Positions 1-64,000 are shown, numbered from the stretch's first letter. The stretch is DNA of 64,000 nt from an uncultured Myxococcales bacterium (GCA_903929795.1 CAIYWC010000064.1:1-64000), one strand, 5' to 3'. Numbers and translations: made by a program. Notes: generated by a model from the letters alone, not told the origin.

Positions 1-2352
1 CTGAGCCTGCGCCGCTGCCTTGGCTTGCATCGCCGCTTGGGCCGCCGCAGCCGCCGCTTCGTCTTCCGCTGCGTGCGGCTCTGGCGCCGGTTCAGCCGCC
101 GGTGTCGGTGCCGCCGCCAGTGCGACCGGCTGGACCGCCGCCGCCGCGGCCTTTTGCGCCGCCGCCGCTTTCTTCGCGTCGGCCGCCGCGCGTTTGGCCT
201 CCGCAGCTGCGGCCTTGGCCTGCGCGGCTTTCAACTCGGCGTCGGCCTTGGCTTGGGCTGCCTTGGCGTCGGCGGCAGCTCTTTTTTCAGCGGCAGCGCG
301 TTTTTCGTCGGCCTTGCGCTGTTGTGCGGCTGCCAGGGCCGTCCGTTCGGTTGCCGCCACGTCCGCCATGGCCTTGGCCCTGGCCTCGTTCGCCGCGCGT
401 TGTGCGGCCACCGCATCGGTCTCGGCCTTGGCGCGCGCTTCCGCGTCCGCGCGGGCCTTGGCCTCGCCCGCCGCCTTGCGTTCCGCCGCGACGCGCGCGA
501 CTTCGGCCGCCTTCGCTTCCTCCGCCGCGCGTTTGGCCACCGCTGCTTCCGCGTTCGCTTTGGCCTTTGCTGCCGCGGCCTCCGCGTCCGCTTTGGCCTG
601 GGCCTCCGCCGCGGCTTTTCGCTCTGCAGCGACGCGCGCCAACTCCGCCGCCCGGGCTTGCTCCTCGGCGCGCCGGGCGACGGCTGCCTCCGCGTCCGCC
701 TTGGCTTTGGCCTCCGCTGCGGCCTGGCGCTCCGCGGCGACGCGCGCTGCCTCCGCTGCCCGGGCTTGAGCCGCTGCCTCGCGTTCGGCTGCCGCGCGCA
801 CTTCCGCAGCTGCTTTGGCCTCCGCGGCGATCCGGGCTTGTTCGGCGCGCGCTGCGTCCGCCGCGGCCTTGCGGGCGTCGGCGGCCAAGTCGTATTCCGC
901 CTTGGTGACGTACTGCGGCTTCAGCCCGCCGTCCTTGGGCACCGGATGGCCGGTCGGCAGTACGTCCAGCTCCACTTCGCGGTCAAAAGTCAGCAGGGTC
1001 CGCGCCACGCGCTGGATATCGGCGGGCGTCACGGCCAGATAGCGCGCCAGCAGCCCGTTGGCTTTTTGGGCATCGCCCTCGAAGACCTCAAACTGCGCCA
1101 GGAATTCCGCCTTCCGCGCCAGCGATTGCGTGCCAAACACCCAGCCCGAGACAAACGTCTCCTGCGCCCGGTGCAGCTCCGCCGCCGTCACGCCATGGGC
1201 CGCCAGGTCGAAAATCGCAGTCCGCACGCGGCGTTTCGCCTCCGCCAGCGGTGCCAGCCCCGGCGCCGCCATCTCGACGTACACCTGGAACAGGTCCACG
1301 TCGCGGCGGCCGTCACTCCCGGCCACGTACTGGGTCGCCAGCGTCGCGTCGCGCGTCAGCAGTTTGTCCAGCCGGCTCGCCGGTCCGCCACCGAGCACTT
1401 CCGCCAGCAAATCCAGCGCCGCCGCGTCCGGATGCGGGCTCGCCGGAACGCGCCAGGCCAGCGTAAACGCCGGCGTGCGCGCCAGCCGCTCGTCGTGGCG
1501 CGCGTAAACATGCTGCTTTTGCTCGGGCTCGCTGAACGTCGGGTGCGCAACCTCCCCGCGCCGCGGCACTTTGCCCAGCGCGCTCTCCACAGCCGCGCGC
1601 GCCTCCGCCGCCGTCACGTCGCCCACCAGCACAACGACGACGTTTTCCGGCGCGTACCACTTTTTCCAGAACGCCTGAAACGCGTCCAGCGGCGCGCGCT
1701 GCAGATCGCCCACCTCGCCGATGGTCGAATGGCCCAGCGCCCAGCTGGTAAATGCCAGCTCGTCCAGCTGCAAGTGCGCTAAACCATAGGGCTTGTTCTC
1801 GATCCGCTCGCGCCGTTCCTCCAGCACCGCTTGGCGCTGGTTGTCGACGTGCTCCTGATCCACGCGCAGCGCGACCAAGCGATCCGCCTCCAGCCACAGC
1901 GCCAGCTGCAGCGCCGGCTTGGGGACAACCTCATGAAAATACGTGCGATCGGACGAAGTGTCGGCGTTGACTTCGCCGCCCAGCGCCTCAATCTGCTTCA
2001 TGTGCTCCATTTTGCCGACATGCGCGGAGCCCTGAAACATCATGTGCTCAAAAAAATGCGCAAGCCCGGAACTGCCTTGGGTTTCGTCGCGCGAGCCGAC
2101 CTGGACCATCATGCCCACCGCGACCAGCGGCGCGCGCGTATCCGTTTGCACGACGACGCGCAGGCCGTTGGGCAGCGTGAACCGCTCGAGTGCCAGCGGC
2201 GCGGGCGTATGCAGCGGCAGCTCGGCCGGCGGGGGCGCGGGCGCGTGCGGGTGCTGGGGCGGGCGCGCAAAAGCGGGCGCGCTCAGCGAAAGGCTGAGAA
2301 ACGCGCACAGCAAAGCCATCAGACTGTTTTGCACGTACCGCATCGCCACCAT
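1..2352 (-). CDS. M16 (insulinase-like) zinc metallopeptidase with Ala-rich tail, 3' end outside window
   Basis: Exported zinc peptidase of family M16. The reading frame stays open from the ATG at 2352 to the window edge, giving 784 codons without a stop. Residues 1 to about 30 form a signal peptide ending AFA. The inverted zinc motif HFFEH is at residues 99-103, and a distal glutamate lies in the conserved stretch LWLEADRL. The M16 core ends near residue 485. From about 490 to the edge the protein is almost only Ala, Lys, Glu, Arg and Asp in AEAKAKADAEAAV-like repeats, predicted to be a long helix or coiled coil like the TolA stalk. Such a tail is not usual for M16 enzymes. A second in-frame ATG at 2343 is an alternative start. 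It is transcribed divergently from aspS, with its own promoter. The peptidase call is firm; substrate and tail role are unknown. Confidence 0.9.
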   Translation of the reverse strand, partial: MVAMRYVQNSLMALLCAFLSLSLSAPAFARPPQHPHAPAPPPAELPLHTPAPLALERFTLPNGLRVVVQTDTRAPLVAVGMMVQVGSRDETQGSSGLAHFFEHMMFQGSAHVGKMEHMKQIEALGGEVNADTSSDRTYFHEVVPKPALQLALWLEADRLVALRVDQEHVDNQRQAVLEERRERIENKPYGLAHLQLDELAFTSWALGHSTIGEVGDLQRAPLDAFQAFWKKWYAPENVVVVLVGDVTAAEARAAVESALGKVPRRGEVAHPTFSEPEQKQHVYARHDERLARTPAFTLAWRVPASPHPDAAALDLLAEVLGGGPASRLDKLLTRDATLATQYVAGSDGRRDVDLFQVYVEMAAPGLAPLAEAKRRVRTAIFDLAAHGVTAAELHRAQETFVSGWVFGTQSLARKAEFLAQFEVFEGDAQKANGLLARYLAVTPADIQRVARTLLTFDREVELDVLPTGHPVPKDGGLKPQYVTKAEYDLAADARKAAADAARAEQARIAAEAKAAAEVRAAAEREAAAQARAAEAARVAAERQAAAEAKAKADAEAAVARRAEEQARAAELARVAAERKAAAEAQAKADAEAAAAKAKANAEAAVAKRAAEEAKAAEVARVAAERKAAGEAKARADAEARAKAETDAVAAQRAANEARAKAMADVAATERTALAAAQQRKADEKRAAAEKRAAADAKAAQAKADAELKAAQAKAAAAEAKRAAADAKKAAAAQKAAAAAVQPVALAAAPTPAAEPAPEPHAAEDEAAAAAAQAAMQAKAAAQAQ

Positions 2353-2385
2353 GGGCGGACACGGCCGTCCACCCCAACCGCGGCA

Positions 2386-2414
2386 ACTGTACACGGGACA
2401 TGCGCAGTTGTCAG
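2386..2414 (-). promoter_or_regulatory. Candidate sigma70 promoter of the M16 peptidase gene
   Basis: On the minus strand, CTGACA is followed by 17 bases and TACAGT. It ends 33 bases before the ATG at 2352 and lies back to back with the aspS promoter without overlap. Confidence 0.55.
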
Positions 2415-2429
2415 GCCCGCCACGGCTGT

Positions 2430-2458
2430 TTGCCATGGCGCGGATCGGGCCGTACCAT
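2430..2458 (+). promoter_or_regulatory. Candidate sigma70 promoter of aspS
   Basis: TTGCCA, a 17-base spacer and TACCAT, placing a start site near 2465 and the ATG at 2501. This supports the start chosen for aspS. Confidence 0.55.
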
Positions 2459-2500
2459 GCGCATCCCCGGCCGATGTGGCCGCACACGCGCAGGCTTCTC

Positions 2501-4288
2501 ATGGCGATTCTCGGTCAGCACAAACGCAGTCAGGTCAATGGCAGTTTCCGTTCCGATGCGGTCGGCCAATCGGTCGTGGTTTTTGGCTGGGTCCAGAGCT
2601 ACCGCGATCACGGCGGTGTGGTGTTCATCGACCTGCGCGATCGTAGTGGTTTCGTGCAGTTGCGCTGCGAGCCGACGCCGCACGCGGAGGCCCATCGGCT
2701 GGCGAACCTCGTGCGCAGCGAGTGGGTCATTGCCGCGCGCGGGACGGTGATTTCGCGCGGCGACAACGTGAACCCAAAAATCCCGACGGGCGCCATCGAG
2801 ATTGCCGTGGAAGAGCTTGAAATTCTTTCAGAAGCCCAGACGCCGCCATTTGAGATTCGCGACGGCATCGAGACAAACGAAAACACGCGGCTGACCTACC
2901 GCTACCTGGACCTGCGCCGGCCGGAGCTGAACCACAATTTCGTCCTGCGTTCCAAGGCTTACCAGATCACGCGCCAGTATTTCACCGGCGAGCAGGGCTT
3001 CATCGAGCTGGAGACGCCGATCCTGATGAAGTCGACGCCGGAAGGTGCGCGCGACTACCTGGTGCCCAGCCGCGTGCATCCAGGCCAGTTCTACGCGCTG
3101 CCGCAGTCGCCGCAGACGTTCAAGCAGCTCTTCATGATCGCCGGCATGGACCGCTACATGCAGATTTGCCGCTGTTTTCGCGACGAGGACCTGCGCGCCG
3201 ACCGCCAGCCGGAATTCACCCAGCTGGATCTGGAGTTCAGCTTTGTGACGCCCGAGGACATCTACGCGGTCATGGAAGGCTACGTGCAGCGCATCTGGCG
3301 GGAAATGCTGGGCTTTGAGCTGGCGACGCCGATCCGCCGCATGACGTTCCAGGACGCCATGGACAAGTACGGCTGCGACAAACCGGACCTGCGGTTCGAC
3401 CTGCCGCTGACGGACCTGACGCCGGTGTTGCAAGACCGCGTGGACTTTCGGGTTTTTGTCGACGCGATCACCAAGGGCGGCATCGTCAAGGCGCTGCACA
3501 TTCCCAATGGGGACGTTTTCAGCCGCAAGGATCTGGACAAGACGTTTCCGGAAGAAGCCGCACCGCACGGCGCAAAAGGCGTGGCGTGGGCGCGGGTTAC
3601 GGCAACCGGCGAGTGGACCGGTCCGGTCGCGAAAGGCATCTCCGAGCAGCTGCGCGGCGCGTGCAACGCGCTGCTGGGCGCCAAGGAAGGCTCACTGATA
3701 CTGTTTTTGGCCGACAAGCCGAGCGTCGTGAACGCGTCGCTCGCGCGGCTGCGGCTTGTCGCGGGCGAGCGCTTGGGGCTGATTGACCCGAAAAAGTGGG
3801 CGTTCCTGTGGGTGACGGACTTTCCGATGTTTGAATGGGGCGAGGACGAGAAACGCTGGTATGCGATGCACCACCCGTTCACGAGCCCGCGCGTCGACCA
3901 GCTGGCGAACCTGGAGAGCGACCCGGGCAGCGTGCTGGCGCAGGCGTACGATTTGGTGGTGAACGGCATTGAGCTGGGCGGCGGGTCGATCCGGATTCAC
4001 CGGTCAGATGTGCAGCAAAAAGTCTTTGGTCTCCTGGGTTTGAGCGACGAGGAGGCGCAGCAGAAGTTCGGCTTCTTCCTGGACGCGCTCAAGTTCGGCA
4101 CGCCGCCGCACGGGGGCATCGCGCTGGGCATGGACCGGATGATGATGCTGCTGACCCATTCGGCCAGCCTGCGCGACGTCATCGCGTTTCCCAAGACGCA
4201 AAAAGCCACGGATTTGATGGCGGATTGCCCGAGCAGCGTCGACGAGAAGCAGTGGGCGGAGCTGCACATCGCCAAGCGCAGGGTCTAG
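2501..4288 (+). CDS. aspS: Aspartyl-tRNA synthetase
   Basis: Class II aminoacyl-tRNA synthetase that charges tRNA with aspartate in the cytoplasm. It is 595 residues, close to the usual bacterial length of about 590. Visible parts are the N-terminal OB-fold anticodon domain (about residues 15-110), motif 2 region with FRDEDLRADRQPEFTQLD, the bacterial GAD insertion domain (about 290-410), and motif 3 ending GIALGMDRMMMLL. The start ATG at 2501 gives the family's N-terminus; the open frame continues upstream but only across the M16 promoter and antisense sequence. The anticodon domain reads RDHGG where discriminating E. coli-type enzymes have Leu; a His there is seen in non-discriminating enzymes that also charge tRNA-Asn. 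Its stop overlaps the stop of the convergent gene by two bases. Confidence 0.97.
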   Translation: MAILGQHKRSQVNGSFRSDAVGQSVVVFGWVQSYRDHGGVVFIDLRDRSGFVQLRCEPTPHAEAHRLANLVRSEWVIAARGTVISRGDNVNPKIPTGAIEIAVEELEILSEAQTPPFEIRDGIETNENTRLTYRYLDLRRPELNHNFVLRSKAYQITRQYFTGEQGFIELETPILMKSTPEGARDYLVPSRVHPGQFYALPQSPQTFKQLFMIAGMDRYMQICRCFRDEDLRADRQPEFTQLDLEFSFVTPEDIYAVMEGYVQRIWREMLGFELATPIRRMTFQDAMDKYGCDKPDLRFDLPLTDLTPVLQDRVDFRVFVDAITKGGIVKALHIPNGDVFSRKDLDKTFPEEAAPHGAKGVAWARVTATGEWTGPVAKGISEQLRGACNALLGAKEGSLILFLADKPSVVNASLARLRLVAGERLGLIDPKKWAFLWVTDFPMFEWGEDEKRWYAMHHPFTSPRVDQLANLESDPGSVLAQAYDLVVNGIELGGGSIRIHRSDVQQKVFGLLGLSDEEAQQKFGFFLDALKFGTPPHGGIALGMDRMMMLLTHSASLRDVIAFPKTQKATDLMADCPSSVDEKQWAELHIAKRRV

Positions 4289-4527
4289 CGCCGGCCGCGC
4301 ACGCCGCCGCGGTAGCCGCCACCCCGACTGACGCCCCAGCTTGGCGTGGCGCGAAAAACGGGTGCGGCGCGAAAGACGGGTGCGGCGCGGTAGATGGGGG
4401 CGCGGTATGCGTAGCCGTAGCCGCCGCCGTAGTAGCTGGGGCGCAGGCCGTACCCGTAGCCGCCCAGGCAGCCGGTCAGGGTTGTCGTAGCCAAAATCGC
4501 CAGCATGAATAGGATCTTGCGCAGCAT
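4285..4527 (-). CDS. Small Gly/Tyr/Arg-rich lipoprotein
   Basis: Predicted 80-residue lipoprotein of unknown function. The N-terminus is a signal peptide with lipobox LTGC, placing the lipidated Cys at residue 20. The mature part is low complexity: Gly/Tyr-rich, then short imperfect repeats of APVFRA, then an Arg/Gly-rich end. A good Shine-Dalgarno sequence (GGGAGGT) sits just upstream of the ATG at 4527. The stop codon overlaps the aspS stop, so the two genes converge with no space for a terminator. It resembles other small glycine/tyrosine-rich envelope proteins only in composition. Confidence 0.75.
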   Translation of the reverse strand: MLRKILFMLAILATTTLTGCLGGYGYGLRPSYYGGGYGYAYRAPIYRAAPVFRAAPVFRATPSWGVSRGGGYRGGVRGRR

Positions 4528-4589
4528 GTTGACCTCCCGCGGGCGCTCCGGCCCACTTGTCTTGTCAACGCGCGGCGGGCGCCGCTGAT

Positions 4590-5021
4590 TCACGGCAGGA
4601 ACCGCCCGCGCTCGGCGGGTGATGCCAAGCGGCACGTGGCTCTTTTGCCAAACCAGACATAGCGGTGCCGGGCGATGAACTGGTAGGCCGCGTCGCGCAC
4701 CGGTCGGGGTACCAGCCAGAACACCGCCAGCGCATGCCACGGACCGCCGAGGTAGTAGGCGATGCGCAGCACCGCGCTCGACCGATCGTGGCGGCCCTGC
4801 GCGTCCAGGAGCACGAGCGTGTCCAGCGGCGCGTCCGCGGGCAGGCCCAAGCGCGCGTGCGCGGTTTCGCCCTGAAGCGACGCAAAGAGCAGCCGATGAT
4901 GCCGATCGGCGCGCAACAGCAGATCGACCGTAGCGTTGCACAGCCCGCAGACGCCGTCGAAAAAGACAATCGGTTGCAAAATCAGTAGCTTAGTGATCGG
5001 ACGCTGCCACGTGCGCTTCAT
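4590..5021 (-). CDS. DCC-family thiol-disulfide oxidoreductase-like protein (DUF393)
   Basis: Protein of 143 residues in the DCC family, named for its Asp-Cys-Cys motif. Here the motif is FFDGVCGLCN near residues 20-29, with a CxxC pair that in this family is presumed redox active. The later RHRYVWFGKR stretch is also typical. The ATG at 5021 would overlap the 3' end of gcvH by 32 bases in another frame. A TTG or CTG codon just after the gcvH stop (about 4979-4985) would remove the overlap and still keep the whole domain, so the start is uncertain. It is the likely downstream partner in the folD-gcvT-gcvH transcript. The substrate is unknown. Confidence 0.82.
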   Translation of the reverse strand: MKRTWQRPITKLLILQPIVFFDGVCGLCNATVDLLLRADRHHRLLFASLQGETAHARLGLPADAPLDTLVLLDAQGRHDRSSAVLRIAYYLGGPWHALAVFWLVPRPVRDAAYQFIARHRYVWFGKRATCRLASPAERGRFLP

Positions 5022-5373
5022 ACGCCGCCGGATCCATCAGTGCCGAGAGATCGCTGCTCGGGGCGATCCGCACCATCCAGCCGCGGCCGTACGGGTCGGT
5101 GTTGACCAGCTCCGGCTCGCCGTCAAGCTCTGGATTCTTTGCGACAATCGTGCCGCTGATCGGCGCGTACAGCTCGCTGACCGACTTGGTGGACTCGACC
5201 TGGCCGAACGTCTTGCCGGCCTGCACGGCGCCCGCCGCGGGTACTTCAACGTAGACCACGCCGCCCAGCGACGATTGCGCGAAGTCGGTGATGCCGACGG
5301 TCACGGTGCCGTCGCTCTCGAGGCGCGCCCATTCGTGGTCGTGTGTGTAGCGCAAGTTTGCAGGAATGCTCAT
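4990..5373 (-). CDS. gcvH: Glycine cleavage system H protein
   Basis: Lipoyl carrier of the glycine cleavage system. It shuttles the aminomethyl group from the P protein to the T protein (GcvT). The protein is 127 residues, the normal size, with the lipoylation lysine at 63 in VESTKSVSELYAP. The family signature HEWARLES is at 13-20. It lies 30 bases downstream of gcvT and is surely cotranscribed with it. The decarboxylase gene gcvP is not in the window, so the system must be completed elsewhere. Confidence 0.96.
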   Translation of the reverse strand: MSIPANLRYTHDHEWARLESDGTVTVGITDFAQSSLGGVVYVEVPAAGAVQAGKTFGQVESTKSVSELYAPISGTIVAKNPELDGEPELVNTDPYGRGWMVRIAPSSDLSALMDPAAYEAHVAASDH

Positions 5374-5403
5374 GATATCCTCGGATTGAGTGTGGATAGG
5401 ATG

Positions 5404-6519
5404 CTAGTTTGCCGTCAGTCCGGTCTGCACAAACGGGTAGGCGACGACCTGCGCCTTGCGGGGCTCGCCGCGCAGCTCGACGTCCACCAGCGTGCCCAAC
5501 GCCGCCAGCGCGCTCGGGACATAGGCCATGGCGACGGCCTGCTTGAGGATCGGCGAGTGCGTGCCGCTGGTCACGTGGCCGATGCGCGCGCCGTTCTGGA
5601 CGATCGGCGCACCTTCGCGGGCGATGCCGCGGTCCACCATCTTCAGCCCGACCAGCTTGCGCTTGACACCCGCCGCCTTGATCGCCGCCAGCGCGTCGCG
5701 ACCGATAAACCCGCCCGGCTTGTCCAGCTTGATCGCCCACGCGACCTTCGCCTCGTAGCCGTTTGTGTGATCGTCCAGCTCATGGCCGTACAGCGCGTAG
5801 CCCATCTCCAGCCGCAGCGTGTCGCGCGCGCCCAGACCCACCGGCACGATGCCCAGGTCCTGACCGCCGGCGAGCAGCGCCTTCCAGAGGTCGGCGGCGA
5901 CCTCGGGTGGGCAGTAAATTTCGTAGCCCGGCTCGCCCGTGTAACCCGTTGTCGCCACAAGCGTATCGGCGCCGCGGAACGTGTGCACGCGGATGCGGTT
6001 GCGCGGCAGCCCGAGCGCGTCTCCGGGCAGCACGCGCTCCATGATCTCCAGCGCTTTGGGGCCCTGCAGCGCGATTTGCGCGAAGTCGCCGGAGCGGTCG
6101 TGCAGCAGCTCCGGCTTGGCGGCGTGCGCCTTCATGTATGCGTAATCCTTGTCTTTGTTCGACGCGTTCACGCACACCAGGTAGCGCTCCGGCCCGAGCC
6201 GGTACACGAACAGGTCGTCGACCGTCCCGCCATCGGCGTGGCACAACAGCGCATAGCAGGCCGCGCCTTCTTCCAGCTTGCTGATATCATTGGTGACCAG
6301 CCCGTTGAGCGTCGCCGTCGCGCCCGGACCTTCCGCGATGATTTCACCCATGTGGCTGACGTCAAACAGCCCGGCGGCCGTCCGCGTCGCCAGGTGCTCG
6401 GCTACGACGCCGTGCCCGGCGTATTGGACCGGCATCTCCCAGCCGGCGAACGGCACCATTTGGCCGCCTGCCGCGACGTGGGCATCAAAAAGCGGAGTGC
6501 GTGCAAGCTGTTCGGACAT
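5404..6519 (-). CDS. gcvT: Aminomethyltransferase (glycine cleavage system T protein)
   Basis: Tetrahydrofolate-dependent T protein that releases ammonia and forms 5,10-methylene-THF from the aminomethyl group on GcvH. It is 371 residues, with N-terminal RTPLFDAHVAAGG and PFAGWEMPVQY, then FDVSHMGEI, and the C-terminal GxVTSGTHSP-type segment. The ATG at 6519 is chosen because AAGGAG lies seven bases upstream; a TTG two codons earlier is less likely. It sits between folD and gcvH on the same strand, a one-carbon unit in which FolD would further oxidise methylene-THF. The 119 bases upstream carry a weak glycine-riboswitch-like sequence, discussed separately. Confidence 0.96.
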   Translation of the reverse strand: MSEQLARTPLFDAHVAAGGQMVPFAGWEMPVQYAGHGVVAEHLATRTAAGLFDVSHMGEIIAEGPGATATLNGLVTNDISKLEEGAACYALLCHADGGTVDDLFVYRLGPERYLVCVNASNKDKDYAYMKAHAAKPELLHDRSGDFAQIALQGPKALEIMERVLPGDALGLPRNRIRVHTFRGADTLVATTGYTGEPGYEIYCPPEVAADLWKALLAGGQDLGIVPVGLGARDTLRLEMGYALYGHELDDHTNGYEAKVAWAIKLDKPGGFIGRDALAAIKAAGVKRKLVGLKMVDRGIAREGAPIVQNGARIGHVTSGTHSPILKQAVAMAYVPSALAALGTLVDVELRGEPRKAQVVAYPFVQTGLTAN

Positions 6520-6638
6520 CTTCAAACTCCTTAGCGATGGTTACAGAATCACTCCACTACTTTTGCTTTTTGGCTGGGTCGCCGAGCGCGCCCGCCTTCG
6601 GCGATACGCGCCGCGCCACAAGCTCGCGATCCATAGCG

Positions 6639-7559
6639 TCATCCGGTCACCGGCCCCAAGCCGCGGCGCTGCCGGCAGGCGCTGACTGTGTTGGCCATGA
6701 GCATGGCGATGGTCATCGGGCCGACGCCCCCGGGCACGGGCGTGATCGCGCGCGCGCGCTGGCTGGCGGCGGCAAAATCGACGTCGCCCGTGAGCTTGCC
6801 GTCGTCGCCGCGGTGGATGCCGACGTCGATGACGACCGCGCCCTGCGCGATCCACTCGCCCTGGATAAGGTGGCGCTGCCCGGCCGCCGCCACGACGATC
6901 TCAGCTTGGCCCACCGCACCGGCGAGATCCGCCGTGCGGCTGTGGCAAATCGTTACCGTCGCGTCCGCGCCCAGCAGCAGCAGCGCCATCGGCCGGCCCA
7001 CGGTGATCGACCGGCCCACCACGACCGCGCGCTTGCCCGCTGGCGTCCAGTTGTGCAACTTGCCCCAGCGCTTGAGCATTTCCATCACACCAAACGGCGT
7101 GCACGCCACCAGCCGCGGCTTGCCCTGCGCCAGCCGGCCCAGATTGTCCGCGCCAAAGCCGTCGACGTCCTTGTCCGGTGCGATGCGCTCCACGACGGCC
7201 TGGGTGTCGATGCCCTTGGGCAGCGGCAGCTGGACGAGGATGCCGTCGACGCTGTCGTCCGCGTTCCAATCATCAATTAATTCAATCAGTTGGGCGGTTG
7301 TCGTTGTTGCCGACAGCCGCGCTTCGATGGAGCGGATGCCGATCTCCTTGCACGCCTTGATCTTGCCACCGACGTAAACCGCCGATGCAGGATCCTCACC
7401 AACCAGCGCGACCGCGAGCCCGGGACGCACGCCATTTTCGGAGAGTTTCTCCACGGTTGCGCGTAGCTCGCCGCGAATCGCCGCGGCCATCGCGCGGCCG
7501 TCGATCAACTCCGCGCCGCCGGCGGCAAAAGGCGGCGGGATTGCAGCAGAATCCGTCAT
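6639..7559 (-). CDS. folD: Bifunctional methylene-THF dehydrogenase / methenyl-THF cyclohydrolase
   Basis: Cytoplasmic one-carbon enzyme that interconverts 5,10-methylene-THF and 10-formyl-THF with NADP. It has 306 residues; usual length is about 285, the excess being a short N-terminal extension. Recognisable motifs are YVGGKIKACKEIGI with the catalytic Tyr/Lys, DGILVQLPLP, KDVDGF, TPFGVMEML, the dinucleotide-binding VVVGRSITVGRPMA, and the C-terminal PVPGGVGPMTIAMLM. It starts 10 bases after the upstream lipoprotein gene and probably shares its promoter. GcvT and GcvH follow, which makes metabolic sense because FolD uses the methylene-THF that GcvT makes. Confidence 0.96.
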   Translation of the reverse strand: MTDSAAIPPPFAAGGAELIDGRAMAAAIRGELRATVEKLSENGVRPGLAVALVGEDPASAVYVGGKIKACKEIGIRSIEARLSATTTTAQLIELIDDWNADDSVDGILVQLPLPKGIDTQAVVERIAPDKDVDGFGADNLGRLAQGKPRLVACTPFGVMEMLKRWGKLHNWTPAGKRAVVVGRSITVGRPMALLLLGADATVTICHSRTADLAGAVGQAEIVVAAAGQRHLIQGEWIAQGAVVIDVGIHRGDDGKLTGDVDFAAASQRARAITPVPGGVGPMTIAMLMANTVSACRQRRGLGPVTG

Positions 7560-7569
7560 GGCAACCCGG

Positions 7570-7893
7570 CTATTTGCAGTGGAACGTGATGCGCCACTCG
7601 GTCTCAGCCCGGGTGGTCTGGGTGCCGTTGACGGCGTAGCGGCCGTAGTTCGTGTTGCTGCTGGTCACGGTGCCGACCTGCGCTTCTTCCTCGCGGTCGA
7701 TGAGGAAGCCGTTCTGGCACTTTTCCGTCATCATTTTCACGGCTTTTTCGCGCGACGACTCGTTGTTCGCCGGCAGGGCGATGATGCCGCCGTTGCCGTC
7801 TACCGTGATGAAGCGGGCGCTGCCGCACGCGAGGCCCCAAAGGCCAAAACCGATGGCGCAGAAGGCAACGAGACGGCGGGGGATGGTGCGCAT
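7570..7893 (-). CDS. Small conserved-looking lipoprotein upstream of folD
   Basis: Predicted exported protein of 107 residues with no family I recognise. A basic N-terminus and hydrophobic stretch (residues 8-22) lead to LAC at 21-23, so lipidation at Cys23 is likely, although position -3 is Gly. The mature part contains VDGNGG, a central charged helix ending in MMTEKCQNGF, and a Thr-rich C-terminus; two further cysteines could form one disulfide. GGAGGA precedes the ATG at 7893. It is the first gene of the folD transcript by position and has a good promoter. Confidence 0.75.
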   Translation of the reverse strand: MRTIPRRLVAFCAIGFGLWGLACGSARFITVDGNGGIIALPANNESSREKAVKMMTEKCQNGFLIDREEEAQVGTVTSSNTNYGRYAVNGTQTTRAETEWRITFHCK

Positions 7894-7917
7894 GGATTCC
7901 TCCAAAGTAGGCCGCGG

Positions 7918-7947
7918 ATTGTCGCGCCCGGGGCCGACGCGTGTCAA
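7918..7947 (-). promoter_or_regulatory. Candidate sigma70 promoter of the lipoprotein-folD transcript
   Basis: A perfect -35 TTGACA, an 18-base spacer and GACAAT on the minus strand, 24 bases before the ATG at 7893. It is among the best promoter matches in the window. Confidence 0.6.
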
Positions 7948-8003
7948 TGCAGGCCGGCGGGCTGCGGTGCGGATCTGACAGAGTTGTGACGCAACGCGCG
8001 CCG

Positions 8004-8930
8004 CTAGAGCGCATCCGCCAGGGAAATCCACCCGAGCATCGGCAGCACGCGCACGCGCGGGGCCGACGGATGCGCGGCGACTTCCTGCAAAAAGCCCGCC
8101 AGGTCGTTCGACGGAATCTGCCGCACCGGCGCGTCGATCGGCCGCCAGAACTGGTCCCAATGGCATGGCACCACCAGCTTGGGCGACAGCGCGTCCAGTA
8201 GCCGGTGGGTGAAATTCGCGGTCGCATGGCGGCCAATGGTGCAGGCGAGCACCACATCCGCGCGCAGCCCGCGCAGCTCCGCATCGATCAGCGCCGCCGA
8301 ACCGACATGCGCCACCGTCACACGCCGCCCTGGCGCAGGCTCCAGCGTCACGTGCGGAATCAGCGTCTGGCCCACGCGCCACGCCGATGTCCGCGCAGGC
8401 ACCTGAAACGGCTTGGTGATGTGACCCGGATAGGGCACGCGGCCCAGGGCGAACGGACTGTGCGTCGACCGCCGCGCGCCGATCGCGAACGGGCCCAGCG
8501 TGTGCACGGCGTCATCGCCCGCCAACAGGTGCAGCTGAGCCTCCGGCACGCCGAGGCCGCGGCAGTACGTCAGCGTGTCCTCGGCGCCGTAGACCTGCGC
8601 GCCAAAGTGGTTCGCCAGGACGGGCGCGTCCATCGCGTGGTCAAAATGGCTGTGGCCGACCAGCACACCGTCCGCCGCGTCCACCTGCGCCAGCACGCGC
8701 GCGGGCACGGGCGCGATCCGGCCAAACGCCAACTCCGCCAGCGAATGCCGGCTCATGTGCGGGTCCAGCCACAGGTGCTTTCCCTGAAATTGCAAGCGAA
8801 AACCAGCGGTTCCCAGCCATTGCAGCGCGAGCTGCTGGTCGTCGCCCGGTCGCGGCTCGCGGTGAAATGGCACGCCATCCAAGGACGGCGACAGGCGCTG
8901 CTGCAGTGTTCGGCGGGGGACGAGCTGCAT
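8004..8930 (-). CDS. MBL-fold metal-dependent hydrolase
   Basis: Cytoplasmic metallo-beta-lactamase-fold protein of 308 residues. The zinc motif HSHFDH is at residues 93-98, preceded by the strand WLGTAGFRL and DPHMSRHS typical of the UlaG/RomA-like branch that includes N-acyl-phosphatidylethanolamine phospholipase D-like and lactonase-like enzymes. Later ligands are plausible in STHSPF and in VVPCHWDQFW near the C-terminus. No signal peptide is visible. It stands alone on the minus strand, with a copy of the intergenic repeat family immediately upstream. Substrate cannot be assigned. Confidence 0.85.
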   Translation of the reverse strand: MQLVPRRTLQQRLSPSLDGVPFHREPRPGDDQQLALQWLGTAGFRLQFQGKHLWLDPHMSRHSLAELAFGRIAPVPARVLAQVDAADGVLVGHSHFDHAMDAPVLANHFGAQVYGAEDTLTYCRGLGVPEAQLHLLAGDDAVHTLGPFAIGARRSTHSPFALGRVPYPGHITKPFQVPARTSAWRVGQTLIPHVTLEPAPGRRVTVAHVGSAALIDAELRGLRADVVLACTIGRHATANFTHRLLDALSPKLVVPCHWDQFWRPIDAPVRQIPSNDLAGFLQEVAAHPSAPRVRVLPMLGWISLADAL

Positions 8931-8944
8931 CTACGCAAACCGAC

Positions 8945-9060
8945 CGAGGTTCAAGATCATCCGTTCCCGATCCGCGGCGTCGCATCGGATGTGCACGCTC
9001 GTGGTCCGAGTCCGAAAGGCAACAGGTCTGACCGAAAGTTTTTGAGGTCGGGCATGGTTC
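8945..9060 (+). repeat. Intergenic repeat family, copy D
   Basis: Most divergent of four related intergenic copies. It shares GAGGTTCAAG, a CCGCGGCG segment and the core GTCCGAAAGGCAACAGGT (from 9010). It lies between the start of the MBL gene and the end of the AttH-like gene. Confidence 0.5.
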
Positions 9061-9067
9061 AGCATGT

Positions 9068-10108
9068 TTAGCGGACCTGCGCGTATTTGTAGCGCATCGC
9101 GAACGGCTCAAGCTGCTGCGCCGGGTCGGTCGCGTTGGGCTGCAGCTCGCCGACGGCCTGGCCCTTGAGCGTGTACGTGACCGGATGCATCAGCGCACCC
9201 ACGGCCTTGCGCGCCAGAAAGCCGAGATCTTTCAGATCATCCTCTTTCGCGACCTGTTTCTCGGCGGTGAAGCGGATCGCCGCCCGCGCCTCGCCGCGCT
9301 TGGCCAGCACCGTGACGGTCCACGGCACCTGATAGTCAAACTCCGCGTCCGGATGCTCATCTTCGCGATTCTCTTTGACCACTTCGCCGACAAACGTGTG
9401 GCCTTTTTGGCTGATCGCCGCGAAACCCAGCGTGCGGCCGCCGCGATCCGCGGGCAGGTCGATGTAATCCACGACCGCAAAAGTTCCGCCGCCCATCATG
9501 TGCATCTGGACCGAGCGGTCGTAGACCTTGTGCGCCGTCGCGTTGGACGCTTCGTGCACGGCAAAGCCGGGCAGCGTGCCGTCGAACACACGGTTGCCGT
9601 CCTGGACGTGCACCGCGATCCGGGCGATCGGCGCCACCACGTCGCGCACGATGAAGTCGCCGCGGCGGTCAGCCACGGTCATCGCCGCCACCTGTGGCGC
9701 GACGTCGATGGTGGCCTTGAGCGTCGCAAACGCGAACGTCGCGACAAGATGGCCGTTTTGCACTTCCAGGCTGTGACCGCCGGCCTTGAGCGACAAGCGC
9801 TCGCTGGCGACGGTGTAGTTGTCGCGCGAAAACTTCTGCTCGGCGAAGAAGCCGCCGTCGTTCGATTCCTGCAAAAAAGTGACCGTCAATTCGCCGTGTT
9901 TGAAGCCGGCGTTGGCGATCGAGAAGCGCACGAACAGGTCTTGGCCGCCGGCTGTCCGACCGCGGACGGTCACGTGCTCCACGGCCTGGCTGTCGTCGTT
10001 GAACGAGGTCCGCGACCAGTACAGCGGCGCATCCGGCACTGCGGCAAACGCCGCGCCGGGCAGCAGCAAGGGCAGGGTCACCAGCAACGCGAGGAGGCGA
10101 ATCTTCAT
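9068..10108 (-). CDS. Secreted AttH/CrtC-like (lipocalin-type) protein
   Basis: Predicted exported protein of 346 residues. The start at 10108 gives a clean signal peptide ending GAAFA. The mature part opens with YWSRTSFNDDSQAVEHVTV and continues as many short beta strands, with a repeated two-lobe pattern that resembles the double-lipocalin AttH / hydroxyneurosporene synthase / Svf1 group. This is a judgement from strand pattern and the WSRTSF-type opening, not from a diagnostic motif. The thioesterase gene lies 60 bases upstream on the same strand and is probably in the same transcript, which would fit a hydrophobic ligand or acyl substrate. Alternatively it is simply an unassigned periplasmic beta protein. 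Confidence 0.6.
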   Translation of the reverse strand: MKIRLLALLVTLPLLLPGAAFAAVPDAPLYWSRTSFNDDSQAVEHVTVRGRTAGGQDLFVRFSIANAGFKHGELTVTFLQESNDGGFFAEQKFSRDNYTVASERLSLKAGGHSLEVQNGHLVATFAFATLKATIDVAPQVAAMTVADRRGDFIVRDVVAPIARIAVHVQDGNRVFDGTLPGFAVHEASNATAHKVYDRSVQMHMMGGGTFAVVDYIDLPADRGGRTLGFAAISQKGHTFVGEVVKENREDEHPDAEFDYQVPWTVTVLAKRGEARAAIRFTAEKQVAKEDDLKDLGFLARKAVGALMHPVTYTLKGQAVGELQPNATDPAQQLEPFAMRYKYAQVR

Positions 10109-10168
10109 GGCAGGCTCGTTGCGGCGTTGGGCCGCCGGTAGCACAAACGCGGCAAGGCGCGCGGCGAT

Positions 10169-10645
10169 TCACGCATGGTTGGCGCGCGCAAGCCGGATCG
10201 CCCGGCGTTCCAATGCGTCCTGGTGCCGCTGGCGGTCCGCGTCGTTGTCCAGCACCAAGCCGGGCACCTCGCGCGGCCTGCGCTCCGCGTCCACGGCGAC
10301 AAACGTCACGTACGCGGTGTTGGCGTGCTCGGTCGGCCCGTCGTAGCGGCTGCGCTGCACGTCCACCCAAACCTCCATGCTGGACCGGCCCACCAGCGTG
10401 ATCCGCGCGCGGATCGTGACCACGTCGCCCAGGCGAATTGGTGTGACGAAATGCACGTCGTCAAATGCGACGGTCACCGCCGTGCAGCGCGCGTGGCGGC
10501 CGGCGCAAATGCCCGCCGCGATGTCGATCCACGACAGGATTTGCCCGCCAAAACACGTGCCCAGCGCGTTCGTGTGCTGTGGCAGGATCAGCTCCGTCAT
10601 CTGCACGGTCGATTCATCGGGGTGGCGCGCCTGGAATTCGCTCAT
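10169..10645 (-). CDS. Acyl-CoA thioesterase, hotdog fold (YciA/BFIT-like)
   Basis: Hydrolyses acyl-CoA to free acid and CoA in the cytoplasm. It has 158 residues and a single hotdog domain. The family pattern is clear: TELILPQHTNALGTCFGGQ, then the central helix and IDIAAGICAGRHA, followed by FVTPIRLGDVV and VDVQRSR. The catalytic Asp of this group is usually in the G-G-x-I-L-x-W-I-D stretch, here GGQILSWID. The ATG at 10645 has GAGG upstream and is preferred to a much longer upstream open frame that lacks similarity. The next gene on the other strand starts 130 bases away. Confidence 0.9.
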   Translation of the reverse strand: MSEFQARHPDESTVQMTELILPQHTNALGTCFGGQILSWIDIAAGICAGRHARCTAVTVAFDDVHFVTPIRLGDVVTIRARITLVGRSSMEVWVDVQRSRYDGPTEHANTAYVTFVAVDAERRPREVPGLVLDNDADRQRHQDALERRAIRLARANHA

Positions 10646-10774
10646 CGGACCTCGGTTCGGGCAGCGCGGCTGGATGCGGCCGCCGTGCGCACTCTCGCGC
10701 CGCTGCGGCCCGATGGCAAGCGGCCGGTGGCGATGGCGCGCGGTCTGCCGTATCCTGCCCAGCCGGGAGTGCCG

Positions 10775-11284
10775 ATGCCGAGCGACCTGCCTGCCGAAAT
10801 CGCCGCGCTGGACCTGCAGCCGCGGGCGTCCGAGCCGCTGCCGTTGGCGTGGACGCTGGCCGAGGCCGTCGCCGCGAGTCCGATCCTCGTGTTGGCGACG
10901 GTCCTGGACCCGCGCACCGAGACGACGCCGGTCGCGATCGCCCGCGGGAACGCGCTCGCGGACCCGGCACACGCATACGCGCGAATTCGCCAGCGTTTTC
11001 AGGTGTCGACAGCGCTGCGCGGCGCGCTGGCCGGCGAGGTTCTCGTGGATGCCGCGCTGTGGCGTCGCGACCTGGAGCGCCACCGGCGGCGCGTGCTGCA
11101 AGGCCAGGACCGGCCGCTGTCGGTGCCGCGGGTGCTGGGCGGCAACCTGGCGTCGTCATTGCCGGGGGAGACCGTGCTGCTGCTGTTGCGCCAGACGCCG
11201 GCCGGCCTGGAATTTGCCGGGCAAAACGCGGTGTTGCACGTCGAGCTGCTGCCAGTGGTTCAGGCGCTGCTCATGGCTCGCTAA
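10775..11284 (+). CDS. Hypothetical protein, 169 residues
   Basis: I do not recognise this protein. The ATG at 10775 is preferred over one at 10733 because GGGAG lies seven bases upstream. The predicted product is soluble, without signal peptide or membrane segment, and Leu/Ala/Arg-rich. It contains one hydrophobic strand ASPILVLATVLD, a basic helix RRDLERHRRRVLQGQDR in the middle, and a C-terminal strand-rich stretch TVLLLLRQTPAGLEF. Codon use looks coding and no competing frame on the opposite strand has family similarity. Its stop abuts the stop of the convergent AgmX-like gene directly. Confidence 0.6.
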   Translation: MPSDLPAEIAALDLQPRASEPLPLAWTLAEAVAASPILVLATVLDPRTETTPVAIARGNALADPAHAYARIRQRFQVSTALRGALAGEVLVDAALWRRDLERHRRRVLQGQDRPLSVPRVLGGNLASSLPGETVLLLLRQTPAGLEFAGQNAVLHVELLPVVQALLMAR

Positions 11285-12520
11285 CTACTTGGTCTGAAAG
11301 ACAAAACCGTGGCGCACCCGCGTCGGTAGCCCGCTCGCCGCCGCGGGGAATTGCCACGCGCGGATCCGGTCCGCGATGCACGTCTCGGTCGCGGGCTCGT
11401 GCAGCGCCGATTCCTCCACGTGCGCCTGCAGCACGCCGCCATCGGCCGCGATGACAAACGCGACGCGCACCCGGCCGTTCAGCTTGGCGGCGCCCAGCAT
11501 CCCCAGCTCCAGGCAGTGCCGCAACTGGCCGTGCATGCGCTGGATGTAGGCGTGCACCGTCTCCGCGTCCAGCCCATCGCCTTCGACGCGTTCCACCCGC
11601 GGCGAATGCACCTGCACGATGTCCTGACGCCCCGGAGCCAGCTCCGGATCGCCGTTGCTCGCCAGCTTGTGCGGTCGCGGCGCGGCGTCCGGCAGCTCCG
11701 GCCGCGCGGCCTGGCGAGGATCCTCCAGCGCGTGCGGCACGTCGGTGCCATTGCGCGCCTCCACGCCACCCGGCGCCGGATCGCCAAACAGCCGCGTCGG
11801 CTTCGCCTGGGAAACGCCAAGCTTGTCCAGCTCTTCCAGCGCCTTGCGCGGATCTTCCTGCGCCACGCGCGTCGGGGATTGGCGCGGCCTGGGCTGCGGC
11901 TCCGGCGGCTTGGCGGGATTTGACTGCGGCGACGGCGGCTCCGGCGCGACCGCCGCCGGCAGCTGCATCGGCCGAACCAGGTCGATCGTCGTCGGCGGGA
12001 ACCAGACGGTGCGCTCGGACACCCCGTCACGCGCGTCCTGCGGCGGCTCCGGCGCCGGCAGATCGTCGATATACGCGGGCAGCGCGACGATCGCCGCCAG
12101 CTCCTGTTGTGGCGGCAGTTCCCGCAGGTGCCGTCGCAGCGTGTGACCGCCCAGCCACAGGGGCATTGCCACCAGCGCGATCGCCAGCGCCAGCGCCGCA
12201 GCCAGCTGCGCCAACTCCTGCGGCCAGGCCAGCGGCAGGTGATGTGGCTCGCGCGGAGTGAGCTGAAAATGCACGACAAAATCGCCGAAATGCCGAGCGT
12301 TTTCTTCGCCCAGCGCCAACGCACGGCCGTCCGGGTGCAGCCAAGCGCCATCCGCGTGGGTCAGCAGCAGCACGCGCGGCGTGCCGATCGCGGCCTGAGG
12401 AACCACCAGATCGCCGGTCTCGCCCAGCCAGACCGGCCGCGGCGCGTCCAGCCGCAGCGACTGCAAGCGTTCGTCATTCCAGGACAAATTCAGCCAGAGC
12501 TGGGTCTTTTGCACCGCCAT
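11285..12520 (-). CDS. AgmX/PglI-type protein with TonB-like C-terminus
   Basis: Predicted inner-membrane protein of 411 residues of a type common in Myxococcota. The N-terminal 95 residues form a beta-rich domain (WLGETGDLVVP, ALGEENARHFGDF) like those preceding the anchor in AgmX/PglI proteins. A transmembrane helix spans about 103-123. Then come a Pro-rich linker (180-215), a charged linker, and a C-terminal domain from about 310 with MHGQLRHCLELG and FVIAADGGVLQAHVEES, matching the TonB-like fold that carries two Cys. Such proteins are associated with gliding or energy transduction across the periplasm, but no motility genes are nearby. The ATG at 12520 has GGAGG upstream. Confidence 0.8.
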   Translation of the reverse strand: MAVQKTQLWLNLSWNDERLQSLRLDAPRPVWLGETGDLVVPQAAIGTPRVLLLTHADGAWLHPDGRALALGEENARHFGDFVVHFQLTPREPHHLPLAWPQELAQLAAALALAIALVAMPLWLGGHTLRRHLRELPPQQELAAIVALPAYIDDLPAPEPPQDARDGVSERTVWFPPTTIDLVRPMQLPAAVAPEPPSPQSNPAKPPEPQPRPRQSPTRVAQEDPRKALEELDKLGVSQAKPTRLFGDPAPGGVEARNGTDVPHALEDPRQAARPELPDAAPRPHKLASNGDPELAPGRQDIVQVHSPRVERVEGDGLDAETVHAYIQRMHGQLRHCLELGMLGAAKLNGRVRVAFVIAADGGVLQAHVEESALHEPATETCIADRIRAWQFPAAASGLPTRVRHGFVFQTK

Positions 12521-12637
12521 CGCCTCCTCCCGCCGGCCCGCACGCGCGCGGCGCCGATGGCGTTGTGACGCGGCAAAACGCGCAACGATCTGCGGCAGAT
12601 TGCGCCGGGACGCGAATACCGGCTAAGGAGGCGTGCG

Positions 12638-14278
12638 ATGGAGCTGCGGCCGTACCAGCAAAAGGCGATTGAAGCGGTGCTGCGCGCGCGCAAGGCCGGC
12701 GTGCGGCGCATGGTCGTGTGCCTACCGACGGGCGCGGGAAAGACCGTGATTTTCGCGCGTTTGGCGTCGCTGGCCAAGAAGCCGGTGCTGGTGCTGGCGC
12801 ACCGCGACGAACTGCTGACCCAGGCGCGCGAGAAGCTGCAGGCGGCGCTGGGCCCGGACGGCGTGGTAGCGATTGAGCAGGGGCCGAACCGGGCGCCCGA
12901 TGGCGCGCGCGTGGTGGTGGCGTCGATTCGCAGCCTGCACGAGGAACGGCTGACGCGGCTGCTGCGGGCGCGGCAGTTTGGGCTGATCATCTACGACGAA
13001 TGTCACCACGCGACCGCGGACGACAACAAGCGGGTGCTGCGCGACTTGGGCGCGTTTGACGACGACTGGCCGGGCACGCTGCTGGGCGTGACGGCGACGA
13101 CGCAGCGGCGCGACGGCATTGGTCTGGGCGAAGTCTTTGAGGAAATCGTCTATCACCGCGGACTGCCCGAGATGATTCGCGAGGGTTGGATGGTGCCGCT
13201 GCGCGGGTATCGCATCGCAACGGCGGCGGACCTGCGCAACGTGCAGCCGGCGGGCGACGACCTGCAGCTCGAGCCGCTGGCGGAAGCGATCGATCTGGAG
13301 GAGCGCAACGCGCTGGTGGCGCGGTCGATCCAGGAGCTGGCGCGGGATCGGCGGACGATCGTGTTTTGCGTGACGGTGCGGCACGCGCGCAACCTGGCGC
13401 ACGCGCTGAACGCCATTGGCGTGCCGTGCGGCATGGTCCACGGCGAGATGAAACGCGACCGCAGACAGGCGGAATTGCTGGCGTTTCGCGAAGGCCGGGT
13501 GCGCGCGATGACCAACGTCGCCGTGCTGACGGAAGGCTTTGACGATCCGGGCGTGAGCTGCATCGCCATGGCCCGGCCGACGCGATCGCCGATGCTGTAC
13601 GCGCAGTGCGTGGGCCGCGGCGTGCGGCTGGCCCAAGGCAAGACCGACTGCCTGGTTCTTGATTTTGCAGATGTTTCCGAGCTTGAGCTCTGCACGCTGC
13701 CGAGCCTGCTGGGGATGCCGGTCCAACTGGACCTTCAGGGCGAGGACGCGCTCGACGCCGAGGAAAAGTGGCAGGCGATCATCGACGCGAATCCGGGTTT
13801 CGAGGTGGAGCCGGGCACAATCACGCTGCAGGAAATCCAGGACCGCGCCGCGCATTTTGACCCGCTGAGCCGGCGCGTCGATCCGGAAGTGCGGGCGATC
13901 TCGCCGCTGGACTGGTTTTCGCTGGGGCGACACGGCGTCGTGCTGCATTGGCAGCCCAAGGCGGGAACGGTGAAAGAGGCGCTAATTCAGGTGGTTGGCG
14001 CGCGCGGCAAGCGCTGGCGCGTGGAGATGGACGGCAAGGAACGCGCGCGGTTTTCGCAGCTGGAGGACGCGGTCGCGGCCGTGGACTGGGAGATCGAGCA
14101 GGTCGGGCGGCTGACGTGGTCGAGCGCGCTGGTGGACGCTGCCTGGCGCCGACAGCCGCCGCCGCCGGGGATGCAGGCGTGGTTGAAGGATGTGACCGGC
14201 AACCGCGGCGGGCCGAAGACGTGGAGCGAGGCGCTGCGGTTCGAGGCGCTCTGGCGCGTGGAAGGCCGCCGACGGTAG
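12638..14278 (+). CDS. Superfamily 2 DEAD/DEAH helicase (RadD-like)
   Basis: ATP-dependent nucleic-acid helicase of 546 residues. Walker A PTGAGKT is at 30-36, the DECH box at 120-123, motif III TATT near 150, and motif VI QCVGRGVRL near 325. This arrangement, with a short N-terminus and a DECH box, fits the RadD/type III restriction-like branch rather than RNA helicases. The C-terminal 170 residues are specific to this lineage and end with KTWSEALRFEALW, a stretch found in several uncharacterised RadD-like helicases. It starts 12 bases after a strong ribosome site (AAGGAGG). No methylase or nuclease gene is adjacent, so a restriction role is not supported. DNA repair is the likeliest role, by family. 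Confidence 0.87.
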   Translation: MELRPYQQKAIEAVLRARKAGVRRMVVCLPTGAGKTVIFARLASLAKKPVLVLAHRDELLTQAREKLQAALGPDGVVAIEQGPNRAPDGARVVVASIRSLHEERLTRLLRARQFGLIIYDECHHATADDNKRVLRDLGAFDDDWPGTLLGVTATTQRRDGIGLGEVFEEIVYHRGLPEMIREGWMVPLRGYRIATAADLRNVQPAGDDLQLEPLAEAIDLEERNALVARSIQELARDRRTIVFCVTVRHARNLAHALNAIGVPCGMVHGEMKRDRRQAELLAFREGRVRAMTNVAVLTEGFDDPGVSCIAMARPTRSPMLYAQCVGRGVRLAQGKTDCLVLDFADVSELELCTLPSLLGMPVQLDLQGEDALDAEEKWQAIIDANPGFEVEPGTITLQEIQDRAAHFDPLSRRVDPEVRAISPLDWFSLGRHGVVLHWQPKAGTVKEALIQVVGARGKRWRVEMDGKERARFSQLEDAVAAVDWEIEQVGRLTWSSALVDAAWRRQPPPPGMQAWLKDVTGNRGGPKTWSEALRFEALWRVEGRRR

Positions 14279-14314
14279 CAAGGCCGTGGCGGCCGGGTGA
14301 AATCCACGCAACGC

Positions 14315-14343
14315 TTGACCCCCACCCGCCCGGTCCTTACACT
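14315..14343 (+). promoter_or_regulatory. Candidate sigma70 promoter of the CANSDH-nspC operon
   Basis: TTGACC, a 17-base spacer and TACACT. Transcription would start near 14350, giving an unusually long leader of about 150 bases before the ATG at 14503; no riboswitch was recognised in that leader. Confidence 0.6.
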
Positions 14344-14502
14344 TCGCGCCCCGAGCGGAGACCCGTGTGGCGGGGCCGTATTTCCAGCTTCTGACGTCGC
14401 CCCGTTGGCCGCCGTTCACGCATCGACCCCAGCCTGCTCCGGCGCCCGCGCCGAAGGCCTTTCTCTGGCATTTGCAGCCGCCAGACCGGGAGGTTTCTCC
14501 AC

Positions 14503-15699
14503 ATGGCACGAGTTCTCATTATCGGCGCCGGCGGCGTCGGCAACGTCGTTATCAAGAAATGCGCGCAGAATTCGGAGGTCTTCACGGACATCCTGGTCGC
14601 GAGTCGCCGCGTCGCGAGCTGCGACAAGATCGTCGCCGAGATCCAGTCGACTGCGCGCATCACGACCGCCCAGGTCGACGCGGACAACGTGCCGGAGACG
14701 GTCGCGCTCATCCGCAAATTCCGGCCGGACCTGCTGATCAACGTCGCGCTGCCGTACCAGGACCTGAACCTGATGGACGCGTGCCTGGAAACCGGCGTGC
14801 ACTACCTGGACACGGCGAATTACGAGCCGCGCGACGTCGCGCATTTCGAGTATTCGTGGCAGTGGGCCTACCAGGAGCGCTTTCGCAAAGCCGGGCTCAT
14901 GGCGCTGCTCGGCTGCGGTTTTGACCCCGGCGTGACCAACGTCTTCACGGCGTGGATGCGCAAGCACCGTTTTGACCGCGTGGACACGCTGGACATCATC
15001 GACTGCAACGCCGGCAGCCACGGCCAGCATTTCGCCACGAATTTCAACCCGGAAATCAATATCCGCGAGATCACGCAGAACGGCCGCTATTGGCAAAACG
15101 GCGCGTGGGTCGAGACCAAGCCGCTGGAAATTCACCGGGGCGTCGACTACCCGGAGGTCGGCGTTCGCGAGAGCTACCTGCTGTTTCACGAAGAACTGGA
15201 GAGTTTGGTCAAGCATTTCCCGGAGATCCAGCGCGCGCGCTTTTGGATGACCTTTGGCCAGCAGTACATCACGCACCTGACTGTGCTGCAAAACGTCGGG
15301 ATGACGCGGATTGACCCGATCGACTTCCAGGGCCAGCAGATCATTCCGCTGGAATTCCTGAAGGCGCTTTTGCCGGAACCGAGCTCGCTGGGCGCGAATT
15401 ACACCGGCAAGACGTGCATTGGCGTGCAGCTCAAGGGGGAGAAGGACGGCAAGCCGGCCACGGATTTTGTCTACAACGTCTGCGAGCACGCGGCGTGCTG
15501 GACCGAAGTCCAGGCGCAGGCGGTCAGCTACACGACTGGCGTGCCGGCGATGATCGGCGCGGCGCTGATGCTGACGGGCGTCTGGCAGGGCACGGGCGTG
15601 TTCAACATGGAGCAGCTCGACCCGGATCCGTTCATGGCGATGCTGAACCGCTGGGGCCTGCCGTGGCAAGAGCTCGCCGGCGTCGAGCTGGTCCCGTGA
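14503..15699 (+). CDS. Carboxynorspermidine/carboxyspermidine dehydrogenase (saccharopine dehydrogenase family)
   Basis: NADPH-dependent enzyme that condenses aspartate semialdehyde with a diamine (putrescine or diaminopropane) to carboxyspermidine or carboxynorspermidine. It has 398 residues. The Rossmann motif GAGGVG is at 8-13, followed by the family's ASRRVASCDKI, NVALPYQDLNLMDACLETG and GFDPGVTNVFTAW. A strong Shine-Dalgarno sequence (GGGAGGT) precedes the ATG. Its TGA stop overlaps the GTG start of nspC by two bases, so the two are translationally coupled, which fixes its role as the first of the two-step polyamine route. Gene names CANSDH and LYS1-like are both in use for this family. 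Confidence 0.94.
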   Translation: MARVLIIGAGGVGNVVIKKCAQNSEVFTDILVASRRVASCDKIVAEIQSTARITTAQVDADNVPETVALIRKFRPDLLINVALPYQDLNLMDACLETGVHYLDTANYEPRDVAHFEYSWQWAYQERFRKAGLMALLGCGFDPGVTNVFTAWMRKHRFDRVDTLDIIDCNAGSHGQHFATNFNPEINIREITQNGRYWQNGAWVETKPLEIHRGVDYPEVGVRESYLLFHEELESLVKHFPEIQRARFWMTFGQQYITHLTVLQNVGMTRIDPIDFQGQQIIPLEFLKALLPEPSSLGANYTGKTCIGVQLKGEKDGKPATDFVYNVCEHAACWTEVQAQAVSYTTGVPAMIGAALMLTGVWQGTGVFNMEQLDPDPFMAMLNRWGLPWQELAGVELVP

Positions 15700-16931
15700 C
15701 GCTGCAGCAGCCGCCCGTGGCGGCCCGTCAGACCCTTCATCACCCCGCGCACCACGCGGAACGGCTGACCGGCCCGGCGATTACGCCGGCCGAGGACGTT
15801 GATTTCAGCCAGGTGCCGTCGCCGTCGTTTGTGCTGGACGAGGCGCGCCTGCTGGCGAACCTGCAGATCCTGGCGCACGTCCAGGAGGCGTCGGGCGCGG
15901 CGATTATCCTCGCGCTGAAGGCGTTTTCGACCTGGAGTGCGTTTCCGCTGGTGGCGCAGCACTTGCGCGGTGCGACGGCGAGCAGCCTCAACGAGGCGCT
16001 GCTGGTCCACCACGAACTGCCGGGCGCACAGCTGCACGTGTACGCGCCCGCGTACGCGCCCGAGGAGTTCGCGGCGATCCTGCCGCTGGCCAGCCACATC
16101 ACGTTCAACTCGTTTTCGCAGTGGCGGCAATACCGCGCGCAGGTCCAGGCCTCGCCGCGGCGGGTGTCGTGCGGCATCCGCGTCAATCCCGAGCACGCGG
16201 AGGTCGAGGTCGGCGTGTACAACCCGTGCGCGCCGGGAAGCCGGCTCGGCGTGACGCGCGAGCAGTTCCGTCCCGAGCTGCTGGAAGGCATCGAGGGCCT
16301 GCATTTTCACGCACTGTGCGAGTCGGGCGTGGACCAGCTGGAGCGGACGCTGGCGGCGTTCGAGGCGCGGTTTGGCGACTACATTGCCCAGATGAAATGG
16401 GTGAATTTCGGCGGCGGACACCTGATTACCCGCGCCGATTACGACTGGCAAAAGCTGGTCGCGCTGATTCGCCAGTTCCGCGCGCGCTGGGGCGTCGACG
16501 TGATCCTGGAGCCGGGCGAGGCGATCGGCTGGCGGACCGGCTGGCTGGTGGCGACCGTGCTGGACGTGGGCGACAACCAGATGGCGTTCGCGCTGCTGGA
16601 CGTCTCGGTCTCCGCGCACATGCCGGATTGTCTGGAAATGCCATACCGGCCGATGATCCTCGGCTCCGGTCTGCCGGGCGAGAAGCCGTACACGTACCGG
16701 CTGGGCGGCAACACGTGCCTCGCGGGCGATGTGGCGGGCGATTATTCGTTCGACCAGCCGCTGCAAGTGGGCGATCGCATTGTGTTTGACGACATGATTC
16801 ACTACACGATGGTCAAGACCACGTTCTTCAACGGCGTGAAACACCCGAGCATTGCCCACCGCGCGCCCGATGGCGCGGTGCGCGTGGTGCGGTCGTTTGG
16901 CTATGCGGATTTCAAGGGTCGGCTGGGCTGA
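15696..16931 (+). CDS. nspC: Carboxynorspermidine/carboxyspermidine decarboxylase
   Basis: PLP-dependent decarboxylase of the alanine racemase fold that turns carboxynorspermidine or carboxyspermidine into norspermidine or spermidine. It has 411 residues. The PLP lysine is K75 in LALKAFSTW. The substrate-side segment CESGVDQLERTL and the phosphate-binding FGGGHLITR follow; the second active-site stretch is NTCLAGDV. The GTG start overlaps the previous stop (GTGA), and the first 35 residues are longer than in most NspC proteins. A downstream start is possible but PSPSFVLDE near residue 41 is the first conserved block. Confidence 0.93.
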   Translation: MTLQQPPVAARQTLHHPAHHAERLTGPAITPAEDVDFSQVPSPSFVLDEARLLANLQILAHVQEASGAAIILALKAFSTWSAFPLVAQHLRGATASSLNEALLVHHELPGAQLHVYAPAYAPEEFAAILPLASHITFNSFSQWRQYRAQVQASPRRVSCGIRVNPEHAEVEVGVYNPCAPGSRLGVTREQFRPELLEGIEGLHFHALCESGVDQLERTLAAFEARFGDYIAQMKWVNFGGGHLITRADYDWQKLVALIRQFRARWGVDVILEPGEAIGWRTGWLVATVLDVGDNQMAFALLDVSVSAHMPDCLEMPYRPMILGSGLPGEKPYTYRLGGNTCLAGDVAGDYSFDQPLQVGDRIVFDDMIHYTMVKTTFFNGVKHPSIAHRAPDGAVRVVRSFGYADFKGRLG

Positions 16932-16939
16932 CGGTTGGG

Positions 16940-17458
16940 TCAGGCCGGCGCCATGCCGGCGCGCGCTGCACGCTTGCGCATCACCCGGGCGAACTGCCGC
17001 GCATCCCACACCGGTCCAGCGACAAATGACAGCGGGTCTTCGGCAAAAGCTGGCGAATTCTTTTCGTATTTGGCATGTCCGACCAAGTTCAGCGCCCAGC
17101 CGCCGACAAACGCGCCCGCGGCCAGCACCCACGGCGGCGAGTACCGCGGCGCCGCCAGCAAACCCACCGCGCCGCCCAGGATGAGCGGGATGCCAACCAT
17201 GTGCAGCGTGCGGTTGGTCGGGTCGGCGTGCGTCTGCTCGTAGAACGAGGTCGCCGCCGCCCAGCGCGCCTTGAAATCGCCGTGGAATTCCGGATGGCGC
17301 ACGCGCCACTGCTTCTCCAAGCCATAGACGCCGCGGCCGAACATCGCGACAGCGCTCAGCTTTTGGCCGGTCAGTAGGGCCGCGCCGCCAGCCACCGCCA
17401 GCGCTTGATCGCGACTCTCCTCGGGCATGAACGCGATGATTTTCTGCAACAGGGCCAT
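16940..17458 (-). CDS. Mpo1/DUF962-like membrane protein
   Basis: Predicted membrane protein of 172 residues. It shows the DUF962/Mpo1 pattern: FYEQTHADPTNRTLHMVGIP, then a hydrophobic hairpin (about residues 95-140), and NLVGHAKYEKNSPAFAEDP, with conserved His and Asn positions of that family. In yeast, Mpo1 is an iron-dependent dioxygenase acting on 2-hydroxy fatty acids; whether the bacterial homologue does the same is unknown. The chosen ATG at 17458 has GGAGG eight bases upstream and is preferred to two upstream in-frame starts. It faces the GH92 gene divergently and has a separate promoter. Confidence 0.8.
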   Translation of the reverse strand: MALLQKIIAFMPEESRDQALAVAGGAALLTGQKLSAVAMFGRGVYGLEKQWRVRHPEFHGDFKARWAAATSFYEQTHADPTNRTLHMVGIPLILGGAVGLLAAPRYSPPWVLAAGAFVGGWALNLVGHAKYEKNSPAFAEDPLSFVAGPVWDARQFARVMRKRAARAGMAPA

Positions 17459-17483
17459 GGCCATTTCCTCCAAGCGCGACCGC

Positions 17484-17513
17484 ACCATAGCACGCAGGTG
17501 GGGGCGCGCTCAA
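17484..17513 (-). promoter_or_regulatory. Candidate sigma70 promoter of the Mpo1-like gene
   Basis: TTGAGC, an 18-base spacer and TATGGT on the minus strand, ending 25 bases before the ATG at 17458. Confidence 0.5.
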
Positions 17514-17530
17514 CGGCGAACTGCGGGCGC

Positions 17531-17558
17531 TTGTCCTCGCAACCAGACGCGCTACCAT
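17531..17558 (+). promoter_or_regulatory. Candidate sigma70 promoter of the GH92 gene
   Basis: TTGTCC, a 16-base spacer and TACCAT, 35 bases before the ATG at 17594. Confidence 0.5.
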
Positions 17559-17593
17559 CGCGCCGCGGCGGCAGTTCGCCAGACGGGTTTCCG

Positions 17594-19924
17594 ATGCGCA
17601 TTTCGCCTTTCTTCCTGCTTGTCGTCGTTGCCGGTTGCGGCGCCAAGTCCGTTGCCTCCGCCGATGACGACGCCGCCAGCGCGGACACGGCCGCAGACGC
17701 CTGGGTGGCCGACAGCGCGGACGCTGTCGACGCCGCGGTCGAAGTCACCGCTGTCGACGAAGCGCCCCTCGCCCACGCCGTCAACCCCATGATTGGCACC
17801 AGCTTTGGCGGCGGCAACGTCGGCTCGTCGTATCCCGCGGCGACCCGGCCCTGGGGCTTGTGCAAGGTCGGGCCCGACACGCAAAATGACGGTGGCGCGG
17901 TTGGCACGCTCCATTGCAGCGGCTACCAGTACATGGACCCGTACATTTACGGCTTTTCGCACAACCGCCTGGAAGGCACCGGCGCGCCGGATTATGGCAA
18001 CCTCGCGGTCATGCCGTTCGCCACACTGGACGCGAATTCCACGTCGCGGATGGGCCGCAACTCGACCTACAGCCACGACACCGAAAAGGCCGAGGCGGGC
18101 TACTACGCGGTGACGCTGGACAAGCCGCACGTGCGCGCGGAGATGACGGCGACGACGCGATGTGCGCATCATCGCTACACATTTCAGGACGCGGGCGCGA
18201 CTGGCGGGGTGCTCATCGACCTGGCGACGTCGATCGCCAAGGGCGTGACCGGCGCGGCGAACGTGCAGCTCGATGCCGCGACGCAGTCGGTGCGCGGGCA
18301 GCTGCTGAACATCGGAGATTTCTCCAGTCGTTTCGGTGGGTTTCCGGTTTTTTTCGAGGCGCGCTTCAACCGGCCTTGGCAAGAGGCGGGCGTCTGGACC
18401 GACGGCGTGATCCAGCCCGGCGTCGACGCGACCAGCACGACCGCGGTGCCGTCCAACATCGGCGCGTGGGCGAAATTTGCCGATCTGGCGACCCAACCGA
18501 TTGAGCTGCAACTATGTATTTCTTATACAGATCTAGATGGGGCTAATACGGCGCTGATCGTTGAGATGCCAACCTTCGATTTCGACGGCACGCGCAAGGC
18601 CGCGCTGATGGAGTGGCAAAAGGCCCTGGAGATCATTGAGATCGACGCGCCGACGGCCGATGAACGGACGATCTTCTACAGCGCGCTGTACCGCACGATG
18701 CAGATGCCGACGATTTGGAGCGACGTGGATCGCCGCTATCGCGGATTTGACAATAAAATTCATCAATTGACCGACGGGAACTACGTGACCGATCTGTCGC
18801 TGTGGGACACGTTTCGCACCGAGAACCCGCTGAACGTGCTGCTGTGGCCTCAGGTGGCGCGCGACACGGTGCGGTCGCTCGCGGCGATGACGGCGCAGGG
18901 CGGCCATCCGCCGCAGTGGGCGCTGGCGACGGGCGATACCGGCAGCATGATCGCCTATCACTCCGCGGCCGTAGCGGCGGATGCCATCGCCAAGGGCGTG
19001 ACCGATTTTGACGCGCAAACACTGTACGACGGCCTGATGGCGCAGGTTGCGACCGAGACGACCGGCTTTGAGTGCCTGGCGACGTACATGAAAGTCGGCT
19101 ATTGCACGCGCGAGGCGGACAGCGGTTCGGTGTCGAAAACCCTGGAATACTCCTTTGATGACGCGTGTTTGGCGACCATGGCGACGTTCCTGAAGCATCC
19201 AGACGACGCGGCGATGTTGCAAAAGCGCAGCGCGAGCTACAAGCAGCTGTGGGACAGCAAGACGCAGTTCTTTCGCGCTCGCCACGCCGCCGATGGCTCG
19301 TTCACGTCGCCGTTTGTCCCTGAAAACTGGTCGTTTTCCAATGACGAGTACGTCGAAGGCAGCGCTTGGCAGTGGAACTTCTTTGCGCCGCACGACCCCG
19401 CGGGCCTGCGCGGCCTGTACCCAAGCGACGCCGATTTTGTGACAAAGCTCAACAGTTTCTTTCAGTTGGAGTCCGACAGCTTCAGCTTCTACGTGCCCAA
19501 CGGCTACTACTTCCAGGGCAACGAGCCGGACATCCTGTCCAGCACCCTGTTTTCCGACGCCGGACGGCCGGACTTGAGCGACAAATGGACGCGCTGGGTC
19601 GCCGACAATTGCTACACCAACGTGCCCGATGGCCTGGTCGGCAACGACGACGCCGGCACGCTGAGCGCTTGGTACGTCTTCGCCGCCCTGGGCCTGATGC
19701 CGCGCCCGGGCCAGCCTGGCTACGACGTCGTCGCGCCGCGGTTTGACAAGATCACGCTGCACCTGGCCGGCGGTGACGTGACGGTGACGGCGCCCGGCGC
19801 GCATGCCCAGAAGCTGTCGGGCGCCGTGGCCTGGAATGGCACGACGCTGAAGAAACGCTGGGTGGACCACAGCGCGCTGGCGACGGGCGGCGCGATGGCG
19901 TGGTCGGGTGCGGTCAAGCAGTAG
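17594..19924 (+). CDS. GH92 family alpha-mannosidase lipoprotein
   Basis: Surface or periplasmic calcium-dependent exo-alpha-mannosidase of glycoside hydrolase family 92, 776 residues. The signal peptide ends at lipobox VAGC (Cys15), followed by an Asp/Ala-rich tether to about residue 55. Family motifs are NPMIGT with SYPAATRPWG, GFSHNRLEGTG, SLWDTFRTENPL, YVEGSAWQWNFF and GNEPDI, spanning both the N-terminal beta domain and the (alpha/alpha)6 catalytic domain. GH92 enzymes trim mannose from N-glycans or mannans, so a predatory or saprophytic lifestyle is possible. No other carbohydrate-use genes are adjacent. The start at 17594 is chosen for the lipobox, because the open frame reads on upstream through the promoter. 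Confidence 0.93.
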   Translation: MRISPFFLLVVVAGCGAKSVASADDDAASADTAADAWVADSADAVDAAVEVTAVDEAPLAHAVNPMIGTSFGGGNVGSSYPAATRPWGLCKVGPDTQNDGGAVGTLHCSGYQYMDPYIYGFSHNRLEGTGAPDYGNLAVMPFATLDANSTSRMGRNSTYSHDTEKAEAGYYAVTLDKPHVRAEMTATTRCAHHRYTFQDAGATGGVLIDLATSIAKGVTGAANVQLDAATQSVRGQLLNIGDFSSRFGGFPVFFEARFNRPWQEAGVWTDGVIQPGVDATSTTAVPSNIGAWAKFADLATQPIELQLCISYTDLDGANTALIVEMPTFDFDGTRKAALMEWQKALEIIEIDAPTADERTIFYSALYRTMQMPTIWSDVDRRYRGFDNKIHQLTDGNYVTDLSLWDTFRTENPLNVLLWPQVARDTVRSLAAMTAQGGHPPQWALATGDTGSMIAYHSAAVAADAIAKGVTDFDAQTLYDGLMAQVATETTGFECLATYMKVGYCTREADSGSVSKTLEYSFDDACLATMATFLKHPDDAAMLQKRSASYKQLWDSKTQFFRARHAADGSFTSPFVPENWSFSNDEYVEGSAWQWNFFAPHDPAGLRGLYPSDADFVTKLNSFFQLESDSFSFYVPNGYYFQGNEPDILSSTLFSDAGRPDLSDKWTRWVADNCYTNVPDGLVGNDDAGTLSAWYVFAALGLMPRPGQPGYDVVAPRFDKITLHLAGGDVTVTAPGAHAQKLSGAVAWNGTTLKKRWVDHSALATGGAMAWSGAVKQ

Positions 19925-19962
19925 GCGTTTGGTTTATTGAACAGTTTCGATGGCTTGCGCGC

Positions 19963-21000
19963 CTACGGCTTGCCGGTCGTGCACGCGCCGTTCACGCACG
20001 TGACCGGCACCGCGTTCGTCGTCAGCACGGAGCCGTCGTCGAGCTTGGTGGGTGCGGGCGGGCAGTTGCACAAACCCATCGTACTTACGCAAGTTTTCTC
20101 GAGAGCGTCGTAGCTCGGCTTGGCGAATTTGGCGATGCCGGTGAACATGAGGGAGCCGCAGCAATCGAGCGTCTCGATCGCGAAATCGCAGTCGCTGCTG
20201 GCCGCGCAGGTCTTGACCGGCTTGGGCTCCTGCAGGCCTTGTGCGGTACAAGTCGGCGTCGCGCTTGGGATTGTACTGCGGCACGTGCCAAAAACGCACT
20301 TGGCGGCGAAGTCCGTGGCCGTGAACGAGCTGTAGCCGTCCTCGGCCATCGTCTGGAATTCCGCGCAGCCGCAGCCGGGGTATTGGCCTTCGCATTGCGT
20401 TTCGGTGGTGCTGAACGGGGCCATTTCGCACGCGAGCAGGCCCCAGGCGACCTTGGTGCCGCAGCAGTTGATCTGGTGAAACGCCACCGCGCAGTCGCTG
20501 TCTGCGCCGCATGTCTTGGAAAACGTGGGGAAAAACGTCGGGTTTCCGGCGCCGCAGCTGGGGCTGGGGATGACGTCGTCGGTTGTGCAGATGTCGCCAA
20601 GCGCGCCGTCCGGGCCGCTGTCGACCGCGTCGGGCACGTCGGGCTGCTGGATGTCCGGGCCTTCCGCTTGGCACTGCGGGCCGTTGCCCATGTTCATGCA
20701 GCTGTACGGCGGGCAGCACGGATTCTTCTTGGCGTCGATCGGGCAGGCGGTGAAGAGCGGGAGGCATTGGCCCCCATCCGGCGCATCGGGGGTCACCACG
20801 TCGCCCAGGACGTCCGTTGTTGCATCCACAAGCACGTCCGTTGCGATATCCGCAAGCGCGTCCGTCCCGGCGACCGCATCCGTCCCGCTGATGTCAGTCA
20901 CCGCGCCGCTGTCCGCATCCGCGGCGGTCGGCCCTGCGCCGGAATCATTGCCGCATGCGGCCAGCCACAGACCCAGACCCATCGCGACGACGCTGCGCAT
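19963..21000 (-). CDS. Cysteine-rich lipoprotein with a duplicated CCG module
   Basis: Predicted surface lipoprotein of 345 residues, function unknown. Lipobox LAAC places the modified Cys at 16. An Asp/Thr/Ala tether runs to about 75, then a short Cys cluster with NPCCPPYSC. The second half is an imperfect tandem duplication of about 90 residues: CGADSDCAVAFHQINCCG and CAASSDCDFAIETLDCCG open the two copies, and CVFGTCRSTIP and CVNGACTTGKP close them. Even Cys spacing suggests disulfides outside the cytoplasm. It starts 11 bases after the upstream lipoprotein stop with GGGAG, so both are in one transcript. Confidence 0.72.
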   Translation of the reverse strand: MRSVVAMGLGLWLAACGNDSGAGPTAADADSGAVTDISGTDAVAGTDALADIATDVLVDATTDVLGDVVTPDAPDGGQCLPLFTACPIDAKKNPCCPPYSCMNMGNGPQCQAEGPDIQQPDVPDAVDSGPDGALGDICTTDDVIPSPSCGAGNPTFFPTFSKTCGADSDCAVAFHQINCCGTKVAWGLLACEMAPFSTTETQCEGQYPGCGCAEFQTMAEDGYSSFTATDFAAKCVFGTCRSTIPSATPTCTAQGLQEPKPVKTCAASSDCDFAIETLDCCGSLMFTGIAKFAKPSYDALEKTCVSTMGLCNCPPAPTKLDDGSVLTTNAVPVTCVNGACTTGKP

Positions 21001-21011
21001 GTCAAAACTCC

Positions 21012-22130
21012 CTAGGGCGCGGCGCCCGTCGGCGCGCACGAGGACACGCCCGCGCCGGTGACGGTATAGCCAATGTTGCTCAGCACTTGGGTGACAGAGC
21101 CGGTCGTCGGGTCGAGCTTCCAGACGTTGGTTGAAATGTCCGTGTAGCTCTGGAAAAACAGGTAGAAATTGCCGCCCCACTGCGCGAACGCCCAGGCTTG
21201 CGTGCTGTTGAACACGCTGGCGGGCAGCGGCCAGTTCTTGGCGGACGTGGTGGCGTTGGTCTTGTCGATCTGCCGGACGCTGGGCGGGCTGGAATCCGGG
21301 AAGAAGCCGAACAATTCGCCCTTGCCGTTGCCGGTCAGGTCCGCGCCGCCGGCGATGTCGATGGTCGCCACGTTGCTGACGGCCATGCTGGGAAACGCGA
21401 TGTTGCCCAACAGGTTCTTGGTCGTCTGGAAGCTGGAAGCCGCGCCGCCGGCGATGAACAGCGTCTCGTCCTGGCTGCCAGCGCCGTTGGACGAGAAGCC
21501 CATGCCGAACAATTCCAAGCCCTTGGTGTTGGGCTTGTATGCGGTCGACTGGCACGTCGCGTCGACGGTGCTGACCTTGAAGACGCCTTCGCCGGTGGGC
21601 GTGAGCGCGCCGCTTTGGTACAGCACCCAGGCATTCGCGTTGCGATCCACGGACATGGAGAACGGCGTGCCGCTGGCGTTGCAGTTCAGCGTGCCGATGA
21701 GCTTGAATGTCAGCTTGTCCGGCGTGAAGCTGAGCAGCTCGTTTTGCTCGGTGACCACGTAGACAATCAGCGCGCGCTCATTGCAGTTGGAGTTGACACC
21801 GCTGGTATCGCTGCCGCCGGTCGCGGCATCCGGGTTGTCGAAAAAGCCGTCCAGATCGCCGATGTCGTCGGTGCTGCCGCTGTCGGCGAGGCTCGCGTCG
21901 TCCGAGCCGATCGCGTCGCTGTCGGTGGTGTCGCCGCCTGTCTGGCCGATCGTGTCGCCGGTGGCGGTGTCGTTGCCGGTGCCGGTGACGTCGCTCGCCA
22001 GGCAGCCGGTCGCGGACTTGCTGTCGCAGCCCTTGGCGTCGGCTGCGGAGAGGACGCCGCCGCCGCCGCCGGCGACGGTGGCGCTGCAAGCGGCGAGGCT
22101 GAGGAGGGCGAGGCAAACGGTCAGGCGCAT
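21012..22130 (-). CDS. Lipoprotein with Asp/Gly/Thr-rich tether and beta-propeller-like body
   Basis: Predicted lipoprotein of 372 residues. Lipobox LAAC gives a modified Cys at 15. Residues 20-110 are low complexity (GGGGG, then Gly/Asp/Thr/Ser runs). The rest has repeated beta blocks: LIVYVVTEQNELLSFTP, NANAWVLYQSGALTP, GGADLTGNGKGELFGFFP, AFAQWGGNFYLFFQSYT. This resembles a small propeller of the PQQ/NHL or WD type, by strand pattern only. GGAG precedes the ATG at 22130 and a promoter lies 27 bases further. The frame reads far upstream, but only as antisense of the DRE-TIM gene. Confidence 0.72.
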   Translation of the reverse strand: MRLTVCLALLSLAACSATVAGGGGGVLSAADAKGCDSKSATGCLASDVTGTGNDTATGDTIGQTGGDTTDSDAIGSDDASLADSGSTDDIGDLDGFFDNPDAATGGSDTSGVNSNCNERALIVYVVTEQNELLSFTPDKLTFKLIGTLNCNASGTPFSMSVDRNANAWVLYQSGALTPTGEGVFKVSTVDATCQSTAYKPNTKGLELFGMGFSSNGAGSQDETLFIAGGAASSFQTTKNLLGNIAFPSMAVSNVATIDIAGGADLTGNGKGELFGFFPDSSPPSVRQIDKTNATTSAKNWPLPASVFNSTQAWAFAQWGGNFYLFFQSYTDISTNVWKLDPTTGSVTQVLSNIGYTVTGAGVSSCAPTGAAP

Positions 22131-22156
22131 GGGGACTCCGGCGGTGTTCAGGCTGA

Positions 22157-22185
22157 ACGATACTCTCGCCATGCCGCGCGCACAA
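22157..22185 (-). promoter_or_regulatory. Candidate sigma70 promoter of the two-lipoprotein operon
   Basis: TTGTGC, a 17-base spacer and TATCGT on the minus strand. The same -10 (TATCGT) and a 17-base spacer occur in front of the metzincin lipoprotein gene. Confidence 0.55.
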
Positions 22186-22385
22186 CGCTCTGCGTGCGGA
22201 CCCACACCGAACGCCAGATGCGGGCCAGCAAGCCGGTGCCACGCGGACTGAGGCGCGAGCGCGTTCCGAGGGTGGCGCGCGTGGGCACCGGACGTTGGAA
22301 CGGGAACTTCGGCGAGCTTGTTTTCACGGTCGCCAAAAAGCTGTGGTAGGATGGGGCTTGGTGACGCCGTCACAGGAGGCCCGTC

Positions 22386-23681
22386 ATGGCAGCGCGCGAC
22401 ACGGTTCTTGGCCCCGGCGAGGGCGACATCATCTACGACTGGAACGAGGTCAAGCGCCACGCGCCGCCGATCCAGCACAAGTTCAAGCTGGTGGACGAGA
22501 CGCTGCGCGACGGCATCCAGTCGCCGTCGATCACGAACCCGCCGATTGCCGCCAAGCTGGAGATCCTGCGCTGCATGGAGGCGCTGGGCATCGAAGTCGC
22601 GGACGTGGGCCTGCCGGGCGCGGGTGCACAGGCGGTGGCGGACGTGACGCGGCTGGTCGAGGAAATTCGCGACGAGAAGCTGAAGATCGAGCCGAACTGC
22701 GCGGCGCGCACGCACCAGGCGGATGTGCAAGCGGTGGTCGACATCAGCCAGAAAACGGGCGTGAAAATCGAGGTTTGTGGCTTTCTGGGCAGCTCGCCGG
22801 TGCGCCAGTTGGTCGAGAACTGGGAAGTGCCGCACATGACCAAGCTGGTCACGGATGCCACGGATCTGGCGGTGAAAAATGGCTTGCCGTTCTCGTTTGT
22901 CACGGAAGACACGGTGCGCTCGCATCCCGAGACGCTGCGCACGCTGTTCAAGGCGGCGATTGACCACGGCGCGACCCGGCTGATCCTGTGCGACACCGTC
23001 GGGCACGCGACGCCGGACGGGCTGTACAACCTCCTTGAATTTACGCGCAAAGTCATCGACGAGACGGGCGCGAAGATCGAGCTGGACTGGCACGGGCACA
23101 ATGACCGCGGGCTGTCGCTGACGCTGTGCCTGTCGGCGCTGGAATTTGGCATCGATCGCGTGCATGGGACCTGTCTGGGCGTGGGCGAGCGCGTCGGCAA
23201 CGCCAGCATCGACCAGACGCTGCTGAACCTGAACCTGCTGGGCGTGATCGATCGCGACCTCCGGGCGCTGCGCACGTATGTGGACACGGTCAGCAAGTAC
23301 TACGGCGTGGAAATTCCCTATAATTATCCGGCTTTTGGTCACGACGCGTTCCGGACCGCGACCGGCGTGCATGCCGCGGCGATCGCCAAGGCGCTGATGA
23401 TGGGCCGCCGGGATCTCGCGGACCGCGTGTATTCGTCGGTGGCGGCGAGCGAAGTGGGCTGTAAACAGCTTGTGGAGATTGGCTTTTACAGCGGCAAGGC
23501 GAACGTGCAGGTCTGGCTGATCGAGCGCGGCCTGGAGGTCACGGAGCCGCGCGTGCAGGCGATTCTGACGCGCGCCAAGCTGGGCACGGCGACGCTGACG
23601 GACGCCGAGATCCTCCAGACGCTGGCGGAGGCGGGGCTGCTCGACGCCCAGCGGTCGACGTCCCAGCCCACGGCGATTTGA
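22386..23681 (+). CDS. DRE-TIM metallolyase, 2-isopropylmalate/homocitrate synthase-like
   Basis: Acyl-CoA-dependent aldol enzyme of 431 residues that joins acetyl-CoA to a 2-oxoacid. The catalytic DETLRDG is at 37-43, the metal-site HGHNDRG near 242, and GVGERVGNASIDQTLLNLNLLG near 275, the signature shared by LeuA, NifV and Lys20. It lacks the C-terminal LeuA regulatory domain of about 130 residues, so leucine feedback in the usual way is unlikely. A conserved end segment VGCKQLVEIGFYSGKANV is present. Isopropylmalate, homocitrate or citramalate synthesis cannot be separated by eye. Its stop is six bases before the RCK gene, suggesting cotranscription, although the functions seem unrelated. 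Confidence 0.88.
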   Translation: MAARDTVLGPGEGDIIYDWNEVKRHAPPIQHKFKLVDETLRDGIQSPSITNPPIAAKLEILRCMEALGIEVADVGLPGAGAQAVADVTRLVEEIRDEKLKIEPNCAARTHQADVQAVVDISQKTGVKIEVCGFLGSSPVRQLVENWEVPHMTKLVTDATDLAVKNGLPFSFVTEDTVRSHPETLRTLFKAAIDHGATRLILCDTVGHATPDGLYNLLEFTRKVIDETGAKIELDWHGHNDRGLSLTLCLSALEFGIDRVHGTCLGVGERVGNASIDQTLLNLNLLGVIDRDLRALRTYVDTVSKYYGVEIPYNYPAFGHDAFRTATGVHAAAIAKALMMGRRDLADRVYSSVAASEVGCKQLVEIGFYSGKANVQVWLIERGLEVTEPRVQAILTRAKLGTATLTDAEILQTLAEAGLLDAQRSTSQPTAI

Positions 23682-23687
23682 TCGACG

Positions 23688-25082
23688 ATGGCTGCCACCG
23701 GCGATTTACCCATTCTGGTCATTGGCTTGGACCCGGTCGGGCAGGCCATCGTGCATCGCCTCCATGCGCTGCGCGTGCCTGTGCGCGTGGCGCTGACGCC
23801 GTCCGACCGCCTACGGCACGGCGCGATGCTGGACGCGCTGGGCGTCGAAACGCTCGACGTGGGCGAAGTGTGGCACAACGACCTCGGCCAGCTGGAGCTC
23901 GCCCGCCACGGCGCAGTGGTGCTGGCTGGCGACGACGACGCGGAGAACGTCGATGCGTGCCTGGTCGCGCGGCGGTGCTGCGGCGAAGTGCCGATTGCGG
24001 TTCGTGTTTCCGATCAGACCCTGGTGCGATTCCTGCGCATGACCGTGCCGCACGTGGACGCCTATTCAATGGGCTCGACGACGGCGCCGGTCGCCGCCGA
24101 GCTGGCCATGCAGATCCTCGCCAAGCGCGCGCCCAACCGTCCGGACCGGCCGCTGCCCAAACGCGCGCGGTCGGCCGATCTGTCGCGCGCCAGCCAGCTG
24201 CTGCTCGCGCTGCTGGGCGCGTGCATGTTGCTGGTGCCGGTCGTCGCTGTCGGCTACCAGCGCGTGCTGCAGGTGCCGTTGTCGCGGGCGTTCGTGCTGG
24301 CGTGGCGCAACCTGCTGGCCAGCGGTCTGGAAGATCCGCTGCTGGGCCACGTTTCGCCGTTTGTGCACGCCGCGCCGCTGCTGCTGTCGGTGGCCGGTCG
24401 GGTCATTCTCGCGTGCCTGACCGGTTTGGTCGTCGATTGGCTGATCACGCGGCGTTTCGCGCCGCTGCTGGCCAGCATGCCGGTGCGGCTACGCGACCAT
24501 GTCGTCGTCTTTGGCGCGGGAAACGTCGGCGCGCGGGTCGCGGAATTGTTGCACAAACGCAAGATCGCGGTCGCCGTCGTGGAATCGTCCGGCCATCTGC
24601 GCAACGTCCAGCGGCTGCGCTCGCGCGGCATTCCGGTGGTGGTCGGCGACGCGACGGTGGACGAAACGCTGGATTTGGCCAACGCGTGGCGCGCGGGGCT
24701 GTGCCTGGCGCTGACGAATTCGGACGCGGTCAACCTGCACGTCGGACTGCAGCTTGCGGACAAGAAGATCGGCGTGCCGGTGGTGGTGCGGCTGCTCTCG
24801 CCGGAGCTGAGCGGGCTGGTGGCGGAGCAGTCCAGCATGACGCCCGTGTCGCCGGTGGCGGAGACCGCGAGCCACGTCTGCCGGACGGTGGCGCACATGC
24901 GGTCGGACCGGCTGAAGCACCGCGATCAGGCCGTTTTGCTGGCGGAACCGGTGCGCAATACCGGACGTTACGCGGGCGCTGAATTCGAGCCGGCGCCGAT
25001 CGGCTCGGAGCCGGCGCCTGGCGAATCGCCGGAACCAGGTCGGCCGGCTGGCGGGGAAACGGATGCTGAAACGCGGACTTGA
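23688..25082 (+). CDS. RCK-2TM-RCK membrane protein (TrkA_N domains, K+ channel-like)
   Basis: Predicted inner-membrane protein of 464 residues with two cytoplasmic NAD-binding TrkA_N/RCK domains around a two-helix membrane part. Domain 1 starts LVIGLDPVGQAIVH (about 10-24) and ends near 140. Transmembrane helices lie at about 168-188 and 225-250. Domain 2 starts VVVFGAGNVGARVAELL (about 267-283). The order resembles MthK/TrkA-type potassium channels duplicated at the N-terminus, but the segment between the helices, LEDPLLGHVSPFVHA, contains no TxGYG selectivity filter. The C-terminal 50 residues are Pro/Glu-rich. It overlaps the next gene by 20 bases, suggesting translational coupling. Confidence 0.83.
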   Translation: MAATGDLPILVIGLDPVGQAIVHRLHALRVPVRVALTPSDRLRHGAMLDALGVETLDVGEVWHNDLGQLELARHGAVVLAGDDDAENVDACLVARRCCGEVPIAVRVSDQTLVRFLRMTVPHVDAYSMGSTTAPVAAELAMQILAKRAPNRPDRPLPKRARSADLSRASQLLLALLGACMLLVPVVAVGYQRVLQVPLSRAFVLAWRNLLASGLEDPLLGHVSPFVHAAPLLLSVAGRVILACLTGLVVDWLITRRFAPLLASMPVRLRDHVVVFGAGNVGARVAELLHKRKIAVAVVESSGHLRNVQRLRSRGIPVVVGDATVDETLDLANAWRAGLCLALTNSDAVNLHVGLQLADKKIGVPVVVRLLSPELSGLVAEQSSMTPVSPVAETASHVCRTVAHMRSDRLKHRDQAVLLAEPVRNTGRYAGAEFEPAPIGSEPAPGESPEPGRPAGGETDAETRT

Positions 25083-25926
25083 GCTGCTCGTGGGCGCGCT
25101 GCTGGTGTTGCCGCTGACCGCCCATGGCGCGGAGCCGGTCGGGCTGGCCACGGCGCCGAGCCCGACGCAGCTGCCGACCGATGCGGAGCTGGACGAAGCT
25201 TGGGCGCGGGTGCTGCTGCGCGCCAATCCTGGGCCGTTTCAATACTGCGCGTACGAAATTACGGCGCGGGGCAATGCCGGCGTCGCGTCGCACGTGCGCG
25301 GCGTGATGGGCCGCAAAGACCCGGAGACGCGCACCGAGCTGGTGGCGCGCCAAGCGCTGCGCGTTGTCCTCGGGCAGCTGCGCGATCTGGGCGCGCTGGC
25401 GCTCGCGCACCCGGAGCTGCCGTGGCGTCAGGTGGCGAAAGTGTCGCCCAAGCCGCTGAAAGGCAAAGATAAAGCCCGCGCGGTGGCGGATTCCGTGCTC
25501 GCGCCGCCGGACCCGCTGTGGACGCCGGACACGGCTTTGGTCCCGGTGTACGAGCTGTCGTTTCGCTTGGGCGGCAGGGAAAACACGTTTCTGGTGGCGG
25601 ATCCTGCCAACCAGCCCGACGCACGATACGCTGAATTTATCAGGATTGTCAGGGACTTCGCGATCCGGCACGCCGGCGAGATCGGCTTCCATGCGCCGAC
25701 CGGCGACGAAGGTCGGCAGGGCTACCTGTTTGTCGACAGCGTGCCCGGCGCGGTGGTGAGCGTCGATGGCGCGCCGCTGGAGGGCGAGACGCCGATCCTC
25801 GCGTACCCGGTCGGCGCGGGAAGCCATACCGTCCTGCTGGAGAACAAGCTGCGCGGATTAACAAAGGAAATCAAAGTGTTGGTGCAGCCTGGCGTGACGA
25901 CCTCCGTCGAAATCGACTTGCGCTGA
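25063..25926 (+). CDS. Secreted PEGA-domain protein
   Basis: Exported protein of 287 residues. A signal peptide (residues 1-22, ending AHG or HGA) is followed by a globular part I do not recognise, and by a C-terminal PEGA domain from about 218: GYLFVDSVPGAVVSVDG, then PILAYPVGAGSHTVLLEN and a strand-rich end. PEGA domains are found in surface and envelope proteins and usually mediate protein or cell-wall contacts. It overlaps the RCK gene by 20 bases and the next gene follows after nine bases, so the three are one operon. Confidence 0.8.
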   Translation: MLKRGLELLVGALLVLPLTAHGAEPVGLATAPSPTQLPTDAELDEAWARVLLRANPGPFQYCAYEITARGNAGVASHVRGVMGRKDPETRTELVARQALRVVLGQLRDLGALALAHPELPWRQVAKVSPKPLKGKDKARAVADSVLAPPDPLWTPDTALVPVYELSFRLGGRENTFLVADPANQPDARYAEFIRIVRDFAIRHAGEIGFHAPTGDEGRQGYLFVDSVPGAVVSVDGAPLEGETPILAYPVGAGSHTVLLENKLRGLTKEIKVLVQPGVTTSVEIDLR

Positions 25927-25935
25927 GCGGGGCAG

Positions 25936-26913
25936 ATGTCGCGCCACCCCGCCTGCTTGCTGACCACGCTGCGCGAGCCCGATGTGCGGCTGCGCTGGCT
26001 GGCGCGGTGGCTGCGCGAGACCGAGCCTGCGGCGGCGGTCGCCGTGCTGGAAGAGGCGGCGCAAGGGGCCGCGCTGGGCAATGTCCGCGAGCTGCACTTG
26101 ACATTTGTCCACTTGCTGCTGCAGCTGCGGCCGCGCCCGGATCTGCCCGGTGGCCCGCTGCCGCCGCCGGACCACCGACTGGTTCTGCCGGACGCGCGCG
26201 TGGCGCAGCTGATTGGTGCGGCGCATCGTCAAGGATTTCAGTGGACTGCCTGGGTGCTGCGCGAGGCGTTTCGGCCGCCGGCGCTGCTGGAAGGTCGGCT
26301 CCTGCCGCTGCAACCGAGTGTCGAGAAGATTCCGCTGGGCGTGCGCAAGGAGCGCGCACGCGTGCCCGATCCGGAGGTCGTCGCGCCGCTGCTCGCCGAT
26401 TCCACGCCGGCGGTCGTGCATATTCTCGCGGAAAATCCGCGGGTTTCGGAGGTGCACGCGCTGTTGGTCGCCACCCTGCGACCGACCCATCCGTACGCGC
26501 TCCAGGCGCTGCTACTGAATCTGCGCTGGTTGACAAATGTCAAGGTGGTGGAGGCGGTGGCGCGCAGTGACGCGGCGCCGCCTTGGCTGGTGCTCGCGCT
26601 GACGCCGCTGCTGGCCAAGCCCGTGCAGATGGCGATTGCCAAGCTGCCGCGAATCCATCCGGAAGTCCGCGAATTAATGGCGCAATGGCTCGATCTGGGC
26701 GACGTCGTCCTGGCCGCCGCGCCGCTGCGTCGCGATCCGAATCCGGGTATTTTCGCGGTCGGCGAGGGCGACCTGGCCGGCGCGCAGGACCTGGCGGAGA
26801 CTGTCGTTGTTATCGCGCCGCTCGCGGTTGATTTGGCAGCGCCCACGCCGAGGCCGCGCCCGACGCGGGTGCGCGGCAAAAGGGTCAAACGGCCGAACAC
26901 CGACAAGGGTTGA
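25936..26913 (+). CDS. Uncharacterised alpha-helical repeat protein
   Basis: Protein of 325 residues with no motif I recognise. No signal peptide is visible. Leu/Ala-rich helices repeat at about 35-40 residue intervals (LRWLARWLRETEPAAAVAVLEEA, HALLVATLRPTHPYALQALLLNL, PPWLVLALTPLLAKPVQMAIAKL), which looks like a HEAT- or TPR-like solenoid. The last 60 residues are basic and end RVRGKRVKRPNTDKG. It starts nine bases after the PEGA gene and ends 33 bases before the stop of the convergent esterase. Solenoid proteins of this kind can be scaffolds; no specific partner is visible beyond the operon. Confidence 0.6.
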   Translation: MSRHPACLLTTLREPDVRLRWLARWLRETEPAAAVAVLEEAAQGAALGNVRELHLTFVHLLLQLRPRPDLPGGPLPPPDHRLVLPDARVAQLIGAAHRQGFQWTAWVLREAFRPPALLEGRLLPLQPSVEKIPLGVRKERARVPDPEVVAPLLADSTPAVVHILAENPRVSEVHALLVATLRPTHPYALQALLLNLRWLTNVKVVEAVARSDAAPPWLVLALTPLLAKPVQMAIAKLPRIHPEVRELMAQWLDLGDVVLAAAPLRRDPNPGIFAVGEGDLAGAQDLAETVVVIAPLAVDLAAPTPRPRPTRVRGKRVKRPNTDKG

Positions 26914-26945
26914 GGGTGGGCCATGTCGAGGTGGCTTTTGTCGCG

Positions 26946-28082
26946 CTACTCGTACACGAACCAGAGCGGCCCCGGGAACAGCCACGCGAGCGCGGATTGC
27001 TGCCGGTCGCGCCAGTTCTCCCAGTTGTGGCCGTCGCGCGCTTCGTCGTAGCGCACTTCCAGGCCGTGCGATTGCAAAAACGGGACCATGGAGCGGTTTT
27101 CATAGATCAGCGACTCGTAAGTCCCGCAGGACATATAGACTTTCTCCGCTGGTCGGCCGGGGCTCTCGCGAAATGCGTTGACGAATTGGACGACGCGGTC
27201 AAACGCCGGGCCTCGCTTGTTCTCTCCGATGTCCGTGAACGCGAAGCTCCCGCTTTGCAAGAGTAATTTTCCGAAGACGCCCGGATAACGCCAAGCAGTC
27301 GCCAGGCTCGCGACACCGCCGAAGCTCGCGCCCATCAGGCACCGCTGCGCCGGCGTGCCAAAGACCGGGTAGTTCCGCTCCATGAACGGCAGGACCTGTT
27401 CGGCGATGAACTGCGCGTGATGCGGGTCATCCGGGTACTCGTCCATACGGTTTTTTGGATGCGTCAGCGCGACGATCAGCGGCGCGACTTCCAGTCGGTG
27501 GATCAGGTTGTCGAGCACGGTTTTGAGCCGCGCATAGCGCAGATAATCGCCACCGTCGTGGACAATCAGCAGCGGATAGCGCCGCGTTTCGCGGTAGCGC
27601 GCGGGCAGGTAGACCGTCAGCGGCCGTGGACCGCCAAACGCCGTGTTGTTCAGCATCAGCTCGTGCAGCGTGCCCTGGCGGGCGTCCGGGTCGGGCAGGC
27701 ACCAATCTGGAACCTCGTAACCCTCTGCCTGGCAAACGGAATTGGCGCCAAACGGGTCGTGCGCGATGTGCGGATTCAGCGGATCGCGAATCCACTGGTT
27801 GTGGCCCGCGCGCTGGATGTCGAATTTGTACTCAAACCGCGAGCCGCGCGGCAGATCGATGGTCAAATACCACAGGTCCGTGTGCGCCAGCCGGTGGAAC
27901 GGCTGCGCGCTCGCGAGGCCGAAGACCCAGTGGCGCAGGTGCACCGCGTCGGCGTGCCCGCGCCAGACAAAAGTGACGTGCATGCCCTCGATGAGCGGAA
28001 ACCGCTGGCTGCGGATGAAGGTGTCGACGGCGTGGCTGTCGAGGCCTGCTTGGCGTTCCAGCCGGTGAATCGCGAGGATCAT
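26946..28082 (-). CDS. Fes-like alpha/beta-hydrolase with N-terminal Ig-like domain
   Basis: Putative serine esterase or peptidase of 378 residues. The N-terminal half (about 25-115) is an early-set beta domain like that of enterochelin esterase Fes and CBM48 proteins. The C-terminal half is an esterase D/Fes-type alpha/beta hydrolase: LTVYLPARYRETRRYPLLIVHDGGDYL, the nucleophile elbow GASFGG with Ser253, LLLQSGSF, and the catalytic His352 in RDGHNWENWRD. No signal peptide is visible, so it acts in the cytoplasm or an unidentified export route is used. Its ATG overlaps the TGA of the S51-like gene (ATGA), tying the two enzymes by translational coupling. In this cluster a role in hydrolysing or releasing the ligase product is inferred. 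Confidence 0.87.
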   Translation of the reverse strand: MILAIHRLERQAGLDSHAVDTFIRSQRFPLIEGMHVTFVWRGHADAVHLRHWVFGLASAQPFHRLAHTDLWYLTIDLPRGSRFEYKFDIQRAGHNQWIRDPLNPHIAHDPFGANSVCQAEGYEVPDWCLPDPDARQGTLHELMLNNTAFGGPRPLTVYLPARYRETRRYPLLIVHDGGDYLRYARLKTVLDNLIHRLEVAPLIVALTHPKNRMDEYPDDPHHAQFIAEQVLPFMERNYPVFGTPAQRCLMGASFGGVASLATAWRYPGVFGKLLLQSGSFAFTDIGENKRGPAFDRVVQFVNAFRESPGRPAEKVYMSCGTYESLIYENRSMVPFLQSHGLEVRYDEARDGHNWENWRDRQQSALAWLFPGPLWFVYE

Positions 28083-29014
28083 GCTGCCTCCGCGCTGGCC
28101 GGGACCGGAAAGCCGCTGGCGTCGAGGCGCAGCGTGCCGGGCGTGAAGTCCCAGTGGCGTCCAGCCAGACGGCCGCAGTTGCCGGCATCGAGACAGATGC
28201 AGTCGGATGGTGAAAAACGGCGTGAAAACAAGGCCATGCGTGGCACGTCGTCGAGCTTCAGCCGCGTCGTTGCGTGCGGCAAGGCGACAATGCCAGGTGC
28301 GAGGCCAAGGCCCACATCCAGAATTTCCGGATTGCCGGCGCCCTCAGGCGGCCGATCGTGAAACGCCACGACGCGGTCGGTCAGCACCATCGCGCCCGCG
28401 GACCACGCGAGAATCGGTTTGTGCGTCATCCCCGCCGCGACGTCCAGCAGTCGCATCCGGCCGATCAGCGTCGACACGTGGCCGCCGGCGATCGCCACGG
28501 CATCGCATTCCTCCAAAATCCCTTGCACTTCAGCGCGATGCTGGGCCAGTGCTCGCCGCTCGCCGGGCAACTCCTGGATCTCAAAAGCCTCGTGCACGTC
28601 GCGAATCCGCCGGAGGTGATGGGCGTCCAGGGCGCGCAATTGCTCAATGGTGTCGATGCGTTCCGGTTCAAGGAGCTCGGCCGGTCCAGCGCGCGACATC
28701 AGCACGGTCGCCGACGCCATCAGGTGGTCCAAGCGCATCCGGTAGATGTCCTGCAGCTGTCGGAGGTTGTCCTGACGGCGGCGATGTGCGGAGAATAGCT
28801 GACGATCCTGGGCGAACACGGCGTCCGTGCGGGCGTGCAGCCGCAGGTTCACAGCGCGGTTGCCAAGCGCGGCGGAGAGCTCGTCGTCCTCCGACTCGCG
28901 CTCTTGCCACCCGGCGGTGATTGTGGCGATCCGCCCGGAAAGTCCAAGCAATTTCAACTCTTCCGTCACGGTAATGACGTGCCTTTGCGGCCCTAGCACC
29001 ACGACTCTGCGCAT
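28079..29014 (-). CDS. S51/cyanophycinase-like serine peptidase or amidase
   Basis: Predicted class I glutamine-amidotransferase-like hydrolase of the S51 branch, 311 residues. The Ser nucleophile is in AWSAGA (Ser205), after the loop AIAGGHVSTL (172-181) that matches the GG-pocket of S51 enzymes, and a His follows at 247 in VALPHATTR. S51 members cut Asp- or Glu-type peptides (dipeptidase E, cyanophycinase). Residues about 60-165 are a charged helical insertion (QDNLRQLQDIYRMRL) that ordinary family members lack. The ATG at 29014 has GGATCAGG upstream and is preferred over an upstream open extension. It heads a two-gene transcript with the esterase, and faces the ATP-grasp pair across a 114-base divergent region. 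Confidence 0.8.
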   Translation of the reverse strand: MRRVVVLGPQRHVITVTEELKLLGLSGRIATITAGWQERESEDDELSAALGNRAVNLRLHARTDAVFAQDRQLFSAHRRRQDNLRQLQDIYRMRLDHLMASATVLMSRAGPAELLEPERIDTIEQLRALDAHHLRRIRDVHEAFEIQELPGERRALAQHRAEVQGILEECDAVAIAGGHVSTLIGRMRLLDVAAGMTHKPILAWSAGAMVLTDRVVAFHDRPPEGAGNPEILDVGLGLAPGIVALPHATTRLKLDDVPRMALFSRRFSPSDCICLDAGNCGRLAGRHWDFTPGTLRLDASGFPVPASAEAA

Positions 29015-29062
29015 CCTGATCCTCGCGTTCCGCTCAGCCCGCCTGGCCGACCCCTGTGTTCT

Positions 29063-29091
29063 TTGGCCGTCGCGCCAGACTGTGCCAGACT
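29063..29091 (+). promoter_or_regulatory. Candidate promoter of the ATP-grasp pair
   Basis: TTGGCC, a 17-base spacer and CAGACT, 37 bases before the ATG at 29129. The -10 is poor against the usual consensus but identical to that of the GT-C-like gene (44717-44745). GCCAGACT is directly repeated at 29074-29091, overlapping the -10. Confidence 0.35.
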
Positions 29092-29128
29092 CGGCGCCGG
29101 AGGGCACCTCGTCTTAGCTGGAGTTCAC

Positions 29129-30349
29129 ATGCATGTCATTCTGGTCGCGCCACATTTTCCCGCCAACCAGCGGCAGTTCGCCCGGGCGCTCAAGTCCGTG
29201 GGCGCGTTCGTCACCGGCATCGGCGAGGCCGCGCCGCAGCACTTGGATGGCGAATTGCGTTCCTGGCTGGGTGCTTACGAGCAAGTGCCGTCCGTGTGCG
29301 ACGATGACGCGATGCTGCACGCCGTCCGCAGGATCCAAGCGCGCGGTTGGGTCGATCGGCTGGAGACGACCGTCGAGGCCCATATCCTGACGTCCGCAAG
29401 GGTCCGCGAACGCACGGGAATTCCGGGGCTGACGGTGCAACAGGCCATCCTGTGCCGCGACAAACCGACGATGAAGGATTTTCTGCGCGACAAGGGGATC
29501 GCGACGGCAGCCTCTGGGGCCGCGTCCACCTTGGTGGAAGTACAGACGTTTATTCAGCGGGTCGGCTATCCGATCGTGCTCAAGCCGCGCGCGGGCGCGG
29601 GTGCGCAGGACACGATAAAGGTTGACGGCGACGCTGATCTGCCCGCGGCTGCGCGGACGATGCAGTTGGACCGCGGCGGCTCCGTGGCGGTGGAGGAGTT
29701 CATCGAGGGCCACGAAGGATTTTACGACACGGTGACGATCGATGGCCAGGTGCAGCACGAGTTCATTTCGCACTACTACCCGAACGTGCTGGACGCGATG
29801 CGGACGCGGGCGGTCTCGCCGTATATCATCACGACAAACCGCGTCAATGCGCCGGGTTACGATGAAGTGAAGAAGATGGGCCGTGACGTCATCACCGCGA
29901 TGGGTCTGGGGACGACGGCGACGCACATGGAGTGGTTCTTCGGGCCAAAAGGCTTGAAATTTGGGGAGATCGGTGCGCGGCCACCGGGCGTATGCACCTG
30001 GGATTTGTACTCCGCGGCGAACGGCATGGACGTCTACCGCGAGTGGGCTGCGGCGATTGCGCTCGGCCGCGTGTTCGACAAGCCGAGCCGGCAATACGCC
30101 GCTGGATTGATCGCGCTGCGTCCGGAGCGCGACGGCCACATCGTCGGCTATGAAGGCGCGGATCTGCTGCAAAAACAGCTAGGTCAGTGGGTGATCGACG
30201 CGTACCTGCCGCCAGCGGGGACGCGCACGCAGCCGGTGGAGGCGGGCTACATGGCCAACGCCTGGGTGCGGATGCACCACCCGGATTACGACAAGCTGCG
30301 GGAAATGCTGGAGTATGTCGGGCGCACGCTGCGGGTACTGGCGCGCTAG
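29129..30349 (+). CDS. ATP-grasp carboxylate-amine ligase, first of pair
   Basis: Predicted ligase of 406 residues that would activate a carboxylate as an acylphosphate and join it to an amine. An N-terminal PurK-like domain (HVILVAPHFPANQRQF, to about 100) is followed by the ATP-grasp fold: the lysine strand YPIVLKPRAGAGAQDT (about 151-166), VEEFIEG (about 190), and the Mg2+-binding end GLGTTATHMEWFF and FGEIGARPPGV. A Gly-rich loop GAGAQDT is present. The start is the ATG at 29129, with GGAG seven bases upstream. It shares architecture and the HMEWF and GE-AR-PG blocks with its neighbour and with the gene at 61786. Substrate unknown. Confidence 0.88.
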   Translation: MHVILVAPHFPANQRQFARALKSVGAFVTGIGEAAPQHLDGELRSWLGAYEQVPSVCDDDAMLHAVRRIQARGWVDRLETTVEAHILTSARVRERTGIPGLTVQQAILCRDKPTMKDFLRDKGIATAASGAASTLVEVQTFIQRVGYPIVLKPRAGAGAQDTIKVDGDADLPAAARTMQLDRGGSVAVEEFIEGHEGFYDTVTIDGQVQHEFISHYYPNVLDAMRTRAVSPYIITTNRVNAPGYDEVKKMGRDVITAMGLGTTATHMEWFFGPKGLKFGEIGARPPGVCTWDLYSAANGMDVYREWAAAIALGRVFDKPSRQYAAGLIALRPERDGHIVGYEGADLLQKQLGQWVIDAYLPPAGTRTQPVEAGYMANAWVRMHHPDYDKLREMLEYVGRTLRVLAR

Positions 30350-30358
30350 GGGCCGTTC

Positions 30359-31576
30359 ATGAAAGTTGTGTTCATTTCTCCGCATTTTCCTTATGAAATG
30401 CCGCGGTTTACCCGCGGTCTCGCTGAAGTTGGCGCGCAGGTTTACGGCCTCGGCGATGTGCCGCTGGAGCAGATTCCGGACGACACCAAGCGCTGGCTGA
30501 CCGACTACATCCACGTGCCGAGCCTCGGCGACGAGGAGAGCGTCCTGCGGCATGCGCTGTCGGCGCTGCGGCGGCTGCAGCCGGACCGCATCGAGTGCCT
30601 GTGGGAGGTCGGCGTTGAACTGGCGGCGCGGCTGCGCGCGGAGCTGGGGATTGCCGGGCTGAGTCCTGAAAATGCCCGTGATTTTCGCGACAAAGACCGC
30701 ATGAAGGCGCGGCTGGACCGGGCGGGTCTGCGGGTTCCGCGCCACTATCGCGTCGTGTCGCTGGCTGATCTGCAGCACGCCGTGAAATACATCGGCTTTC
30801 CGCTGATCATCAAGCCGATCGACGGCGCGGGCACGCGTGACACCTTCAAGCTGTCGAACGACGCGGACTTGCAGGCAATTTTGCCGCAGATCAAGCACTT
30901 GCCGGAGATGATCGCCGAAGAATTCATCGAAGGCGAAGAATTCACGTTTGATACCGTGTGCATTGAGGGCGTGCCGGTCTTCGAGTCGATCGCGCAGTAC
31001 CACCCGAATCCGCTGCAATCGCGGACGCTGGAATGGATCAGCCCGGCGCAAATTGTCTTGCGAGATCCATATATTGCGCCGCTGGCGGACGCGGTAACAT
31101 TCGGCCGCAACGTGCTCGGGGCGATGGGCACGGGCACGGGATTCACGCACATGGAGTGGTTTCGCAAGCCCAACGGTGAAGTTGTTTTTGGCGAGATCGC
31201 CGCCCGCGCGCCGGGCGGACGGCTCGTCGATCAGATGAATTATGCAAATGATTTCAATGTGTACCGGGAGTGGGCGCGCGCTGTTTGCTGGCACACCTTC
31301 GAGCAGACTCCGCAGCGGCGGTACCACGTCGCCGCCGTGTTCAAGCGAGCGCAGGGGCAGGGCCGCGTCACGCGTATCGAGGGTCTGGAGGAAGTGAGGC
31401 GCGAACTCGACCCGGCGCTCGTCGTCGAGGAGCTCTTGCCCGTCGGCACGCCGCGGCGCGACTGGAAACAGACGCTGCTTGGCGATGGGGTCCTCATCGC
31501 GCGACACCCCGACCACGATACGATGCTGCGGATCATGGGCCGGCTGGTGACGGGGATCCGTATGTTCGCCGAGTAA
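30359..31576 (+). CDS. ATP-grasp carboxylate-amine ligase, second of pair
   Basis: Paralogue of the upstream ligase, 405 residues, nine bases downstream and clearly cotranscribed. It opens KVVFISPHFPYEMPRF and carries FRDKDRMKARLDRAGL, the nucleotide lysine strand FPLIIKPIDGAGTRDT, AEEFIEGEEF and GTGFTHMEWF with FGEIAARAPGG. The acidic and Arg/Gly residues expected for ATP and Mg2+ binding are present, so both copies look active. Divergence between the two across the substrate-side region (residues 200-300) suggests different substrates rather than simple redundancy, as in two-step peptide assembly. Confidence 0.88.
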   Translation: MKVVFISPHFPYEMPRFTRGLAEVGAQVYGLGDVPLEQIPDDTKRWLTDYIHVPSLGDEESVLRHALSALRRLQPDRIECLWEVGVELAARLRAELGIAGLSPENARDFRDKDRMKARLDRAGLRVPRHYRVVSLADLQHAVKYIGFPLIIKPIDGAGTRDTFKLSNDADLQAILPQIKHLPEMIAEEFIEGEEFTFDTVCIEGVPVFESIAQYHPNPLQSRTLEWISPAQIVLRDPYIAPLADAVTFGRNVLGAMGTGTGFTHMEWFRKPNGEVVFGEIAARAPGGRLVDQMNYANDFNVYREWARAVCWHTFEQTPQRRYHVAAVFKRAQGQGRVTRIEGLEEVRRELDPALVVEELLPVGTPRRDWKQTLLGDGVLIARHPDHDTMLRIMGRLVTGIRMFAE

Positions 31577-31927
31577 ACGCGCATTTTGCCCTTCGCGCCG
31601 GGCCTCCACGCGGCCCGACAAAGCCTCCCCCACTTCGCGCTCGGCTGACGCCGGGCGCGACACCACCCTGAACCCCGGGGCGCATGAAGCGTCCCCGTTG
31701 TCCGCGGACCCACGGCGTTTCCGCCGCGCCGCCCTGCCCACTGTTGGCCGCGAGCGATTTGCCCACGGCCTCCCGGCAGCTTGGTTGTGCGCTCGCGCCA
31801 TCGCCCCCGTACGCCGAGGTCCTGCGCGCGAACCGGGGCCCAGCTCGGTCCCGTGCAGAGTATTCGTCGGCCGGAGATTTTTGCCGCGGCGGATCCCAAA
31901 AAAAGGAGTCTCCACGCGCCGCCGGTG
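31577..31927. other. Intergenic region of 351 bases, no gene seen
   Basis: GC-rich region between the second ATP-grasp gene and the small outer-membrane protein gene. Open frames on both strands lack family similarity. A small stem GGGCC/GGCCC near 31600 follows the ATP-grasp stop but has no T-run. A run of seven T on the minus strand (31898-31904), just beyond the outer-membrane gene, lacks a convincing stem. Confidence 0.6.
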
Positions 31928-32434
31928 TCACAAATCCAAGCCGATGCCGGTTCCGCCATAATAATTCCAGAACAAGCCGCCGACAAACGCGTAGGTCGTG
32001 TCGCCGCTGATTTGCCCTTCCGCGCCGATGCGCGCACCGACGCCCCACCGGCGGGCCGGGCGATAGTCGACGCCGATGTCCAGATGGGCCCAAGGCACCC
32101 AGGCGGGGGTGAGGTCGTGGCCGATTGCGGCGCCAACGCCACCGCCGATCGACGGGATCCATTGAAGCGCGTCGACGACAAAGCGCAGTTCCACGGTCGC
32201 GGCCTGCCGGCCGGCGGGGAGCGCGGACCACAAAAAGCGGTCGTGAAAGCCAGCGCCGATTGCCCAAAAGTCTGTCAAATCATAAAGCCAGCGCGCATCG
32301 AGCCCGGCCAGCGTACCCTGCGTCGTCGCGCCGCCCGCGACGCCGACCGCAACTTCGTGCTCGCCTTGCGTGGCGAACGCCGGGGCGGCGGCGAGCGCGC
32401 CAGCGACGGCGGCAACCAACAGCGCGCGCTTCAT
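31928..32434 (-). CDS. Small outer-membrane beta-barrel-like protein
   Basis: Predicted exported protein of 168 residues. A signal peptide of about 22 residues ends APAFA. The mature sequence alternates hydrophobic and polar residues in short strands with turn-rich Gly/Asp (VAVGVAGGATTQG, WAIGAGFHDRF, VGARIGAEG), and ends GLFWNYYGGTGIGLDL, typical of an eight-stranded barrel of the OmpA/OmpW type, although the final residue is Leu rather than Phe. GGAGG lies upstream of the ATG at 32434, and the ATG overlaps the ligA stop (ATGA), so it is translated with ligA despite the unrelated function. Confidence 0.65.
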   Translation of the reverse strand: MKRALLVAAVAGALAAAPAFATQGEHEVAVGVAGGATTQGTLAGLDARWLYDLTDFWAIGAGFHDRFLWSALPAGRQAATVELRFVVDALQWIPSIGGGVGAAIGHDLTPAWVPWAHLDIGVDYRPARRWGVGARIGAEGQISGDTTYAFVGGLFWNYYGGTGIGLDL

Positions 32435-34491
32435 TCCACCTCCAGCTTTTGCCAAAACGCGGCCTCGCCGACAATCGCGGGTTTGTCGCCCGTTTCCCGC
32501 AGCTTGCGCGCCTTCTTGAGCTTGGACGACGGCGTCGCGGAATCCAGCTCATCGGCGCCAACGACGAGCGTCGTCGTCTCCGCCGTCACGCTATCACCTG
32601 CCAGCCCGCCCAGCTTGACCACGCGCGCCTGGGCGTCCGAGCGCTTCATCCGCGTCAGCGTTCCTGTGAAAACAATTACTTGCCCCGCAAGTGGCCCCTC
32701 GCCGACCTGCGACGCGCGCCGTTCCAGCCTCACGTGCACCAGCAGCCGGTCGATCAGCGCCGCCTGCTCGCGCAGCCCGACCACGATCTGCCGCGCCGTG
32801 ATCTCCCCCAGCGAGTGCAGTTCCGCGATCTCCGCAACTTCCAATCGCCGTAACTCATCGAAAGTCCAGCGATCAGCCAGAATCATCGCCGCGTGTTTGC
32901 CCAGCGTCTCGATGCCCAGTGCGCGCAGGAATAACGCGAGGTCGACCACGCGCGCCCGGGCCACTTCGCTCACCAGCTTCTGCGCCAGGATCTTGCCGAC
33001 GCGCGGCAGCTCCTCCAGGTCACCCGCCTGCAACGTGTACAGGTCCGCGGCGTCGGTCACCAGCCCGGCCGCCAGCAGCGCGTCGATGACCTTCTCGCCA
33101 AAGCCGTCCAACTCCAACGTCGCGCAAAAGTGCAACAACTTCCGGGATCTACTGGCGATGCACTGCTCGGGGGTCGTGCAGGCCAGCAGCTCGGTCGTTT
33201 TGCCAGTGGCCTTGTTCAGCGTTTGCTCCAGCCGCGTCGGGCTGCCGCAGCTTGGGCAATGTACCGGCGGCACGATCGCCAAGTGCCCGCCACCCTTGGT
33301 ATTTTCCACGTGCGGGATCACGCCGCCGCGGCGCACGAGCTCCACGGTGTCGCCGATCTGCAGGCCCAGTCGGCGCAGGTTGGACACGTTGTGCAGCGTC
33401 GCTCGCGAGACCGCCGCGCCCGAGAGCTGCACCGGCGCGACAATGGCCACCGGCGTAATCGTCCCGGTCCGCGCGACCGACCATTCCACGTCCAGCAGCG
33501 TCGTCAGGCCGCTTTCGGCGATGAACTTCCAGGCGATCGCGTTGCGCGGATGGTGGGCCGTCAGTCCCAGCCGCGCGGCCAGCGTCGCGTCGTCGAGCTT
33601 GAGCACCACGCCGTCTGCCTCAAAATCCTCGGTCGGCCGCCGTTCGACCCACTGCGCAAACGCGACGTGCGCGTGCGTCGGCCGGATGCGCGCGTGCGGC
33701 GCGGGCGTGAAACCAAGGCGCGCGAGCAGGGCCAGCTTCGCTGTCTCGGTCGGCAGCTCCGGTCCAAGCACGTCGTAGGCGAAAAACCGCAGAAAACTGG
33801 GTGCAAGCGCCGGATTCTCCTTGGCTTTCAGGACGCCGGCCGCCAGATTGCGCGGGTTGGCAAACTGGTCGGCCACGGTCTGGAACGCCGAAAGTGGCAG
33901 GTAGACCTCGCCGCGGACCTCCAGCTCGCCGTGCGGCCAAAAGAGGCCGTCGGTCAGCGCGTTGGGCACGCCACCGACTTGCTTCAGCGAATGCGTTACG
34001 TTTTCGCCAACTTCGCCATCGCCTCGCGTCGCCGCAAGCTTGAGCTTGCCGTCGGCGTCATAGTGAATCGCGCACGCCAGACCGTCGATCTTCGGCGTCA
34101 GCACCAGCCAAGCCTGCGGCGATTGCCCGGCCCACGCGGCCACGTCCTCGGGCGGCAGCGCCTTGGCGTTGTTTGGCTTGCCGGTCAGCGTCGCGCAAAT
34201 TCCCCGCAGCCAGGCGTTGAACTCGTCTGGCGTATTGCACTTTTCCAGCGACAGCATCGGGCGTTTGTGCGTGACCTTTTCGGCCTCGGCGACCGGTGGC
34301 GGCGTGCCGACCTGCCGCAGCGCAGTGTGGTTCGGCTCCCGGCGTCGGAGCTCGGCGACCAGCGCGTCAAACGCCGCGTCGGAAATTTCCGGAGCTGCCT
34401 CAGCGAAATACAAGCGATTGTGGCGCAGGATCTCATCGGCCAGCTGCGCCGTCGGCCATTCGCGGGGCTGTGAAAGTTTGGACGGCATCAT
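32431..34491 (-). CDS. ligA: NAD-dependent DNA ligase (divergent LigA)
   Basis: NAD+-dependent DNA ligase of 686 residues. It holds an N-terminal Ia-like domain (NRLYFAEAAPEISDAAFDAL), the adenylation motif PKIDG with Lys near 134, an OB-fold (ARTGTITPVAIVAPVQLSG), a zinc finger with CPSC and CTTPEQC, helix-hairpin-helix repeats including ELPRVGKILAQKL, and a C-terminal BRCT domain from about 610 (VIVFTGTLTRM). The order matches LigA. The N-terminal region deviates from the usual YYVLDAPEISD form, so this may be a second, specialised copy. The start at 34491 (MMPSK) or 34488 is chosen because the frame otherwise runs into the tRNA gene. No other repair gene is adjacent. Confidence 0.93.
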   Translation of the reverse strand: MMPSKLSQPREWPTAQLADEILRHNRLYFAEAAPEISDAAFDALVAELRRREPNHTALRQVGTPPPVAEAEKVTHKRPMLSLEKCNTPDEFNAWLRGICATLTGKPNNAKALPPEDVAAWAGQSPQAWLVLTPKIDGLACAIHYDADGKLKLAATRGDGEVGENVTHSLKQVGGVPNALTDGLFWPHGELEVRGEVYLPLSAFQTVADQFANPRNLAAGVLKAKENPALAPSFLRFFAYDVLGPELPTETAKLALLARLGFTPAPHARIRPTHAHVAFAQWVERRPTEDFEADGVVLKLDDATLAARLGLTAHHPRNAIAWKFIAESGLTTLLDVEWSVARTGTITPVAIVAPVQLSGAAVSRATLHNVSNLRRLGLQIGDTVELVRRGGVIPHVENTKGGGHLAIVPPVHCPSCGSPTRLEQTLNKATGKTTELLACTTPEQCIASRSRKLLHFCATLELDGFGEKVIDALLAAGLVTDAADLYTLQAGDLEELPRVGKILAQKLVSEVARARVVDLALFLRALGIETLGKHAAMILADRWTFDELRRLEVAEIAELHSLGEITARQIVVGLREQAALIDRLLVHVRLERRASQVGEGPLAGQVIVFTGTLTRMKRSDAQARVVKLGGLAGDSVTAETTTLVVGADELDSATPSSKLKKARKLRETGDKPAIVGEAAFWQKLEVE

Positions 34492-34577
34492 CGCGACTTG
34501 TACGAGTGGGGATAGCCTGTTACCTTGCGCGCGTTCGGACCGTGAGACACCCAGTTTCCGCATCCGGACCGAGCCAC

Positions 34578-34654
34578 GTCCCCGTAGCTCAGTAGGATAG
34601 AGCGTTCGCCTCCTAAGCGAAAGGCCGCGCGTTCGAATCGCGCCGGGGACGCCA
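34578..34654 (+). tRNA. tRNA-Arg (anticodon CCT)
   Basis: Complete cloverleaf. Acceptor GTCCCCG pairs with CGGGGAC, then discriminator G and genomically encoded CCA (34652-34654). The D-arm is AGCTCAGTAGGATAGAGC. The anticodon stem TTCGC/GCGAA encloses the loop CTCCTAA, giving anticodon CCT, which reads AGG. The T-arm is GCGCGTTCGAATCGCGC. It lies between the divergent ligA and DEAD-box genes. Confidence 0.97.
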
Positions 34655-34713
34655 GACACTTTCCCCGACCACCGTCCGACGCTACGGTGTCAACCCTCAC
34701 GGAACCGAACCCT

Positions 34714-36048
34714 ATGACCGAGACCTACGCCCCTTCCGACTTGACCGATCGCGACGATGAGCTGGACGACGACGCGCTGGAAACCAAACCAGCCGTGACC
34801 CTGAACGCCCGCTATGTGCCGCAGACCGATGTGCTTTTTGCCGACATGCCGCTGCCTGAGGAGCTACAGCGCGGCTTGGCGGACATGGGCTTCATCTACT
34901 GCACGCCGGTCCAGGCGAAGTCGCTGCCGCACACGCTGTACGGCCACGACGTCGCGGGGCAGGCGCAGACGGGCACCGGCAAGACGGCGGCCTTTTTGCT
35001 GACGATTTTCAAGGAGTTGCTGGAGACGGACCGCGACCACGACACCGCGCCCCGCGCCGTCGTCATCGCGCCGACCCGGGAGCTGGCGATTCAAATTGCC
35101 AGTGATGCCGAGGACTTGGGCCGCTATTGCGACTTCCGCACCGTCGCGGTCTTTGGCGGCATGGACTGGGAAAAGCAGGCCAAGGTGCTGGAAGGTCAGG
35201 TCGACATCGTCGTCGGCACGCCGGGCCGCATGATGGACTACATGCGCCGCAAGATGCTGGATTTACGGCATGTTCAGGTGGTGGTCATCGACGAAGCGGA
35301 CCGGATGTTCGACATGGGCTTCGTCGCCGACATCCAGTTCATCCTCGGCCACTGCGCGCGCGAGCGTCAGACGCTGCTGTTCTCGGCGACGCTGAGCTAC
35401 GACGTGATGCGGCTGGCCGCGCGCTACATGCACGAAGTCGTTGAAATTCGGATTGAACCCGAGAATATCACCTCCAAGACCATCGAGCAGGTGCTCTACC
35501 ACGTGCTGGAGCGCGACAAGCTGCCGCTGCTTCTCTGGCTGCTGGAGGACCTCAAGCCGCGTCGGGCGCTTGTCTTTGTCAACACCAAGCGCGCCGGAGA
35601 ATGGTTGGAATTCAAGCTGTTTCACAACGGCTGGCAGTCGGCGTACATGTCCGGCGACATCCCGCAGAAAAAACGCCTGCGACTGGTGGAAGAGTTCCGC
35701 GAGGGCAAGGTCGAAGTGCTTGTGGCGACCGACGTCGCAGCGCGCGGCCTGCACGTGGATGACGTGGATTTGGTTGTGAATTTTGACATCCCGTTGGACG
35801 CGGAGGACTACGTGCACCGCATCGGCCGCACGGGTCGCGCGGGCAACAAGGGTAAGGCGATTACGCTTGCGGATGAAGGGCTTGTCGAGAAGCTCGCGCC
35901 GGTGGAGAAGTACATTGGCCAGAAGATCCCGTCGCAGCTGCCGACCCCGGAGCAGATGCTGGAGGACCTGAGCCCGTCGTTTCGCGAGACGCAGCGCGCG
36001 CAGGGCAAGCTCGGCGGCCCGGCCAAGGGCAAAAAGCGCCGCCGATAG
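34714..36048 (+). CDS. DEAD-box RNA helicase (RhlB/RhlE-like)
   Basis: ATP-dependent RNA helicase of 444 residues. An acidic N-terminus (to about 45) is followed by Q-motif-like CTPVQAKSL, Walker A AQTGTGKTAAF, APTRELAIQI, GGMDWEKQ, TPGRMMDYM, the DEAD box VVVIDEADRMFDMGF, SAT in LLFSATLS, and the C-terminal motifs ATDVAARGLHVDDV and HRIGRTGRAGNKG. A GTG nine codons upstream (34687) is an alternative start. The basic C-terminal tail GGPAKGKKRRR is usual for RNA-binding members. It begins 60 bases after the tRNA. Confidence 0.93.
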   Translation: MTETYAPSDLTDRDDELDDDALETKPAVTLNARYVPQTDVLFADMPLPEELQRGLADMGFIYCTPVQAKSLPHTLYGHDVAGQAQTGTGKTAAFLLTIFKELLETDRDHDTAPRAVVIAPTRELAIQIASDAEDLGRYCDFRTVAVFGGMDWEKQAKVLEGQVDIVVGTPGRMMDYMRRKMLDLRHVQVVVIDEADRMFDMGFVADIQFILGHCARERQTLLFSATLSYDVMRLAARYMHEVVEIRIEPENITSKTIEQVLYHVLERDKLPLLLWLLEDLKPRRALVFVNTKRAGEWLEFKLFHNGWQSAYMSGDIPQKKRLRLVEEFREGKVEVLVATDVAARGLHVDDVDLVVNFDIPLDAEDYVHRIGRTGRAGNKGKAITLADEGLVEKLAPVEKYIGQKIPSQLPTPEQMLEDLSPSFRETQRAQGKLGGPAKGKKRRR

Positions 36049-36073
36049 GCACGGGCGCCGCAGCAGGTTCAGC

Positions 36074-36101
36074 TTGACCGACAACGAATCACAGCTACGC
36101 T
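36074..36101 (+). promoter_or_regulatory. Candidate sigma70 promoter of the YbdK-type ligase gene
   Basis: TTGACC, a 16-base spacer and TACGCT, 40 bases before the ATG at 36142, which also has GGAGG. Confidence 0.55.
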
Positions 36102-36141
36102 CCAGCTCGGCCCGCGCGAGCAGTGAGCGGGCGGAGGCAGC

Positions 36142-37248
36142 ATGGCGCGCGATTTGACCCTGGGCGTGGAAGAAGAATTCCAAATCATCGACCCGGAGAC
36201 CCGGGAGCTGAAGAACGTCATCTCCGAGATGATTGAGTCGCAGACGCATCTGGATGAAATCACGCTGCAACCGGAGCTGCACCAGTCGGTGGTGGAAGTG
36301 GCGACCGGCATCTGTGAGGACATCCACGCGGTGCGGCGCGACGTGATCAAGAACCGGCGGCAGGCGGCGCTGATCGCCGAGCGAGTGGGCGTGAAGATCG
36401 CGGCGGCGTCGACGCACCCGTTTTCGCTGTGGGAACATCAGGATATCAGCGACAAGGAGCGCTACATCCAGAGCGTCGAGGAGATGCAGGACGCGGCGCG
36501 CGGCAACCTGATTTTCGGCCTGCACGTGCACGTGGGCATCGAGGACAAGGAGCTGGCGATCGACGTCTACAACCAGGCGCGCTACTTCCTGCCGCACCTC
36601 CTGGCGCTGTCCGCGAGCTCGCCGTTCTTCAATGGCCGCAAGACCGGCATGGCATCGTCGCGCACCTTGATTTTCAAGCGCTTGCCGCGCACCGGCATCC
36701 CCGAGCGGTTCTTCAGCTACGCGGAATTCGAGTCGTTCATCAACACGCTCGTCGCCACCGGCTGCATTGACAACGGCCGCCGCGTCTGGTGGGACCTGCG
36801 CCCGCATCCGACCTATTCCACTTTGGAATTCCGCATTTGCGACCTCCCGACGCTGGTTGACGACGTCGTCGCCATCGCCGGCCTTGTGCAGGCGATCTGC
36901 GCCAAGATGATCCGCCTGCGCAAGCTGAACTTGTCGTTCAACCCGTACCGCGTCGGCATGCTGGAAGAGAACAAATGGCGGGCGGCGCGCTACGGCGTCA
37001 AGGGCAAGCTGATCGACTGGGGCAAGAAACAGGAGATTCCGTTCAGCGATCTGGCGGAACAACTGATTGAATTTGTGGATGAAGTGCTCGATGAGCTCGG
37101 TTCGCGCCAGGAGGTCGAGCATATTCTGACCATCGTCAAGCGCGGCACATCGGCGGACCGCCAGCTGGAAGTGTTTGAACGCACTGGCGGCGACTTGAAG
37201 GCCGTTGTGGATTCGATTCTGGAAGAGACCATGCGCGGCGTCAGCTGA
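36142..37248 (+). CDS. YbdK-type carboxylate-amine ligase (glutamate-cysteine ligase 2 family)
   Basis: Predicted ATP-dependent ligase of 368 residues in the GCS2/COG2170-like group. It carries LGVEEEFQIIDPETREL at the N-terminus with the Glu-rich ATP/metal motif, then THPFSLWEHQ, the metal-site FGLHVHVGI near 130, RVWWDLRPHPTYSTLEFRICD near 220, and NKWRAARYGVKG near 276. The E. coli member has only weak glutamate-cysteine ligase activity in vitro, so substrate assignment is open. It has its own promoter and Shine-Dalgarno sequence. Its presence 4.5 kb from two ATP-grasp ligases is relevant, because such ligase types recur together in predicted small-peptide pathways. Confidence 0.92.
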   Translation: MARDLTLGVEEEFQIIDPETRELKNVISEMIESQTHLDEITLQPELHQSVVEVATGICEDIHAVRRDVIKNRRQAALIAERVGVKIAAASTHPFSLWEHQDISDKERYIQSVEEMQDAARGNLIFGLHVHVGIEDKELAIDVYNQARYFLPHLLALSASSPFFNGRKTGMASSRTLIFKRLPRTGIPERFFSYAEFESFINTLVATGCIDNGRRVWWDLRPHPTYSTLEFRICDLPTLVDDVVAIAGLVQAICAKMIRLRKLNLSFNPYRVGMLEENKWRAARYGVKGKLIDWGKKQEIPFSDLAEQLIEFVDEVLDELGSRQEVEHILTIVKRGTSADRQLEVFERTGGDLKAVVDSILEETMRGVS

Positions 37249-37293
37249 ACCCAGCGCTGACTGCGACCTGCGCGGATTCCGCCGGAGTGCTTT

Positions 37294-39087
37294 GTGCAGA
37301 CGCCCGCGCGGAATTGCAACTGGCTGCGGGCGCTTGCGCTTGTAGGCGGCGTCTGGCTGCTGCTCGCGCTGACCTGGCCGCTGGACGCGATCCACCCTGA
37401 CGCGACGCGCGACCTGCTGGCCGTGCGCGATTGCCTTGAGCTGCAGCGCTGCGACACTGCAGGGCCGACGTCCAGCTGGCGCGCAGTGCACCAGGGCGCG
37501 CTGTGGCTGGACGTGCTGGCGCTGGCGCGGACATTTTGGACGCCCTGGGGCGTGGGGCTGGCGGTCGCGCTGCTGAACGCGCTGGCCATCGCGGTGACCG
37601 TGCGCTGGCTGCTGGCCCGCCACCCCGCGGCCCGCGCGATTCTGCCGCTGCTGCTGGTGACCGCGCTGCTGGCGACGCCGGTGGTTCTGGTCATGCCGAC
37701 TGCGATGTGGCCGCTGTCGCTGCTCGCGACGTGCCTGCTGCTGCAGACGCTGGAGGCGCCTGGCGTCGGCGGGTTCATGCTGGTCGGCGTGCTGCTGGGC
37801 CTCTGCGCGGACCTCCACCTCGCCGCGTGGCCACTGGTCTGGACCGCCGCGTGCGTGCTGTGGCATCGCGGGCTGCGGCTGGGCGCCGGGCTGCTGCTGC
37901 TGCCGGCGCTGCTGACGACATTCGCGGTGTCGCCGCGCGCCTGGGAGCTGCTGGTTCTCGCGGTGCAGGAGCGGCCGGACGCGCTCCTCGGGCTGCTGGG
38001 CCTGCCGCTTGTGTGGCTGCTGCTTCGCCGGGTCCGGGCTTGGCCGGCGGAGCGGCAGCTGGCGCTGGTCGGGCTGCTGGTGTGGCTGGCGTCGGGCTTG
38101 GCGCACCAGTTCGCGGCGCGCTACGCGTTCGCGTTTTCGGGCGCGTTGCTGCTGGTGCTGGCGCCGCTCCTGGCGCAGCGACCGGTCGCCATTTGGGGGC
38201 TGCGGCTGGGCGTGGCGTTGCTTTGCCTGTGGCGCGTGCAATGGGGCGGCGAGGCGCTGACCTATCGCGCCGTGCAGGCGGTGGCGACGGTGGCCCGCGC
38301 CAACAATCTGGGCTGGCCTGACGTGCTGACGGGCTTGCGCGGCAGGCGTGCACCGGTGCTGGCCGAGGCCTCCGCGCTGTTCTTGCCGCTGGCGCCGCTG
38401 CCGCGTCCGCGTCCCATAAGTGTGCTTGAACAAGAAGGTTTTGTCTCGGGCGCTCGCGCGACGACGCCGCGCCTCGCGCTGGCCGATGCCGCGGTGTGCT
38501 GGCCGCCGCAGCCGTCGGGGCAGTGCGTTGCGCTTCCGCTGGCGCCGGGCCCGCATGCGACGCCGCTGCCGTTTGCCGGGCGGGCAGTCCCGACGCAACT
38601 GCCGGTCCCTGCGCCGTTTGTGCCGTTCCAGCTGCGGATTCCCGTCCGGGCGGGCCGGCCGACCTCGGTCATCGTCGCGCCGCCGGGCCGCGGCAGCCAC
38701 TACCTGCTGCGGGCGCCGGACGCGCTGCGCGGCAACCTCCAGCCGGCGATTGCCGACGAGCCGTGCGACTGGCGGTTTGCCAACGGCAGCGGCCGGACCG
38801 ACCTCGACGCCGCGGCGCAGACCCTGACGCTCACCTGCGGCGCGCTGCGCCATCCGGGTGACCAGCCGCCGCGGTTGCTGCCTGGCATCCAGGAATCCTG
38901 TGCGTTGACGGATAGTTGCGAAGTTCGCGGCAACCCGTTGCCTCTGCCCGAGCCGCGGCGCATGGATCCGCTGCCGGAGCCGCTGCGGTTCAACCGGACG
39001 GCTGGCCAAGCGCGGACGGCGGCGGCGCTGGCGCTCGGCGTGCTTGTGCTGGCGGTGGCGCGGCTGGTGCGGCGGCGAAATGCCTGA
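37294..39087 (+). CDS. Multi-spanning membrane protein, GT-C-like
   Basis: Inner-membrane protein of 597 residues starting at a GTG with GGAG upstream. About ten hydrophobic segments fill residues 10-335, with a periplasmic-type loop (WPLDAIHPDATRDLLAVRD) after the first helix containing Asp/Glu as in GT-C glycosyltransferases. Residues 350-570 form a soluble domain rich in beta-like Pro/Ala segments, and a last helix spans about 573-592. No GT-C DxD can be placed with certainty. It sits 45 bases after YbdK and is cotranscribed at least in part. Role suggested: transfer of a polyprenyl-linked sugar to a surface component; not proven. Confidence 0.65.
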   Translation: MQTPARNCNWLRALALVGGVWLLLALTWPLDAIHPDATRDLLAVRDCLELQRCDTAGPTSSWRAVHQGALWLDVLALARTFWTPWGVGLAVALLNALAIAVTVRWLLARHPAARAILPLLLVTALLATPVVLVMPTAMWPLSLLATCLLLQTLEAPGVGGFMLVGVLLGLCADLHLAAWPLVWTAACVLWHRGLRLGAGLLLLPALLTTFAVSPRAWELLVLAVQERPDALLGLLGLPLVWLLLRRVRAWPAERQLALVGLLVWLASGLAHQFAARYAFAFSGALLLVLAPLLAQRPVAIWGLRLGVALLCLWRVQWGGEALTYRAVQAVATVARANNLGWPDVLTGLRGRRAPVLAEASALFLPLAPLPRPRPISVLEQEGFVSGARATTPRLALADAAVCWPPQPSGQCVALPLAPGPHATPLPFAGRAVPTQLPVPAPFVPFQLRIPVRAGRPTSVIVAPPGRGSHYLLRAPDALRGNLQPAIADEPCDWRFANGSGRTDLDAAAQTLTLTCGALRHPGDQPPRLLPGIQESCALTDSCEVRGNPLPLPEPRRMDPLPEPLRFNRTAGQARTAAALALGVLVLAVARLVRRRNA

Positions 39088-39135
39088 CGCCAGGCGGCGA
39101 TCTCGGCTTGGCACCTGCACATTGCGCGGATGGGC

Positions 39136-39163
39136 TTGCGTGTGCGCGCGCGCCTGCTACCCT
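39136..39163 (+). promoter_or_regulatory. Candidate promoter of the EmrAB-type efflux pair
   Basis: TTGCGT, a 16-base spacer and TACCCT upstream of both possible starts of the MFS gene. Confidence 0.4.
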
Positions 39164-39225
39164 CTGGCCGTTGCCGGGGCATGGTGTCCGCCCGGCCGTC
39201 CCTCCCGCCCTGCGATTTGCCGCCG

Positions 39226-40815
39226 ATGACCAGTACCCCAGCGCGCAAGCCCAACAAGTGGCTGGTGACCGTGTCGATTACCTTCGGCACGCTCATGGGC
39301 GCGATCGACGCGTCCATCGTCAACGTCGCCATGCCGCACTTGCGCGGCGCGGTGGGCGCGACGCTGCAGGAAATCACCTGGATTTCCACGGGCTTTGTCA
39401 TCGCCACCGTGCTGGTCATGCCGCTGACGGCGTTTCTCGGTCGGCAATTCGGCCAAAAGCGCGTGTACCTGGCCTGTCTTGTGCTGTTTGTCATCGGCTC
39501 GGCGTTATGCGGCATGGCGCGCTCGCTGTGGACGCTTGTGTTTTTCCGCGCGCTTCAGGGCCTGGGCGCCGGCGCGCTGCAGCCGACCGAGCAGGCGATT
39601 TTGCGCCAGACGTTTCCGCCTGAAGAGCAGGGCACCGCGATGGCGCTGTTCGGCATGGCCGTCATGCTTGGCCCGGCGGTGGGCCCGACGCTCGGCGGCT
39701 GGATCGTCGACAACTACGACTGGCCGTGGATTTTCTACATCAACGTCCCGGTCGGCATCCTCGGCTTTTTCATGGTCACGTCGTTTGTGCAAGAAGACGA
39801 ACAAATTCGCGAGGCCAACCGCGCGACGGCCGAGCTGGAGCGCAAGCACATGGACTGGGCGGGCATCGGCCTGATGTCCACGGGCCTGGCGTCCCTGCAG
39901 TATTTCCTGGAAGAAGGCGCGGCGGACGATTGGTTTGAATCCCGCACCATCACGACGGTTTTCTGCATCGCGATCATCGCGCTCATCGGCTTTGTCTGGC
40001 GCGAACTGACCGCGACGGCGCCGGTGGTGAACCTGCGGCTGTTCAAGGACAAGGTGTTCTTGTCCGGCACGCTCATCAGCTCGCTGATGTTCGCAATGTT
40101 GATGACCAGCATGTTCTTGTTGCCTGTTTTCATGGAAGAAATGCTCGGTTTCACCGCGACCCAGGCCGGTATGGCGCTCATCCCGCGCGTGCTGGTCATG
40201 ATGGTGATCTCGCCGATGGTCGGCAAGATGTATGGCCGTGTTCCCACACGCCTTTTGGTCGCTTGCGGCGTGCTGTTTTTCTGCGCCGGCGCGTGGCTGC
40301 AGCGCGGCTTCACGCTGGAGACCACGCAGAGCGGCATCGTTGCGGCCATCTGTATGCAAGGCGTTGGTTTTGCCTGCCTTTTCGTGCCACTGACCGCGAC
40401 GTCGCTCGCCAGCATTCCGCGCCACCTGATGACGGACGCGACGGGGCTGAACTCGCTGCTGCGGCAGATGGGCGGCTCGATTGGCTTGGCGGTTTTCGCA
40501 ACGCTTTTGGGACGTTACGGAATTCAGGCCAAAGCATCGATCGCCGCGCACCTGGACCCGACGCGCCCGGCCGTGGCGCAGCGCCTCGCGCAGTTGGAGC
40601 GTGCCGGGATGCTGCAGGGCCTCGATCCGACCCACGCGCACACGCGCGCGGTTGCGATGCTGGGCGGGATCGCGACGCGCCAGGGCATGGTGCTCGCGTT
40701 TGAGAAGGTCTTCCTGTTGGCGGGCCTGCTGTTTTTGCTCGTGCTCGTGCTTTTGCCGTTTCTCAAGACTGTGGCGCCGCAAGTCGGCAGAAAAATTGAG
40801 GTTCATCTCGAATGA
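39226..40815 (+). CDS. EmrB/QacA-type MFS drug efflux permease (DHA2)
   Basis: Proton-driven export permease of 529 residues with 14 predicted transmembrane helices. Family signals are GAIDASIVNVAMP in helix 1, WISTGFVIATVLVMP, FFRALQGLGAGALQP (motif C-like), and ALFGMAVMLGPAVGPTLGGWI with NWPWIF-type DWPWIFYINVP. An ATG at 39181 would add 15 Pro-rich residues; the start at 39226 matches the family. It overlaps the downstream adaptor gene by four bases (ATGA), so the two act as an inner-membrane pump and periplasmic adaptor. No outer-membrane TolC partner is in the window. Substrate unknown. Confidence 0.92.
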   Translation: MTSTPARKPNKWLVTVSITFGTLMGAIDASIVNVAMPHLRGAVGATLQEITWISTGFVIATVLVMPLTAFLGRQFGQKRVYLACLVLFVIGSALCGMARSLWTLVFFRALQGLGAGALQPTEQAILRQTFPPEEQGTAMALFGMAVMLGPAVGPTLGGWIVDNYDWPWIFYINVPVGILGFFMVTSFVQEDEQIREANRATAELERKHMDWAGIGLMSTGLASLQYFLEEGAADDWFESRTITTVFCIAIIALIGFVWRELTATAPVVNLRLFKDKVFLSGTLISSLMFAMLMTSMFLLPVFMEEMLGFTATQAGMALIPRVLVMMVISPMVGKMYGRVPTRLLVACGVLFFCAGAWLQRGFTLETTQSGIVAAICMQGVGFACLFVPLTATSLASIPRHLMTDATGLNSLLRQMGGSIGLAVFATLLGRYGIQAKASIAAHLDPTRPAVAQRLAQLERAGMLQGLDPTHAHTRAVAMLGGIATRQGMVLAFEKVFLLAGLLFLLVLVLLPFLKTVAPQVGRKIEVHLE

Positions 40816-42005
40816 CCGCACAAACCATTCCGCTTCCAGTTCCGCCCAAAGCCAAGCGCAAACCGCCGGTCGCGATCCTGGCGGTGCTCGCCGTCGCCGC
40901 TGGCGGTGGCATCACGTGGCTGCTTTTGCAGGCGCACTCGGAAAAGACCGATGACGCCCAGGTCGAGGCAGACGTCGTCGCCGTCGCGCCGCGCGTGGGC
41001 GGCATGGTCGCGCGTGTCCCGACCGACGACGATCAGGCGCTGCCGGCGGGCGCGACGATTATCCAGCTGGACGACACCGACTACGTGCTGACGCTGAAAT
41101 CCGCCGAAGCGGAGCGCGCAACGGCGCAGGCGAACGTGTTGGTGGCCGACGCGCAGCTGCAGATCGCCGTGAGCAACCAAGCGGGCGGGACGCACACGGC
41201 GCAGGCGGCGGTCTCGGGCTCGACGGCGGCGGTGCAGGGCGCGGATTCGCAGGTCGCGGTGGGCGAGGCGACGGTGGCGCGGGCGCAGCTGGAGCTGGAG
41301 CGCGCGACGACGGATCGCAAGCGCGCGGAGCAGCTACTGGCCGGCGGCGCCGGTTCGCAGGAGCGGCTGGACAACGCGCGGGTGGCGGAGCGGTCGGCGC
41401 AGTTCGGGCTGGCGCAGGCCAAGGCCCAGCTCGCGGCGGCGGAGGACAGCCGCGTGGGTGCGCGAACGCGCGTGGACGAGGCCAAGGGCCGGCTGGAGCA
41501 AACCGGCGCGCTGGAGGCGCAGGTCGCGGTGGCGCAGGCTGGCGTGGCGCTGGCGCGCGCGCGGCTGGCGGCCTCGGAGGCGGCCGTGGGTCAGGCGCAA
41601 CTGAAGCTGCAATGGACGACGGTGCGGTCGCAGCAAGCGGGCGTCGTCACGCGGCTCAACGCGGTCAAGGGCCAGCTGCTGGCGCCGAACCAGCCGGTGG
41701 GCTACCTCGTGCCGCACGCGACGTACGTTGCCGCGTTCTTCAAGGAGACCCAGGTTGGCAAGATGAAGGCTGGCCAGCGCGCGCACCTGCGCGTGGATGC
41801 GTACCCGGGCCAGGTGTTCGAAGGCAAGGTAGCGAGCCTGTCGGGCGGTACCGGCTCGCGGTTCTCGATGCTGCCGCCGGACAATGCGTCGGGCAATTTC
41901 GTCAAGGTGGTGCAGCGCGTGCCGGTGCACATCGACTGGCTCAACGCGCCGGCGGTGCCGGTGCGGCCGGGTATGTCGGTCGACGTGGAAGTGGACGTGG
42001 AGTAG
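40812..42005 (+). CDS. HlyD/EmrA-type membrane fusion protein
   Basis: Periplasmic adaptor of 397 residues linking the MFS pump to an outer-membrane channel. One N-terminal transmembrane helix (22-41, VAILAVLAVAAGGGITWLLL), then HSEKTDDAQVEADVVAVAPRVGG, the biotinyl-lipoyl half-motif typical of EmrA, a long Ala/Glu-rich coiled coil (about 95-255), the second half-motif WTTVRSQQAGVVTRLNAVKGQ, and beta domain ending RPGMSVDVEVDV. It overlaps the pump stop codon (ATGA). The pump may serve export of a product made locally, for example by the ligase cluster; this is speculative. Confidence 0.93.
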   Translation: MTAQTIPLPVPPKAKRKPPVAILAVLAVAAGGGITWLLLQAHSEKTDDAQVEADVVAVAPRVGGMVARVPTDDDQALPAGATIIQLDDTDYVLTLKSAEAERATAQANVLVADAQLQIAVSNQAGGTHTAQAAVSGSTAAVQGADSQVAVGEATVARAQLELERATTDRKRAEQLLAGGAGSQERLDNARVAERSAQFGLAQAKAQLAAAEDSRVGARTRVDEAKGRLEQTGALEAQVAVAQAGVALARARLAASEAAVGQAQLKLQWTTVRSQQAGVVTRLNAVKGQLLAPNQPVGYLVPHATYVAAFFKETQVGKMKAGQRAHLRVDAYPGQVFEGKVASLSGGTGSRFSMLPPDNASGNFVKVVQRVPVHIDWLNAPAVPVRPGMSVDVEVDVE

Positions 42006-42020
42006 CGCTCCGACACGCTC

Positions 42021-42140
42021 GCCGACTTCCGAGAGCAAACTTCTGTCATTCGCGGCGTGCCTCCCGAGGAGCAGCTCGCGATCCGGTCCGAGATGCAACA
42101 GGTGTAACCTGCAACCGTTTGGTCGCGCAGTCATGCGTTC
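42021..42140 (+). repeat. Intergenic repeat family, copy A
   Basis: Related to the copy at 59558 along about 110 bases: TTCCGAGAGCAAAC, a variable middle, then the core TCCGAGATGCAACAGGT (from 42087) and ACCTGCAACCGTTTGG. CAGGT and ACCTG form a short inverted repeat. It lies between the convergent efflux and cytochrome genes and just reaches the stop of the latter. Confidence 0.65.
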
Positions 42141-42780
42141 ATGTCGTGCCGGGCCCGCGCCCTTCCCCGCCGTGGATCATCTCCGAAACCAGCCCCGGCT
42201 CGCTCGTCTTCTCCGCGCGGATCACGCCGACCACGTGCGCGGCGATGAACGCCAGGATCGCGTACATCAGCGACTCGTGCACCTCGCCGACCTCGTGGCG
42301 CACCGGGTCCGGAATCCCCAGGCTCTTGCTGTACGCCAGCACCAGCCCTGTGCCGACAATCAGCGTCAGCACGGCAAAAAACGCCACATGCGACGCCTTG
42401 ACCAGCGCGAACCGCCGCGCGGACGGCTCCAGCTTGGCCGCGCTCGCTGCGCGCCGCAGCTCGGCCAGCAGGCCCGTGGGCGCCGTGAACGCGATGACGA
42501 GCCGCACCAGCAGCAGCCCCGCCAGCGCCAGGCCCAGGTCGACGTGCCAGTCCCACAGCTGCTCCAGATAGAGGCGCGCGACCGCCTTGGCCTGATCCAG
42601 CGTCACGGTCACGCCGAGCGACGCCAGCTTTTGCTGAATCATCGCGCGGTGTTCGCGCACGCCGACCAGCTCGTCGCGCAGCAGCACGGTCGCCAGCAGT
42701 GCCACAATCACTGCGGCGTTCAGCCAGTGCCAGAGACGCAGGGCAAGCGGGCGCTTGGCGTGGAAATTGAAATCGGCCAT
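42139..42780 (-). CDS. Cytochrome b561-type membrane protein
   Basis: Predicted diheme b-type membrane protein of 213 residues with four hydrophobic segments (about 14-34, 78-100, 125-148, 168-188). Candidate heme His residues are in RLWHWLNA (His18), WDWHVDLG (near 78), VKASHVAFF (near 127) and VGEVHESLMY (near 168). This pattern fits prokaryotic cytochrome b561 (PF01292), which passes electrons between quinol and a partner dehydrogenase or oxidoreductase. No partner subunit is next to it, so the reaction is unclear. The stop lies at the end of the intergenic repeat copy A. Confidence 0.82.
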   Translation of the reverse strand: MADFNFHAKRPLALRLWHWLNAAVIVALLATVLLRDELVGVREHRAMIQQKLASLGVTVTLDQAKAVARLYLEQLWDWHVDLGLALAGLLLVRLVIAFTAPTGLLAELRRAASAAKLEPSARRFALVKASHVAFFAVLTLIVGTGLVLAYSKSLGIPDPVRHEVGEVHESLMYAILAFIAAHVVGVIRAEKTSEPGLVSEMIHGGEGRGPGTT

Positions 42781-42861
42781 GTGAATTCCTTGCGTGCCTG
42801 GAGTGGCCCGCCAGTGTGCGTTTTGCGTCGCGCAGCGTCAAATCCGCGACCGCGCCGGACG

Positions 42862-44667
42862 TCAGCGCACCACCAGCGCAGCGACGCTCACGCCGAGCAG
42901 CCGCGAATCCGGCGATAGCCCGGCCTCGTCCGGCCGCTGCGGCCGACCGATCAAGAGGTCCAGGCGCCACTCGCGCGCCAGCGCCAGCGCGGTTGGCACC
43001 GAGAGCACGTAAGTTCCCGGCCGGTCAACTTGCCACGTGCCAACGGCCTCGCCATTGACGCGCAGCTCCACCGGCTGCGGCAGGCGCGACTTGCCCAGAA
43101 ACGGGTGCATCGTCACCGCCACCGTCCGCGGCTGCGCGACCGGCGGCATGGCCAGCTGGATCGACGCCAGCGGTGCCATCGTCCACGTGCCGTCCGCCTC
43201 CGGATTGGCCCAGCCGCGCAGCAGGTACGGCACGACGTCGCCGGTCTCGGTGAACGACAGTGTGCTCCCCGGCGCGTAGGGCGCGACGGGCTGCCAGATT
43301 CCCGCCAGAAATTCGGCCTTTTGCCAGTTCCACATCCGCGCCGATTCGCCTTCTGCGTGCGGCCACGTGTGCCAGCGCCACGTCTCGGTATTGCACGCGC
43401 CGTCGACATGGAGCGCGATCGCCACCAGCGCCGCCGCGCCCAGGCTCGCCGCTGGCCAGGTTTTGCGGCCCGCGTCCGCCCGCCAACCCGCCAGCCCCTG
43501 CGCCAGAAGCAGCGCGAGGATCGGCACCAGGTCCGTCATCAGCCGCGGACCATAGGCGCCACCGCCGGTCCACATCGGGTTGAGTGAAATCAGCAACCAG
43601 TGCACAGCCAGATAGCCAACCGCGGCGACGGCCAGCCGCGGCTGCGGCAGGGTCCGCCGGTAGCGCATGAGCAGCCACGCGACCGGCAACAGCCAGGCGC
43701 AATACAGGAGCAGGCCGCGCTGCGGGCTTACGAGGTTTGCGGCCAGCGCTTGCAAGAACTCCGGATTGCCCAGCGGATGCCGATAATACGGCGGCAGCGG
43801 GTGGCCCCAGACGCCGCACGCCCACAGCCAAAACGGCGCGAGCCACGCCAGCACAGTCAGGCCAAACCGCAGCGGCAACGGCTGCAACAGCAGACGTGGC
43901 CAGGTCCGCCATGGCCCCGGCGCAGCGCGGTGCACGTGGTCGAGCAGCAGCAAACCGGTCGCGGCAACCGCCAGACTGTAGCTCGGTCGAAGCAGGTACA
44001 GCCAGGCGCCCAGCGTGCCCAGCAGCACCGGCGAGACCGGCTTGGCCAGCGCCAGGCGCCGCAGGTGCAGCAGCAACAGCGTCAGAACCAGCACGCCCCA
44101 GGTGTGGCTCCACAGCGCGCGGCTCGCGGTACTCAGCAGCGGCGAGCCTAGCCCGACGACGATCGGCACCACCCAGCTCCACGGCGCCGCCAACCACGTC
44201 CGCCCCAACGCCCACAGCAGCAGCACGGTCACTGCCGTTAGCAGCGCCGCCAGCTCGTGTTGCAGCTGCTCGTCCAGCCACGGCGCGTATTGGCCATCGG
44301 GCGTCAACACGGTCTCCCCCGCCGACTCGCGCCACGCCAGCAGCGGCGCGCTCTGCAGCGGCGTCCCCGGCGGATAGTGCGACACGACGTGCCCACGCGC
44401 CGCGTCCAGCTGGTAGGGATAGCGCGGCTCCGGCACGCCATCGGCGCCCGGCACCAGCTGGAACGGCAGCTTGTAGCGATCCAGCAGCAGCGTGTTGTGG
44501 TGCAGTACGGCGTCGCTCGCCAGCAGCGTGTAGCGGGAATCCGCCATCTGGACCACCGGAGCGGTCCAATAGAACCAGCCCAGCAGCACCGTGAACAGCA
44601 TCGCCAGCGGCGCGTCGAGCGGCTGCAGCGGGTTGGGACGCGGCGGCTGGCGGGGCGTGCGCTTCAC
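42862..44667 (-). CDS. GT-C-like polytopic membrane protein with C-terminal beta domain
   Basis: Membrane protein of 601 residues, function unassigned. The GTG at 44667 is chosen because a promoter lies immediately upstream of it, and the extra N-terminal open frame up to 44814 is rich in unlikely codons and overlaps the FNT promoter. About 12 hydrophobic segments run from residue 15 to 430 (e.g. WTAPVVQMADSRY in the first outer loop, HYPPGTPLQSAPLLAWRE). The first loop with Asp/Glu and the loop HYPPGTP resemble lipid-linked sugar-dependent glycosyltransferases such as ArnT/PMT-like proteins. The C-terminal part (470-600) is a beta-rich domain with VELRVNGEAVGTW. Confidence 0.68.
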   Translation of the reverse strand: MKRTPRQPPRPNPLQPLDAPLAMLFTVLLGWFYWTAPVVQMADSRYTLLASDAVLHHNTLLLDRYKLPFQLVPGADGVPEPRYPYQLDAARGHVVSHYPPGTPLQSAPLLAWRESAGETVLTPDGQYAPWLDEQLQHELAALLTAVTVLLLWALGRTWLAAPWSWVVPIVVGLGSPLLSTASRALWSHTWGVLVLTLLLLHLRRLALAKPVSPVLLGTLGAWLYLLRPSYSLAVAATGLLLLDHVHRAAPGPWRTWPRLLLQPLPLRFGLTVLAWLAPFWLWACGVWGHPLPPYYRHPLGNPEFLQALAANLVSPQRGLLLYCAWLLPVAWLLMRYRRTLPQPRLAVAAVGYLAVHWLLISLNPMWTGGGAYGPRLMTDLVPILALLLAQGLAGWRADAGRKTWPAASLGAAALVAIALHVDGACNTETWRWHTWPHAEGESARMWNWQKAEFLAGIWQPVAPYAPGSTLSFTETGDVVPYLLRGWANPEADGTWTMAPLASIQLAMPPVAQPRTVAVTMHPFLGKSRLPQPVELRVNGEAVGTWQVDRPGTYVLSVPTALALAREWRLDLLIGRPQRPDEAGLSPDSRLLGVSVAALVVR

Positions 44668-44716
44668 GAGGCAAAAGTTCCAATGACGGCGCGAGGTGGC
44701 GCAGTGGTGCGAATCG

Positions 44717-44745
44717 AGTCTGACCGGCCGGGCAAGCGCGGTCAA
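44717..44745 (-). promoter_or_regulatory. Candidate promoter of the GT-C-like gene
   Basis: TTGACC, a 17-base spacer and CAGACT on the minus strand, 50 bases before the GTG at 44667. It supports that start and the use of CAGACT as a -10 in this organism. Confidence 0.45.
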
Positions 44746-44755
44746 GCCGTCCGCT

Positions 44756-44784
44756 TTGACCCGCCGCCATCGCGCGCCTACATT
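44756..44784 (+). promoter_or_regulatory. Candidate sigma70 promoter of the FNT gene
   Basis: TTGACC, a 17-base spacer and TACATT, 36 bases before the ATG at 44820, which has GGAGG upstream. It is back to back with the GT-C-like promoter. Confidence 0.6.
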
Positions 44785-44819
44785 ATTGTCGCGCTCAGGC
44801 GCGATCGGAGGCATGCGCC

Positions 44820-45734
44820 ATGGCGACCGACATCCCGGACATCAAGGTTGACGCGCTCTTGCCCGCGGAGATGGCCGCCCGGGCCGAGGACATCGGCGTG
44901 CGCAAGGCGCAGATGGCCGCGCCAGACATGTTTGCGCTCGCGGTGTTGGCGGGTGCGTTCATCGCCATGGGCGCGGTCTTTGCCACCACCGTCACGTCCG
45001 GCACCATCGCGGTCAAGGCCGCCGACGGCGCCACCGCGCTCACCACCGCGCTGCCGTACGGCCTGACGCGCCTGCTTGCAGGCGTGGCGTTCTCGCTCGG
45101 CCTGGTGCTTGTCGTCGTCGGCGGCGCGGAGCTGTTCACCGGCAACAACCTCATCGTCATGGCCTGGACGTCGCGCAAGGTCAGCACCGCGGCGCTTTTG
45201 CGCAGCTGGGCGATCGTCTACGCCGGCAACTTCGTCGGCGCCATCCTGAGCGCCGGTCTGGTGTTTTGCAGCAAGCAGTATCTTTTTGCCGGCGGCGCGG
45301 TCGGCCTGAACGCGCTCAACACCGCCAACGCCAAGGTCAGCTACGACTTCACGCAAGCGCTCGCGCTCGGCATCCTCGGCAACGCGCTGGTCTGCATGGC
45401 GGTTTGGCTGTGCTACTCGGCGCGCAGCACGGGCGACAAGATCCTCGCGATTATCCTGCCCATCAGCGCGTTTGTCGCCGCCGGCTTTGAGCACAGCATC
45501 GCCAACATGTACTTCATTCCCGTGGCCTTGCTGATCAAGGGCTTTGCCGCCGAGGACTTCTGGCAGCAGATCCACGCGACGCCGGCCAGCTATGCCCACC
45601 TGACCTGGCAACGCTTCTTCGCCGCCAACCTGCTGCCGGTCACGCTCGGCAACCTGATCGGCGGCTCGCTCATGGTCGGCGCGATTTACTGGTTTGCGTA
45701 CCTGCGCGGCAAAGCCAAGGGCGTCGCGCGCTAA
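44820..45734 (+). CDS. Formate/nitrite transporter family protein (FocA/NirC-like)
   Basis: Pentameric anion channel subunit of 304 residues, six transmembrane helices. Conserved features are MFALAVLAGAFIAMGAVFA (helix 1), FSLGLVLVVVGGAELFTGNNL with the family ELFTGN motif, the loop-helix AGFEHSIANMYFIPV, and LLPVTLGNLIGGSLMVG in the last helix. Family members move formate, nitrite or hydrosulfide. There is no nitrite reductase or formate lyase in the window to narrow this down. The stop overlaps the stop of the convergent nucleotidyltransferase gene by four bases. Confidence 0.94.
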   Translation: MATDIPDIKVDALLPAEMAARAEDIGVRKAQMAAPDMFALAVLAGAFIAMGAVFATTVTSGTIAVKAADGATALTTALPYGLTRLLAGVAFSLGLVLVVVGGAELFTGNNLIVMAWTSRKVSTAALLRSWAIVYAGNFVGAILSAGLVFCSKQYLFAGGAVGLNALNTANAKVSYDFTQALALGILGNALVCMAVWLCYSARSTGDKILAIILPISAFVAAGFEHSIANMYFIPVALLIKGFAAEDFWQQIHATPASYAHLTWQRFFAANLLPVTLGNLIGGSLMVGAIYWFAYLRGKAKGVAR

Positions 45735-46471
45735 CGCTCTGTTTCCCAAGGTAAATAGATGTGCCGATCCGCGCGGAATGTCTCCTGCGCGTCGGCGTAA
45801 TCCGCCGGCCGGCCGATATCCAGCCAGCGGCCGTGGCGCCAGTCAAAAGTGCCAATCGGATCGCCGGCTTTCAACATCGCCAGCACCAGATCGTCGAAAC
45901 CGAAGCGCTGGCCGGGCCGAAAATAGTCCAGCACGCGCCGGTTCATCGCGTAAACGCCCATCGAGACCTGGTTCTGGATTGCCGGTTTCTCCTTGAAAGC
46001 CGTGACATTGCCGACCTCATTGGTCTCCAGCACGCCAAATTCCGAGCGCACTTCGCGCACGAACGTCGCCACGGTCAGCGTGTGGCCGCTCGCCACGTGC
46101 TGCGCGCGGACGGCCGCGAAGTCGATGTTGGACAGCACGTCTCCGTTCAGCACCAAAAAATTCTCCGGCAGCAGCTCACGCGCCAGCGCCAGCGGACCGA
46201 CCGTACCCAGCGGCTCCTCCTCGCGCTGGTAGATGAGCTCCACGCCATAGCGCGCACCGTCGCCCAACACCGCCTCGATCAGGTGGCCGAGGTGGCCGAT
46301 GGACACGATGACGCGCCGCGTGCCGTAGTGCGCCAGTTGCCGCAGCAGCACCTCGGCGATCGCGTCTTTGTCGATGGGCACCAGCGGCTTGGGAATGAAC
46401 GCCGTGTACGGATACAGCCGCGAGCCCACGCCACCTGCCAGCATGACCGCCGTGACCGGAAGTGCCGCCAT
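45731..46471 (-). CDS. Sugar-1-phosphate nucleotidyltransferase
   Basis: Makes an NDP-sugar for glycan assembly; 246 residues with the usual signature MLAGGVGSRLYPYTAFIPKPLVP near the N-terminus, NGDVLSNIDF (about 110), and a C-terminal KAGDPIGTFDWRHGRWLDIGRP. The size matches the short RmlA-/MurU-like group without hexapeptide tail. Its ATG directly follows the TAG of the DegT aminotransferase gene, without gap, so it is the last gene of the polysaccharide operon. Base preference (GTP, CTP or TTP) cannot be read from sequence. Confidence 0.93.
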   Translation of the reverse strand: MAALPVTAVMLAGGVGSRLYPYTAFIPKPLVPIDKDAIAEVLLRQLAHYGTRRVIVSIGHLGHLIEAVLGDGARYGVELIYQREEEPLGTVGPLALARELLPENFLVLNGDVLSNIDFAAVRAQHVASGHTLTVATFVREVRSEFGVLETNEVGNVTAFKEKPAIQNQVSMGVYAMNRRVLDYFRPGQRFGFDDLVLAMLKAGDPIGTFDWRHGRWLDIGRPADYADAQETFRADRHIYLPWETER

Positions 46472-47647
46472 CTAGGCCCCCACGAGCGCGTTGCGCAGCG
46501 CCTGGACCACGAACACGACCTCGTCCGGCGTCAGCGTCGGCGACAGCGGCAGCGTCAAGATGCGCGGCGTCAAAATATCCGTCATTTCAAGACCTTCCTT
46601 GCGCACCAGCGGCGTGTTGCCGTGGTACGTGAACGTGTGAATCGGCCGGTAGTGGATGCTCGTCTGCACGCCCGCGTCGCGCAGCCGCTCCTGGACGGTC
46701 TGGCGGTGGACGCCGGCGGGCAATAGCACCGGCAAAATATGAGCCGCGGTGCGGCCTTGCGCCGGGCGATGGCGAAATGGCACCGTCACCGCCGGCAGCG
46801 CGTCCAACGCTGCGTAGTAGTGCTGCACGACCGCCGCCCGCGCCGCGTTGTTCGCCACCAGCCGCGAAAGCTGCGACAGCCCGAGCGCCGCGCGCATTTC
46901 GTCAATCCGGTAGTTGAAGCCCAACGCCACGACATCATAGCTGAAGGCGTGACCCTTGTGACGGTCCATCGTCAGCGTCGTCATGCCATGCGCGCGGATC
47001 AGCCGCAGCTTCTCGGCCAACTGCGGGTCGCGCGTCACGACCATGCCGCCCTCGCCGGTCGTCATGTTCTTGTTGGAGAAAAACGAAAAACAGCCGATCG
47101 CGCCGATGGTCCCCAACGCGCGCGGCGTGTGCGCGGCGTCGATCCAGCCGTCGGCCAGCGGTCCATGCGCGTTGTCCTCGACGATCACCAGCTTGAATTC
47201 CTCAGCGATCTTGCGGAGCTCCACCATGTCGCACGGCTGGCCGGCGTAGTGCACCGGCAGGATGGCCTTGGTCCGCGGCGTGATCTTGGCGCGCACGTCC
47301 TGCGGGCACAGCGTCCAGTCGGTGTCGCTCGCCACGTCCGCCAGGACCACCGTCGCGCCGGTGTACAGCACGGCGTTGGCCGTCGCCACGAACGTCAGGC
47401 TCGGCAGGATGACCTCGTCGCCTGGGCCCACGCCCGCCGCGACCATCGCCATGTGCAGCGCAAGCGTGCAATTTCCAACGGCAAAACAGTACGGCGGCTC
47501 GGCGGGGTCCAGCGCCCGCGCAAACGCCTGCTCAAAAGCCTGCGTGCGCTCGCCCATCGTCAGCCAGTTGCTCTCCAGCGCCGCCGCAACCGCATCGCGG
47601 TCCTCTTGCGTCAGCCGCAGATCAGACAAGGGAATTCGCCAGTTCAT
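46472..47647 (-). CDS. DegT/DnrJ/EryC1/StrS sugar aminotransferase
   Basis: PLP-dependent enzyme of 391 residues that transfers an amino group to a keto-sugar nucleotide. VGNCTLALHMAM, the PLP-contact EDNAHG (Asp158) and the Schiff-base Lys193 in SNKNMTTGEGG are present, as is FNYRIDEMRAALGL. This gene with the nucleotidyltransferase suggests that an amino-sugar is part of the polymer. The start overlaps the upstream glycosyltransferase gene by four bases (ATGA), so they are translationally coupled. Confidence 0.94.
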   Translation of the reverse strand: MNWRIPLSDLRLTQEDRDAVAAALESNWLTMGERTQAFEQAFARALDPAEPPYCFAVGNCTLALHMAMVAAGVGPGDEVILPSLTFVATANAVLYTGATVVLADVASDTDWTLCPQDVRAKITPRTKAILPVHYAGQPCDMVELRKIAEEFKLVIVEDNAHGPLADGWIDAAHTPRALGTIGAIGCFSFFSNKNMTTGEGGMVVTRDPQLAEKLRLIRAHGMTTLTMDRHKGHAFSYDVVALGFNYRIDEMRAALGLSQLSRLVANNAARAAVVQHYYAALDALPAVTVPFRHRPAQGRTAAHILPVLLPAGVHRQTVQERLRDAGVQTSIHYRPIHTFTYHGNTPLVRKEGLEMTDILTPRILTLPLSPTLTPDEVVFVVQALRNALVGA

Positions 47648-48936
47648 CGTCGTTTCTCCGCCACTTGGTTCAAGATCTCCGCCAACCGCGCCGCCGCTTC
47701 CGGCGCTGTCAGCCCAGCCACGCTGCGGTCGACCACGCGCTGCCGACCCGCAGTGAATTCGCGCAGGATGTACTGCGCCATGCCGTCCACATCGCGAATC
47801 GCGAACTGGGCGCCCGCGTCGTAGTCCCTCAGAATCGCGTCGGATTCCGGATTGTCGCTGACCGACAGGATCGGCCGTCGCGCGCCCAGGTAGTCATAGA
47901 ATTTGCTGGCAATCCGCTGGTCCGCGTTCGGCTCCGCCACGTACACCAGCACATCCGCAGCCTGGCACAGCGCGCCGACCTTGTGGTACGGCACCGGTGG
48001 CTCCAGCTGCAGCAGGTCGCGCACCCCGAGTGTTTCCGCGAGCTTGAGCGCGTCGCCGCCAAACGCGCCCGTCGAGACGACCTGAATCGCCTCGCGTGGC
48101 ACGCCCAGCGCGACCGCGCCGGCCAGCGCGCGCACCAGTGGATCCGCGATGCGAAACCGCGAAAAATTGCCCAGGTGCAGCAGTGTGAACCGGTCAAAGC
48201 CGGGATGGCTGCCGTGGCTGACCAGCTCCGCGTCGTAGAAGTTGCGAATCAGACTGAACTTTTCCGGCGCCATGTCCGGGTAGAACGCGCGATAGTCGTC
48301 CAGCGAGACCTGCGTGTTGATGACCATGTGCGCGGCGTTTTCGAAGCAAAACCGCTCCAGCCGGTCCTCCAGCCACCGCTGCGGCCCCGGGCGCCGCGGC
48401 CGCCGCAGCTTGCACGGCGCCCAGATATCGCGAAAATCCTGGATGACCGGCAGCCCGGTCTTGCGGTGCAGCTGCGCGCCGACGACCGCCGCTGCGAACG
48501 GGTCAGCGTTGACGACGATCGCCTCGATCTCTGGATTCTTCTTGAGGATCTTCAGCGCCGCGCGGTACGCCCACGGCATGTCCGGGCTGTGTTCGCCCAG
48601 CGGAATCAGGTCCGGATCCTGCAGCCACTTCGGCAGCAGCCGCTCGTGCCACTTGACGCGCTGGACGGTCGCCACCGCGCGCGATTTGGTCAGCGCGCCG
48701 GACTGCAACGCGGCAAAAGTCGGCGCGGCGCGGCGGCTGTAGTCGTACGTCACGGCCACTTCCGGCGGCACAAAGCGCGGCAGATCGGCGTCCACGCCGT
48801 CGGTCGGCCAGAGATCCGCCAGCACAACGGGCAGCCAGCCCTGGGCCGGCAGGTGCCGGACGAATTTCAGCGGCCGCAGCGCGCCAACCTGGCTCTGCGG
48901 CGGGAAGTATGGAGAAATATATAGGAATTTCCGCAT
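47644..48936 (-). CDS. GT4-type glycosyltransferase
   Basis: Predicted GT-B fold glycosyltransferase of 430 residues. The N-terminal FLYISPYFPPQSQVGALRP and the C-terminal donor-site segment (LCQAADVLVYVAEPN, SKFYDYLGARRPIL) match GT4 enzymes of polysaccharide operons. The segment GSHPGFDRFTLLHLGNFSRFRI begins the donor domain. It starts three bases after the preceding gene's stop. The acceptor and donor sugars are not predictable. Confidence 0.88.
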   Translation of the reverse strand: MRKFLYISPYFPPQSQVGALRPLKFVRHLPAQGWLPVVLADLWPTDGVDADLPRFVPPEVAVTYDYSRRAAPTFAALQSGALTKSRAVATVQRVKWHERLLPKWLQDPDLIPLGEHSPDMPWAYRAALKILKKNPEIEAIVVNADPFAAAVVGAQLHRKTGLPVIQDFRDIWAPCKLRRPRRPGPQRWLEDRLERFCFENAAHMVINTQVSLDDYRAFYPDMAPEKFSLIRNFYDAELVSHGSHPGFDRFTLLHLGNFSRFRIADPLVRALAGAVALGVPREAIQVVSTGAFGGDALKLAETLGVRDLLQLEPPVPYHKVGALCQAADVLVYVAEPNADQRIASKFYDYLGARRPILSVSDNPESDAILRDYDAGAQFAIRDVDGMAQYILREFTAGRQRVVDRSVAGLTAPEAAARLAEILNQVAEKRR

Positions 48937-48939
48937 GGG

Positions 48940-49905
48940 CTAGCCGACCTCCGCCAGCGTTGCCAGTTCCGGCAGCCACGGTTCCAGCAGCTCGGCGAGC
49001 CAGCTGTGGCGACCCGGACCGAGCAGCCACGGCGCGTCCACCGCGTGGCCCAGCTGCCGCGCCAGCACGGAGTCGTACAGGTGGACCAGCAGCGACTGCG
49101 GCTCCGGTTGCACGGGCTGGCCCGCCGGTCGCGGCCGCAGCAGCGCACCGCAGATCTCCGGCGCCAGGGGAAAGAAAACCGACGGCGGCAGCAGCGTCAG
49201 CCCGGCGATCGACTGGTTGTGCGTCTCGGCTTCCAGCAGCCGCGGTCCCAGCTCGTAGAGCCGCTGCGCCCGGTCCGGCGGCAGCGCGGCGATCCGCTCC
49301 AGCAACCGCAGCAGCACCGGCGAGCGCGGCGCAAACCCGAGCACGGCGTTGTTGCAGGCCTGGTCAAACAGCGGGTCCACGGCGCGAAAATGCGCGGCCG
49401 CCCGCGGCGAACGGCGAATGACCTCGCGCAGGCCCATCAGCGCACCCGCGCGCGCCCACGTCAGCGGCGACCGGCTGTTCACCACCGCGGCCGGCAGGCA
49501 GACGTGCTCCAGCCCAGCCACGCCGTCCAGCGGCCACAGCGGCGCAAAGGACTGCAGCGCGACGACGTCGGCGTCGACATACAAGCCGCCGTTTTGCCAC
49601 AGAATTTCCAGCCTGAGCAGGTCGGCCTTCGCCGCGGGCTTGGCCAGTTGCGCCAGGAGCCCGGCCAGCCGGTGCTGCAGTTCTGCGGGCAGACCGTCGA
49701 GCTCCGGCGGCGCCAGATCCAGCGCAAAATTGGGCTGTTGCAGCAGGTTGGCGACCAGGCCGTCGCGCGCCAACTCCGGCGCCTGGCTGTGCAGCACCAC
49801 GCGCTCCGCGTCCGAGCGCGCCAGCAGCGTCCGCACGGCCAGCCACGCCAGCGCGGGCAAGCGCGGGCCCAGCCAGATCAGGTGGATGGTGCGCGGAATC
49901 GCCAT
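48940..49905 (-). CDS. GT32-like glycosyltransferase with DXD motif
   Basis: Predicted GT-A fold sugar transferase of 321 residues. The N-terminal PRTIHLIWLGPRLP is the GT32/OCH1-like IPKxIHxxW motif, and the metal-binding YVDADV is at about 112-117 after LRLEILWQNGGL, as in Gly-rich GT32 enzymes. HNQSIAGL (about 235) may hold the second ligand. It starts with TAGGAG upstream of 49905 and is one base from the upstream glycosyltransferase stop. It belongs to the surface polysaccharide operon. Confidence 0.85.
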   Translation of the reverse strand: MAIPRTIHLIWLGPRLPALAWLAVRTLLARSDAERVVLHSQAPELARDGLVANLLQQPNFALDLAPPELDGLPAELQHRLAGLLAQLAKPAAKADLLRLEILWQNGGLYVDADVVALQSFAPLWPLDGVAGLEHVCLPAAVVNSRSPLTWARAGALMGLREVIRRSPRAAAHFRAVDPLFDQACNNAVLGFAPRSPVLLRLLERIAALPPDRAQRLYELGPRLLEAETHNQSIAGLTLLPPSVFFPLAPEICGALLRPRPAGQPVQPEPQSLLVHLYDSVLARQLGHAVDAPWLLGPGRHSWLAELLEPWLPELATLAEVG

Positions 49906-49906
49906 G

Positions 49907-51304
49907 TTAGGAGTGCGCCGGAGGTTGGACGGCCGGCAGCTCCGGCGGCGCGTCGATGCGCAAACCGACCGGCCATTGGTAGCCGTCCGACCGCCCGCGA
50001 ATGGACGAAACCGCGACAAGCAGGCCTTGCAGCCCCCACCACGGCCACAGGTGCCGGTTGACCATCCGCGCCCAAGCCATGGGCGACCGCGGGTTGAAGC
50101 GCTTGGGCGGATGCGCGGCAATGTGCGCCTGGGCCGACGCATAGGCCGCCTCGTACTGCGCGTAGACAACGTCCGGCGCCACGCGCGTGCGCGCCCGCAC
50201 AGCTGCCCGCTCGCCATACGCGCGTCGCTCGTCCGAGTGCGCGAGCATCCGGTACAGCGCGTCGCCTAGCCGATCGTGCTCGCCCGGTCCCGACGCCACG
50301 AGCACGCCGTCGTGGCCGTCCTGGACCTGGAACGCGACGCCCATCTTGTCGTCGATCGCCACCACCGGCACGCCGCACCACAGCGCCTCTGAAATCACCT
50401 GCCCGTAGGTTTCCGTCAGCGACGCGTACGCAAAAACGTCGGCGTGGCCGTAGTAATTGCGCAGGTCGCGCTGGGCTTTTTCGCCAGGAAAATCAACGCG
50501 ATGGGCGATGCCGAGCCGCTCCGCCTGTTTGACAAGCAACCGGTGCTCCTGGCCGTCGCCCACCAGCGTCAGGGACGCGTCCGGCAGCCGCGGCAGCACG
50601 TGGCTCGCAAAGACCTGAATGACCTTGTCGATGTCCTTTTCCCGCGCGTGGCGGCATACGACGATGATGCGCTGGCCTTTGGCGAAGTCGGCGCGAAACG
50701 GATCGGCGCCCAGCGGCTGGTCAAAGATCGCGACGTCAATGGGCCGCGGGATCGTGTGCAGCGGCACGTCCAAACCAAATTCTTTCCAGTAGTTGGCGAG
50801 CGCCTGACACTGGACGATCAGGCCATCGCCGGAGTTGTAGACCTTGGCGAACGACGCTTCCACGCGCGGCGCCAGGCGCGCCCAGGCGTTGCGGATGGCC
50901 TCGATTTGATAGATCTTGTTGGGCAAAAGGTGCTGAGCGAAGCCGGGCAAGTAGATCGTGTTGGTCGAAAGGCACGGAATTCCGTGGAGTTCCCGCATCA
51001 TCGGCGCCCAGTGCATCAGCAGGCTGTTGGCATGGGAGTGGATGACATCGAATTTCTGGGTGTTGTTGAACGCGCTCGGTGGCCAGGCAAACGGCATCTG
51101 GACGCCAGGGTGCGCGCGAAACGTCAATGAACTCAGGAGCAACGAGCCAGGCGCCGCCGATGGCTCGTCCGCGCCTGGATGCGGGCCGACAATGGTCACC
51201 GTGTGGCCGCGGCCCTCCATGTAGCGCTTGAGCGCCTGGGTCGAGAGCGACGGCCCGCAGGCAAAAGTGACCACCGGGTAGTCGGTCAGGATGGCGATGT
51301 GCAC
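49907..51304 (-). CDS. GT4-type glycosyltransferase (PimA/MgtA-like)
   Basis: Glycosyltransferase of the GT-B fold, 465 residues from the GTG at 51304 with AGAGGT upstream. HIAILTDYPVVTFACGPSLSTQALKR opens the acceptor domain, RPIDVAIFDQPLG and VVCRHAREKDID enter the donor domain, and the phosphate-binding ADVFAYASLTETYGQVISEALWCGVPVVA is the family's E-x7-E signature. Extra C-terminal residues (about 405-465) form a Trp/Pro-rich segment of unknown role. The gene overlaps the deacetylase by 19 bases. Confidence 0.92.
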   Translation of the reverse strand: MHIAILTDYPVVTFACGPSLSTQALKRYMEGRGHTVTIVGPHPGADEPSAAPGSLLLSSLTFRAHPGVQMPFAWPPSAFNNTQKFDVIHSHANSLLMHWAPMMRELHGIPCLSTNTIYLPGFAQHLLPNKIYQIEAIRNAWARLAPRVEASFAKVYNSGDGLIVQCQALANYWKEFGLDVPLHTIPRPIDVAIFDQPLGADPFRADFAKGQRIIVVCRHAREKDIDKVIQVFASHVLPRLPDASLTLVGDGQEHRLLVKQAERLGIAHRVDFPGEKAQRDLRNYYGHADVFAYASLTETYGQVISEALWCGVPVVAIDDKMGVAFQVQDGHDGVLVASGPGEHDRLGDALYRMLAHSDERRAYGERAAVRARTRVAPDVVYAQYEAAYASAQAHIAAHPPKRFNPRSPMAWARMVNRHLWPWWGLQGLLVAVSSIRGRSDGYQWPVGLRIDAPPELPAVQPPAHS

Positions 51305-52044
51305 GGGAACACCTCTTGGTAGCGGCTGGCGACGGCGATGGCCTGCCAGCGCGTGACGGCGCGGGCGATGGCTTGGCGCAGATGCGTCGAGCGATAGTCG
51401 TTGGGATGGATGGCAAGCCGGGCAACCGGCAGTCGCGGCAGGGCCCGCCCGGTGAGCTCTGCCGCGAGCAGCGAGCCCCACAGGCGCGCGGGCGTGCGCG
51501 AGGCAAAGCTCAGTGCAGGGGCGACGATCGGCGCGCCATGGCTCGGCCAAATGCGCAGCTGGTCCTCGCAAAAGCCCAGGCCAGCGTCGGCGACGGCGCG
51601 TCGCACCGCGGCATTTTGCAGCCACGCCGGCGCGACAAAACCCGTTGGAGCCACGCCCAGCGCGTCGCGCAGCACCGCCAGCCCGGCGTCGATCCGCTGG
51701 CGCGCGACGTCCTGGCTCAGGTCGTGAAATTCGCCTTCGCCCGCTGTCAGCGCCGCCGCCGCCAGCTTGCGCGCCGCCGATTGCGGCCGCGCGTCCGCGA
51801 GGTGGTAATAGCCGTGCAGCAGGATTTCATCGCCCGGCAGCAGCGCGCGCTGGAGCCGCTCGCAAAACGCCGGGTAGCGCCGCAGGTCCGCGTGGCCGTG
51901 AAAATCCGGCACGACAAGCAGCGCCAACCGCGTGACGCCAAGCGAACGCAGGTGCGCCAGAGCCGTGAAGACCAGGTCCTCCTTGGCGGGCGTGACATCG
52001 TGCAGGCTGTAAAGCGCGCGGTGAGGCGCAGCGGCGGTCGCCAT
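51286..52044 (-). CDS. Polysaccharide deacetylase-like protein (DUF2334)
   Basis: Predicted NodB-fold deacetylase of 252 residues, first gene of the polysaccharide operon. YSLHDVTP carries the metal-site His/Asp start, VVPDFHGH and EILLHGYYHL give later ligands, and GFVAPAWLQN resembles the NodB motif. This is the DUF2334 arrangement, which differs from classical deacetylases. Start at 52044 is chosen because similarity begins at ALYSLHD and the upstream extension lacks it. Role suggested: removal of acetyl groups from an amino-sugar or peptidoglycan-like polymer. Confidence 0.84.
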   Translation of the reverse strand: MATAAAPHRALYSLHDVTPAKEDLVFTALAHLRSLGVTRLALLVVPDFHGHADLRRYPAFCERLQRALLPGDEILLHGYYHLADARPQSAARKLAAAALTAGEGEFHDLSQDVARQRIDAGLAVLRDALGVAPTGFVAPAWLQNAAVRRAVADAGLGFCEDQLRIWPSHGAPIVAPALSFASRTPARLWGSLLAAELTGRALPRLPVARLAIHPNDYRSTHLRQAIARAVTRWQAIAVASRYQEVFPCTSPS

Positions 52045-52227
52045 GGGCGGTCCACTATGCAAGAGCCGTGCCAGCCCACGATCCGGCACAGGCGCTGGAA
52101 TATCGCGGACTTGCGGATTGTGGCGTTGGCGCGTGTGGAGCACGGTTGCTCCACAAAGCCGCAGACGGCGGAATCGTACTCCAAAGTGCGGCGAACGGAC
52201 AGGTGACGGCTCCGGCGCAGATTGGCT

Positions 52228-52256
52228 TTGGGCAAACAGTGCGCGCCTGTTATCGT
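52228..52256 (+). promoter_or_regulatory. Candidate sigma70 promoter of the metzincin lipoprotein gene
   Basis: TTGGGC, a 17-base spacer and TATCGT, 36 bases before the GTG at 52293, which has GAGGAGG. Confidence 0.55.
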
Positions 52257-52292
52257 CGCGGTCGGGACGGGCTTGAACGAGGAGGACGACAG

Positions 52293-55200
52293 GTGCGCAG
52301 CGTTCGCAGGGTCACAGCGCGGTATGTCATCGCGATCGCCGCCTGCGCGGCGTTGTGCAGCTGCAGCCTTTTGCACAAATCCGCCGACGTCGCGGATGAC
52401 CCCGGCGCCGCCGACGACACGGCGGACGACGACGCACTGCTCTTCTCGACTGACGCATTGGCTGACGCCGTGCCCGACGCGGCCAAGCCCGAGGCAGACG
52501 CGCACGACGCGGCGGATATCAAAGACATTGTGCACAAGGACGCTGCCAAGGACGCCGCCGAGGACGCCGCGCCCGATGCGGACGCCGCGCCCGATGCCGC
52601 CGACAGCGCCGCAGCTGCCGATGCAGTGCCTGACGCCGGCCCGCCGGTCTGTACCGCCGCCGAGATCACCGCGTGCAGCGACAACAACCCGTGCACGATC
52701 GACACCTGCGGCCCGGGCAGCGGCTGCGGCCACACGCCGTGGACCGGCGCGTGCGACGATGGCTCCGCCTGCACCGCCGGTGATTCTTGCGCAACCGGCC
52801 AGTGCGTCGGCAAGGCGATCAGCTGCGACGATGGCAAGCTCTGCACGTTCGACCTCTGCAAACCCAGCTATGGCTGCGTCCACCAGAGCAGCAGCGCGCC
52901 GTGCGACGACGGCAACATCTGCACGACCGGCGAGCACTGCCAAGCGGGCGCGTGCATCGGCGGCGCGCCGGCGGATTGCAGCGACGGCATCGCGTGCACC
53001 CTGGACACGTGCGAGCCCGACTTCGGCTGCGAGCACAGCTCCGGCGATGGCCCGTGCGACGACGACAGCTACTGCACGGTCGGCGAGAAATGCGTGGGCG
53101 GCGTCTGCGGCGGCGGCAGCCCCGCGCTGTGCAACGACGGCAACGCCTGCACCAGCGACGGCTGTGACCCGCCGACTGGCTGCACGTTCACGGCGCTGGA
53201 AGGCGCGTGCGACGACGGCAACCCGTGCACCGGACCCGACGCGTGCGTCGCGGGCGCGTGCGCAGGCGCGGTGCTCGTCTGCCTGCCCGCCGACGTGTGC
53301 CACAGCGCGGGCGTGTGCGACAGCCAGACCGGCACCTGCAGCCCGGTCAACGTGCCCGACGGCGTCACCTGCAGCGACGGCCTGGCGTGCACGACCGGCG
53401 ACGTCTGCAGCAGCGGCGCGTGCGTCGGTGCCTCGCAGTGCGACGATCACGACGTCTGCACGCTCGATTCTTGCCCAGCCAGCGGCAGTTGCCAGCACAC
53501 GGCCAGCTGCACGGTCGGCGGCACGGTCAGCGGCCTGGTCGGCAGCGGCCTGGTCCTGGCCACCGGCAGCCAGGTCGCGGCCATCGCCCAGAACGGCGCG
53601 TTCACCTTTCCCGGCGGATTTGCCAATGGGGCCAACTACTTCGTCACCGTCGCCAGTCCGCCGGACAGCCCGCCGCAAGCCTGCGACGTCAGCCACCGCG
53701 CGGGCACCATCGGCGGCGGCAACGTCAGCGACCTCGCGGTGCGCTGTTCCAACTGCGGCGACGGCCAGGTCGGCGGCGACCCGGTGATGCGCATCGAATT
53801 TGACTGGTTGGCGAACACGCAGACGCCGGCGCCGGAATTCATGGACTGCTGGGTCAACGGGACGCAGGTGCTGCACGTCGACGCCGCGACGCTGGACACG
53901 TACTGCGATCCGCTGATTCACCATGAAAATAGCGTGGATCCGAGCGGTTTGGCGGCGATCGTCGCTGGGAACAACATGCTTTCGTGCCAGTTTGCCCAGA
54001 ACCTCGCGTGGATCGTCGCGACGGTGCGGCACGCGTCCGGGCGCGGCGAGCAGGCGGTGCTGTACGATTTTGCGGGCGATACCGGCGGCACCACCGATGC
54101 CGTGCGGCGCAATGCCGCGTGTCCGGGCTTTGACGTGCTGGTGGCGCCGGCGAGCGTCGGCGTGAACGTCGGGCTGCAGGAAGCCTGCGATGACGGCAAC
54201 TTGGACAACGGCGATGGCTGCTCCGCGCAGTGCGCTACGGAGGCGTGCGCGACCGGGACCGATGGCGATCAGGACGGCTTGGACGACTGCTACGAGACCG
54301 CGACCGGCGTGTACGTGGACCAGACGCACACGGGCACGTCGCCGCAGCTGTGGGATACCGACGGCGACGGGCTGAGCGACGGCGACGAGTTGCTTGGCAC
54401 GCCGGGCGGGTTGGACCTGGCGGCGCTGGGCGCGCAACCGCTGCGGCAGGACGTGTTCGTGGAGGCGGATTGGATGACCGACGACGACGAGTGCGCGCTG
54501 CACAGCCACCAGCTGGTGCCAAGCCAAATTGCGTTGGCGGCGACGATGTTTGCCAACGCGCCGCACGTGAATCCGGACGGGACGACCGGGATTGCGCTGC
54601 ACGTCGACTACGGTCAGGGTGGCGTGTGGACCGGCGGCAATCACGCAGGGACGGCGGTCGAGTTTCCGCCCGAGATCGGCGCGGACCTGGCGGGCGTCAA
54701 GGCGGCGAATTTTGCCGCGAACCGGCTGGGCTATTTCCATTACGCGCTGATGATGCACAGCTTGGGGCCGACCGCGGGCGGCATCGGCGAAATCACCGGC
54801 GACGACTTCATCGTGGCCAGCGGCGGCTGCGACGCGTGCTACACGTGCAAAGGCACGCCGATCGTCGGGCATCTGCAAATCGAGGCCTTCTGTCACGAAT
54901 TGGGCCACAACCTCGGGCTTGGCCACGGCGGCGACAGCGCGTGCAACGGCAAGGCCAACTACCCGTCCATCATGAACTATCGCCACGCGTACTTTGGCGT
55001 GGACACGGACTGCGATGACGCGCCGGACGGCACGCTCGACTATTCCCGCGGCGACCGCGCGCCGTTGGACGAAGCCGCGCTGAACGAGGCCGACGGCGTC
55101 TGCGGCGGCTTCTGGATTGACTGGAACCAGGACGGCGCCGTGACGTCCAGCGTCGCGAAGGACCTGAACCCGACTTTTGACGCGACCTGCCCGGGCGCTG

Positions 55201-55364
55201 CACTGAGCCAGATGCGCGACCACGACGACTGGGGCACCTTGGGCTACACCGGCGTGCTGTCCTATTTGAGCGCCGCGGCGAGCAAGGGTCACAAGGCCCT
55301 CATTTGCTATGACGATGCGGCATCGGTGGCCAAGCGTACGCCGGTCCGCTGGCTGGGGCCGTAG
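52293..55364 (+). CDS. Large cysteine-rich lipoprotein metzincin metalloprotease
   Basis: Predicted surface zinc protease of 1023 residues. The GTG at 52293 gives a signal peptide with lipobox LCSC (Cys24). Then come an Asp/Ala-rich tether to about 115, an array of alternating CDDGxxCTxGxxC and CTxDxCxxxxGC units (about 120-405), a beta domain, a DUF4215-like CDDGNLDNGDGCSAQC (about 630), thrombospondin-3-type Ca repeats (DGDQDGLDDC, DTDGDGLSDGDE; about 657-700), and the catalytic domain with HELGHNLGLGH at 868-878 (His868, Glu869, His872, His878) and the Met-turn IMNYRHAYFG. The zinc motif and Met-turn make it a metzincin; the exact family is unclear. Substrates may be prey or host proteins. 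Confidence 0.9.
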   Translation: MRSVRRVTARYVIAIAACAALCSCSLLHKSADVADDPGAADDTADDDALLFSTDALADAVPDAAKPEADAHDAADIKDIVHKDAAKDAAEDAAPDADAAPDAADSAAAADAVPDAGPPVCTAAEITACSDNNPCTIDTCGPGSGCGHTPWTGACDDGSACTAGDSCATGQCVGKAISCDDGKLCTFDLCKPSYGCVHQSSSAPCDDGNICTTGEHCQAGACIGGAPADCSDGIACTLDTCEPDFGCEHSSGDGPCDDDSYCTVGEKCVGGVCGGGSPALCNDGNACTSDGCDPPTGCTFTALEGACDDGNPCTGPDACVAGACAGAVLVCLPADVCHSAGVCDSQTGTCSPVNVPDGVTCSDGLACTTGDVCSSGACVGASQCDDHDVCTLDSCPASGSCQHTASCTVGGTVSGLVGSGLVLATGSQVAAIAQNGAFTFPGGFANGANYFVTVASPPDSPPQACDVSHRAGTIGGGNVSDLAVRCSNCGDGQVGGDPVMRIEFDWLANTQTPAPEFMDCWVNGTQVLHVDAATLDTYCDPLIHHENSVDPSGLAAIVAGNNMLSCQFAQNLAWIVATVRHASGRGEQAVLYDFAGDTGGTTDAVRRNAACPGFDVLVAPASVGVNVGLQEACDDGNLDNGDGCSAQCATEACATGTDGDQDGLDDCYETATGVYVDQTHTGTSPQLWDTDGDGLSDGDELLGTPGGLDLAALGAQPLRQDVFVEADWMTDDDECALHSHQLVPSQIALAATMFANAPHVNPDGTTGIALHVDYGQGGVWTGGNHAGTAVEFPPEIGADLAGVKAANFAANRLGYFHYALMMHSLGPTAGGIGEITGDDFIVASGGCDACYTCKGTPIVGHLQIEAFCHELGHNLGLGHGGDSACNGKANYPSIMNYRHAYFGVDTDCDDAPDGTLDYSRGDRAPLDEAALNEADGVCGGFWIDWNQDGAVTSSVAKDLNPTFDATCPGAALSQMRDHDDWGTLGYTGVLSYLSAAASKGHKALICYDDAASVAKRTPVRWLGP

Positions 55365-55418
55365 CGATGACGGTTGTGTGGCGCTTTCGCGGCGAATCCA
55401 TGACGCGCCGCCGGGCGC

Positions 55419-55447
55419 TTGCATCGCACGTCGCTTGTCCCTACGCT
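55419..55447 (+). promoter_or_regulatory. Candidate sigma70 promoter of speD
   Basis: TTGCAT, a 17-base spacer and TACGCT, about 75 bases before the ATG at 55523. Confidence 0.45.
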
Positions 55448-55522
55448 CGCGCGGCCTGCGGCATCTGGCCGTCAGGCGGGCGTCCGGAAAGCCGAGTCGA
55501 ACGTGCGTGAGGAGCGATTGGG

Positions 55523-56362
55523 ATGCCGTCGGTCAAGCCGCTGAAGAAGCTGCGTTTGCAGGGTTTCAACAACCTGACCAAGACGCTCAGCTTCAACATC
55601 TACGACATCTGTTATGCCCGCACGGCGGCCCACCGGGACGAGTATATCGCCTACATCGACGAAGCGTACAACGCCGAGCGTCTCACGGAAATCCTTGAAA
55701 ATGTTGCGCAAATTATCGGTGCAAACCTGCTGAACGTCGCGCGCCAGGACTACGATCCGCAGGGCGCGAGCGTGACAATGCTGATCTCCGAGGATCCCAT
55801 CGAGATGGCGGCCTACGCCGACGACGGCGAAGAGGCTCCGGGGCCGCTGCTGGTGACAAAAATCAAGAAAGATTCAGTGGTTGGCCACCTGGACAAAAGC
55901 CACATCACGGTGCACACCTACCCGGAGAGCCATCCGGACAATGGCATCTCGACGTTTCGCGCGGACATCGACGTCTCGACCTGCGGGCGAATTTCTCCTT
56001 TGAAAGCGCTGAATTACCTGCTGCACAGCTTTGAGTCGGACATCGTGACGATTGATTACCGCGTCCGCGGCTTTACGCGCGACGTCAGCGGCAAAAAATT
56101 CTACATCGACCACAAAATCAACTCGATCCAGAACTTCATCGCCAAGGAAACGCGCCACCGGTACCAGATGATTGACGTGAACGTCTATCAGGAAAACATC
56201 TTTCATACCAAGATGTTGCTGAAGGATTTCGACCTGGACACGTACCTGTTCGGCACCGGCGCGGACACGCTGACGGCCGAAGAGCAGCGGACTGTGGAAA
56301 AGCGCCTGAAGCGCGAGATGCTGGAGATTTTTTACGGTCGGCGCATCAAAAAAGGCGCGTGA
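55523..56362 (+). CDS. speD: S-adenosylmethionine decarboxylase proenzyme (E. coli type)
   Basis: Pyruvoyl-dependent decarboxylase that makes decarboxylated SAM for spermidine synthesis. It has 279 residues (E. coli 264). The self-cleavage site is [11 protein letters not shown] with Ser126, which becomes the pyruvoyl group after the cut at Lys125-Ser126. Other conserved parts are [17 protein letters not shown] at the N-terminus, [15 protein letters not shown] and [20 protein letters not shown] precedes the ATG at 55523. No spermidine synthase (speE) is in the window. The CANSDH-NspC pair 40 kb away is a different route to the same product class, so the cell may make more than one polyamine. 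Confidence 0.95.
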
Positions 56363-56371
56363 GGCCGCACT

Positions 56372-56686
56372 TCACTTGAACACGTAGAACTTTTCGTTCT
56401 CACCGAGCATTCCCAGCTCCGCGCGGATCGTCTGGCGCCGCACGTCCGGTCGCCCGGCGAACGCGCTCAGCCGCGATTGCAGTTCCTCGCCGCGCATGCG
56501 CTGTTCCAGCAGCTGTTCATCCAGTCGGTGCAGCTCGGCGCGCCGGTCGTCCACGCTGCCTTTCGCCGTCCACGAATGCCACAGACCAACGGCGCTGACC
56601 ACGGCAAAAATCGTGAGCAATATCAAGCGAATGCCGTGCCACAGCCATCGAAACGTCGTCGCGATTCTCTTGCGCCAAGTCGCCAT
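56372..56686 (-). CDS. FtsB/DivIC-like septum formation initiator protein
   Basis: Predicted bitopic division protein of 104 residues. One transmembrane helix (about 20-38, LILLTIFAVVSAVGLWHSW) and a coiled-coil (about 45-80, DRRAELHRLDEQLLEQRMRG) are followed by the characteristic end ELGMLGENEKFYVFK. FtsB bridges FtsL and FtsQ in the divisome, with the coiled coil in the periplasm. Its stop faces the speD stop nine bases away. Confidence 0.85.
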   Translation of the reverse strand: MATWRKRIATTFRWLWHGIRLILLTIFAVVSAVGLWHSWTAKGSVDDRRAELHRLDEQLLEQRMRGEELQSRLSAFAGRPDVRRQTIRAELGMLGENEKFYVFK

Positions 56687-56831
56687 TGCCGCCCTCGCAC
56701 GTTGCGCCCTGCGCGAATTGCAGGTGCCACGGCGCGGAAGATGACGCAGACTGAAATCCCGTCAACTTTTCAAGCGAAACTCGCCACGAATCGGATCGCT
56801 TGCATGCCGATCAGTCTCTAACTCCCTGAAT

Positions 56832-58676
56832 TCAGGGAATCGTTTGCGCGCTTGAAACGGGTGTCGTCGCGCGGTCGCCACCGCTCGCGGAGCGCGTTTC
56901 GCGTTGAATTCGCAGCTCAAACGTCGCTCCGCCGCCCGGTGTGTCGCGATAGGACACCGTGCCGCCGTGGGCCTCCGCCACCTGCTTGACCATCGCCAGC
57001 CCCAGGCCCGTGCCGCCCTCCTTGCCCTGCGTGGCAAAAGCGTCGAACAGGCGGTGCTGAAACGCCAGCGGCACACCCGCGCCGTTGTCGGCAAAAGTCA
57101 GCACAACTTCATCGGGATTGCCGGCGATTTCCACGGAAAACTGGCTGCTCTTGTGGTCGACAAGCGCCTCGCGCGCGTTCTTGGCGATATTTTGCACCGC
57201 CCGCGCGATCTTGAACGCGTCAAACCGCGCCATCCCGCGGTCCTGCGCCGTCACTTGCCAATGCACGTGCGAACCGGCAAAAATCGCGTGCAGCAACTCC
57301 TCGACTTCCTTGGCAAAATCTGCGAGCGCCACCCTGCGCGTCAGCAGCACCTGCTCGCCGCGCGCAAACGCCAGCACGTCGCGGGTCATCTGCGTGAGCG
57401 CGTCCAGCTGGCTGAGCGTCTTGGCGGCCAGCTCGGCGCGTTCCGCCGGCTCTTCCTCGCGGGTCATCAGCTGCACGTAGCCGGACGCGACGGTCATCGG
57501 CGTGCGAAAATCGTGCAGCACGCCCGCCAGCGCGGTCCCCAGCGCCGCCAGCCGGTCCTCGCGCTCCGCCTGCGCGCGCTCCTGCCGGACCGCGAGCGCG
57601 CGCGCGACCTGACCCGACAGCAGCGACACGACCTTGGCGTCAGCATCTGAAAAACCGTTGTGTTTTCCCGGCCGATCGAGCACCGCCAGCGCACCAAGCA
57701 TCTCGTCCTCGACGATCAGCGGCACGACGAGGCCTGCCGCGGGCTGAAACGGCAGCTGCTCTTCCTCGGCCATCTCGCGCAGCGCCGCCAAGCCCGGGCC
57801 GATCTCCAGCGGCGCGCGGTGCTCCATCGCCCTGCCGCACAGGCCCAGCTGGGTCGGAAACGCCAGGATCTGCACGCCCGGCGTCCGCCGTTCCTGGCGA
57901 TGGACAATCAGCCCGCCGTTGGGCGTCGCCAGCGCGACCTGACACAGCGAGCTCGGCACCGTCACGGCGATGCGCTGGATGATCGCGTCGATCGCCGCGT
58001 CCAGGTCACCCGTGGCGCCCACCTCGCGCTCGATCGCAAACAGCAAATCGATCTCCGCCAGCCGCTCCGCCAGCTGCTCCTGGGTGTCCTTGAGCGCCAG
58101 GTTGTTGTGCACAAGCGTTGCGTTGAGCTGCGCGTTCACGATCGCGATCGCCGCCATCGCCATGATCGTGGTCAGCAGCGACTCGTCCTCGACGGTAAAC
58201 CAGCCGGAGCGGCGGTTGAGGACCTGGACCACGGCGATGAGCGCGCCGTCGCGGTCGAAGACGGGCTGACAGAGCATGGACCGCGTGCGGTAGCCGAGCA
58301 GCACATCGGATGACGGGTCGAACCGGCTGTCCAGGTACGCGTCCTTGACGTTCACGCTGCGGCCCGTCTGCGCGACCCAGCCGGCGAGCCCTTGGCCGCG
58401 TTTCAACCGGATGTCGAAATGCCGCGCGCCTTGTGCGACCGAAGACCACAGCAGCTCGCGTTCCTCGTCGATGAGAAACAGCGTCGATCGGTCCGCGTTT
58501 AGCGCCTGCGTCACGCGTTCCATGATCAGCCGCAGCAGCGTCTCCTGGGCCAGGTTGGCCGAGAGCGCCCGCGCGATGTCCGCCACGATCGCCAGCCGCA
58601 CGTCGCTGTTCAGCGCCACGATCGGCTCCGGCACGTCAACGGGCAGGTCTCGGGACTGGACTGGGCGTTGCGACAC
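56832..58676 (-). CDS. GAF-domain sensor histidine kinase
   Basis: Cytoplasmic two-component kinase of 614 residues with no transmembrane helix. Two GAF domains lie at about 30-180 (LNADRSTLFLIDEERELLWS) and 215-365 (AAGLVVPLIVEDEMLGALAVLDRP). The HisKA phosphoacceptor is His388 in GVLHDFRTPMTVASGY, followed by the HATPase region with N-box NIAKNAREAL, G1 FADNGAGVP and G2 GTGLGLAMVKQVAEAHGG. It starts at a GTG with GGAGG upstream. No response regulator is adjacent, so it is an orphan kinase in this window; the ligand of the GAF domains is unknown. Confidence 0.92.
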   Translation of the reverse strand: MSQRPVQSRDLPVDVPEPIVALNSDVRLAIVADIARALSANLAQETLLRLIMERVTQALNADRSTLFLIDEERELLWSSVAQGARHFDIRLKRGQGLAGWVAQTGRSVNVKDAYLDSRFDPSSDVLLGYRTRSMLCQPVFDRDGALIAVVQVLNRRSGWFTVEDESLLTTIMAMAAIAIVNAQLNATLVHNNLALKDTQEQLAERLAEIDLLFAIEREVGATGDLDAAIDAIIQRIAVTVPSSLCQVALATPNGGLIVHRQERRTPGVQILAFPTQLGLCGRAMEHRAPLEIGPGLAALREMAEEEQLPFQPAAGLVVPLIVEDEMLGALAVLDRPGKHNGFSDADAKVVSLLSGQVARALAVRQERAQAEREDRLAALGTALAGVLHDFRTPMTVASGYVQLMTREEEPAERAELAAKTLSQLDALTQMTRDVLAFARGEQVLLTRRVALADFAKEVEELLHAIFAGSHVHWQVTAQDRGMARFDAFKIARAVQNIAKNAREALVDHKSSQFSVEIAGNPDEVVLTFADNGAGVPLAFQHRLFDAFATQGKEGGTGLGLAMVKQVAEAHGGTVSYRDTPGGGATFELRIQRETRSASGGDRATTPVSSAQTIP

Positions 58677-58748
58677 ACGGCCTCCGGAGTGCGATGGTAA
58701 ACCCGCCAGCGCCGTTCGTCATCCCGCAGTTGTCGGCGTCGGCCGTCC

Positions 58749-59539
58749 GTGGCAAAACCCGGGAGCATGAAGCACGATCAGCGCCAAAAGCCGACTCCGG
58801 GGCACACGCCGACGCCGCCGACCGGCCAGGCGCGCACGCCGTCGCCGCTGGCGGGGCACAGCTATGCCGCCGGGCAGACGCTGCAGTCGTTGCAGACGAC
58901 GGTGCCTGAGCCGCAGCTGCGTCCGGAGCCTGGATCGCTGCACCGCGCCGCGGCGGCGCTGCATGGGCTGCACGGCGGGGTGTTGGTGCATGCCGCGCGG
59001 CACGCCGACGTGCCGGTGGCGGGGCTGGCGGCGATCGTGTTGGCTGAACAGCATTTCTTGCCGCCGCGCACGGACGATCGGATGCCGCTGCGGTTTGAGC
59101 CGTACCCGTTCTGGCTGGCGACGGGGGCTGGCTGGTAGACAGCCACAAGGACCAGGCCGCCGAGTATCAGGCGCTGCGCGAGGCGCAGGAGGTGGACCCG
59201 GTGGCGGCGCTGGAGGCGACGCGCATGGGCGTGGCGCAGGTCAGTGGCGGACAGGCGCAGGCGGCGGGGTACACGTCGGCGGCGGCGATGCACGAGGCGC
59301 TGGCGGCGGACGCGGGCGCGCAGGTGCGGGCGCTGGGCGCGTTGGCTGCGGCGGATGCGGCTTTGGGCGACGCGCTGCGGTCGGAGAATTGGCGGACGGT
59401 GGCGTCGTTGCGCGCGGGTCCGGCAGCTGGTGCGCTTGGCTACGACGACGCGCTTGCAGCATTTTCCAGCAGTTACAAGCCATTTGCGCTCGGCGGCGGG
59501 GACGACGACGGCGAGGCGCCCAGGAAGAAGCGCCCGTAG
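58749..59539 (+). pseudogene. N-acetylmuramidase-like gene (DUF3380 type) split by a frameshift
   Basis: Two frames together give one plausible protein of about 264 residues. Frame one (58749-59138; GTG at 58749 or ATG at 58767) has a Pro/Thr-rich start, then GLAAIVLAEQHFLPPRTDD and PLRFEPYPFW, which matches the muramidase domain (a Glu in the position of the catalytic VES-type Glu, and the RFEP block). It stops at 59136-59138. Frame two continues with WLVDSHKDQAAEYQALREAQ through VAALEATRMGVAQVSGG to a stop at 59539. The change lies in the run of five G at 59123-59127; six would restore one frame. Real loss, slippage or a sequencing error are all possible. Confidence 0.65.
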
Positions 59540-59557
59540 TCGGGCCATACGCACGCG

Positions 59558-59690
59558 CCTCATTTCGAGATCAAACGTCCGTCCTTCACGGCCTGCCTGC
59601 GGCGGAGCGCGCGGGCGGTCCAGTCCGAAATGCCACAGGTCCAACCTGCGACCGTTGGACCTGGCAGTAGGCGTTCCTGCATCGCGACAA
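59558..59690 (+). repeat. Intergenic repeat family, copy B
   Basis: Best copy of the family. The core GTCCGAAATGCCACAGGT begins at 59623. GGTCCAAC (59638-59645) and GTTGGACC (59654-59661) form a perfect eight-base hairpin with an eight-base loop. The 5' part (TTTCGAGATCAAACGTCCGTC) aligns with copy A. Confidence 0.65.
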
Positions 59691-59714
59691 TTTCCCCGTG
59701 CCGATGCGCAGCCG

Positions 59715-59743
59715 CTGGACGCTCCCCCGTGCGCGTGTACGAT
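59715..59743 (+). promoter_or_regulatory. Candidate promoter of hemH
   Basis: CTGGAC, a 17-base spacer and TACGAT, about 35 bases before the ATG at 59778. The -35 is weak. Confidence 0.35.
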
Positions 59744-59777
59744 GCGCCGACGCGTGGCGCGTGTGGGGCAAGATCGG

Positions 59778-60827
<1,050 letters not shown>

Positions 60828-60833
60828 GCGTGG

Positions 60834-61541
60834 CTACCTCGGCGGCAGCAACGACGGCAGCGACCAGTTGATTGGCGTCCCGCCGCGCGCCAGCAAGTGC
60901 GCGTTGATTTGGGAGAAATGTTTGCTGCCAAAGAAGCCGCGGTATGCGGCCAGCGGCGACGGGTGCGACGCGGTCAACACCAGGTGTCGGCTGCGGTCCA
61001 CGGACTGCGCCTTGCGCTGCGCTGGCGTGCCCCACAGCGCAAAAACCAGGCCGTCGCGCCGCCGGTTCAGTTCGGCAATCGCGCGATCCGTAAACTGTTC
61101 CCAGCCCTGGTTGGCGTGCGATTGCGGCTGGCCGGCCCGCACGGTCAGCACCGCGTTCAGCAGCAGCACCCCTTGGCGCGCCCAGGGCATCAGGTTGCCA
61201 TTGTCCGGCAGCGCGATGCCGGTATCTGCCTGAATTTCCTTGAACACATTGACCAGCGACGGCGGCGGCGGCACACCGGGCTGCACCGAGAAACACAGGC
61301 CGTGGGCTTGGCCCGCGCCATGGTACGGATCCTGGCCGAGGATCACGACCCGCACCGCGTCGAACGGCGTCGCCCAGAATGCGTTGAAGATGTCGGGTCC
61401 CGGCGGATAAACGACCTGCGAGCGCTTTTCCTCACGCAAAAACGCACGCAGATTCTGCATGTACGGCTGCTCGAACGTGTCCCCCATCACCGCCAACCAG
61501 GACGGCTCCAGCTGCGGCGGCTTGTGCGTTGTCGGCTTCAT
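60834..61541 (-). CDS. ung: Uracil-DNA glycosylase, family 1
   Basis: Removes uracil from DNA in base-excision repair. It has 235 residues, near the usual 225-230. The catalytic water-activating motif GQDPYH is at 70-75 with Asp71, followed by GLCFSV and the Leu-loop HPSPLAAYRGFFG with its essential His. A strong Shine-Dalgarno sequence (AGGAGG) sits before the ATG at 61541. It is convergent with hemH, six bases away, and divergent from the ATP-grasp gene, with repeat copy C in the region between. Confidence 0.97.
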   Translation of the reverse strand: MKPTTHKPPQLEPSWLAVMGDTFEQPYMQNLRAFLREEKRSQVVYPPGPDIFNAFWATPFDAVRVVILGQDPYHGAGQAHGLCFSVQPGVPPPPSLVNVFKEIQADTGIALPDNGNLMPWARQGVLLLNAVLTVRAGQPQSHANQGWEQFTDRAIAELNRRRDGLVFALWGTPAQRKAQSVDRSRHLVLTASHPSPLAAYRGFFGSKHFSQINAHLLARGGTPINWSLPSLLPPR

Positions 61542-61631
61542 CCGAACCTCCTTCCAGCGCAAGTACGCCAGCCGGGGGCAGTGCGCAAGCGTCTTCTGGT
61601 CGTGCGGCGCCATCCGCGGTATACACGCCGG

Positions 61632-61740
61632 CCGAAAGTGGAGTTCAAGCCGTGCCGAACCGCGGCGCACGACCGCAGGGAAGCGCCCGCGGCCCAGTCC
61701 GAAATGCCCCAGGTCCGCCGACCGGCGCCTGATGTCGGCA
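61632..61740 (+). repeat. Intergenic repeat family, copy C
   Basis: Shares GCGCCCGCGGCCCAGTCCG-type sequence and the core GTCCGAAATGCCCCAGGTCC (from 61697) with copy B. CGCCG/CGGCG and CAGG/CCTG give a nested hairpin after the core. It lies just upstream of the ATP-grasp promoter. Confidence 0.6.
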
Positions 61741-61761
61741 AACGGTCAGCACGGGTAGAAT
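61733..61761 (+). promoter_or_regulatory. Candidate promoter of the third ATP-grasp gene
   Basis: A good -10 TAGAAT (61756-61761) with only a weak -35 (TGTCGG, 17-base spacer) at the end of repeat copy C; the ATG is 24 bases further on. Confidence 0.4.
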
Positions 61762-61785
61762 GCGGTCCTGCCGCAGGAGAGAGCC

Positions 61786-63009
61786 ATGAGCGTCGCCGTG
61801 CTTGTCGCCCCGTATTTTCAGGAAAACACGCTGCGCTACCTCGAAGCGCTGGCAGATCTGCCGGGTGTGCGCGCGGTGGTGGTTTCCAGCGACCCGGCCG
61901 AGCGGCTGCCGCCCGAACTGTTCAAGCGCCTTGCTGGGCATTTTCGCGTGGCAAATTGCATGGATGGCGGCCAGCTGGCGCAGGCGTGCAAAACGATCGG
62001 TCGCTCGGTCGGGCCGGTCAAACGGCTGCTGGGCGTGCTGGAGCAGCTGCAGGTGCCGCTGGCGGAAGCTCGCGAGATTGTGGGTATTCCTGGGATGCAC
62101 GCCCGTGCGGCCCGCAACTTTCGGGACAAGGCGCAGATGAAGAAAGTGCTGCGCGAGGCGGGGCTGCCCTGCGCGCGCAGCCGGCTGATTGAGAACGACG
62201 AAGACGCTTGGAAGCTCACGGAAGAAGTGGGTTTTCCGATCATCGTCAAGCCCGTGGACGGCCTGGGATCGCGCGCAACGTGGCGGATCGCCAACGAAGT
62301 CGAGCTTCGCAACGCCTTGAAGTCGCTGAAGCCGAGCCTGGATCGGCCGCTGCAGGGCGAGGAATTCGTGCTGGGCAGCGAGCACACTTGCGAGACGGTG
62401 ACCGTGCAGGGGCGACCGGTCTGGCATTCCGGCACGCACTACTTGCCGGGGCCGCTGGAAGTGCTTGAAAATCCGTGGATTCAGTACTGCGTGCTGTTGC
62501 CGCGCGAGGCGGATCTGCCGATGTTTCGCGATTTTTGGCCGATCAACACCGCGGCGCTGACCGCGCTGGGGATGGAGACCGGGCTGAGTCACATGGAATG
62601 GTTCGTGCGGCGCGACGGGACGCCGTGCATTTCCGAGGTGGGTGCGCGGCCGCCGGGTGTGCAGATCATGCCGCTGATGTCGCTGGCGCACGAGACCGAC
62701 ATGGTGGCGGACTGGGTGAAGCTGATGGTGAAAGGCGAATTCGAGGGGCCCGAGCGCAAGTGGTCAGTCGGCGCGGCGTTTCTGCGCGGGCAGGGCGCAG
62801 GCAAGCGCGTCAAGGGCGTGTATGGCCTGGAGCGCGCGGACGATTTGATGGGGCAATACGTGGTGGAAAAATCCCTGCCGCGCGTTGGGCAGGCGCGCGC
62901 CGATGGCTACGAAGGCGAGGGCTGGGTGATCGTCAAGGCGCCTGACACCGCGACGTGCCGGCAGGCGCTCAAGGACCTCGTGACGCGCGTGCGCGTGGAG
63001 TTGGAGTAG
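61786..63009 (+). CDS. ATP-grasp carboxylate-amine ligase, third paralogue
   Basis: Predicted ligase of 407 residues and a member of the same subfamily as the pair at 29129-31576. It shares the N-terminal VAVLVAPYFQENTLRYLEAL, NFRDKAQMKKVLREAGL, the ATP-binding strand FPIIVKPVDGLGSRAT, and the C-terminal GMETGLSHMEWF with SEVGARPPGV. Near 220 it differs (WHSGTHYLPGPLEV), which implies a separate substrate. GGAGAGA precedes the ATG. No second ligase or hydrolase is adjacent, unlike at the main cluster. The region in front holds repeat copy C and its own likely promoter. Confidence 0.88.
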   Translation: MSVAVLVAPYFQENTLRYLEALADLPGVRAVVVSSDPAERLPPELFKRLAGHFRVANCMDGGQLAQACKTIGRSVGPVKRLLGVLEQLQVPLAEAREIVGIPGMHARAARNFRDKAQMKKVLREAGLPCARSRLIENDEDAWKLTEEVGFPIIVKPVDGLGSRATWRIANEVELRNALKSLKPSLDRPLQGEEFVLGSEHTCETVTVQGRPVWHSGTHYLPGPLEVLENPWIQYCVLLPREADLPMFRDFWPINTAALTALGMETGLSHMEWFVRRDGTPCISEVGARPPGVQIMPLMSLAHETDMVADWVKLMVKGEFEGPERKWSVGAAFLRGQGAGKRVKGVYGLERADDLMGQYVVEKSLPRVGQARADGYEGEGWVIVKAPDTATCRQALKDLVTRVRVELE

Positions 63010-63340
63010 TTGCCGCGGCAAAAGCCGCCAGAACCCGAACACCCCAAGGGTCGCGGGCCGGGCTGGGGGACTGGCACTCCACCACGTGTCGAAGGTCGGG
63101 ACAGGCCAAAGGGTGTCCGCGTGCGGTTGCCAAAAGCACAGTCTGGCGCAGCGCCAGCCACGTCGCGCGAAATATCTTGAAACTACAACATATTGTCGCG
63201 ATTCGGTTACAGGCCGCCGGGCGGGAAAACGCCGCAGCGATCCGGACAGTTCGGGGTGCGCCTGTACGCCTGTCCAAGCGATGTCTGTCCGCAGGCCGCT
63301 ATTTGTTCTTGATAATCAGCTGGTTGCCCGGCATCACCGG
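63010..63340. other. Intergenic region of 331 bases, no gene seen
   Basis: Region between the convergent ATP-grasp and acyl-CoA dehydrogenase genes. It holds an AT-richer patch at 63170-63200 (AATATCTTGAAACTACAACATATTG, with CAACATATTG partly palindromic). No tRNA, small RNA or persuasive open frame was seen. It contains no clear copy of the GTCCGAAATGC repeat. Confidence 0.5.
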
Positions 63341-64000
63341 CTAGACGCCGAGCAGCTTGGTCAGGATTTCCCGCATGATTTCAGTGGTGCCGCCGCCGAT
63401 GGAGATGAGCCGCATATCGCGGAAGGCGCGGCTCACTTCGGCTTCGTCCATGTAGCCCATGCCGCCCCACAGCTGCAGGCAGCGGTCGACGACGCGGTTG
63501 GTCGTCTCGCCGCAAAAGAGCTTGGCCATCGTAATTTCGCGAAACGCGTCCTCGCCGCGCACCAGCAAATCGACGGCGCGGTAGCAGAGCTGGCGGCAGG
63601 CTTCCAGCTCGGTTTCCATCTGGACCAGCTGGTGGCGCACGACCTGGTGGCCGGTCAGCGAGCGGCCGAACGCCTTGCGGTCCTGACACCATTGGATCGT
63701 GTCGTCCAGGATCCGCTGCGCACCGGCGGTTGCCGAGACCGCGCCAACCAAGCGTTCTCCTTGGAAATTCATCATGATTGAGTAGAAGCCCTGGTTCTCT
63801 TCGCCCAGCAGGTTCTTGACCGGGATGCGGCAGTCCTCGAACGCGATCTCGGCGGTGTCGGAGCAGTGGTTGCCCATCTTCTCCAGCTTGCGCGTGACGC
63901 GATAACCCTTGGTATCCGTTGGGAACATCACCAGCGAGATGCCGCCGTGGCCGGGTTTGCCGGTCCGTACGGCCAGCGTGATGAAGTCCGCACGCGTGCC
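63341..64000 (-). CDS. Acyl-CoA dehydrogenase, C-terminal part (5' end outside window)
   Basis: FAD enzyme that desaturates acyl-CoA to trans-2-enoyl-CoA. Only the last 219 codons are present. The beta domain (DFITLAVRTG, GGISLVMFPTDTKGYRV, KMGNHCSDTAEIAFEDCRIP) and the helical C-domain (FQGERLVGAVSATAGAQRILDDTIQWCQDRKAFGRS) are typical, with the catalytic base probably Glu in GGMGYMDEAEVSRAFRDMR. It ends IGGGTTEIMREILTKLLG. The gene runs off the 3' side of the window on the plus strand, meaning its start is not seen. It is convergent with the ATP-grasp gene. Confidence 0.93.
   Translation of the reverse strand, partial: GTRADFITLAVRTGKPGHGGISLVMFPTDTKGYRVTRKLEKMGNHCSDTAEIAFEDCRIPVKNLLGEENQGFYSIMMNFQGERLVGAVSATAGAQRILDDTIQWCQDRKAFGRSLTGHQVVRHQLVQMETELEACRQLCYRAVDLLVRGEDAFREITMAKLFCGETTNRVVDRCLQLWGGMGYMDEAEVSRAFRDMRLISIGGGTTEIMREILTKLLGV

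Follow-up and report, generated by a model that had tools for sequence, protein, structure and literature searches.

A conserved ligase and hydrolase gene unit in Myxococcota and its possible tie to alpha-glucan metabolism

Four genes of an uncultured Myxococcales bacterium, encoding two ATP-grasp ligases, an S51-like protein and an esterase, belong to a conserved multi-gene unit that is kept and lost together. On balance we favour a reading in which they sit within a conserved multi-enzyme ligation-and-hydrolysis pathway, possibly tied to alpha-glucan metabolism. The genes lie in the window, by which we mean the whole stretch of 64,000 nucleotides that was analysed, and an initial annotation of this DNA had taken them for a small biosynthesis-and-trimming system of two ligases and two hydrolases. 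The notion of a conserved functional unit held up, and its limitation to four genes did not. The unit comprises about seven enzymes: ATP-grasp proteins from three clades of one family, a fourth ATP-grasp that is more distant, a pair of esterases and the S51-like protein. It is often linked to glycogen synthase (GlgA).

The locus in the window and in related genomes

The layout that had been proposed for the four genes was confirmed at every position (Table 1). The start of EST1 and the stop of the S51-like gene share the bases ATGA at 28079-28082 on the minus strand, and a gap of 9 bases (30350-30358) separates AGA from AGB. The length of the divergent spacer follows from an ATG start of the S51-like gene at 29014, which is where the same-genus orthologues also start; an alternative, longer reading of the gene would begin with a GTG at 29107. 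In the half of the spacer adjoining AGA a block of sequence (GTTCTTTGGCC...CAGACTGTGCCAGACT) is kept in five same-genus genomes, and a promoter and terminator scan of the spacer found no sigma-70-like promoter and no terminator.

Table 1. Coordinates of the four genes, the spacer between them and a further ATP-grasp gene in the window
Feature	Position	Strand	Remarks
EST1 (esterase)	26946-28082	minus	ORF open and intact; PF00756 plus Enterochelin_N/CBM20-CBM48-like N-domain
S51-like Ser hydrolase-fold protein, 311 aa	28079-29014	minus	ORF open and intact; fold match
Divergent spacer, 114 bases	29015-29128	none	Between the S51-like gene and AGA
AGA (ATP-grasp ligase, L-amino-acid-ligase fold)	29129-30349	plus	ORF open and intact
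AGB (second ATP-grasp ligase)	30359-31576	plus	ORF open and intact; sister clade of AGE
AGC (third ATP-grasp, same family, AGD/AGC clade)	61786-63009	plus	Unlinked to the four genes

Orthologues of the S51-like gene were found in 22 of the 53 genomes searched, the window's own genome being counted among them. Three same-genus genomes also have the flanking genes in common with the window. A fourth genome of the genus and the family's other genera lack the flanking genes ligA, TrkA and the DEAD helicase and retain EST1-S51-AGA-AGB, often in the same divergent layout. Because the four genes stay together while the flanking genes differ, their linkage is not due to chance. Conserved linkage in relatives, on which the initial annotation had staked its reading, was thus found where the flanks have changed. 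More distant members of the class (three loci) carry AGA-S51-EST1 on one strand, with some ATGA-type overlaps.

Gene content and co-inheritance across phyla

A search with AGA, using one genome per species, returned at least 568 relatives, and the best 80 of these were used for neighbourhood counts. These loci, with about 59-92% identity to the window's AGA, were chosen by that similarity, and the gene frequencies given here do not therefore describe a random sample. They come from Myxococcota, Acidobacteriota, Planctomycetota, Candidatus Eisenbacteria, gammaproteobacterial MAGs and one Acidimicrobiia MAG, and include the isolates Nannocystis, Paraliomyxa miuraensis and Sulfidibacter corallicola; across phyla AGA keeps about 60% identity. 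Among the best 80 loci, genes lying no further than about 10 kb from AGA include S51 in 59, EST1 in 53, AGF and AGD in 35 each, AGB in 32, GlgA in 30, ES2 in 27 and AGE in 23. AGF is an ATP-grasp protein of about 420 residues with weak similarity to D-Ala ligase, and ES2 is a second, small esterase, a PF00756 hydrolase of 245 residues. The clustering of open reading frames from these loci also yielded many antisense shadow families, which were removed by hand.

The tightest pairs are S51>EST1, AGF>ES2 and AGD>AGE, which overlap in 55 of 63, 17 of 30 and 11 of 20 cases respectively (some contigs are counted twice in these figures). On the same count GlgA overlaps AGA in 3 of 17 pairs, and in a few loci AGA overlaps S51. 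The window's own genome carries AGF, ES2 and AGD together on a different contig, C208, with AGE 23 kb beyond; elsewhere these three join the same cluster as S51-EST1-AGA, in at least five phyla.

The phyletic profile was drawn from 143 genomes of the phylum Myxococcota with a completeness of 90% or more. Of these, 47 have full-length S51 and the identical 47 have EST1, while AGA occurs in 48 and AGF in 46; S51, AGA and AGF are all present in 46 genomes and all absent from 95. Fisher's test returned P < 1e-34 for the co-occurrence, a value that overstates independence, the genomes being related. The match between S51 and EST1 holds in genomes where the two genes lie on separate contigs (G010, G012, G016 and G018). 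Homologues of ES2 reach 54 of the 143 genomes at E 1e-30, some of them being paralogues. A near-perfect profile of this kind usually denotes a real pathway.

In the plasmid collection we found no match to S51 or AGF, and the relatives of AGA and ES2 there are distant only, at about 25-37% identity. Among these distant relatives, AGA-like and ES2-like genes form adjacent pairs in Sinorhizobium and Peptoclostridium, with no glycogen genes alongside. Since these pairs stand apart from glycogen genes, it is possible that the pairing of ligase and hydrolase is an older theme that was later recruited to glucan.

Sequence and fold of the encoded proteins

AGA and AGB match the ATP-grasp domains of Pfam with borderline scores. 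The top structural match to a model of AGA (pLDDT 86.8) is RizA (4wd3, E 2.1e-32), followed by other L-amino-acid ligases, and 4wd3 is also the nearest sequence in the PDB to both proteins. The initial annotation had drawn attention to the catalytic residues of the two ligases, and those for binding ATP and Mg are intact in both: K112, K152, E268, E280 and R284 are invariant in AGA, and K112, K152, E266, E279 and R283 in AGB, their ATP and Mg roles being assigned by the ATP-grasp pattern. AGA shares its fold and the conserved ATP/Mg residues with the L-amino-acid ligases (RizA 4wd3, BL00235 3vot and BacD/YwfE 3vmm/3wnz). In contrast to those enzymes, to which the window ligases are about 21% identical, the Mg site here reads Glu...Glu-x-x-x-Arg without Asn, and several paralogous ligases occur in one system together with S51 and esterases. 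Both ligases fall far short of the BacD equivalog, scoring 30.3 and 33.7 bits where the cut-off is 850. A quick tree, with SH-aLRT support only, places the ATP-grasp proteins in three clades, formed by AGA, by AGB with its sister AGE, and by AGD with AGC.

The S51-like protein matches Peptidase_S51 (PF03575) at 9.9e-5 and 22.5 bits, under the cut-off of 23.9, and the folds nearest to its AlphaFold model (pLDDT 89) are cyanophycinase 3en0 and peptidase E, at E of about 1e-6. The unusual helical insertion that had been suspected in this protein is real. The model contains long helices at residues 71-107, 112-148 and 154-169, and the orthologues align across the helical stretch at about residues 71-169. 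With cyanophycinase and peptidase E (3en0, 6a4r) the protein shares the fold, the nucleophile-elbow serine and the preceding Gly-Gly, whereas the insertion, of about 100 residues, and the low Pfam score set it apart from them. Its motifs comprise Ser205 in WSAGA, His219-Asp220 and His247 in LPH. Ser205 is kept in 78 of 78 homologues and His247 in 70; because Q, S, D, N or E replaces this histidine in the other 8, hydrolase activity may not be universal among the homologues. The characterised S51 dipeptidase Orf2 of Streptomyces has the triad S134-H170-D198 and also needs Asp147 (PMC11078827). Serine and histidine are 36 residues apart in Orf2 and 42 in the window protein, in which Asp220 lies 15 residues past Ser205, compared with 13 from the serine to Asp147 in Orf2 (PMC11078827).

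EST1 matches the Pfam families Esterase (1.8e-25) and Enterochelin_N (1.5e-6), both domains are present in 12 of 12 orthologues, and Ser253, Asp350 and His352, in the expected catalytic region, are near-invariant. The best match of the N-domain is Enterochelin_N, a domain that is no glucan module; there are weak matches to CBM20 in 7 of the 12 orthologues and to CBM48 in 5 (best values 0.0027 and 0.0061), and the PDB matches of EST1 include the starch-binding domain of a glucoamylase (E 9e-4). Its nearest PDB sequence is a ferulic acid esterase, which is a carbohydrate esterase. EST1 thereby bears a closer likeness to carbohydrate esterases, its N-domain being starch-binding-like, than to siderophore esterases. 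The domain order and the Ser-Asp-His hydrolase domain are shared both with CE1-type carbohydrate esterases that carry an N-terminal CBM48 (7b5v, 8bbp) and with Fes-type esterases (2b20). Unlike either type, EST1 stands in a context that is neither xylan nor siderophore, and it is coupled to an S51-like gene.

Proposed pathway, alternatives and significance

These observations suggest that the genes encode an uncharacterised pathway in which an amide-linked product is made and cleaved. With fair confidence we infer ATP-grasp ligation with dedicated hydrolysis, and the product may be a peptide-like metabolite. The core of the pathway would be S51-EST1-AGA, joined by AGF-ES2-AGD and by either AGB or AGE. 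Judging by fold and residue conservation, the ATP-grasp proteins would, like L-amino-acid ligases, turn a carboxylate into an acyl phosphate for coupling with an amine (or hydroxyl), and the paralogues would act stepwise, each with its own unit to add. Cleavage, transfer or recycling of the product would then fall to the S51-like protein and both serine esterases, and the coupling of S51 with EST1 suggests consecutive steps of these two on a single substrate. For the initial proposal of two ligases with coupled hydrolases, the fold, the residues and the linkage all stand, and the scheme of adding units and trimming them may be read into these. More tentatively, the pathway might serve alpha-glucan (glycogen) metabolism: it might decorate glucan, or it might yield a reserve compound or a signal that arises together with glycogen.

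Several other explanations have to be weighed against such a pathway. The four genes might have come together by chance, or through a recent arrangement peculiar to the family, and share no function; in two genera of the same family EST1 does not adjoin S51. In those genomes, however, EST1 lies elsewhere, and over the 47 genomes with S51 its presence matches without exception; the phyletic profile strongly disfavours the idea, to which we give scarcely any credence. The label of Fes-like esterase is borne out by the Enterochelin_N and Esterase domains of EST1 but not as regards the siderophore type. A siderophore system, with EST1 a true enterochelin esterase acting on a catecholate or similar product, could appeal to these domains and to a score of 97.3 bits against the enterochelin esterase equivalog, yet this is far below the curated cut-off of 222, the nearest PDB sequence is the ferulic acid esterase, and no siderophore gene occurs among the recurrent families identified in the 80 loci. 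A Fes-type role of EST1 is accordingly disfavoured, and the siderophore system as a whole is very unlikely. Somewhat less remote, and still unlikely, is a cyanophycin-type reserve, in which S51 would be the cyanophycinase and the ligases would make a related Asp-containing polymer. The nearest folds of S51 would suit it, as would the genome's curated cyanophycin synthetase (CphA, contig C70, 1137 bits) and the distribution of CphA, which loosely follows that of S51 and includes 30 of 47 S51-positive and 13 of 96 S51-negative genomes. Against this, CphA is on another contig than S51, 17 of the 47 S51-positive genomes have no CphA, and the helical insertion is absent from the canonical enzyme. 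The earlier description as an S51/cyanophycinase-like hydrolase survives in its S51 fold and fails in its cyanophycinase identity: the window S51 has no NCBIfam match, the cyanophycinase model TIGR02069 included. We rejected it as the cyanophycinase of this genome, since it misses that model and curated CphA/CphB are found elsewhere, the genome's own cyanophycinase lying on contig C137 (L162:1405-2280) with 259 bits to TIGR02069.

The remaining alternative is a stand-alone nonribosomal oligopeptide or osmolyte pathway that has nothing to do with glucan. In it the ligases would build a small peptide-like metabolite for the hydrolases to trim or recycle, and the glycogen genes would be incidental. 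Such a pathway would accommodate the L-amino-acid-ligase fold, the four ATP-grasp groups in one system, the pairs of ATP-grasp and hydrolase genes that occur elsewhere without glycogen genes, and the window's own cluster, which has no glycogen gene nearby. GlgA is nevertheless linked to AGA in several phyla. Of the 46 Myxococcota genomes that carry the system, every one has GlgA, and 12 have it no more than 10 kb from AGA; among the 97 that lack the system, 65 have GlgA. The starch-binding-like N-domain of EST1 also speaks against this alternative, which we regard as possible rather than probable. By their scores the GlgA proteins linked to the cluster are ordinary, canonical glycogen synthases, and several of the Myxococcota genomes that have one carry a second GlgA elsewhere. 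At two loci from Acidobacteriota, L100 and L109, the cluster is also accompanied by GlgC, a debranching-type GH13, MalQ and glucan phosphorylase. Since the window's own genome and family have GlgA on a different contig, the glucan link of the favoured pathway may reflect a tendency of these genes to lie near one another rather than a function. We weakly infer a role in alpha-glucan (glycogen) metabolism. That the ATP-grasp enzymes and paired esterases attach and remove amino-acyl or peptidyl groups on glycogen, or on an alpha-glucan-linked carrier, as a widespread system, seems to us doubtful.

Iyer and colleagues reportedly predicted neighbourhoods of amidoligases and peptidases by comparative genomics in 2009. 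The general theme there is said to be the linkage of ATP-grasp ligases to peptidases that differ in fold, a theme that the window's gene set would share. Our literature search, which combined ATP-grasp with cyanophycinase, glgA/glycogen synthase, Planctomycetes and Nannocystis and left the 2009 amidoligase survey outside its scope, found no description of the system.

The enzyme families, about seven in number and predictable in their chemistry, recur in at least five phyla, including the cultured Nannocystis, Paraliomyxa and Sulfidibacter. If the link to glucan is true, they would stand for a novel type of glycogen modification, or for a reserve compound formed together with glycogen. Should the modification be covalent, carbon and nitrogen reserves would meet in Myxococcota, Acidobacteriota and Planctomycetota. 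If the link is false, the genes would still represent a new multi-ligase amide pathway, directly testable in a culturable myxobacterium.

Flanking and intergenic sequence

The 325-aa ORF upstream gave no family match and was seen only in loci of the same genus. Within the divergent spacer, the half proximal to AGA, the first of the two ATP-grasp ligases of the cluster, is strongly conserved across five same-genus genomes and carries a repeated CAGACT. This conserved half is a candidate regulatory site.

Features of the window
Feature	Position	Description
325-aa ORF	25936-26913	upstream
Spacer	29015-29128	114 bases, divergent
Putative GCS2/YbdK-type carboxylate-amine ligase ORF	36142-37248	N-terminal start LTLGVEEEFQI
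AGC	61786-63009	third ATP-grasp gene, same family as the cluster ligases; AGD/AGC clade

Further ligases and cyanophycin genes

AGC lies approximately 30 kb from the cluster. Judged from its N-terminus, another ORF, 4.6 kb from the second cluster ligase (AGB), looks like a GCS2/YbdK-type carboxylate-amine ligase; it is absent from the gene set recurring near AGA. The same genome carries a bona fide cyanophycin synthetase, CphA (contig C70, L146 / L154), adjoined by a second Mur-ligase-like match, and a bona fide cyanophycinase on a different contig, C137 (L162:1405-2280).

Possibly simpler ligase-hydrolase pairs

Sinorhizobium and Peptoclostridium replicons (L165 and L166) pair a distant ATP-grasp with a hydrolase resembling ES2, the second small esterase, and in Pararhizobium (L168) an unnamed gene of similar size adjoins an ATP-grasp. 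These pairs are possibly a simpler relative of the system. In two Myxococcota genomes, G057 and G145, divergent genes resembling ES2 and the more distant ATP-grasp AGF lie side by side, and full-length orthologues of the S51-like protein and the esterase EST1 are absent; AGF-ES2 may therefore be a module in its own right.
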